Under the pieces are notes generated by a model. The model worked only from the letters and a program-made list of their open reading frames with translations. It did not search any database and had not been told where the DNA came from. From the IMG/VR virus record IMGVR_UViG_3300025759_000560, positions 1 through 27,114 of that record: a stretch of 27,114 nucleotides of DNA; one strand, given 5' to 3'. Of the stretch, positions 1 to 27,114 are shown one piece after another; position 1 is the first letter of the stretch, and the number at the start of each line of letters is the position of its first letter. The DNA comes from a virus. The position numbers and the translations under genes were made by a program.

Positions 1-2231
1 GAAGTTAGATCAGATACCTTAACAGTTCCTAGTGTCGCAGAGTCAGCGTCTAAGCCTGTTGTATTGACACCAGCCGTTGCGAAGTCGATTGTTGTTGAAC
101 CAACTGTAAGCTTAATACCGTCAAATGTGAATGAGTTATCGTCTTCTAGTTCACCGTCTGCACCAACAATAACAACCCTGTTATTTGTCAAGTCACTAAC
201 CTTAGCACTTGTTGCAGTGATATCACCAGAACTAATCGCACCTGATGTTGTGATGTTACCTTCAGATACAGATATGTCTAAAGCAGTACCTACTTCAAAG
301 TTTGTTCCATCAAAGGTTAGATTAGCATTGTCTTCAAGTTCACCTGATGCACCAGAAATCACAACTCTGTTATCAGTAAGATCAGAGACTTTCATTGTTC
401 CTACTGTTGCACTATCAGCAGAAACATTGTCTGCATTCACAGTGCCATCAAAGTAACCATGTCTCCATTCTTTTAAAGAAGAACCTAGATCATATGTGTT
501 ATCCGCATCTGGAACGACACTTGAGTTGACTTCACCTGTGATTGTGATAGTATCTGTAGAAGCGTCACCAAGAGCAATGTTATTATCTGCCCCTGCCTTG
601 AATGTGACTTGTCCATCAACTGTTAGAGTACCTGACATTGTGGTGTTGCCACCAACTGTTAGGTTTCCAGTTATATAAGCACTGTCTTCGATTGTCAATG
701 CTTCGGTTGATTTCAAACCTGTTGTTGTGTTCCATGTTAACTTAGCGTCATCTTGAAGTTCACCAGATGTGCCAGCAATAACAACACGACCTGATGTGAG
801 ATCAGATACGGCTGCACTTGCAAGAGTTGCTTGAGTTGCTACTGTTAGGTTAGCACCCACATCTAAGTCACCAGTAATATATGCACTATCTCTAACTGTC
901 AAGGTTCTCTCTACAACGAGTTCTCCATTGACAGTTGCACTATCTAATGTAGTGTATCCTTGTACGTCAAGATCACCAGTGATCGTTGCGCTATCTGCTA
1001 ATAGATTAGTAGTATCGATCCCACCACTAGATGCAATGGTTAGCTTGCTTCCATCATATGTGAAGTTACCATCATCTTGAAGTTCACCAGATGTGCCAGC
1101 AATGACTACACGATTATTTGTGAGGTCTGATACTTTAACAGTACCCAACACTGCACTATCTGCGTCCAAACCAGTAGTAACAATACCAGCTGCACCGACA
1201 GTAAGTCTAGAGGCATCAAAGGTAAGATTTGCATCATCCTCTATTGAGCCGCCAGTTCCTGCGATTACAACCCTATTGTCAGTGAGGTCTGTGACAATCA
1301 GGCTATTTGCACTTAGATCAGTGCCATCGTATGTTAAGTTGGCATCGTCTTCTAACTCTCCACCAGTACCTGCAATAACCACACGATTATTTGTGAGATC
1401 AGTTACCTTTGCAGTTCCCATAGTTGCGGAGTCTGCATCCATACCTGTGACATCTACGCCTGCCGCACCCACTACAAGACGTGAACCATCGAATGTTAGA
1501 TTTGCGTCATCTTCGATTTCACCTGAAGCACCTGAGATTACAACACGATTGTCTGTAAGATCAGAAACTTTTAGAGTACCAATAGTAGAACTATCAGCCA
1601 ATACATTATCTGCATTTAGCGTACCATCGAAGTAGCCGTGTCTCCACTCTTGTGATGCAGAACCAATATCGAATGTATTATCTGTGTTCGGAACAATGCT
1701 AGAGTTAACATCTGCATTAAATACAACATTATCTGTGTTAGCATCACCAAGTGTTACCGATCCATCTGCACCTGCTTTGAAGTTTACAACCCCATCAACG
1801 GTCAATGTACCAGATATTTGAGTGTTTCCACCTACTGTTAGATTACCTACGATGTATGTACTATCGGCTACTTTTAGGTCATTACCCACATAGACACTAC
1901 TGTGTGCCATCAATCCACCTTTGATGAAGTTGACAGCAGAACTATCATTCATATAAAGTTTAGGTGATTGGATTTGTGTATCGTTGATTGAGTCTAGACG
2001 ACCATCAAGTTCATTGATTGCTGTAGAAACTGTATTAGCAGTCGTACCCATAGCTACTGCTGTAATAGTACCAAGTTCTGAGTCATGCTCATTCAAAGCA
2101 CTTGTGATATCAGTAGATGTTGTTGTAAGTGTAGAGACATCACCGACAGAGTCAAGTAGTTTATTGAACCTTACTCGTTGCGTATTAAAGGTATCTGTTA
2201 CATCTACGTTAGGTATTTTTGAGTTAGCCAT
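1..2231 (-). CDS. Repetitive tail fibre-like structural protein, 3' end beyond left edge
   Basis: The reading frame is open from ATG at 2229-2231 to the left edge, giving 743 residues with no stop, so the C-terminus is missing. The N-terminus (PNVDVTDTFNTQRVRFNKLL) looks like a short virion-anchoring segment. A hydrophilic region follows, then a long beta-rich array. About seven copies plus a partial eighth of a unit of the form VSDLTxNRVVIxGxxGEL(E/Q)DD.NLTFDG are visible. A 120-residue module containing EWRHGYFDGT occurs twice. Such arrays with 'DNTYDLGSxxxEWR' motifs are common in fibre-like virion proteins of marine T4-like phages, and they probably form a trimeric shaft that reaches the cell surface. 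The gene overlaps the preceding 71-aa gene by 8 bp, so translation is probably coupled. It is certain that the frame is coding; the fibre role is inferred from composition and position at the end of the baseplate block. Confidence 0.85.
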   Translation of the reverse strand, partial: MANSKIPNVDVTDTFNTQRVRFNKLLDSVGDVSTLTTTSTDITSALNEHDSELGTITAVAMGTTANTVSTAINELDGRLDSINDTQIQSPKLYMNDSSAVNFIKGGLMAHSSVYVGNDLKVADSTYIVGNLTVGGNTQISGTLTVDGVVNFKAGADGSVTLGDANTDNVVFNADVNSSIVPNTDNTFDIGSASQEWRHGYFDGTLNADNVLADSSTIGTLKVSDLTDNRVVISGASGEIEDDANLTFDGSRLVVGAAGVDVTGMDADSATMGTAKVTDLTNNRVVIAGTGGELEDDANLTYDGTDLSANSLIVTDLTDNRVVIAGTGGSIEDDANLTFDASRLTVGAAGIVTTGLDADSAVLGTVKVSDLTNNRVVIAGTSGELQDDGNFTYDGSKLTIASSGGIDTTNLLADSATITGDLDVQGYTTLDSATVNGELVVERTLTVRDSAYITGDLDVGANLTVATQATLASAAVSDLTSGRVVIAGTSGELQDDAKLTWNTTTGLKSTEALTIEDSAYITGNLTVGGNTTMSGTLTVDGQVTFKAGADNNIALGDASTDTITITGEVNSSVVPDADNTYDLGSSLKEWRHGYFDGTVNADNVSADSATVGTMKVSDLTDNRVVISGASGELEDNANLTFDGTNFEVGTALDISVSEGNITTSGAISSGDITATSAKVSDLTNNRVVIVGADGELEDDNSFTFDGIKLTVGSTTIDFATAGVNTTGLDADSATLGTVKVSDLT
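297..656 (-). repeat. Fibre long module, copy 2 (120 residues)
   Basis: Second copy of the 120-residue module: VGGNTTMSGTLTVDG, KAGADN, then VPDADNTYDLGS, EWRHGYFDGT, NADN and VSDLTDNRVVISG. The copy lies 1179 nt further along the gene in the same frame. Between the copies are four short VSDLT-type units and one degenerate unit (AVSDLTSGRVVIAG followed by TWNTTTGL). Confidence 0.85.
1476..1835 (-). repeat. Fibre long module, copy 1 (120 residues)
   Basis: Encodes VGGNTQISGTLTVDG at its start, then a KAGADG stretch, the EWRHGYFDGT motif, NADN, and a VSDLTDNRVVISG unit. It aligns with the module at 297-656 along its whole length and has the same size (360 nt). Differences are scattered substitutions, many synonymous, so this is an old or drifting duplication rather than a recent perfect copy. 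Confidence 0.85.
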
Positions 2232-2439
2232 TTGTACCGTTCTCTAATAGTTTTTGCAGCATCATTTTTATTTCCCCAACATCAGATTTTAGTTTTTCTA
2301 GTTCGTCTTTTTCCTTTTGACGTTGCTCTAGTTCTAACTTTCTTTGTCGAGTCTTACTCTTATTTATATTAACAATCATACCAGTACGTAAATCTCTGGC
2401 TAAATCTGGATGGTCTTTCACTGGAATATAATCAGACAT
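2224..2439 (-). CDS. 71-aa coiled-coil protein, likely virion-associated
   Basis: A 71-residue, charged protein. The N-terminal part (VKDHPDLARDLRTGMIVN) is followed by a heptad-rich, Lys/Glu-rich segment from about residue 28 to 68 that predicts a long coiled coil. The ATG overlaps the upstream gene's stop as TAATG, and its own end overlaps the fibre ATG by 8 bp, so it sits inside a translationally coupled trio. Small proteins with a similar N-terminus occur in tail regions of marine T4-like phages, but I cannot name a function. Position suggests an adaptor, chaperone or trimerisation aid for the neighbouring fibre. A late-promoter-like TATAAATA lies inside this gene. Confidence 0.75.
   Translation of the reverse strand: MSDYIPVKDHPDLARDLRTGMIVNINKSKTRQRKLELEQRQKEKDELEKLKSDVGEIKMMLQKLLENGTNG
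2361..2368 (-). promoter_or_regulatory. Possible internal late promoter for terminal fibre
   Basis: The minus strand reads TATAAATA exactly (plus strand tatttata), inside the 71-aa gene and about 130 bp upstream of the fibre ATG. It matches the T4 late promoter, but its place within a coding region makes a chance match possible. Confidence 0.35.
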
Positions 2440-4112
2440 TATGATGTTGCGATTGTTCTCAGATTTCTAAACATTGGTGGACGTGTAGAGTTTTCTGCGT
2501 TCATTGTGATTTTAATTTGATATTCGTCAAATGCTGGTAGATTAAAGACATTAAACTCATACTCAATAAATGTGTATATGTCGTCACTTGGTGGGACATC
2601 AATGTAGCTATTAGATTTTGTCACTTTAATATCTTTAGAGAATGCAACCCAAGATTGTTCTTCTAGCTTCTCACCAATAGAACTAGAACTTGTACGATAC
2701 CAAACATCAAAGTCTGCGCCATTGGGTCTGATAGCATCTATAAGTGCTACAATAGATGTTGCGGAGTTCATCAAGCGATATGGGATTGTAATGTGTTTAC
2801 TCGCTACAGTCCCCCCATCAGGATTAGTTTCAGCAGTGTAATCAACTGTGGTCACAAAGTTTCTATTGGCAGTAGCACTATCGTTTGATTGCTGATAATC
2901 AATAAAGTTTGAAATGATATCAAGTGCAGTATTGTTCACATTAAAGTATGGTGCAACGTTTGCATTTGATGTAGTCATATTGACTGTTAAAAGCGTTGAT
3001 GCATTTCCACTAAGTTTATTGACTTCTTGCGCTTCTGATGCTATAACAACAGGATTTTTCATTACTTGAGGATAGTCAACACTCAGACCTACATCAGTTA
3101 AAGCATTATACTTAGTGTCAGCCTCATGGAAGTTACCTATTGTCGTGAAATTACCAGCCACATTAATGTTTGTTCCTGTTGGTGCATCAAATGGAAGTTG
3201 TAATGCATATTCATCAACAATATATTGTTCTGTAGCATAAAGACCAGTGCCACCTGCTCTAATAGATGAGTCTGCATTTGAATCTGTTCTTAAATCAAAA
3301 GAGTACCCAAACGCATCTGCTTTTGTAATAGTTTGTGCACCAAGAATACTTGATCCCAAAATACCGTTTACAGTATCACTCGAATCAAGACCAGCTGAGT
3401 CTGATGACAGTTTTACGATATCTCCAACTCTAAATCCATGTGACGGATGCAAAACGCTAACCAAGGATGAGTCTGCCGTAAAGATTAATGGATCGTAAAC
3501 ATAGTCACCCAAAACACTTTGCGTCAAGTTTTCACTTAGTTTTTTAATGGGTGGAATATTGACTTCAAGTTTAGCTGTAGAAATCAATGCAGTATCAAAC
3601 TGTGCTTTGTATACTTTAAATGTTAAGTCTTTGTTATTGTCACCTTCCCATGTTGTACCATTAGAAGATGCATACAAAGCACCACGTGAAACATTTACGC
3701 CTGAGTTGTATCTTGCCGTTGTTGTGCCAAAGTGATATTCTCCATTCTCTGCAAAGAAAACTTTATAGGCATCGGACGGTGCAGAACTATAAAGAACAAC
3801 CGAAAGAAGTGTATTCCCAGGTACATATAGAGGTGATGGAAACTCAAACTTATATTCTCTTGCAGCACTAAAAGAAGTACCTGCTTTTGCAGAAACCGCA
3901 CTCGCAGTAGCAACTACTCTTGTACCAGGAATGAATCGTTTAGATGATGGTGTCCCACCTTCTGTTGTGGGTCTAAGTTCTAATGTGATAGGTAATGTGT
4001 TATGAGCTGAGTGAAAAAATATTCCGACACCAGTAAGAACACTAGCTTCATCAACCACGAAAGTTTGGGCTGTAGGACTTTGCTGTTCAGTTAATTGTAG
4101 TATTCCTGTCAT
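2439..4112 (-). CDS. 557-aa structural protein, likely peripheral baseplate or fibre-associated
   Basis: 557 residues. The N-terminal half is a beta-rich domain with the segment AQTFVVDEASVLTGVGIFFH followed by a 'LPITLELRPT...PGTRVVA' stretch and 'YKFEFPSPLYVPGNTLLSVV'. This resembles a module repeated in large baseplate-peripheral proteins of marine T4-like phages. The C-terminal half holds more beta structure ending in 'ENSTRPPMFRNLRTIA'. No enzyme motif is visible. AGGA lies upstream of the ATG (AGGAAAATAATATG) and the gene starts 14 bp after the 247-aa gene. Its position after gp8 corresponds to the T4 gene 9-12 region, which encodes the outer baseplate and fibre-attachment parts, but no clear relationship to gp9, gp10 or gp11 can be seen. 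Virion role is likely; exact identity is unresolved. Confidence 0.75.
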   Translation of the reverse strand: MTGILQLTEQQSPTAQTFVVDEASVLTGVGIFFHSAHNTLPITLELRPTTEGGTPSSKRFIPGTRVVATASAVSAKAGTSFSAAREYKFEFPSPLYVPGNTLLSVVLYSSAPSDAYKVFFAENGEYHFGTTTARYNSGVNVSRGALYASSNGTTWEGDNNKDLTFKVYKAQFDTALISTAKLEVNIPPIKKLSENLTQSVLGDYVYDPLIFTADSSLVSVLHPSHGFRVGDIVKLSSDSAGLDSSDTVNGILGSSILGAQTITKADAFGYSFDLRTDSNADSSIRAGGTGLYATEQYIVDEYALQLPFDAPTGTNINVAGNFTTIGNFHEADTKYNALTDVGLSVDYPQVMKNPVVIASEAQEVNKLSGNASTLLTVNMTTSNANVAPYFNVNNTALDIISNFIDYQQSNDSATANRNFVTTVDYTAETNPDGGTVASKHITIPYRLMNSATSIVALIDAIRPNGADFDVWYRTSSSSIGEKLEEQSWVAFSKDIKVTKSNSYIDVPPSDDIYTFIEYEFNVFNLPAFDEYQIKITMNAENSTRPPMFRNLRTIATS

Positions 4113-4126
4113 ATTATTTTCCTACT

Positions 4127-4870
4127 TTATAGATAATCTTTTGTTACGACGAAACTACTACCACTTTTTTTATGGACATGTGATACTGTTCCATAATCAT
4201 ATTTAAAATGTACAGTAGTGCTTCCCCATTCATTCTTAACAAATGTTACAGTGGGACCATTGTCGTCATTTGAACTAGTAGTCGCTGGCGCATCGTAATA
4301 TTCTTGATATGTATATGATTCAGTAAAGACTTTGCTTTCTTCTACGGTATACTCATACCAATTTTCATATTGTCCTATTCCATGAAACTGTGTTGATGCA
4401 TAAGATAGAGCATTTTGTTTATTCATCGTAGAAATATCTAGTGCACTAAAACTAGTACCGTCTACTGCTATTGTAAAGTTTGTTGTGGCGTTTGATTGTA
4501 AATAAAAGAACCCTCTTAAAGAACCATCAGAGTTTGATGTTAGAGGATTCGCACCACCACCGTTTGAAGGACCACCCAATTCAGTAGGAAATGCTGTTGC
4601 ATTTACAAATTTATCGCCAGGCTCTTTGATGTTAGAATTTCTGCCTGCATTTGTATAATCGGATAAAGTATATGAAGTGTTGCAATATTTTGTGATTTCA
4701 GTGTTTCCAAAGAATATCCAGTGTGGCATATTAGGTCTCATACCTTCAAACTCAAAGAATATGATTTTTGGTCTATGGACAGTAATCTCAGTATACCCTA
4801 AACGATCTTGCTTGATAACGTCTCTATACTTTGTTACTTCTCTATTTGCTGTTACCGTTTTGTATGGCAT
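4127..4870 (-). CDS. 247-aa structural protein with fibre-type beta module
   Basis: 247 residues. After a basic N-terminal segment, residues about 33-64 read 'PKIIFFEFEGMRPNMPHWIFFG' in two parts (KIIFFEFEGMRPN, then HWIFFGNTEIT), and later 'NPLTSNSDGSLRGFFYL'. This succession resembles the beta module of the form 'GLKPNTRxYxFFD...LxTDxxGxLxGxFxIP' that closes many large baseplate or fibre proteins of marine T4-like phages. The C-terminus is rich in aromatic residues, Thr and Ser. A good ribosome site (AGGATGTAAAAATG) precedes it, 12 bp after the DUF4815 gene. It may be a detached C-terminal module of that upstream protein, or a separate accessory subunit. Function is inferred from context. 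Confidence 0.7.
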   Translation of the reverse strand: MPYKTVTANREVTKYRDVIKQDRLGYTEITVHRPKIIFFEFEGMRPNMPHWIFFGNTEITKYCNTSYTLSDYTNAGRNSNIKEPGDKFVNATAFPTELGGPSNGGGANPLTSNSDGSLRGFFYLQSNATTNFTIAVDGTSFSALDISTMNKQNALSYASTQFHGIGQYENWYEYTVEESKVFTESYTYQEYYDAPATTSSNDDNGPTVTFVKNEWGSTTVHFKYDYGTVSHVHKKSGSSFVVTKDYL

Positions 4871-4882
4871 TTTTACATCCTA

Positions 4883-7843
4883 TTATTTCTTATACCATTG
4901 ACCTAATGACACTGTTTCTGTTGCCAACGAACTAATCTCTGTTGTTCCTTCAGGTATTAGAGAGGCGTTAGATTGTGACACAAAAGACTTATCAACAACT
5001 CTTTTGTTTGTGAAATAATCAGCATCAGGTGTCAATGTTGCAGTACCAATACTTTGAGGAATCTCAAATTGATTAACTGCAAATACTCCCGTGGCATTTT
5101 CTTGTCCAAAATCTGAGACAACTTCAGTGTATTTGGGCCAAATATTATTACCTTTAATGACACAAGTATCATTGGAAAGATCAGAATCGTATGTCACACC
5201 AATCGATTTCTCAAAGAATAGTGGTCTTAGGATACCGACCTGATTGTCTATACCAGCTCTATAATCTTCATCATACCATGCAGTTTGTAAAATGTTCTCA
5301 AATGCATCGCCTGTTAAACCTTCAGTTTGTCTAATAAAAGTAGCATTGTCAGGATCAAAAACTTCCATTGTGTTTAGATCAGCTTCTAATAGTGATAGTG
5401 TTGTAGCCCTTTCAACATTAGATAAACGATCTTCCATTCGTCTGAGGTCTACCATCTTGAAACCTCTATTATCAAATCTAGCAACACTTAGGTCATTTTC
5501 ATTAAATACATAGGGGTTCATGCGAATATTGTATAGAGGCATGTCCCTTGTATCGATACCCTTAGGATATTCAGCGTCCAAAGAAGAAGATCCTGTATGA
5601 TACTTCAACACACCACTTGAGTTAAGTCTTAGAGTATCTAATCTAGGTAACCAGTATTTTACAGTACCAGCGGTAATTGTAGATTGATTTTTAGGAAGTG
5701 CTTCGATCCGTGCAACTCCACCTGAGAACGTTTCGTTTGCGGGGTTCTGTAACGATCTCATATCAATAACACTTGATAGGTGATGAGTTTCGTTACGTGC
5801 ATCTGTGTAGCGTGGAATGTCACTAAAGTTAACGTCACCATAAGATGCAGCACCACCAAAGTACCCTGTACCCGCAGGTGTGTCATGTTCAAAATATCTG
5901 TATTCAACCGTAACAGTGCTTGTTGGTGCAGCAGTACCCGCTTTTAGTTTACCTTTACCTGGACCATAATAGTTATCTCTCTGACCATTATCGAAAATAA
6001 ACTTATATGTAATATCCTCGCCTGTAGCATCATCGGTAACTTTGTTAAATCTAAAGATATCTGCTTTCGACAAAGTAAACTTATTACCACTCAAAGACAC
6101 TTGCTCAGATTCCCAAGTGCTAATACTTGGTTTTAGTGTTTTGTTTTTACGTGTAAGAGTTCTTGATTGATATGCAATGACGTGTCCATTACCATTAGGA
6201 ACACCCGAAATAACTGCTTGTGTATTACTGACAGCCAAACTTACTGAAAGGTCTGTGTGTAACGAACCGTTACTATCTACTTGATAAATCCAATCATCGG
6301 TTTCAGTGAAGGTATCTGTACTACCTGTATTGATTGTTACAGTACCTCCAGTCTTATTTGTTGTATACACAATACCAAGAGTCGCTTCTACATCACTGAT
6401 CTCTTGAGTTCTATCCGTTTGTAGTTTAAATAGAGCACTATTCTCTGTTCTATTATAAAGATCGTATCTATTCTGAATAGCCTTTAGGTTCGCATAGTTG
6501 TCAGAATCAACACCAATACTTCTTACGTCACCAAACCCCTTTGTTGCATCTGTAATATCAATATCAAAAACATTTATTCTATAATCACCACGAGTGTACT
6601 CCATACCTCTTACACGTGCAGTTCCGAATGATGAACCGCCTATGTTACTTCCTGGATATAGATTTACTTCAGTAAAATCTTCGATATAGCCAACTAAACC
6701 ATATGCACTATCAGCAACAAAATAGTTACCAATGTTAGCACCTGTCTTTTCATTGGTTTTAGTTACAGTGTCGTTAGCAACACTTCTTGGTTTTTGAACT
6801 CTGATTGGAAGATTGTAGTCTCTTTCAATACGAGAACCATTTACAAACGCTGTACCACCAGAAACTTTAAATAGAAGAAAATCATCATCACTATCTTTTG
6901 TGATAGTAAGATCGAACATACCATTTGCTTTTTGTTCGATGAAATCACCTGTCTGAGAATATGTTCTAGCATCAATAATATTACCAATCTTCGATAGAAT
7001 TTTATCAGTAGTTTTAATCAGAGAAACAACACCATTACGAACTCTATAAACTTCATAGAAAGTTTCACTTGCACCAATATCTTCTTTCTTGGCTAATGTC
7101 AAAACAATACGTAGGCGATCCGCACCTGGGGATGTTAGGTTAGGTGTTGTACCTGAGTTATCATATAAAGCAATATTATCAGATGTCGTCACAATATCTT
7201 CTGTTACTTTAAATCCAATAACACCACTATACAACGAAGAGTATTTGGAAAGAACCAATAACTGAGCTTCAACCATTACTAGGTGATCGCCAACAAGAGT
7301 GTCAAACTGAGGTACTTCAGCAATAGAAGCATTACCTACAGCGTCATTATCTGATACAACTGTTACGTTGCCAAGTGTTGTAGATATTGTTGCACCTGGT
7401 TGAAACTTCTTAGTTGTTTTTGTATCAGAGTTAACAGCAGAACCACCAATCTTACCTCTGGTCATTTTTACAAAGAGTGTTGCGTCATCACTACCTTCGG
7501 CAGGTACAACATGTTTTACCGTTGCATACAAATCACCATCATTAATCTCAGTGCCTTTAAGTGCAGCGTAACCACTTGGTAGTTCTGTCACTCTAATATA
7601 AGTGTATGAGAATGCACCTGGACCAGACGCTAAGTTACCACTATTATTAAAGATAGAACCTTCGTTAACAATAAACTTAGCAAGTCTACCCAACTCAGAT
7701 TGAATGATTGTCTGAGATTGTGTAAGTTCACGTGCCTGTAGAGCACGACCATTGTTAAACAGAATACGATGGTAATGATCACTATCACGATAGTCGTCAT
7801 TATATTCACTTAAAAATGTTGTACTAGTGAGATTAGTTGCCAT
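4883..7843 (-). CDS. DUF4815 baseplate/fibre protein, 986 aa
   Basis: The N-terminus carries the DUF4815 signature seen in large phage baseplate-peripheral proteins: 'FLSEYNDDYRDSDHYHRILF' at residues about 10-29, then 'NNGRALQARELTQSQTIIQS', an arginine/glutamine-rich helix. The rest is mainly beta, with 'GTGYFGGAASYGDVNFSDIP' and a 'RNETHHLSSVIDMR' segment around residue 680 that is typical of this family, and a C-terminal helical part (MEDRLSNVERATTLSLLEAD). DUF4815 proteins lie next to gp8 in marine T4-like phages, in place of T4 genes 9-11, and are thought to build the outer wedge or the fibre attachment. AAGGA precedes the ATG. It is co-transcribed with gp8 upstream (9-bp gap). Family assignment is firm; the exact structural role is inference. 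Confidence 0.85.
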   Translation of the reverse strand: MATNLTSTTFLSEYNDDYRDSDHYHRILFNNGRALQARELTQSQTIIQSELGRLAKFIVNEGSIFNNSGNLASGPGAFSYTYIRVTELPSGYAALKGTEINDGDLYATVKHVVPAEGSDDATLFVKMTRGKIGGSAVNSDTKTTKKFQPGATISTTLGNVTVVSDNDAVGNASIAEVPQFDTLVGDHLVMVEAQLLVLSKYSSLYSGVIGFKVTEDIVTTSDNIALYDNSGTTPNLTSPGADRLRIVLTLAKKEDIGASETFYEVYRVRNGVVSLIKTTDKILSKIGNIIDARTYSQTGDFIEQKANGMFDLTITKDSDDDFLLFKVSGGTAFVNGSRIERDYNLPIRVQKPRSVANDTVTKTNEKTGANIGNYFVADSAYGLVGYIEDFTEVNLYPGSNIGGSSFGTARVRGMEYTRGDYRINVFDIDITDATKGFGDVRSIGVDSDNYANLKAIQNRYDLYNRTENSALFKLQTDRTQEISDVEATLGIVYTTNKTGGTVTINTGSTDTFTETDDWIYQVDSNGSLHTDLSVSLAVSNTQAVISGVPNGNGHVIAYQSRTLTRKNKTLKPSISTWESEQVSLSGNKFTLSKADIFRFNKVTDDATGEDITYKFIFDNGQRDNYYGPGKGKLKAGTAAPTSTVTVEYRYFEHDTPAGTGYFGGAASYGDVNFSDIPRYTDARNETHHLSSVIDMRSLQNPANETFSGGVARIEALPKNQSTITAGTVKYWLPRLDTLRLNSSGVLKYHTGSSSLDAEYPKGIDTRDMPLYNIRMNPYVFNENDLSVARFDNRGFKMVDLRRMEDRLSNVERATTLSLLEADLNTMEVFDPDNATFIRQTEGLTGDAFENILQTAWYDEDYRAGIDNQVGILRPLFFEKSIGVTYDSDLSNDTCVIKGNNIWPKYTEVVSDFGQENATGVFAVNQFEIPQSIGTATLTPDADYFTNKRVVDKSFVSQSNASLIPEGTTEISSLATETVSLGQWYKK

Positions 7844-7852
7844 TGTCTATCC

Positions 7853-9271
7853 TTAGAGTTTAATAACTACTTTAACGTCTTCTGTCTGATCAGGGTCTCT
7901 TGCGATTTTGGCCTGATTGTTTAAGAACAATAATTCGCCTGAGTAAATGTCAAAGTCTCTGTCTTGTATATTATCTATAGTGAATGAACCAGACTTACCT
8001 GAGATGGTTACTGTCTCACCACCTCTAAATGGAACAAAACCAGTCTCTTCGTTTTGGTGGAACCAAATAGTCGCTGAGTCATCAAAATAGTCAATCCAAC
8101 CCTGTGCGTTACTATCACCTGAGATCTTAACATCATCTGCCCAGTTCAAACCACCTGTGATTGGTGCAGTTAAAACAATCTTTTTAAGGGCTGACCCTTG
8201 CGTGTCTGTAAACAGATTTCCGTTTGCGGAGTCCAAGAGATTTTTCAACAAACCAACTTGACGATACTCGTTATCAACAACCCATTTACCACTAACATTA
8301 CCCTCAGGTTTAATGTTAAACATGATTGAAGTTGATCTCAAATCTGTTCTTGCATCTGCACCAAAACCATCACCTGGAGCAAAGATTGGATATACCTTCG
8401 CATTTGTACCAGATGTTAAGTTAGATGGATCAACACTCACATACGCTTCATTGTAGTTTGAACCCATCGCTGATGCAAGCGACACGTTACCACCCGCACC
8501 TGCACCTGTTCCGACTGTAGCACTATCACCGATTTCCACGGCAGCTAGTTTACTTGTTGCATCAAGAATAGCGTGTGCTTTTGCGCCACTACCATCACCT
8601 CTAACTGTCAATGTAGGAGCGGCAGAGTAAACTGCGTTACCTGCATCAACTCTATATCCTACGATTTGTCCTGCAACGGCAGCATTTTGCACCGCTAGTT
8701 GTGGTGCTTCAGGATCAGTAGGAGCAGCAGAGTCAACAAACTTCACTGGCATAAAGTTAGATGTTAGGAATCTGTTGGCGTCAGCCGTTGTGATAGTGTA
8801 CATATACTTCCATACATAACCATCATCCTCAATAGGCAGGGTTGTGTCTGTGTGGTCAGGAACATATTGCGAAACTTGTGCAACACCAAACTCGTTTTTA
8901 CCTTGACGAATACAAACATATACGTTATTGTCAGCGGTTCTTACATAATAGGATGGTGTCGGTTGCCCAACAACATTATCATTAAATGCAGGATATGTCG
9001 TATTGATTGTCCAATCTGTTAGTGGAACAACGAATGAAAACGCTTCAACCGCTTTTACAGCTTGTAGATTATATCTGAATAGCTTACGATCTCTTTCAGT
9101 GTTTCTAGGATTGACAGTCACATCAGTGTTAGCATCCGTTTGCCAAACTTGAGAATGACCAACACCAATATAGAAATAGTTATTGGAGTCCCCAAGAGTT
9201 GTCCCTTGGTTTTGATCAAAAACTTGTTGTACAAACTGTCTTTTTATTTTATCTGTAATAATTGCTGGCAT
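7853..9271 (-). CDS. 8: gp8, baseplate wedge subunit
   Basis: 472 residues against about 334 in T4. The N-terminus (MPAIITDKIKRQFVQQVFDQ) and the segments 'NNYFYIGVGHSQVW' (30-43) and 'DGYVWKYMYTIT' (150-161) match the gp8 family of marine T4-like phages. gp8 forms the dimer in each of six wedges that binds gp7 and gp10 in T4. Extra length comes partly from a beta module at residues about 201-248 of the type 'GYRVDAGNAVYSAAPTLTVRG', related to the tandem module in this phage's gp53. AGGA lies 10 nt before the ATG. The order gp25, gp6, gp7-like, fibre, gp8 follows T4, apart from the inserted fibre gene. Confidence 0.85.
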   Translation of the reverse strand: MPAIITDKIKRQFVQQVFDQNQGTTLGDSNNYFYIGVGHSQVWQTDANTDVTVNPRNTERDRKLFRYNLQAVKAVEAFSFVVPLTDWTINTTYPAFNDNVVGQPTPSYYVRTADNNVYVCIRQGKNEFGVAQVSQYVPDHTDTTLPIEDDGYVWKYMYTITTADANRFLTSNFMPVKFVDSAAPTDPEAPQLAVQNAAVAGQIVGYRVDAGNAVYSAAPTLTVRGDGSGAKAHAILDATSKLAAVEIGDSATVGTGAGAGGNVSLASAMGSNYNEAYVSVDPSNLTSGTNAKVYPIFAPGDGFGADARTDLRSTSIMFNIKPEGNVSGKWVVDNEYRQVGLLKNLLDSANGNLFTDTQGSALKKIVLTAPITGGLNWADDVKISGDSNAQGWIDYFDDSATIWFHQNEETGFVPFRGGETVTISGKSGSFTIDNIQDRDFDIYSGELLFLNNQAKIARDPDQTEDVKVVIKL

Positions 9272-9281
9272 TGTCTATTTC

Positions 9282-10289
9282 CTATACGACTGCGTATCCA
9301 TAACCACCTATGATATTCCATCCACTTGTACCATCCCAAATAAGTTGTGCAGTGTCCAATGGATCGAAGTTAATGCTTGTTCCTTGTGCAAAACCAACTG
9401 CGCCATTTGGAGTTACTGTGACTGTACCTGTACCACCACCACGTCTTGCAAAGATTTTTAGTTCACCGTTTGTTGAACCATCTGCTAATGTAACAGTACC
9501 TGAACTTGTTCCTGTGAGGGCAATGTAAGTAGCACTTGTAGATGCGGCTGTTCCATTTGCAGCGGTTGCTCTACTTAGTGCACCTTTATTTATGAGTACA
9601 GAACCAGTGCCTTTTGCGTTCAATGTCAAGTTAACATTTGTATCTGCACCAATAGCTTCGACAATAGGTGATGAACCAGTTGCAACATCTGATACTTTGA
9701 TGTTGTTACGTGATGCAGTGAATGTATTGGTGAACGAGATGACAGAGTTACCAAGTGAATCTGCCAAGAACTCGTGCACACGTGGTCTTTGGTTTACTGG
9801 TCTTACAAGTGTTTTCTGTTCTAGTGTTGCAGATTTCTTATTAAACACAAGTGTGTCACTATCACTTAATGAAGGAATGTTCACATATTGTGTCGCTGTA
9901 AGAGCACCTGGAATGAACTTATATGTATGACTTGAATCGTCATCGTAGATATTCAAGTCTAAAATAGTTGGGTTGTTTAGATCAGCACTGTCAAGTGTTT
10001 TATTTGTAAGAGTTTGAGTAGCACTAGCAACAACAACGGTACCTGCTGAATCTGGAAAGTCAATACTGATTTCACTTGAAGGTTCTACTGCACCAATCTT
10101 TGTTCTAAAAGAAGCACCAATAATATCCAAACCACTATCAGTAAGTTGTGTGGTTCTTGATGTGATGTTGCCACCTAGAATATCATATAGTTCTGTAAAG
10201 TTAGCATTGATTTTAACACCAGCACCACGTAGCGTATCTCCAGTCTTATCATTAGCTGTAGTACCAGTATTGATTATTTGTTTTGCCAT
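9282..10289 (-). CDS. Fibre-like protein inserted between gp7-like and gp8 genes
   Basis: 335 residues. The N-terminus (INTGTTANDKTGDTLRGAGV, then KINANFTELY) is a widespread virion-anchoring motif in T4-like marine phages and related fibre proteins. Next come beta repeats with the fibre signature 'TQTLTNKTLDSADLNNPTI', then 'LTLNAKGTGSVLINKG', and a C-terminal globular part ending in 'LIWDGTSGWNIIGGYGYAVV', a common fibre tip or knob ending. It has its own late promoter 28 bp upstream and an AGAGAG ribosome site. T4 has no gene at this place, so this is an accessory gene. It may be a short side fibre or a wedge-decorating protein. Virion role is likely; receptor binding is a guess. Confidence 0.75.
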   Translation of the reverse strand: MAKQIINTGTTANDKTGDTLRGAGVKINANFTELYDILGGNITSRTTQLTDSGLDIIGASFRTKIGAVEPSSEISIDFPDSAGTVVVASATQTLTNKTLDSADLNNPTILDLNIYDDDSSHTYKFIPGALTATQYVNIPSLSDSDTLVFNKKSATLEQKTLVRPVNQRPRVHEFLADSLGNSVISFTNTFTASRNNIKVSDVATGSSPIVEAIGADTNVNLTLNAKGTGSVLINKGALSRATAANGTAASTSATYIALTGTSSGTVTLADGSTNGELKIFARRGGGTGTVTVTPNGAVGFAQGTSINFDPLDTAQLIWDGTSGWNIIGGYGYAVV

Positions 10290-10316
10290 AACTTAACTCT
10301 CTAAAATAGTTTATAA

Positions 10317-10324
10317 TATTTATA
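10317..10324 (-). promoter_or_regulatory. T4-type late promoter for fibre/gp8 block
   Basis: TATAAATA on the minus strand, extended as TATAAATATTAT, in the 40-bp gap between the gp7-like stop and the fibre ATG. Exact match to the T4 late (gp55 sigma) -10 element and correct distance (28 bp) to the start codon. Confidence 0.75.
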
Positions 10325-10329
10325 TGGGT

Positions 10330-11478
10330 TTAGGTCACATCATTTGCGGAATCTGCATGATTATCAGAATCGAATTTTGTGCTAAATCTGTGTTGGTCAA
10401 ATGTGAATGTGCCTGTTGGTTTAATAACAATACCATTCTCATCGAGTGACAATGTATCTTGTGAAGTTCCATCGTATGTTTTTGCATAGACAGAAGCTGA
10501 ATCCAAATCGTTATCCATAGTAATACCAGCAGTCAAAGTAGACTCGATGGTTGTTGCAGTTGTCGAGTCGTCCATTGTAGGTTCGTTCATACCCAATACG
10601 GTTGATTGACTTATGCTACCCACATCTTGGAAGGTATAATCATAAAGCTGGCTAAACGATTGTTCTGTTGTCTGTCTTCTAATACCTGTTGCACTATCTG
10701 CGTTCAACATAGTAATAGAACTGAATGCTTCGATATCAAGTCCTGCTTGATCTTCGTCAACAACTTGCTCTTCGATTGGATCACCGATTTCTTCTTGATC
10801 GATTAACAAGCCAATCTCATTAACAAGTTCTAAAAGAAGTTCTGATCCTAGATATACACCACCTGGATGCACAAATAGTTTGTACGCTTCAACCCACTCG
10901 TTCAACGGTAGACCGATACGAATCAAAACAGACATGACTTGATATAGTTTGTCATCTGTGATAAACTTACGAGATTCTGGACCGATTACCGAAGCTGCTT
11001 CTTTGATCTGTTGACCTGCACTGTTGATACTATCGAGTCCATAATCAATGGCAGGGCCAACTTTAAAGATATTTTCCTTTGGGTAAATGATCGTAGGATC
11101 GATACCATAGAACCCTCTAAAGAACTGTTCGATGCTATACTTCGTACCCTTGGAGCGATACAGTGTGTTAGAAAACTTAATGGCTTCTCTTTTATTTAAG
11201 AAGCCGCCAAAATATGCTTGTCCGAGTAGAAGTTCATCTTCAAGATATTGTAGAAGTTTAGTTGGAACCTGCGTGGCATCTCTTGACGAAAATAATCTTT
11301 GGATTTGACCTGAAGGATTATCAGCAGAATCCATATATTCGTAATAGGCATCAAATAGTTTTTTGATATTAGGATAGTCTTCAGCAAAATACTCAGGAAT
11401 GACCTGATCTATCTCGCTTCTAAACAGATTGATATGCGTCCTATTCGTGAATATATTTGTTTTATCTTTAGTTGACAT
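10330..11478 (-). CDS. 7: gp7-like baseplate wedge protein (C-terminal domain only)
   Basis: 382 residues, against about 1032 in T4 gp7. Residues about 34-140 ('DYPNIKKLFDAYYEYM', 'KREAIKFSNTLYRSKGTKYS', 'IEQFFRGFYGIDPTIIYPKE') and 'AYKLFVHPGGVYLGSELLLE' (198-217) resemble the C-terminal part of T4 gp7 as I recall it ('FCEAYIQYLSDGYG', 'FESRSYDFYSTKGIEASYKF', 'VIRFVHPVGFGFIAITLL'). Position after gp25 and gp6 agrees with the T4 order. In T4, gp7 wraps with the gp6 dimer in the wedge core. The C-terminal 150 residues are acidic, low in structure and rich in Asp/Ser/Thr. The ATG overlaps the gp6 stop (TAATG), so translation is probably coupled. Family match is by eye and moderate; a structural wedge role is likely. 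Confidence 0.65.
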   Translation of the reverse strand: MSTKDKTNIFTNRTHINLFRSEIDQVIPEYFAEDYPNIKKLFDAYYEYMDSADNPSGQIQRLFSSRDATQVPTKLLQYLEDELLLGQAYFGGFLNKREAIKFSNTLYRSKGTKYSIEQFFRGFYGIDPTIIYPKENIFKVGPAIDYGLDSINSAGQQIKEAASVIGPESRKFITDDKLYQVMSVLIRIGLPLNEWVEAYKLFVHPGGVYLGSELLLELVNEIGLLIDQEEIGDPIEEQVVDEDQAGLDIEAFSSITMLNADSATGIRRQTTEQSFSQLYDYTFQDVGSISQSTVLGMNEPTMDDSTTATTIESTLTAGITMDNDLDSASVYAKTYDGTSQDTLSLDENGIVIKPTGTFTFDQHRFSTKFDSDNHADSANDVT

Positions 11479-13481
11479 TAGTTAGTCGCACTTACAGTTA
11501 CAGCAGTTGTGATTGATCTATTTGGATCAAACTTCAATAGTTCGTTTCTAGTTGGCGCAATCGCAGATTGGTTAGATGGAACGGCAGCTAGTTTAATTCT
11601 ATCTAGACCCGCAGAAATACTTGTTGGATTGAAGTAGTTCAACGTAACAACACCAGACGATGCATTATAGTTTCCGATATTATCAACGATGATAGCACCA
11701 CCCACACCCACAATTTGGATGATATTAGAACTCAACTTATTACGCAGAGTACATGTCTGTGATTGATACACAAACTCGTTACTTGTGATGATGTACTCGT
11801 TATCATCAGGCGCAGCAATGGCAACTGGGAACTGAAGTTGTTGGTTGTTTCTTAGTTTGGTAGCGGAAAGCTTTTCTTCAACAACAGTAAAGTTCTCGCC
11901 TGTCAAGCCTTGATTGATCATAAAGTTGGCTGCATCTCTGTATCTTTGATCAACAACCAACTCGACGATTTTATTAAACTCAGCTTGTGGTGTTGTGTCT
12001 GGATTTGTCAAAAGACCATTGACAACTGATATCAAACTTGGTGTAGTTGGAATAAATCTTTGCTGCATTCTTACATTTGCTCTTGACGATAGAATAGCTG
12101 CGGATGCATCATCAACTTCTGACAATACATTAGAACGTCTAAATGCTTGTGTAAATCCACCTGTGTTCTCTGCAAAGTAATCTGTGATCACAGTGTTCAC
12201 TCTGTCTTGGATCGCTGGAAGCGTCAAGTCTGTTAACTTAGGATTAAACTGGAAGAACGTATCCATCTCAACAAATGTTTCAACTGGATCAACAAATCGA
12301 ATATTGAAAGAGACAATAGAAAGTTGATCCGCAAGAGTTCTGATAGATTGCTTAGTATTAGCGATTGTGCTTGCCGTAACATCGTCTTCAAATTGAATAG
12401 AAACATATACTGCACCGAACTCAGGTTTCAATGCTTCCTCTCCACCCCAAGATGCAATATCTTGAATAAGTGTAGAATAGTTTCTCAAAATCAATGATGA
12501 GTAATCTGCTGCCGTAACCATACGGTTTTGTGTCGCATATTGGAAAGGAGCATTCTTACGAATAGACTCAATCGTTTCTTTTTCGTCGCCACCAATAGAG
12601 TTCACATATGTTACAACATTGACATCAGCCGTGATCGTACCATCAGAGTATTGAGCAACAGGTGTAAATGTCGTTGCCCCATTCGCCTGTGCACCTTTGG
12701 TAGACAAGTATTGTACTTCAATCTTATTTCCTGCTGATGGGGCAATACCAAATGTCTCGCCATCACCAAAAGATAGTTCAAAATATCCGTTAGGTGCTTC
12801 CTTAAGAATATAGATTGTAGAGTTAGCACTAATGGTTGTAACACCAGTAATATTCTGATACGTTGTAGATTCTGATGATGATGCACTCTGATAGACTTTG
12901 ACGGTAACAGTGTCAGCGTCAATAGTATCATCTGGAATGATATACACTGGATTGTCTTCATACTCACCCACAAGGAATGTCTTAGTTTTAAGAGTACCCT
13001 CATAGATGGGAATACGATTTGAGTCATCAGTTGTCTTGAACTCATAGAAACCTGTACCATCATCGTTAGCAACATGTGAAGATACGGTTTGGAATGTGTA
13101 CGTTACATCATCAACGGTAGTAGTAAACTTTGTATATGCAGGTAAAGTAATCGATGTGCTACGACCTGCCGCAGATGAACTTAAAGTCAAACGAACTCTT
13201 GCTTGAGATGCAGTCTTTGTATCAGGTACATAACCAACACCCTCTGCCAACGATACCATAGACGATCTAAGTTGTGCAGTAGGTAGATAAGATTCGTTCA
13301 AAGCAAAGTTAGCAATAAGAGCATTCAAATGCGTATTATATGCCAACACATCAAGAATGTTAGATAAACCAGAAGCCTCAAAGTTATAATCTTTAAACTC
13401 ATCCCTGTTAGCAAGATAGTCTTTCAGATTACTTTTGATATTATTAAAATCTAATGCGGATGATTTAATAGTTGTTACCAT
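11478..13481 (-). CDS. 6: gp6, baseplate wedge subunit
   Basis: 667 residues, almost the size of T4 gp6 (660). The N-terminus 'SSALDFNNIKSNLKDYLANR', then 'GLSNILDVLAYNTHLNALIA' and 'NESYLPTAQLRSSMVSLAEG' are the hallmarks of the gp6/J-type baseplate family. gp6 dimers form the iris-like inner ring that opens when the sheath contracts. The middle is a beta domain ('LPAYTKFTTTVDDVTYTFQT'), and residues about 300-420 ('TIESIRKNAPFQYATQNRMV') contain the conserved 'NAPxxxxTQxRxVTxxDY' segment of baseplate J proteins. It begins directly after gp25 (stop and ATG adjacent) and shares 1 bp with the gp7-like gene. Identification is firm. Confidence 0.93.
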   Translation of the reverse strand: MVTTIKSSALDFNNIKSNLKDYLANRDEFKDYNFEASGLSNILDVLAYNTHLNALIANFALNESYLPTAQLRSSMVSLAEGVGYVPDTKTASQARVRLTLSSSAAGRSTSITLPAYTKFTTTVDDVTYTFQTVSSHVANDDGTGFYEFKTTDDSNRIPIYEGTLKTKTFLVGEYEDNPVYIIPDDTIDADTVTVKVYQSASSSESTTYQNITGVTTISANSTIYILKEAPNGYFELSFGDGETFGIAPSAGNKIEVQYLSTKGAQANGATTFTPVAQYSDGTITADVNVVTYVNSIGGDEKETIESIRKNAPFQYATQNRMVTAADYSSLILRNYSTLIQDIASWGGEEALKPEFGAVYVSIQFEDDVTASTIANTKQSIRTLADQLSIVSFNIRFVDPVETFVEMDTFFQFNPKLTDLTLPAIQDRVNTVITDYFAENTGGFTQAFRRSNVLSEVDDASAAILSSRANVRMQQRFIPTTPSLISVVNGLLTNPDTTPQAEFNKIVELVVDQRYRDAANFMINQGLTGENFTVVEEKLSATKLRNNQQLQFPVAIAAPDDNEYIITSNEFVYQSQTCTLRNKLSSNIIQIVGVGGAIIVDNIGNYNASSGVVTLNYFNPTSISAGLDRIKLAAVPSNQSAIAPTRNELLKFDPNRSITTAVTVSATN

Positions 13482-13928
13482 TTATCTTAACCTTGATAGT
13501 GAAGTTGTGAATGTCACAACCTCTTCTGTGTTTACGATTTGAAACTCGATTGTCACCGTTAATGAGTTTCTTTCCTCTTGCCAATCTACAAATATATTGC
13601 GCACCAGTGCTCTTGGTTCATATGCTGCAATCGCTCTTGCAATCTGATCACGAGTTTCTTCTTCGATATCATCATCTGCAAGTTCAAATAAGAGTGCTCT
13701 AATATTACCCCCATAGAATGGTTCGAATGGCTTCTCATAATAGTTCGTTAGAATGAGATTTTTCACCGCTTGTTTAACCGCTGCTGCATCTCTTTTCTTA
13801 TAGATTTCACCATTCGGTTTCGCAGCAAACAATAGATCGATATCTTTAAACTCAACAACCCTACTCGTGATTAAAGCAGAGGTATTGAGATTACCGTCTT
13901 CCCTTGATAGAACTCTATTAGTTGCCAT
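13482..13928 (-). CDS. 25: gp25, baseplate wedge/sheath-nucleating protein
   Basis: 148 residues (T4 about 132). It has the gp25/TssE fold signature: 'AVKQAVKNLILTNYYEKPFE' followed by 'PFYGGNIRALLFE' and the conserved EPR motif at residues 104-106 within 'AAYEPRALVRNIFV'. In T4 and in type VI secretion, the EPR-containing knob joins the wedge core and starts sheath polymerisation. A late promoter lies 22 bp upstream, overlapping the end of the spike gene, so gp25-gp6-gp7 can be transcribed apart from the hub genes. Identification is firm. Confidence 0.94.
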   Translation of the reverse strand: MATNRVLSREDGNLNTSALITSRVVEFKDIDLLFAAKPNGEIYKKRDAAAVKQAVKNLILTNYYEKPFEPFYGGNIRALLFELADDDIEEETRDQIARAIAAYEPRALVRNIFVDWQEERNSLTVTIEFQIVNTEEVVTFTTSLSRLR

Positions 13929-13950
13929 AATACTTTCTCATTTTTGCTAT

Positions 13951-13958
13951 TATTTATA
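13951..13958 (-). promoter_or_regulatory. T4-type late promoter for gp25-gp6-gp7 block
   Basis: TATAAATA on the minus strand, extended as CTTATAAATAATAG, the same 14 bases as at the gp48 promoter. It overlaps the stop codon of the spike gene (AGC T TATAAATA) and lies 22 bp before the gp25 ATG. Confidence 0.8.
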
Positions 13959-16341
13959 AGCTTTTTGCGAATGAAACATCAAAACCACTATTCCAAGTTC
14001 CAGCAGACCCTGCTTTACCTTGTCTCCAATCACTCTCATCATAGTGGATGTATTTTTCGTAGCCGCCAATGCCAGGACGAACTCCACGTGCCTTAGCATT
14101 ACGCACGAGTATTTTAATATAGCGAACATAAAGACTTCTATTCTGAGATGGATTAATGCGATTGCCATTTAGCAATAAGTAATGGTCTGCCGCTTCGCCC
14201 GCTGGGTGGTTTTGTGTTCCTGTTGATCTACTTGCACGACCACCATCAGGCGTAATCTGTGCAGTATATCCTACGCCAAGTTCACGCACCGCTTCTGCAA
14301 TGGAATCAACAATACGTTGATTAGGCCAGTTCTTTCTGTCTGGACCCCTAGAATGAGTCACGATACCATCAGTTGGTGGAACAGCAGAGTTTTGTACTGC
14401 TTTCTCTTCAAGGTCTTCGAATGATTCCAAAAGGCACTCAACAAGTTCGCCTTGTGATAGTAGTTGTCTGTTATATTCTGTAGAAACTTTACGATTAAAC
14501 GTTGCACTCCAGTTTTCATCAAGTTCAGGCATGATGATAATCAATCTTGCTTTGAGAACTGGTAGACCTGCGCCATCACATTCTAGTGTGTCATAAGATA
14601 ATCTCATCTCTTCGTAGAACACAGAGTCCTTTAAGAACTCAGCAATATCAAATAACGCCAATGCATTCTCGACACCATTCTGATCTACTGCTTTATATAC
14701 GATTGCACGACCCTTTGATTTAAGTTCATTGATGCCACCCTTCGTCATGGTCTCTGATGGACCAGGGCGATAGATACCTTCTGATACAACGAGATTGATA
14801 CCCTTAAAGGTTTCATTATCTTCTTGTATTCTTTTCAAAACAAGTGCTTGTAGATATAGGTGCTGAGCGATTTTACGCTTGACTTCTTTATCTCTGATGT
14901 GCTTGAGATTTGTTGCATCCTCACTACCCAAGAACTTGGCAATCGTAATACCCTTATTCAACTTTGTCTGAATAGTAATATCATCTTGGTTTAAAGGATT
15001 GTATTGAGCCTCAGGTACAATATTACCAACTTCGAACTTAGGAACATATGTCGCTGCAATCTGTGGTGTGTAGATATCCTTTGGCTTATTGCTAAGAATA
15101 GGTGTAGACTCTTGCTTGATTGTTCTACCGATACGTCTTGGTGTTGGGTTATTGTACTCTGCACAAATCCAGTTCTCTCTTAACAGAGTTCCAACAAATG
15201 TATTGTTACCTGAGTTTGATGCGTCTCTTAGTTTTGATCTAGCCTTAGCAGATGACATATATCCATTCGAGACACCATCATATCGACTTGACTTATCAAT
15301 AAAGTTTTTGAGATAGTCGCCCTTGTCAATAAGAACTTTACGAATACCACCTGCGGCTTTTGTTAGATATGTAAGAACATTAGTAGCAGTTGGTGTTGTT
15401 ATTGTGGGGGTATCTGTTGATACAGTACCCACAGCACTTCCAACTGCCGAGTTTGCTTTGCCGTTTAAGTTACCTGTAAATACTGTAGAGGTAACACCTC
15501 TATCAAAGACAGCACCATTACCTACAAAGTCTACTGACGTTCCACCGATCACACCCGATCCACCTTGCACCGTCATATTCTGTGCAGACATGGTTACGTT
15601 ATCAGATGCAATGTTCGCATAGGTCTGTGAGGTTATATTTAATGCATCACTACCAAAGATACCAATGTTACCGTTAACGTTATAATCAAGATTACCCTTG
15701 ACATTGTGTTGGTGTCCACCCAAGAACACATCAGTCACAAGCCCTGTTGAATAGGTTGCGATTGGTCCTGTCACAGATGTTTCTACACCATTACCAATAG
15801 TTTTCTTTTCATTACCAATAACACTTTCAACTTTATTTCCGTTTACTGTCAAGTTATAATCAAGACAATCTACATTAAACTCACCAACAACTTTGATTGA
15901 TAGATTGCCTTTGTATACTAGTTGTGCATCACCTTCAACGATAACATTATTATCTCCACCACAAACTTCTACTTTGTTTGTCTTGGATGATATTACAATG
16001 CTTCCATCAGGTTTGAGTTCAACACCACTACCCTCTGCATGCTTGATGAGTATTCTTTCATTACCATCAGTGTCATCGATTTCCCATGCATGTCCTTTGT
16101 CAGTATTCAAAACCTGATTTAGAGGATATTCAGATGGGACTTTATCACCTGTGTTCAACTCAATCCCAGGCCAATGAGAAAAGAACTCTAAGTCATTTCT
16201 CGAAATGCCTCGTGCTTGCTTTGCAATATTCTGAGAATAAAAATATGGAGTCGAAGGATATTGGCCTGATGGGTCTTCAGGCTTATTCTTGCTATTACTT
16301 GTTCCACGATTTTTTAAATCTTCTTCAGTAACTCTCGCCAT
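13954..16341 (-). CDS. Central spike protein (gp5C-like) with C-terminal M15-like peptidase domain
   Basis: 795 residues. Near the start, 'EDPSGQYP' (22-29) is like the T4 gp5 linker 'SDPTGQYP' that follows the OB fold. Residues about 85-280 are a repetitive beta region ('LKPDGSIVISSKTNKVEVCG', 'YKGNLSIKVVGEFNVDC', 'VKGNLDYNVNGNIGIFG') resembling the gp5C triple beta-helix needle. A mixed domain (about 440-640) follows. The C-terminal 120 residues carry 'NHPAGEAADH' (711-720) and 'YEKYIHYDES' (761-770), fitting the M15 peptidase pattern HxxGxAxD...ExxxH with candidate zinc ligands H712, D719 and H766. It would pierce the outer membrane and cut peptidoglycan peptides. AGAGGA precedes the ATG, one base after the upstream stop. 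Spike assignment is good; M15 activity is inferred from the motif. Confidence 0.8.
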   Translation of the reverse strand: MARVTEEDLKNRGTSNSKNKPEDPSGQYPSTPYFYSQNIAKQARGISRNDLEFFSHWPGIELNTGDKVPSEYPLNQVLNTDKGHAWEIDDTDGNERILIKHAEGSGVELKPDGSIVISSKTNKVEVCGGDNNVIVEGDAQLVYKGNLSIKVVGEFNVDCLDYNLTVNGNKVESVIGNEKKTIGNGVETSVTGPIATYSTGLVTDVFLGGHQHNVKGNLDYNVNGNIGIFGSDALNITSQTYANIASDNVTMSAQNMTVQGGSGVIGGTSVDFVGNGAVFDRGVTSTVFTGNLNGKANSAVGSAVGTVSTDTPTITTPTATNVLTYLTKAAGGIRKVLIDKGDYLKNFIDKSSRYDGVSNGYMSSAKARSKLRDASNSGNNTFVGTLLRENWICAEYNNPTPRRIGRTIKQESTPILSNKPKDIYTPQIAATYVPKFEVGNIVPEAQYNPLNQDDITIQTKLNKGITIAKFLGSEDATNLKHIRDKEVKRKIAQHLYLQALVLKRIQEDNETFKGINLVVSEGIYRPGPSETMTKGGINELKSKGRAIVYKAVDQNGVENALALFDIAEFLKDSVFYEEMRLSYDTLECDGAGLPVLKARLIIIMPELDENWSATFNRKVSTEYNRQLLSQGELVECLLESFEDLEEKAVQNSAVPPTDGIVTHSRGPDRKNWPNQRIVDSIAEAVRELGVGYTAQITPDGGRASRSTGTQNHPAGEAADHYLLLNGNRINPSQNRSLYVRYIKILVRNAKARGVRPGIGGYEKYIHYDESDWRQGKAGSAGTWNSGFDVSFAKSL

Positions 16342-16342
16342 A

Positions 16343-17821
16343 TCATCCTCTACGTTCTAAAAGTTCTTTTTGAGTTAGCGGTGTATCCTTGGAAGGATTA
16401 TAATCAGATACGTTATATTTACCAAAGGTATTTTTGATATAACGAGGCACATCAAAGTATGGAGATTGTTCGCCAGGGTTCACTTGGTTGACTCCAAAAA
16501 CTTGGATGCCAGGTTTTGCTCTATAGATACTAGCCAAAAGCTTTTTTAACTCTCTCATAGTTTTACTTGCAAGTGGTGCACGTGTACCTTCTAATAATAT
16601 CACAATAGATCGTTCAGCATTATCGTTTGAATCTCTTAAAGGCTTCGCTTCAACCTCTAATGGTCTTGCTCTATGTATTATACCATATTTTGTGATATAG
16701 AAGTGAGGGTTGATCCCTTGTTCATATTCTTCTACATATACTTCATGCACTTCTTGTACAGTGATATGATTATCCTCAACACCGTTTGCTTCGATAATAA
16801 CTTCTGTAACTTCTCTTCTCAGATTGGATAGCTCAGTTTCAACCTCTTCTGTTCTAATCACACTATCAAATATCTTTGAGTTAACTGAGGTGAACTCTTC
16901 TCTCCAAAGGTTTAAGTAGTTATCGGTTCTTCTTGTAGGGATGTCAACATTGATTGGTTCTGGTTCTAAAGCTGCGGCAGCTCTATTATCAACCTTCCTA
17001 ATAGTTTGCTCTAATGTTGCAGTTGGACTATCAGAATATTTCGCCAATATCTTGGCTGCTTCACTTATTCTACCTTGGTTCTTAAGTTCTATGATTTTTT
17101 TCAAATCAGCTTGATCTACTGTCTTTACAACATCACCGATCTTTGCAACAGAATCTAAAGTTACTTGCGCTGATTGAAAGCTTTGCTCAACAACATTTTC
17201 TAGTAACGAATCAAATCCAAAGGAGATTTTTCCAAGAGCAACGTCTGCCTGAGATGTTATTGATGCAACACTGTTGTTTAATACATTAGTTAATGAGTTT
17301 GATGATTTTATAACACCCCCAACAACGGTGTCTAAAATACCATCCTTGAAAAACTCTGTATTAATGTTTTTACTGACTATAGATTTTATCTGATTTGGTT
17401 TTAGATTTGTTGTGGATTGAATGGCTTCTGCGATAGCCTCAGGGAAAGGTGCAGAAATATTCACATCAAGAAATCCGTTCTTTGAAAGAGCAGAGTTTCC
17501 AGTGATAGATGCTAAATCAGACTCATCACTACCAACAACTTTTACCAACTCTGACTTAGCAGCAGACTTATCTAGTTGAACCACACCCAACACATAAGAT
17601 GCTTGGGATGGCACAGAACCTTCGACTTGACTCACGACATCAGTCAAGCCACTTGCTACGGTCTTAAATCCATTTGCTACTGCACCACCTGCAACGTACT
17701 TAAAACTATTTGCGGCTAGATCAACTTCACGTAGTTCTGCTGCTTTTCTTTCTGCGTCAGGTATATTCAGAAGAGTTTTTATACCAAACAATGCACCTTG
17801 GATAATATCTTTATTACTCAT
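16343..17821 (-). CDS. 492-aa hub-associated protein with degenerate amidase_2-like domain
   Basis: I take the ATG at 17821 (MSNKDIIQGALFGIKTL), one base after the gp5 stop, over an earlier ATG at 17866 that would overlap gp5 by 44 bp. Residues 1-330 are Ala/Val/Ser-rich and mainly helical with no known motif. Residues about 337-470 follow the order of an N-acetylmuramoyl-L-alanine amidase (T7 lysozyme) fold: 'VIIEANGV', 'ITVQEVHEVY', 'PHFYITKYGIIHRARPLE', 'SIVILLEG', 'VFGVNQVNPGEQSPYFDV'. By alignment to T7 lysozyme, zinc ligands H17, H122 and C130 correspond to E344, N445 and S453, so it should not be an active amidase. Lying between gp5 and the spike gene, it is probably a hub or spike-adaptor protein, perhaps binding peptidoglycan. 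Confidence 0.75.
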   Translation of the reverse strand: MSNKDIIQGALFGIKTLLNIPDAERKAAELREVDLAANSFKYVAGGAVANGFKTVASGLTDVVSQVEGSVPSQASYVLGVVQLDKSAAKSELVKVVGSDESDLASITGNSALSKNGFLDVNISAPFPEAIAEAIQSTTNLKPNQIKSIVSKNINTEFFKDGILDTVVGGVIKSSNSLTNVLNNSVASITSQADVALGKISFGFDSLLENVVEQSFQSAQVTLDSVAKIGDVVKTVDQADLKKIIELKNQGRISEAAKILAKYSDSPTATLEQTIRKVDNRAAAALEPEPINVDIPTRRTDNYLNLWREEFTSVNSKIFDSVIRTEEVETELSNLRREVTEVIIEANGVEDNHITVQEVHEVYVEEYEQGINPHFYITKYGIIHRARPLEVEAKPLRDSNDNAERSIVILLEGTRAPLASKTMRELKKLLASIYRAKPGIQVFGVNQVNPGEQSPYFDVPRYIKNTFGKYNVSDYNPSKDTPLTQKELLERRG

Positions 17822-17822
17822 G

Positions 17823-18764
17823 TCACCCCGCCCTTGCAGAAGTATAGTTATATTCAGCAGATGCAATCAATGATGCTTTGTAATCCTCAAATGCTTGTCT
17901 TGCCGCACCTGGTCTTGATCTTTTCTTATAAACATATTTTGCTGGATCAGCCTTTTCGAACACATCAAAGAAATACCATGTAGAGTTCTTATCATCTTTT
18001 GCGCCATCAAAGTTTGTGATGTTTGCCACATTACTTAGATGTTCCCAACACTTATGAATGCCACCTGTTTTCATATCATAGATTAAAAACTTCATCTGTA
18101 AGAAATAGTCAAATGGGTCTTCATTTAACTCTGCTGCATATGCTTCGAGTCTCTGCCAACGATTCCATCTTTTGTTCCATTGGGCAATGCCAAGAGAATA
18201 TTCTTTATCATTTTTGGCTTCTGCTTTTGGATTAAAGTTACTTTCGATTTCTATATTACCACACACGCCTGCCGCAGATACCGCAGGTAGACCATTGGAC
18301 ATAAGTATATCCATAGTGAGTACACGAAGTTCTCTTAACTCTGCTGCACCTTCTTGATATATTTGTCTTTGTTGATTACTAATCAATACACCTTCTTTAC
18401 CAACACTTTTCGGATCAAGTAAGTCTATCCTACCACCTTCTGCTGCACCACGTTGTTGTGTTGATGATGGAAGTTCAACATGGCTCATTGAACCTAAGAT
18501 GATTGGGTTTTGGGATTGCGCTCCATCCAAAAAGAATCCAAACACAAGAGCACTTCTTTTCATCTGAGGTATTCTACCAATGCCAGACACGCCACCCTCT
18601 GTTGTTGGTAGCATCGTCTCTGCCCATGGTAGGTATCTATCTTCAACATCACTAGAATGAACACCATGTATTCTCACCTGAAAGCGACCACGCTCATCAG
18701 GGTCTTGATCGTTAATGATACGACCAACAAACCATCTAGTATTGTCACCATAGTATTCGTTCAT
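17823..18764 (-). CDS. 5: gp5, baseplate hub OB-fold protein with tail lysozyme domain
   Basis: 313 residues. Residues 1-95 are the gp5 OB fold: 'NTRWFVGRIINDQDPDERGR', 'LPWAETMLPTTEGGVSGIG' and 'GFFLDGAQSQNPIILGSM' align with the start of T4 gp5. Residues about 145-300 resemble the phage tail lysozyme family (Phage_lysozyme2): 'LMSNGLPAVSAAGVCGNIEI', 'ESNFNPKAEA' with candidate catalytic E174, and 'SLGIAQWNKRWNRW'. This differs from the T4-lysozyme-type domain of T4 gp5. The beta-helix needle of T4 gp5 is absent here and is encoded in a separate downstream gene. gp5 forms a trimer on gp27. The ATG overlaps the gp27-like stop by 4 bp (ATGA), so the two hub partners are translationally coupled. 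Confidence 0.88.
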   Translation of the reverse strand: MNEYYGDNTRWFVGRIINDQDPDERGRFQVRIHGVHSSDVEDRYLPWAETMLPTTEGGVSGIGRIPQMKRSALVFGFFLDGAQSQNPIILGSMSHVELPSSTQQRGAAEGGRIDLLDPKSVGKEGVLISNQQRQIYQEGAAELRELRVLTMDILMSNGLPAVSAAGVCGNIEIESNFNPKAEAKNDKEYSLGIAQWNKRWNRWQRLEAYAAELNEDPFDYFLQMKFLIYDMKTGGIHKCWEHLSNVANITNFDGAKDDKNSTWYFFDVFEKADPAKYVYKKRSRPGAARQAFEDYKASLIASAEYNYTSARAG

Positions 18765-20125
18765 CGTGCGATCCTTGGTTGTGTTATTCTACTTAGCTTC
18801 AATGCAACATTATGTTTTTCGCCTGCTAAGTCGAAGCAATGTCTCTTTGACATGATAATAAAATCACCTGATCTCTTTTCATCAATGGCTTTACTCAAAC
18901 CAGGTGTGTCACCCATATCGTTTCTGTAGATATTCATTCGTATCAAGTGTCCAACACTTGTCTTAACGTTTTTCACTGAGAACAATAGACCAGGTAGATT
19001 TATATCATATGTGTTTTTCAAAAGATGATGTATTGTGTTGTCTCTGACAGTATAGAGTGTTTCTTGTCCCTCATAAGATTCTTGAGAAAATCCATTCACG
19101 TCATTATATGGTTCTGATATCACACGTGAAACGATCTTCGAGTCATAGTCAGTAATCTTATCTTGTCGAATACCAGATGGATCAGCAATAAACTCTTTGT
19201 CTATAGAAATAAAGTTCTGATCTTTTGGAAAGATACCAGCACGAATGAGATCAGTGAAGTGTTCATGCATATCTATGTGATATTCAAATGGTGTACCTGT
19301 CGTTGCGTTAACAGATTGATACTTCGAACCCATACCACCATAAGTAGCAAGATGCAACGTGTCATCTAAAAGACCTGCATCATATGAAGTGATGTTTACT
19401 GCCTGAGATTCAATATCATTTTGAACCACATTATCTTGATCGAATACTAGTGGTTTATCTTTATTAAAAGACTCTTGTTTGATAATCGTCTCTAAGTCCG
19501 TTAGATATAGTTTATCATCAATCACAGAAGAATAAAAGAAAAATGGCATGCCTGATGGTGTAGACATCTTTCGTAGAATAGTTTTGATAGCAGAGAACGC
19601 AGATTGATAAGGAACAATGTATCGAAACGCTTCTTGGGTTGATGCGACTTCGCTTTCGATAACAAGTTCACGTGATAGTTTATCGCTAACAATATTCTTG
19701 ATAATCTCTTCACCAGTTCCAGTATATGCTTTACTAAACTTGTTAATATCATTATAATACTTAATATCTTCGATCAAAGATACGACTAGAACAGAGGCAT
19801 AATCGTTATACTTTATGCTTTCAACAACTTCATTTACAATAAATCTAACTGTTATGACACCACCAGATTGATCAGGAGATTCAAAGTTGATGATAACCCT
19901 TTCTGTACCTGATATATCTGCAAGTCTATAAATGTCTTGGTCATCTTGAAGAATGATATCGCCTGTCAAGAATGCCTTGGACAAGTCTTCGTAGATGTTA
20001 GCCTCAATAACAATACCGGACCCTGCACCTAAGTTAGAGACATATAGTGGTTCACTGAATCTTTCAGACTCAATGGATATACTAATAATTCTTAACTGTT
20101 CAGCTGATACTAAGGGTGTCGCCAT
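18761..20125 (-). CDS. 27: gp27-like baseplate hub protein
   Basis: 454 residues (T4 gp27 about 391). The N-terminal part has a tube-like beta domain ('AGSGIVIEANIYEDLSKAFL', 'GDIILQDD', 'ERVIINFESPD'), and the middle 'YIVPYQSAFSAIKTILRKMS' plus 'SGMPFFFYSSVIDDKLYLTD' matches the hub pattern in which a helix precedes '(M/S)PFFFY'. A second beta domain follows ('GDFIIMSKRHCFDLAGEKHN'). gp27 trimers form the ring that connects the tail tube with the gp5 spike. Position just upstream of gp5 with a 4-bp overlap is strong support, since gp27 and gp5 form the hub complex in T4. Sequence similarity across this family is low, so the name rests on motif and context. Confidence 0.75.
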   Translation of the reverse strand: MATPLVSAEQLRIISISIESERFSEPLYVSNLGAGSGIVIEANIYEDLSKAFLTGDIILQDDQDIYRLADISGTERVIINFESPDQSGGVITVRFIVNEVVESIKYNDYASVLVVSLIEDIKYYNDINKFSKAYTGTGEEIIKNIVSDKLSRELVIESEVASTQEAFRYIVPYQSAFSAIKTILRKMSTPSGMPFFFYSSVIDDKLYLTDLETIIKQESFNKDKPLVFDQDNVVQNDIESQAVNITSYDAGLLDDTLHLATYGGMGSKYQSVNATTGTPFEYHIDMHEHFTDLIRAGIFPKDQNFISIDKEFIADPSGIRQDKITDYDSKIVSRVISEPYNDVNGFSQESYEGQETLYTVRDNTIHHLLKNTYDINLPGLLFSVKNVKTSVGHLIRMNIYRNDMGDTPGLSKAIDEKRSGDFIIMSKRHCFDLAGEKHNVALKLSRITQPRIAR

Positions 20126-20126
20126 A

Positions 20127-21188
20127 TTAGTTTCTCAAAAGTTTTTGGAACTCAGCGTTGACTTGACTTGCAACGTTAGGTCTGAAGATTTTAATGTTAC
20201 GTAAATCCTCATTCACGTTTATTAGATTTTCTAGATTAGACACAGCGGTAAAACCAACGATCCCATCTCTATTCTCAACACCACCATTGCTTGATATGGT
20301 TAGATCAGTGAAGTTGCCATCTGCGTCATTATAGTGATGAGCAGCGTTATATTGTAGCACTGAGTTAGTTGTAATCAAGGATCGTACAAGATCATCATCC
20401 CATAGTAATGGATTTGGTTGATTTGCTTGAGTATATATTGTCGTGTTTCTTGGAAGTGAGAAACCAGATATTTGTGCAGTGGCTGTAGCCTGTTTTCCGT
20501 TTGGTCTGTCTGGTTCTGATATTACGACTTCAGGTATACGTGTATATCCTTTACCGCCAGTTAGGATTGCGATACTCTGAATAGACTCCGAAGTTACAAC
20601 TTCCTCATCTGCATTCAAGAAAGTCATGACCGCTTGGGCAGTTGCACCTGTTCCCCCACCACCTTTGATAGTAACGGTAGGTGGACTTGTATATCCTGAT
20701 CCTGCTTCTGTGAGTGTGATTGACTTAACATCAATGATTGGTTCTACAACGATTTGTCCAAGGTCATAACTCTTATCTAAGATTTTTGCCTTGAATGTTG
20801 TACCAAACTCATCCAAGTTATTTCTGTCAGCGACAATATCACCAATATAAAACTCACCCCACATAGGGGAAGTTGTTTTGATTACTCTGTTAGGATAAAT
20901 CTTTTTAGCCCAATCGTATACCTCTGCTGAGTTCAAAGGCCAGCCTTGTAGCCTTAGCTTCGTGTTGAGTAGATAGAAAGTCCAGTATAAATCCGTTGTT
21001 CCATATAACTCATATGACAATACATCAGGTCTTGTGTTATCTTTAATATAATACTTTTCGTAGAAAGATACATCATCTGCAACTTGATCAATCAAGTCGA
21101 TATAGGTTGTCAAGTTTTGAAAGATAGTATTACTCGTTTCGTCACCAAACTTGTAATTAATAAGTGGGAAGTTTCTAAAAAATGACAT
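20127..21188 (-). CDS. 53: gp53, baseplate wedge protein with inserted beta modules
   Basis: 353 residues against about 196 in T4. The N-terminal region ('YYIKDNTRPDVLSYELYG', 46-63, then 'TTDLYWTFYLLN') is the gp53 signature (T4: YYIKGSPRPEELANAIYG). The C-terminus 'NEDLRNIKIFRPNVASQVNA' (326-345) fits T4 'NEKLRQIKIIAKSDINSFMN'. Between them lie two tandem copies of a small beta module: residues about 156-189 ('EAGSGYTSPPTVTIKGGG') and 205-242 ('TGGKGYTRIPEVVISE'). gp53 clamps neighbouring wedges together around the hub. A strong ribosome site (AGGAG, 9 nt before ATG) is present, and the ATG follows the gp48 stop directly. Confidence 0.9.
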   Translation of the reverse strand: MSFFRNFPLINYKFGDETSNTIFQNLTTYIDLIDQVADDVSFYEKYYIKDNTRPDVLSYELYGTTDLYWTFYLLNTKLRLQGWPLNSAEVYDWAKKIYPNRVIKTTSPMWGEFYIGDIVADRNNLDEFGTTFKAKILDKSYDLGQIVVEPIIDVKSITLTEAGSGYTSPPTVTIKGGGGTGATAQAVMTFLNADEEVVTSESIQSIAILTGGKGYTRIPEVVISEPDRPNGKQATATAQISGFSLPRNTTIYTQANQPNPLLWDDDLVRSLITTNSVLQYNAAHHYNDADGNFTDLTISSNGGVENRDGIVGFTAVSNLENLINVNEDLRNIKIFRPNVASQVNAEFQKLLRN

Positions 21189-22169
21189 TTATCTTGCTCC
21201 TGAGCCTAATACACTTGGTAACTCATAGTATTCAGCCGTTTCATTGATAATGTCACGTTTTGTCAGTGCTCTTTCTTCAACGAATGATAAAGACAAATCA
21301 GTTTCTTGAAAGCTACCGTCTTTGTGGAATGACATACCTGTTGAGTTATAAACCACATCAACACTTGCCAAGAACGATGGTAAGATTTTTGTCGCAACTT
21401 TTTTATTATCATAAGACATTTTAATCTCGAACTTATTCGGAAAACGTAGTGCTGCGTTCAATGCATCGTTAGAAGTATCAGGGTACATTTCCTCTCTGAA
21501 GAACTGTACAATGTCTTTGATTTCATTTGCTTCTTTTTGGCTTGTTGGAATCATTTTAAATGTAAATCTAAACTGACGTACACCAATGCCACGTAGTGTC
21601 GATCTTCTATTAGGGTTCAATGCAATGCCAGTACCTGTTTCGATAGCACCTTGAACCTCTGGACTTAGTTTACTTGTCAGACGTAGTGCAGCTACTTGCG
21701 CTGCCTCTGATCTCAGACCAAAATTAAATGCTTCTTGAATAGATGTAAAGTCTGGAAGTAGATTTGATGTGACTGCGCCTAATATAGAACTTCCACTCTT
21801 ACCTGCTTGAATAGCATTCAATCCAGCTCGACCAATAATACCCAAGTCTACATTGGTATACTCAACATTATCTTGAAACTGTAAAGCCCCAGGCAAATAC
21901 AATGTTGCTTTTCGTCTCTTGTCAAATCTTGGAGGTAATAGTCCTCTTTGGGTTTTCTGTGTTCCTTGAAACGCTCTTATGTTTGCTGCGTTCACCGCTG
22001 CCTCTGGTCCTTCAACGGCGTTAACACCACCTTGAACTTGATCTCCTATAAGACCCTTGAAAACAGTTTCAGGTAGAGTTTTATAGTTTTCTTGCACGGT
22101 TTCAAAGGTTATTCTACCCTTGTATCCATCATCCTCTAAAGGAAACTTAAAGTTTCTGTTGAGTGTCAT
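21189..22169 (-). CDS. 48: gp48, baseplate tail tube cap
   Basis: 326 residues from ATG at 22169 (MTLNRNFKFPLEDDGYKGRI). An in-frame ATG at 22193 is less likely because it would lie only about 7 nt from the predicted transcription start, while the 22169 ATG has AGGAAA upstream. The C-terminal half has a tail-tube-like fold: 'VRQFRFTFKMIPTSQKEANE', 'IKDIVQFFREEMYP', 'FPNKFEIKMSYD', 'ETDLSLSFVEERALTKRDII', which is the usual pattern in gp48 of marine T4-like phages. gp48 with gp54 caps the hub and starts the tube. It is the first gene of the minus-strand block, next to gp53. gp54 is an alternative name, but another gene here fits that better. Confidence 0.75.
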   Translation of the reverse strand: MTLNRNFKFPLEDDGYKGRITFETVQENYKTLPETVFKGLIGDQVQGGVNAVEGPEAAVNAANIRAFQGTQKTQRGLLPPRFDKRRKATLYLPGALQFQDNVEYTNVDLGIIGRAGLNAIQAGKSGSSILGAVTSNLLPDFTSIQEAFNFGLRSEAAQVAALRLTSKLSPEVQGAIETGTGIALNPNRRSTLRGIGVRQFRFTFKMIPTSQKEANEIKDIVQFFREEMYPDTSNDALNAALRFPNKFEIKMSYDNKKVATKILPSFLASVDVVYNSTGMSFHKDGSFQETDLSLSFVEERALTKRDIINETAEYYELPSVLGSGAR

Positions 22170-22182
22170 TACATCTTTTCCT

Positions 22183-22190
22183 AATAAATA
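22183..22190 (+). promoter_or_regulatory. Possible late promoter for gp4
   Basis: Plus strand AATAAATA (7 of 8 bases of the T4 late element), 31 bp before the gp4 ATG at 22222. Predicted start near 22196. It faces the minus-strand promoter at 22206-22213. Confidence 0.5.
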
Positions 22191-22205
22191 CAAAAAAGTT
22201 TCTAT

Positions 22206-22213
22206 TATTTATA
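22206..22213 (-). promoter_or_regulatory. T4-type late promoter of the minus-strand baseplate block
   Basis: Minus strand reads TATAAATA within CTTATAAATAATAG. With T4 spacing, transcription would start near 22200, about 30 bases before the gp48 ATG at 22169. Confidence 0.8.
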
Positions 22214-22221
22214 AGGTAATC

Positions 22222-22713
22222 ATGGCATACTCAGGCAGGTATAAAGTTAAAAATAGGTCTAAGTACAGAGGTGATGCAGACAATGTTATTTTCAGATCAC
22301 TTTGGGAACGAAATGCATTCAAGTGGTGTGATGAACAAAAAATTGTAAAAGAATGGGTAAGTGAAGAAGTTGTCATTCCATATCGGTATGAGGTTGATAA
22401 AAAGTACCATAGATACTTTATGGATTTGAAAATCACATATACGAGTGGTAAGACTATTCTTGTTGAAATCAAACCTGAAAAAGAAACAAAGGCCCCTGCA
22501 TTCCATGGTAGAAAATCTAAACGTTATATCAATGAAGGTATGACATATGTAAAGAATATGAACAAATGGAGTGCTGCTCAAGAATATGCTGCGGATCGTG
22601 GATGGGGATTTGAAATATGGACAGAGAATAAACTATCAGCCATGGGTATACTTCCTAAACCTAAGAAAAAGATTAAGCCTCTAAAACCATTACCTAAACC
22701 TAAGAAAAAGTAG
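22222..22713 (+). CDS. 4: gp4, head completion protein (nuclease-fold)
   Basis: 163 residues (T4 gp4 about 150). I choose ATG at 22222 with AAGG 6 nt upstream; the frame stays open further upstream but into the gp48 coding region. 'MAYSGRYKVKNRSKYRGDAD', 'FRSLWERNAFKWCD', 'PYRYEVDKKYHRYFMDLKI' and 'ILVEIKPEKET' are the typical gp4 order. D68 and E82-I-K84 fit a PD-(D/E)XK nuclease active site. In T4, gp4 (also called gp50/gp65-linked head completion) acts on the filled head before tail joining. The C-terminus, after 'AMGILPKPKKK', is a Pro/Lys-rich tail not expected from T4 gp4. It is the first gene of the plus-strand block, divergent from gp48. Confidence 0.88.
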   Translation: MAYSGRYKVKNRSKYRGDADNVIFRSLWERNAFKWCDEQKIVKEWVSEEVVIPYRYEVDKKYHRYFMDLKITYTSGKTILVEIKPEKETKAPAFHGRKSKRYINEGMTYVKNMNKWSAAQEYAADRGWGFEIWTENKLSAMGILPKPKKKIKPLKPLPKPKKK

Positions 22714-22798
22714 TATACTCACCCACCTCAAAAACCTCTATTTAATTATATACTATTTTATCGATTCGTCAACCCAAAAAATCAATATAAATAATAAC
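22714..22798. other. 85-bp intergenic region, largest gap in the window
   Basis: Very AT-rich. It holds a weak 7-bp inverted repeat (TAGTATA at 22711-22717 and TATACTA at 22749-22755, a loop of about 31 nt), too weak to call a terminator, and a late promoter at its right end (22786-22793). Confidence 0.6.
22786..22793 (+). promoter_or_regulatory. T4-type late promoter abutting the start of the 194-aa gene
   Basis: Perfect TATAAATA on the plus strand (AATATAAATAATAACATG). The promoter ends only 5 bases before the ATG at 22799, so with T4 spacing the start site would be at or near the A of the ATG. No Shine-Dalgarno can be present on such an mRNA. Confidence 0.7.
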
Positions 22799-23383
22799 AT
22801 GTCAAACTTATTTAAAAACTTAGAAATCGAAGCATTTAGAGCAGGTATTACTCCTAGAACACAAGAGTCTAGGGAGTGGTTTCGTAAACGCTTAAGTCGT
22901 ATTCGTAGAGTAAATCGCAATGACATCATGAGGGATGATTCATTAAAGCTTGTCAATAGGCAGCTCATTGGCTCTATGCAGATGTTTTTCTACGATCCGA
23001 AGCATAAAGAGACTTTACCGTATTACGATGCATTTCCATTGGTTATTGTGATTGGTCCAGCCGAAGGTGGCTTTCTAGGATTGAACTTGCATTATCTTCC
23101 CCCAGTACTCAGAGCAAAGTTCCTAGATGCCTTGATGGACGTGACAACCAACACTAAGTACAATGACAGTACAAAGTTTGATGTTACATATGACTTACTT
23201 AAGAGAACAGCCAAGTTCAAGCACTTCAAGCCTTGTGTTAAACATTACCTGAACAAACAAGTGAGAAGTAGATTTGCAAGAATACCTGCACCTGAGTGGG
23301 AGATCGCTACATTTCTACCGACTGCATCATGGCAAAAAGCGAGTGGTTCTCAAGTATACAAAGATTCTAGAAGGATGATTTAA
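22799..23383 (+). CDS. Conserved T4-like phage protein, 194 aa, unknown role
   Basis: 194 residues, basic. Residues 1-45 are helical and Arg-rich ('RTQESREWFRKRLSRIRRVN'). The core 'MQMFFYDPKHKETLPYYDAF' (60-79), 'PLVIVIGPAEGGFLGLNLHY' and 'LPPVLRAKFLDAL' is a motif set I know from proteins of marine T4-like phages that lie among tail genes, usually annotated only as structural or hypothetical. No enzyme motif is visible. It sits between gp4 and the gp54-like gene, with which it shares a TAATG overlap, so it is probably a baseplate hub or tail protein. T4 gp28 (a hub protein of about 177 aa from the same T4 neighbourhood) is a possible counterpart, but I cannot show this. No ribosome site can be seen before the ATG. 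Confidence 0.75.
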   Translation: MSNLFKNLEIEAFRAGITPRTQESREWFRKRLSRIRRVNRNDIMRDDSLKLVNRQLIGSMQMFFYDPKHKETLPYYDAFPLVIVIGPAEGGFLGLNLHYLPPVLRAKFLDALMDVTTNTKYNDSTKFDVTYDLLKRTAKFKHFKPCVKHYLNKQVRSRFARIPAPEWEIATFLPTASWQKASGSQVYKDSRRMI

Positions 23384-24102
23384 TGTCTAGTATTGATACA
23401 ATGAAAAGTCTTATCTCTAGAAAAGATGGTATAGCACGTCAAAATGTTTTCAGAGTAAAGCTTCCTTCCCTTCCAGGTGCTACAATGGAAGAAGTCAATC
23501 TACTTTGCAAAGACGTTGTAATGCCAGGGAGACAAGTTCTAACCAATGAACGTAGGATTGGTATGAGAACTCAAAAGGTTCCTTATGGTTATGGCATAAG
23601 TGACGTGCCGTTGACGTTCCATGTTTTAAATGACTATGGTATCAGAAAATACTTTGAGGTGTGGCAAAACCTTGCAGTGAACCAGTCTGACCATTCTGTG
23701 GGCTATCTCAAAGGCAAAGAAGGATATGGTAAGCAGGTTATCATCGAACAACTTAAGAAGGGTATTGGTTTGCCAGTGTATCAAACTCCACTTGGTATTC
23801 CTAAGCTACCTTCAGAAATACAAAACAGATTACCCAAGTTCGGTCCAATCGACTTGGCTCAGGGTCAACTTGATCTTAACTATGTGACTAATGATGATGT
23901 GATTTATTCATGTACACTCATAGACGCATTCCCAACAACAATGAATGATATTCAACTAAATAACCAACCTGATGGTGTTGTCGAACTGAATGTGCAACTC
24001 TCATATACAAACTGGTATGCTAATGAAGTAGAGTTAGCCAGTACAACTGAGAAGTTTATTCAAACTCAAATCGGAACAGCATTAGGGAGAATATTTAACT
24101 AA
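23383..24102 (+). CDS. 54: gp54-like baseplate tail tube initiator
   Basis: 239 residues with a tail-tube fold: 'RQNVFRVKLPSLPGATMEEV' (19-38), 'LLCKDVVMPGRQVLTNERRI', 'VPLTFHVLNDYGIRKYFEVW', and the last strands 'IYSCTLIDAFPTTMNDIQLN' and 'VELNVQLSYTNWYANE'. This is shared by T4 gp19 (tube) and gp54 (tube initiator). I prefer gp54 because a helical C-terminal extension follows ('STTEKFIQTQIGTALGRIF'), as in T4 gp54, because there is an insertion of about 45 residues in the middle, and because it lies with hub genes rather than with the sheath or tube genes. The ATG overlaps the upstream stop (TAATG). gp19 remains possible. Confidence 0.65.
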   Translation: MSSIDTMKSLISRKDGIARQNVFRVKLPSLPGATMEEVNLLCKDVVMPGRQVLTNERRIGMRTQKVPYGYGISDVPLTFHVLNDYGIRKYFEVWQNLAVNQSDHSVGYLKGKEGYGKQVIIEQLKKGIGLPVYQTPLGIPKLPSEIQNRLPKFGPIDLAQGQLDLNYVTNDDVIYSCTLIDAFPTTMNDIQLNNQPDGVVELNVQLSYTNWYANEVELASTTEKFIQTQIGTALGRIFN

Positions 24103-24115
24103 AGGATGAAATGAA

Positions 24116-24823
24116 ATGGCGTTACCAAAGCTAAATGATAAACCAAAGTATGATCTTGTAATACCATCTACACAACAGAATGTACGGTTTAGACCATATC
24201 TAGTGAAAGAAGAAAAGGTTCTGATGCTTGCTCTTGAAAGTCAGGATCAGACACAAATCTTCCAAGCGATTGCTGATACTATCGTTGCATGTGTGGATGA
24301 ACCTATTGATAAAAAAACGCTGACAAGTTTTGACATTGAATATATGTTTGTTAACATTAGATCAAAATCTGTCGGTGAGAATATTAAACTGACACCTCAG
24401 TGTACACAATGCGAAACTGAAAATGAAATCTCTGTGGTTTTAAATGATATCAAAGCTGACATGTCTGATGTAGATTCTGTTATTGTATTGAACGATGATA
24501 TTAGTATTAAGATGAAGTATCCATCATATATGGACCTTGTCGGTGGTGATATCTTTATGAGTGAGTCTACAACAGAACAAACATTTAATATGATTTCAAA
24601 ATGTATTGAATCGGTGTTGACAGAAGATGAGATTATTTCATTTAAAGATGAAACTCCACAAGATCAAATGGACTTCATCGAATCTCTGTCCACATCACAG
24701 TTTGATGATATTCGAGTGTTCATCGAAGCCATGCCACAGGTAAGCTATGATGCGTCATTTGAATGTACGAGTTGTAATGCTAATAATGAGTTGAAGTTGA
24801 GAGGAATGAACGATTTTTTTTAG
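24116..24823 (+). CDS. 26: gp26, baseplate hub assembly protein (unshifted product)
   Basis: 235 residues (T4 gp26 about 208). It belongs to the T4_baseplate (gp26) family: 'RFRPYLVKEEKVLMLALESQ' (25-44) near the start and a long helical C-terminal half. Two CxxC pairs, C96/C99 ('PQCTQCETENE') and C217/C220 ('FECTSCNANNE'), could bind one zinc ion. gp26 is needed for hub assembly in T4 but is not abundant in the virion, and it acts like a tail-assembly chaperone. AGGA precedes the start. The last codons are GAT TTT TTT TAG, where a T8 run makes a -1 slippery site (see separate entries). The tape-measure gene follows closely, as chaperone genes do in other phages. Confidence 0.85.
   Translation: MALPKLNDKPKYDLVIPSTQQNVRFRPYLVKEEKVLMLALESQDQTQIFQAIADTIVACVDEPIDKKTLTSFDIEYMFVNIRSKSVGENIKLTPQCTQCETENEISVVLNDIKADMSDVDSVIVLNDDISIKMKYPSYMDLVGGDIFMSESTTEQTFNMISKCIESVLTEDEIISFKDETPQDQMDFIESLSTSQFDDIRVFIEAMPQVSYDASFECTSCNANNELKLRGMNDFF
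24814..24820 (+). promoter_or_regulatory. Candidate -1 ribosomal frameshift site at the end of gp26
   Basis: Slippery heptamer T TTT TTT in the gp26 frame, directly before the TAG stop (24821-24823). AGAGGA at 24800-24805, 8 nt upstream, is placed like the Shine-Dalgarno stimulator of dnaX-type -1 frameshifts. No strong downstream hairpin is seen; only a 4-bp TAAC-TTG-GTTA stem follows. Confidence 0.7.
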
Positions 24824-25014
24824 TATCTCTTTCTCATGATAACTTGGTTAACTATTATAATGTAAACTTTCAACTGATACAAAACCATCATTATTCTCTT
24901 GATGAAATAGAAAGTATGATACCTTGGGAAAGAGAAATATACTTACAAATGCTTGTTGATCAGATCAGAGAACAGCAAGAGGAAGCTGAAAGGCAAAGGA
25001 TGAGAAATGGCTGA
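24820..25014 (+). CDS. gp26 -1 frameshift extension (gp51-position domain)
   Basis: In the -1 frame the ribosome would read TTA GTA TCT onward from 24820 for 64 codons to TGA at 25012-25014, giving a 299-residue gp26 fusion. The extension reads 'HHYSLDEIESMIPWEREIYL' and then a Gln/Glu/Arg-rich helix, a conserved-looking segment. The -1 frame is open only from 24790, and before the slippery run it has no ATG, GTG or TTG start. The first usable codon is a TTG 24 nt downstream of TTA, with no ribosome site, and the first ATG lies mid-domain. It ends 8 nt inside the tape-measure gene. In T4 gene 51, another hub-assembly gene, follows gene 26, so the extension could be its counterpart; this is inference from position. 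Confidence 0.72.
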   Translation, partial: LVSLSHDNLVNYYNVNFQLIQNHHYSLDEIESMIPWEREIYLQMLVDQIREQQEEAERQRMRNG

Positions 25015-26809
25015 TTTTAAAGACGTGGTAAAAGCGTTAGCTGAAAACAATAAGAAGCAAGATAAAACAACTGATTCAGTTGACAAACTTCGCTATGTTT
25101 TTGAAGAGCATTTTAAGTTCTTGCAAAGACAAATCAAAGACCAAGAAGAAGCAGCTGCAGAAGCGGCGAAAGTAAAGAGAGAAACTAGAAGTTCTCCTGG
25201 TGCTGCATCTAAACAAGGACCAAATAATCTAGGGCTTAGTCTTGGAATGCTTCTTAGTAAAGGTGGCGCACTTGCGGGTATCACAGCTCTTGTTGCAACA
25301 CTAGAAGGTCTTAGGGGATGGGAACTAAAATATATTTCTAAACTAAGAAGTCTACCGTCAAGTATCATAGGGGTGATATCCAAGGGCATGGACAATGTGC
25401 GCTTGAGTGTTCTTAGACGCATTTTTGGTATTGGCCCTGAAGGTAAGGTTATAGACTATCTAAACACAAAAGGTGAAAAGATAGGCACACAAACTATAAC
25501 AGTTGCAGAATCAGTACAAGATGCTTTACGTGATCTTAGGAATAGATTTTGGAGAGTATTTGGTATTGGTGCTGATGGTAAACTTATAACGCTAAGAGAT
25601 CCTGATGGTCTTTTCACAAGAAATATTATTGGTAGAACAACATTTCAGATAGGTAGAATATTAAAACCCTTGATGCGTGTGTCTGAAGGTGTTGCAAGTT
25701 TCGCCACAGGAACAGGTAAAAAACTATTCGAATGGTTGAGTAAACTTGGTGCAGGGGCAGGACCATGGCTTAGACTCTTTGGTAATATTCTAAAGCCTTT
25801 AGGGTTCTTCTTTTCTCTTAAAGAAGGTTATGATGAGTTCATGCAAAGTGACAAAGCGTCTATCCTAGAGAAATCAACAGATGCTATTGGGGCTTTCCTT
25901 GGCGATTTCATTGGTGCTCCATTAGATTTATTAAAAGACCTTGTGTCAGGTGCATTTAAACTGATTGGATGGGATGCAGCAGCGAAAACACTTGATGCTA
26001 TAAGTATTGAAGAGAACCTTAAACTAGCCTTTCAAACTATATTAGATGTGCCAAGAGAACTTTTCAATTGGGTGAAAACTCTATTCAGCGATCCTGCAGA
26101 GGCAGGTAAACAAGTATGGAGAACATTTTTAACTGGATTAGGATTTGTCGCAGATGCTTACGATACACTTACTGATGTTTTAATATGGCCAGTGAATAAG
26201 TTATTTAACTACATCGGAAGTTTTTTAGGATGGACAGACCCTGAGAACCCAATCGATATTAAACAAACCGTTATTGATTGGACTATGGACTTCTTTACTT
26301 ATTTGTCAAGCTGGCTTCCAAACATCTCAGAAATCGGAAAACAAATCAAAGATGCCGTAGTGTCTATCTTACCTGATTGGCTAAAAGATTATCTGATAGG
26401 ATCGGGTACAGTTGATGAAGCTGCAAGAAAACTTCAGATTGCAGAGTATGAAAGAATACTTAAGACCATCGATAAAAATAATGATAACATAATAACAAGT
26501 GAAGAATATGAGGAAGCAATAACAGGTAGAGGTAATAGTAATGAGAGGATACAGCTTCGGAACGCTCTCAGAAATCTAAAAGAACTTAGAGGAGAAGAGA
26601 TTCCGTCAAGCACATTAATGGAAAAAGGTGGTCAAAGCATAACTATCAATAATGTTGATAACTCTGTTAATACACAAAGTGGTCCACCTGCGGGATCATC
26701 TGATAAGAAGTACCTGCAAGGTTCTGGTATGTCATCAGTTGATCTTAGATATGAAAAGAAATATATGTCCATGCGTGGCTTTGGAGTAGCAATCGGACAA
26801 GTCCATTAA
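25007..26809 (+). CDS. 29: Tail tape measure / hub protein (gp29 counterpart)
   Basis: 600 residues, close to T4 gp29 (590), which sets tail length. Residues 1-60 form a charged coiled coil. A glycine- and alanine-rich hydrophobic helix follows (about 76-103, 'GLSLGMLLSKGGALAGITAL'). The motif FGIG.(E/D)GK(V/L)I occurs twice (137-149 and 182-194). The middle contains amphipathic helices rich in Trp and Phe ('LFNWVKTLFSDPAEAGKQVW'), as in membrane-active tape measures. Residues 489-500 form an EF-hand-like loop (DKNNDNIITSEE). The C-terminus has 'SITINNVDNSVNTQSG', a common tail-protein ending. Position right after a frameshifting chaperone gene is typical for tape measures. The gp29 name rests on length, composition and context, not on a clear alignment. 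Confidence 0.75.
   Translation: MADFKDVVKALAENNKKQDKTTDSVDKLRYVFEEHFKFLQRQIKDQEEAAAEAAKVKRETRSSPGAASKQGPNNLGLSLGMLLSKGGALAGITALVATLEGLRGWELKYISKLRSLPSSIIGVISKGMDNVRLSVLRRIFGIGPEGKVIDYLNTKGEKIGTQTITVAESVQDALRDLRNRFWRVFGIGADGKLITLRDPDGLFTRNIIGRTTFQIGRILKPLMRVSEGVASFATGTGKKLFEWLSKLGAGAGPWLRLFGNILKPLGFFFSLKEGYDEFMQSDKASILEKSTDAIGAFLGDFIGAPLDLLKDLVSGAFKLIGWDAAAKTLDAISIEENLKLAFQTILDVPRELFNWVKTLFSDPAEAGKQVWRTFLTGLGFVADAYDTLTDVLIWPVNKLFNYIGSFLGWTDPENPIDIKQTVIDWTMDFFTYLSSWLPNISEIGKQIKDAVVSILPDWLKDYLIGSGTVDEAARKLQIAEYERILKTIDKNNDNIITSEEYEEAITGRGNSNERIQLRNALRNLKELRGEEIPSSTLMEKGGQSITINNVDNSVNTQSGPPAGSSDKKYLQGSGMSSVDLRYEKKYMSMRGFGVAIGQVH
26471..26506 (+). other. EF-hand-like calcium-binding loop in tape measure
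   Basis: Encodes D489-K-N-N-D-N-I-I-T-S-E-E500. It has Asp at positions 1 and 5, Asn at 3, Ile at 8 and Glu at 12 of the canonical 12-residue loop, flanked by helices ('YERILKTI' before and 'YEEAI' after). Position 6 is Asn instead of Gly. Confidence 0.6.
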
Positions 26810-26829
26810 AAAAGGCCCCCGAAGGAGCC
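26808..26829 (-). terminator. Intrinsic terminator of gp32, UUCG tetraloop
   Basis: On the minus strand: GGCTCC-TTCG-GGGGCC followed by six T. The 6-bp stem has one G-U pair and a C(UUCG)G loop. On the plus strand the wobble becomes a C-A mismatch and the 3' tract is TCTTTCTTT, so it should work mainly for gp32. It may still weakly stop the tape-measure transcript. Confidence 0.8.
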
Positions 26830-26836
26830 TCTTTCT

Positions 26837-27114
26837 TTAGTCTTCTGCGGCTAACTTAGAGAAGTAAGCCATGGTGTCATCATCGTCCATCGAACTCTCA
26901 GCCGTTGTGATCTGAGGTTCAGGTATCGATGGTGCACTTGGAGCAGGTGCAGAACGATTTTCGAATGATGGGATTTCATCATCCAAGTCCTCTACTTGCT
27001 TACGTGTACGAGGTGTTGACTCACCAAGCACAATAGCCAAACGAGATTTTAGTTCGTCGTATGACTTATAGTTGGCAGGATCAGCCCACTCTGACAAGTC
27101 GTGTTGCTGATTGT
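26837..27114 (-). CDS. 32: gp32, single-stranded DNA-binding protein, C-terminal part only
   Basis: The frame is open to the right edge, so the N-terminal DNA-binding core is outside the window; 91 codons are visible. The segment 'NQQHDLSEWADPANYKSYDE' continuing 'LKSRLAIVLG' matches the end of the T4 gp32 core ('[20 protein letters not shown]' and 'NTKFGQVMG'). A Pro/Ala/Ser-rich linker and an acidic tail follow ('SSMDDDDTMAYFSKLAAED'), as expected for the gp32 C-terminal domain that recruits replication and recombination proteins. A TTG at 27095-27097 is most likely an internal Leu codon, not a start. It converges with the tail block and ends in a strong terminator. This is a replication gene beside tail genes. 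Confidence 0.85.
   Translation of the reverse strand, partial: NQQHDLSEWADPANYKSYDELKSRLAIVLGESTPRTRKQVEDLDDEIPSFENRSAPAPSAPSIPEPQITTAESSMDDDDTMAYFSKLAAED

Follow-up and report, generated by a model that had tools for sequence, protein, structure and literature searches.

The G-T frameshift of tail assembly chaperone genes is widely conserved, with T4 being an exception (review PMC5009743), and for the T4 proteins gp26 and gp51 a part in hub assembly is listed, with an unclear mode of action (PMC3004832). According to PMC10885494 and PMC12846349, gp26 and gp51 were identified as tail assembly chaperones of T4-like phages by Vladimirov, Gautam and Davidson (Virology 2022, 566:9-15). PMC12846349 attributes to this study poly-T slippery sequences in the short-chaperone gene, and PMC10885494, citing the same study, describes some T4-like phages in which a short gene is accompanied by a longer fusion gene in place of frameshifting. 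As far as these accounts of the 2022 study go, the frameshift is already known in principle from long-tailed phages, T4-like phages included.

The window analysed here is the whole stretch of 27,114 nucleotides of the virus record IMGVR_UViG_3300025759_000560, a T4-like marine phage. It contains a gp26-like gene at whose end, judged from the sequence, -1 programmed ribosomal frameshifting very probably takes place. The features of this locus are as follows.

23383-24102, plus strand: tail tube-like gene upstream of gp26 (phrog_45 tail tube, E 1e-31)
24116-24823, plus strand: gp26-like gene with a zero-frame product of 235 aa (PF12322 T4_baseplate, E 6e-58; phrog_150 baseplate hub, E 3e-61)
24800-24805, plus strand: AGAGGA, a Shine-Dalgarno (SD)-like stimulator which lies 8 nt before the heptamer
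24814-24820, plus strand: slippery heptamer T_TTT_TTT in the zero-frame register, within GAT TTT TTT TAG
24820-25014, plus strand: -1 frame extension, 64 codons and TGA, predicted T-like domain at the C-terminus of the fusion
24844-25014, plus strand: mechanically called TTG open reading frame of 56 aa within the extension, unlikely as a gene start
24116-25014, plus strand: predicted frameshift product gp26-gp51C, 299 aa
25007-26809, plus strand: downstream gene of 600 aa in the position of the tape measure gene

The last codons of the gp26-like gene are ATG AAC GAT TTT TTT TAG with the stop codon TAG at 24821-24823, and the heptamer which the original prediction had seen directly before this stop was indeed found there. 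It is part of a run of eight T (24814-24821). Among the zero-frame heptamers of the type X_XXY_YYZ in the 20 window genes examined, it is the sole one which opens a long -1 frame (64 codons, as against 19 for the second longest). The frame is open from 24820 to 25011, contains SLDEIESMIPWEREIYL and ends with TGA at 25012-25014; the nearest upstream stop in the -1 frame lies 34 nt before the gp26 stop. The frameshift signal at the gp26 end exceeds chance, the decisive point being its conservation in relatives. Besides, the T run is the single T8 or A8 run in the whole window, where 4.2 such runs are expected from shuffled sequences, as if they were avoided elsewhere.

Relatives were collected by their gp26 protein, the heptamer not being a selection criterion, in two sets of 299 and 72 evaluable loci (371 in all), of which the first was dereplicated at 80% amino-acid identity to 140 clusters. 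The viral contigs were searched with single proteins; those of D528 and K575 gave no matches. A zero-frame T_TTT_TTN and, in the -1 frame, the same domain were present in 368 of the 371 loci (297/299 in the first and 71/72 in the second set), and after dereplication of the first set the heptamer was found in 138 of the 140 clusters; the clusters are related by descent and these counts carry no formal probability. The 72nd locus of the second set (L333) proved to be an apparent exception only, being a contig with a gp26 frame broken upstream in which the heptamer is still present. In all 138 clusters the P-site codon is TTT (75% in the rest of these genes), preceded by a codon ending in T. The heptamer ends in C in 90 clusters, in T in 36, in A in 11 and in G in one. 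The A-site codon (24818-24820 in the window) is TTC in these 90 clusters, though TTT makes up 75% of the Phe codons in these genes; this preference perhaps adjusts how often the slip occurs or prevents slippage during transcription. The zero-frame stop follows the heptamer after 0 codons in 35, 1 codon in 89, 2 codons in 1, 3 codons in 2 and 8 codons in 11 clusters. The 8-codon group comprises the Pelagibacter phage Mosig and its relatives, in which the heptamer is kept in place and the stop is shifted downstream. In these phages the conserved part of the extension begins (ALSHDS) where the zero frame is still open, and these residues are encoded upstream of the stop.

The frameshift of dnaX has a slippery heptamer with an upstream SD-like stimulator, and AGAGGA had been predicted to act as a stimulator of this type. 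This is corroborated by the relatives: an SD-like site with a value of ≤ -4 kcal/mol is located approximately 9-18 nt before the heptamer in 78% of the 138 dereplicated clusters, but only in 10% at control positions. Since synonymous codon choice at the site is biased towards GAG for Glu (66% vs 26% background), GTG for Val (64% vs 12%) and TTG or CTG for Leu (57% vs 27%), the site is not merely a by-product of the Leu-Glu-Gly motif. The SD-like stimulator is under selection at synonymous sites. A conserved downstream RNA structure was not found by RNAalifold, so that the set of stimulators is minimal, which is a point against the frameshift; single-sequence z-scores were mildly low with a mean of -0.96.

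A profile comparison of the 64 residues with gp51, which the original prediction had proposed as a check, gave a match to phrog_634 "baseplate hub assembly catalyst" (= gp51) with an E value of 2e-23. The extension also matches positions 236-277 of phrog_150, indicating that the phrog_150 profile includes fused members. In 113 non-overlapping pairs of close relatives, 1017 synonymous but only 261 non-synonymous single changes were counted in the -1 frame, which amounts to a dN/dS-like value of 0.058; the corresponding values for the other two frames were 1.0 and 3.1. These findings show that the extension evolves as a protein in the -1 frame only. Further, in 95 of the 138 clusters the stretch from the preceding stop in the -1 frame up to codon 5 of the extension is free of ATG, GTG and TTG. 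In the window, the first possible start is the TTG at 24844, which lies inside the conserved domain, is not kept as a start codon in relatives and has an SD score of 0.6 kcal/mol, compared to about -4.7 kcal/mol for gp26 and for the tail tube-like and the downstream gene. Both an open -1 frame lacking a convincing start and a slippery run conserved in relatives, in which the -1 frame has no consistent start, had been predicted and were borne out.

This bears on the possibility that the extension is a separate small gene, a reduced gp51, which ribosomes translate after reinitiating behind the gp26 stop or by starting at an internal TTG or GTG, as annotated in many cyanophages. It is annotated as a separate gene in S-PM2, S-ShM2 and phiM9, and some loci, a minority, have a GTG or ATG which overlaps the stop. 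There are also other ARRANGEMENTS: two isolates, Vibrio D528 (L090:4715-4880) and Pseudomonas Cygsa01 (L092:4736-4911), have no heptamer but a TAATG stop-start overlap, which allows the extension to begin at the stop codon itself. However, the codon at the stop overlap in the window is GTA, which is not a start codon, the TTG at 24844 is not preceded by an SD sequence and most clusters are startless. In Aeh1 the first in-frame start of the extension is found at +50, inside the domain, and in the Mosig group the position of the conserved extension residues upstream of the stop excludes reinitiation after the stop as their source. Moreover, reinitiation leaves the invariant T_TTT_TT and the upstream SD sequence unexplained. 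Relatives with a separate start, which had been named beforehand as evidence against a frameshift, thus do exist, but make up a minority, in most of which the heptamer is retained; for the window, we regard a separate gene as very unlikely.

Even less probable is that RNA polymerase slips on the T8 run and adds a base, so that the fusion would be made from an edited mRNA. Transcriptional slippage in bacteria becomes noticeable near 8 T, which is the length of the run in the window, but 6 T are too short for efficient slippage, and in 102 of the 138 clusters (last base C, A or G) there are only 6 T in a row. The prevalence of TTC in the A site, despite TTT being the common Phe codon elsewhere, speaks against polymerase slippage as well, and the selection for the SD-like site and the codon register agree with slippage by the ribosome. 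A single-base change in the T run would also fuse the two frames if a decayed gene or a sequencing error had split one long gp51-like open reading frame, but the same split is found at the same site in > 360 loci and many isolate genomes and is under purifying selection; this conservation refutes decay or error, to which we give practically no weight. Programmed -1 ribosomal frameshifting is supported as a whole, and those checks on the prediction which could be run and might have disproved it did not do so.

The genes 26 and 51 of T4 adjoin on opposite strands. Both gp26 and gp51 match PF12322 and they match each other with an E value of about 5e-6; by this sequence similarity they are considered paralogues. 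T4 gp26 (208 aa, ending with ...RGLKEFFELL) ends at the position of the slip site, and T4 gp51 (249 aa) aligns end to end with the predicted fusion, through the junction, with 23% identity over 266 columns (E 5e-12). A profile of the fusion scores T4 gp26 at 8e-26. Therefore, the link to gp51 made in the original prediction held insofar as the 64 residues match gp51, but not the statement that the extension sits where T4 carries the separate gene 51: the extension corresponds to the C-terminus of gp51 only, and gene 51 lies on the opposite strand from gene 26. It is the whole 299-aa fusion which corresponds to T4 gp51, and the zero-frame gp26 to T4 gp26, rather than gene 51 having been moved. 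By this comparison, T4 has separate genes for the short and the long chaperone, and the window phage would make both from one, as in lambda G/GT. The Klebsiella phage phi1_146002 (L101:3001-4294) has a long gp51-like and a short gp26-like gene as well, but in tandem on one strand, unlike T4. In 20 complete records, two PF12322 copies were found in T4 and phi1_146002 and one in each of the other 18. Since two copies occur only together with separate short and long genes, the single copy in 18 of the 20 records was counted in favour of the frameshift. The window itself is a 27-kb fragment, and the absence of a second full-length gp51 refers to the complete genomes of relatives. The sites, their conservation, the coding constraint on the -1 frame and the homology are direct observations.

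A structure model of gp26 (69 sequences, pLDDT 88) strongly matched predicted gp26-like proteins. In the PDB, the match with the highest probability was the HK97 tail assembly chaperone (2ob9), albeit a weak one (Foldseek E 0.85, probability 0.66, 63 aligned columns). The extension was modelled as three helices with a pLDDT of 86, for which a PDB match was not found, and a search by sequence gave no credible related solved structure. Matches of the extension to Stealth_CR2 were weak and were not trusted. A placement in the wider G/GT superfamily by the predicted fold is suggestive only.

The downstream gene starts with an ATG at 25007 and overlaps the end of the extension. Its position and its size (482 to 689 aa in relatives) suggest that it is the tape measure gene. 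No homology of the product to T4 gp29 or to the tape measure of Cr30 was found, and the tape measure of the original prediction is a candidate by position and size. Pfam and PHROGs gave no match to the 600-aa protein beyond a weak EF-hand-like one near residues 480-506 (E 0.007), which is below the cut-off, and thus no recognised family.

Based on these data, we propose the following model. For most ribosomes, translation would end at the TAG (24821-24823) with the 235-aa gp26-like protein as the product. When both the P site and the A site hold UUU, a minority would slip back by one base on U_UUU_UUU, probably slowed by pairing of the SD-like sequence with the 16S rRNA. After the slip, translation would continue with UUA GUA UCU and lead to the 299-aa protein, in which the 64 residues added form a predicted helical domain with homology to the C-terminal part of T4 gp51. 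The predicted fusion reads ...RGMNDFF-LVSLSHDNLVNYYNVNFQLIQNHHYSLDEIESMIPWEREIYLQMLVDQ..., with the junction ...GMNDFFLVSLSHDNLVNYY. The slip frequency is presumably low. By analogy to lambda, the 235-aa product would be the short tail assembly chaperone with a role like gpG, and the 299-aa fusion the long one with a role like gpGT; the short form would coat the tape measure and the long form would recruit tube subunits. It is from this analogy that we infer the rate of the frameshift, the ratio of the two forms and their binding partners.

The signal is replaced or doubled in several lineages. In addition to D528 and Cygsa01 with the TAATG overlap alone, both the heptamer and a stop-start overlap are present in phiM9, Vibrio K575 and 1.081.O, Stenotrophomonas YB07, Caulobacter Cr30, EniLVp02 and many IMG/VR loci; the (TAA or TGA)TG overlap in phiM9, K575, Cr30 and many IMG/VR loci could also yield a free C-terminal domain, which is a point against the frameshift. 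Sullivan et al. (2010), in their comparison as it concerns gp51, read the extension as a shortened or missing gp51 and reported Aeh1 to be without gp51. Aeh1 (L394:2772-2950) has the heptamer T_TTT_TTC and an unannotated -1 extension of 57 codons, and by its sequence the "missing" gp51 is best read as the frameshift extension. The extension is also unannotated in ACG-2014e, DSL-LC03 and S-WAM1. This amounts to a widespread annotation fault, the extension being called a tiny separate gene or left unannotated in many marine phage genomes. Taken together, we consider it likely that frameshifting on T_TTT_TTN is the ancestral and prevailing route to two tail chaperones in the T4 superfamily, that T4 and its enterobacterial kin replaced it with a gene duplication (gp26 short, gp51 long) and D528 and Cygsa01 with the TAATG overlap, that phages bearing both signals are living intermediates, and that what was taken for a "reduced" gp51 in cyanophages and a "missing" one in Aeh1 is in both cases a frameshift extension that went unrecognised.

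One scheme fits these phages: cyanophages, pelagiphages, Aeh1-like, large Vibrio and rhizobial phages would make the short and the long chaperone from a single gene with slippage, and T4 from a pair of paralogues. The predicted link of the T4 hub chaperones to the general tail-chaperone frameshift system fits as well but is not novel, since it was, by the accounts of the 2022 study, already published for T4-like phages; for specialists aware of that paper, the result is confirming more than surprising. What may be added here is the size of the comparison, the selected SD-like site, the stop-shifted Mosig group, the lineages which replace or double the signal, and the explanation for Aeh1.

In comparison with known systems, the locus resembles E. 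coli dnaX in having a slippery heptamer with an upstream SD-like stimulator, but there is no conserved downstream hairpin in the phage and the shift lengthens the product instead of shortening it. In another phage group, a poly-T site with the motif GTTTTT is likewise conserved close to where the short gene ends, and the -1 frame is open across all relatives, the motif being T_TTT_TTN in the present locus. With lambda G/GT, to which it is likened by gene arrangement, the locus would share a short protein and, made less often by -1 slippage, a version with a longer C-terminus, both encoded directly before the place where the tape measure gene is expected, but the slippery sequence in the window phage is T_TTT_TTN. 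The closest likeness is to the gp26/gp51 system of T4-like phages, with the same protein family and the same pair of a short and a long form, for which T4 uses two paralogous genes on opposite strands and the window phage one gene and a -1 shift.
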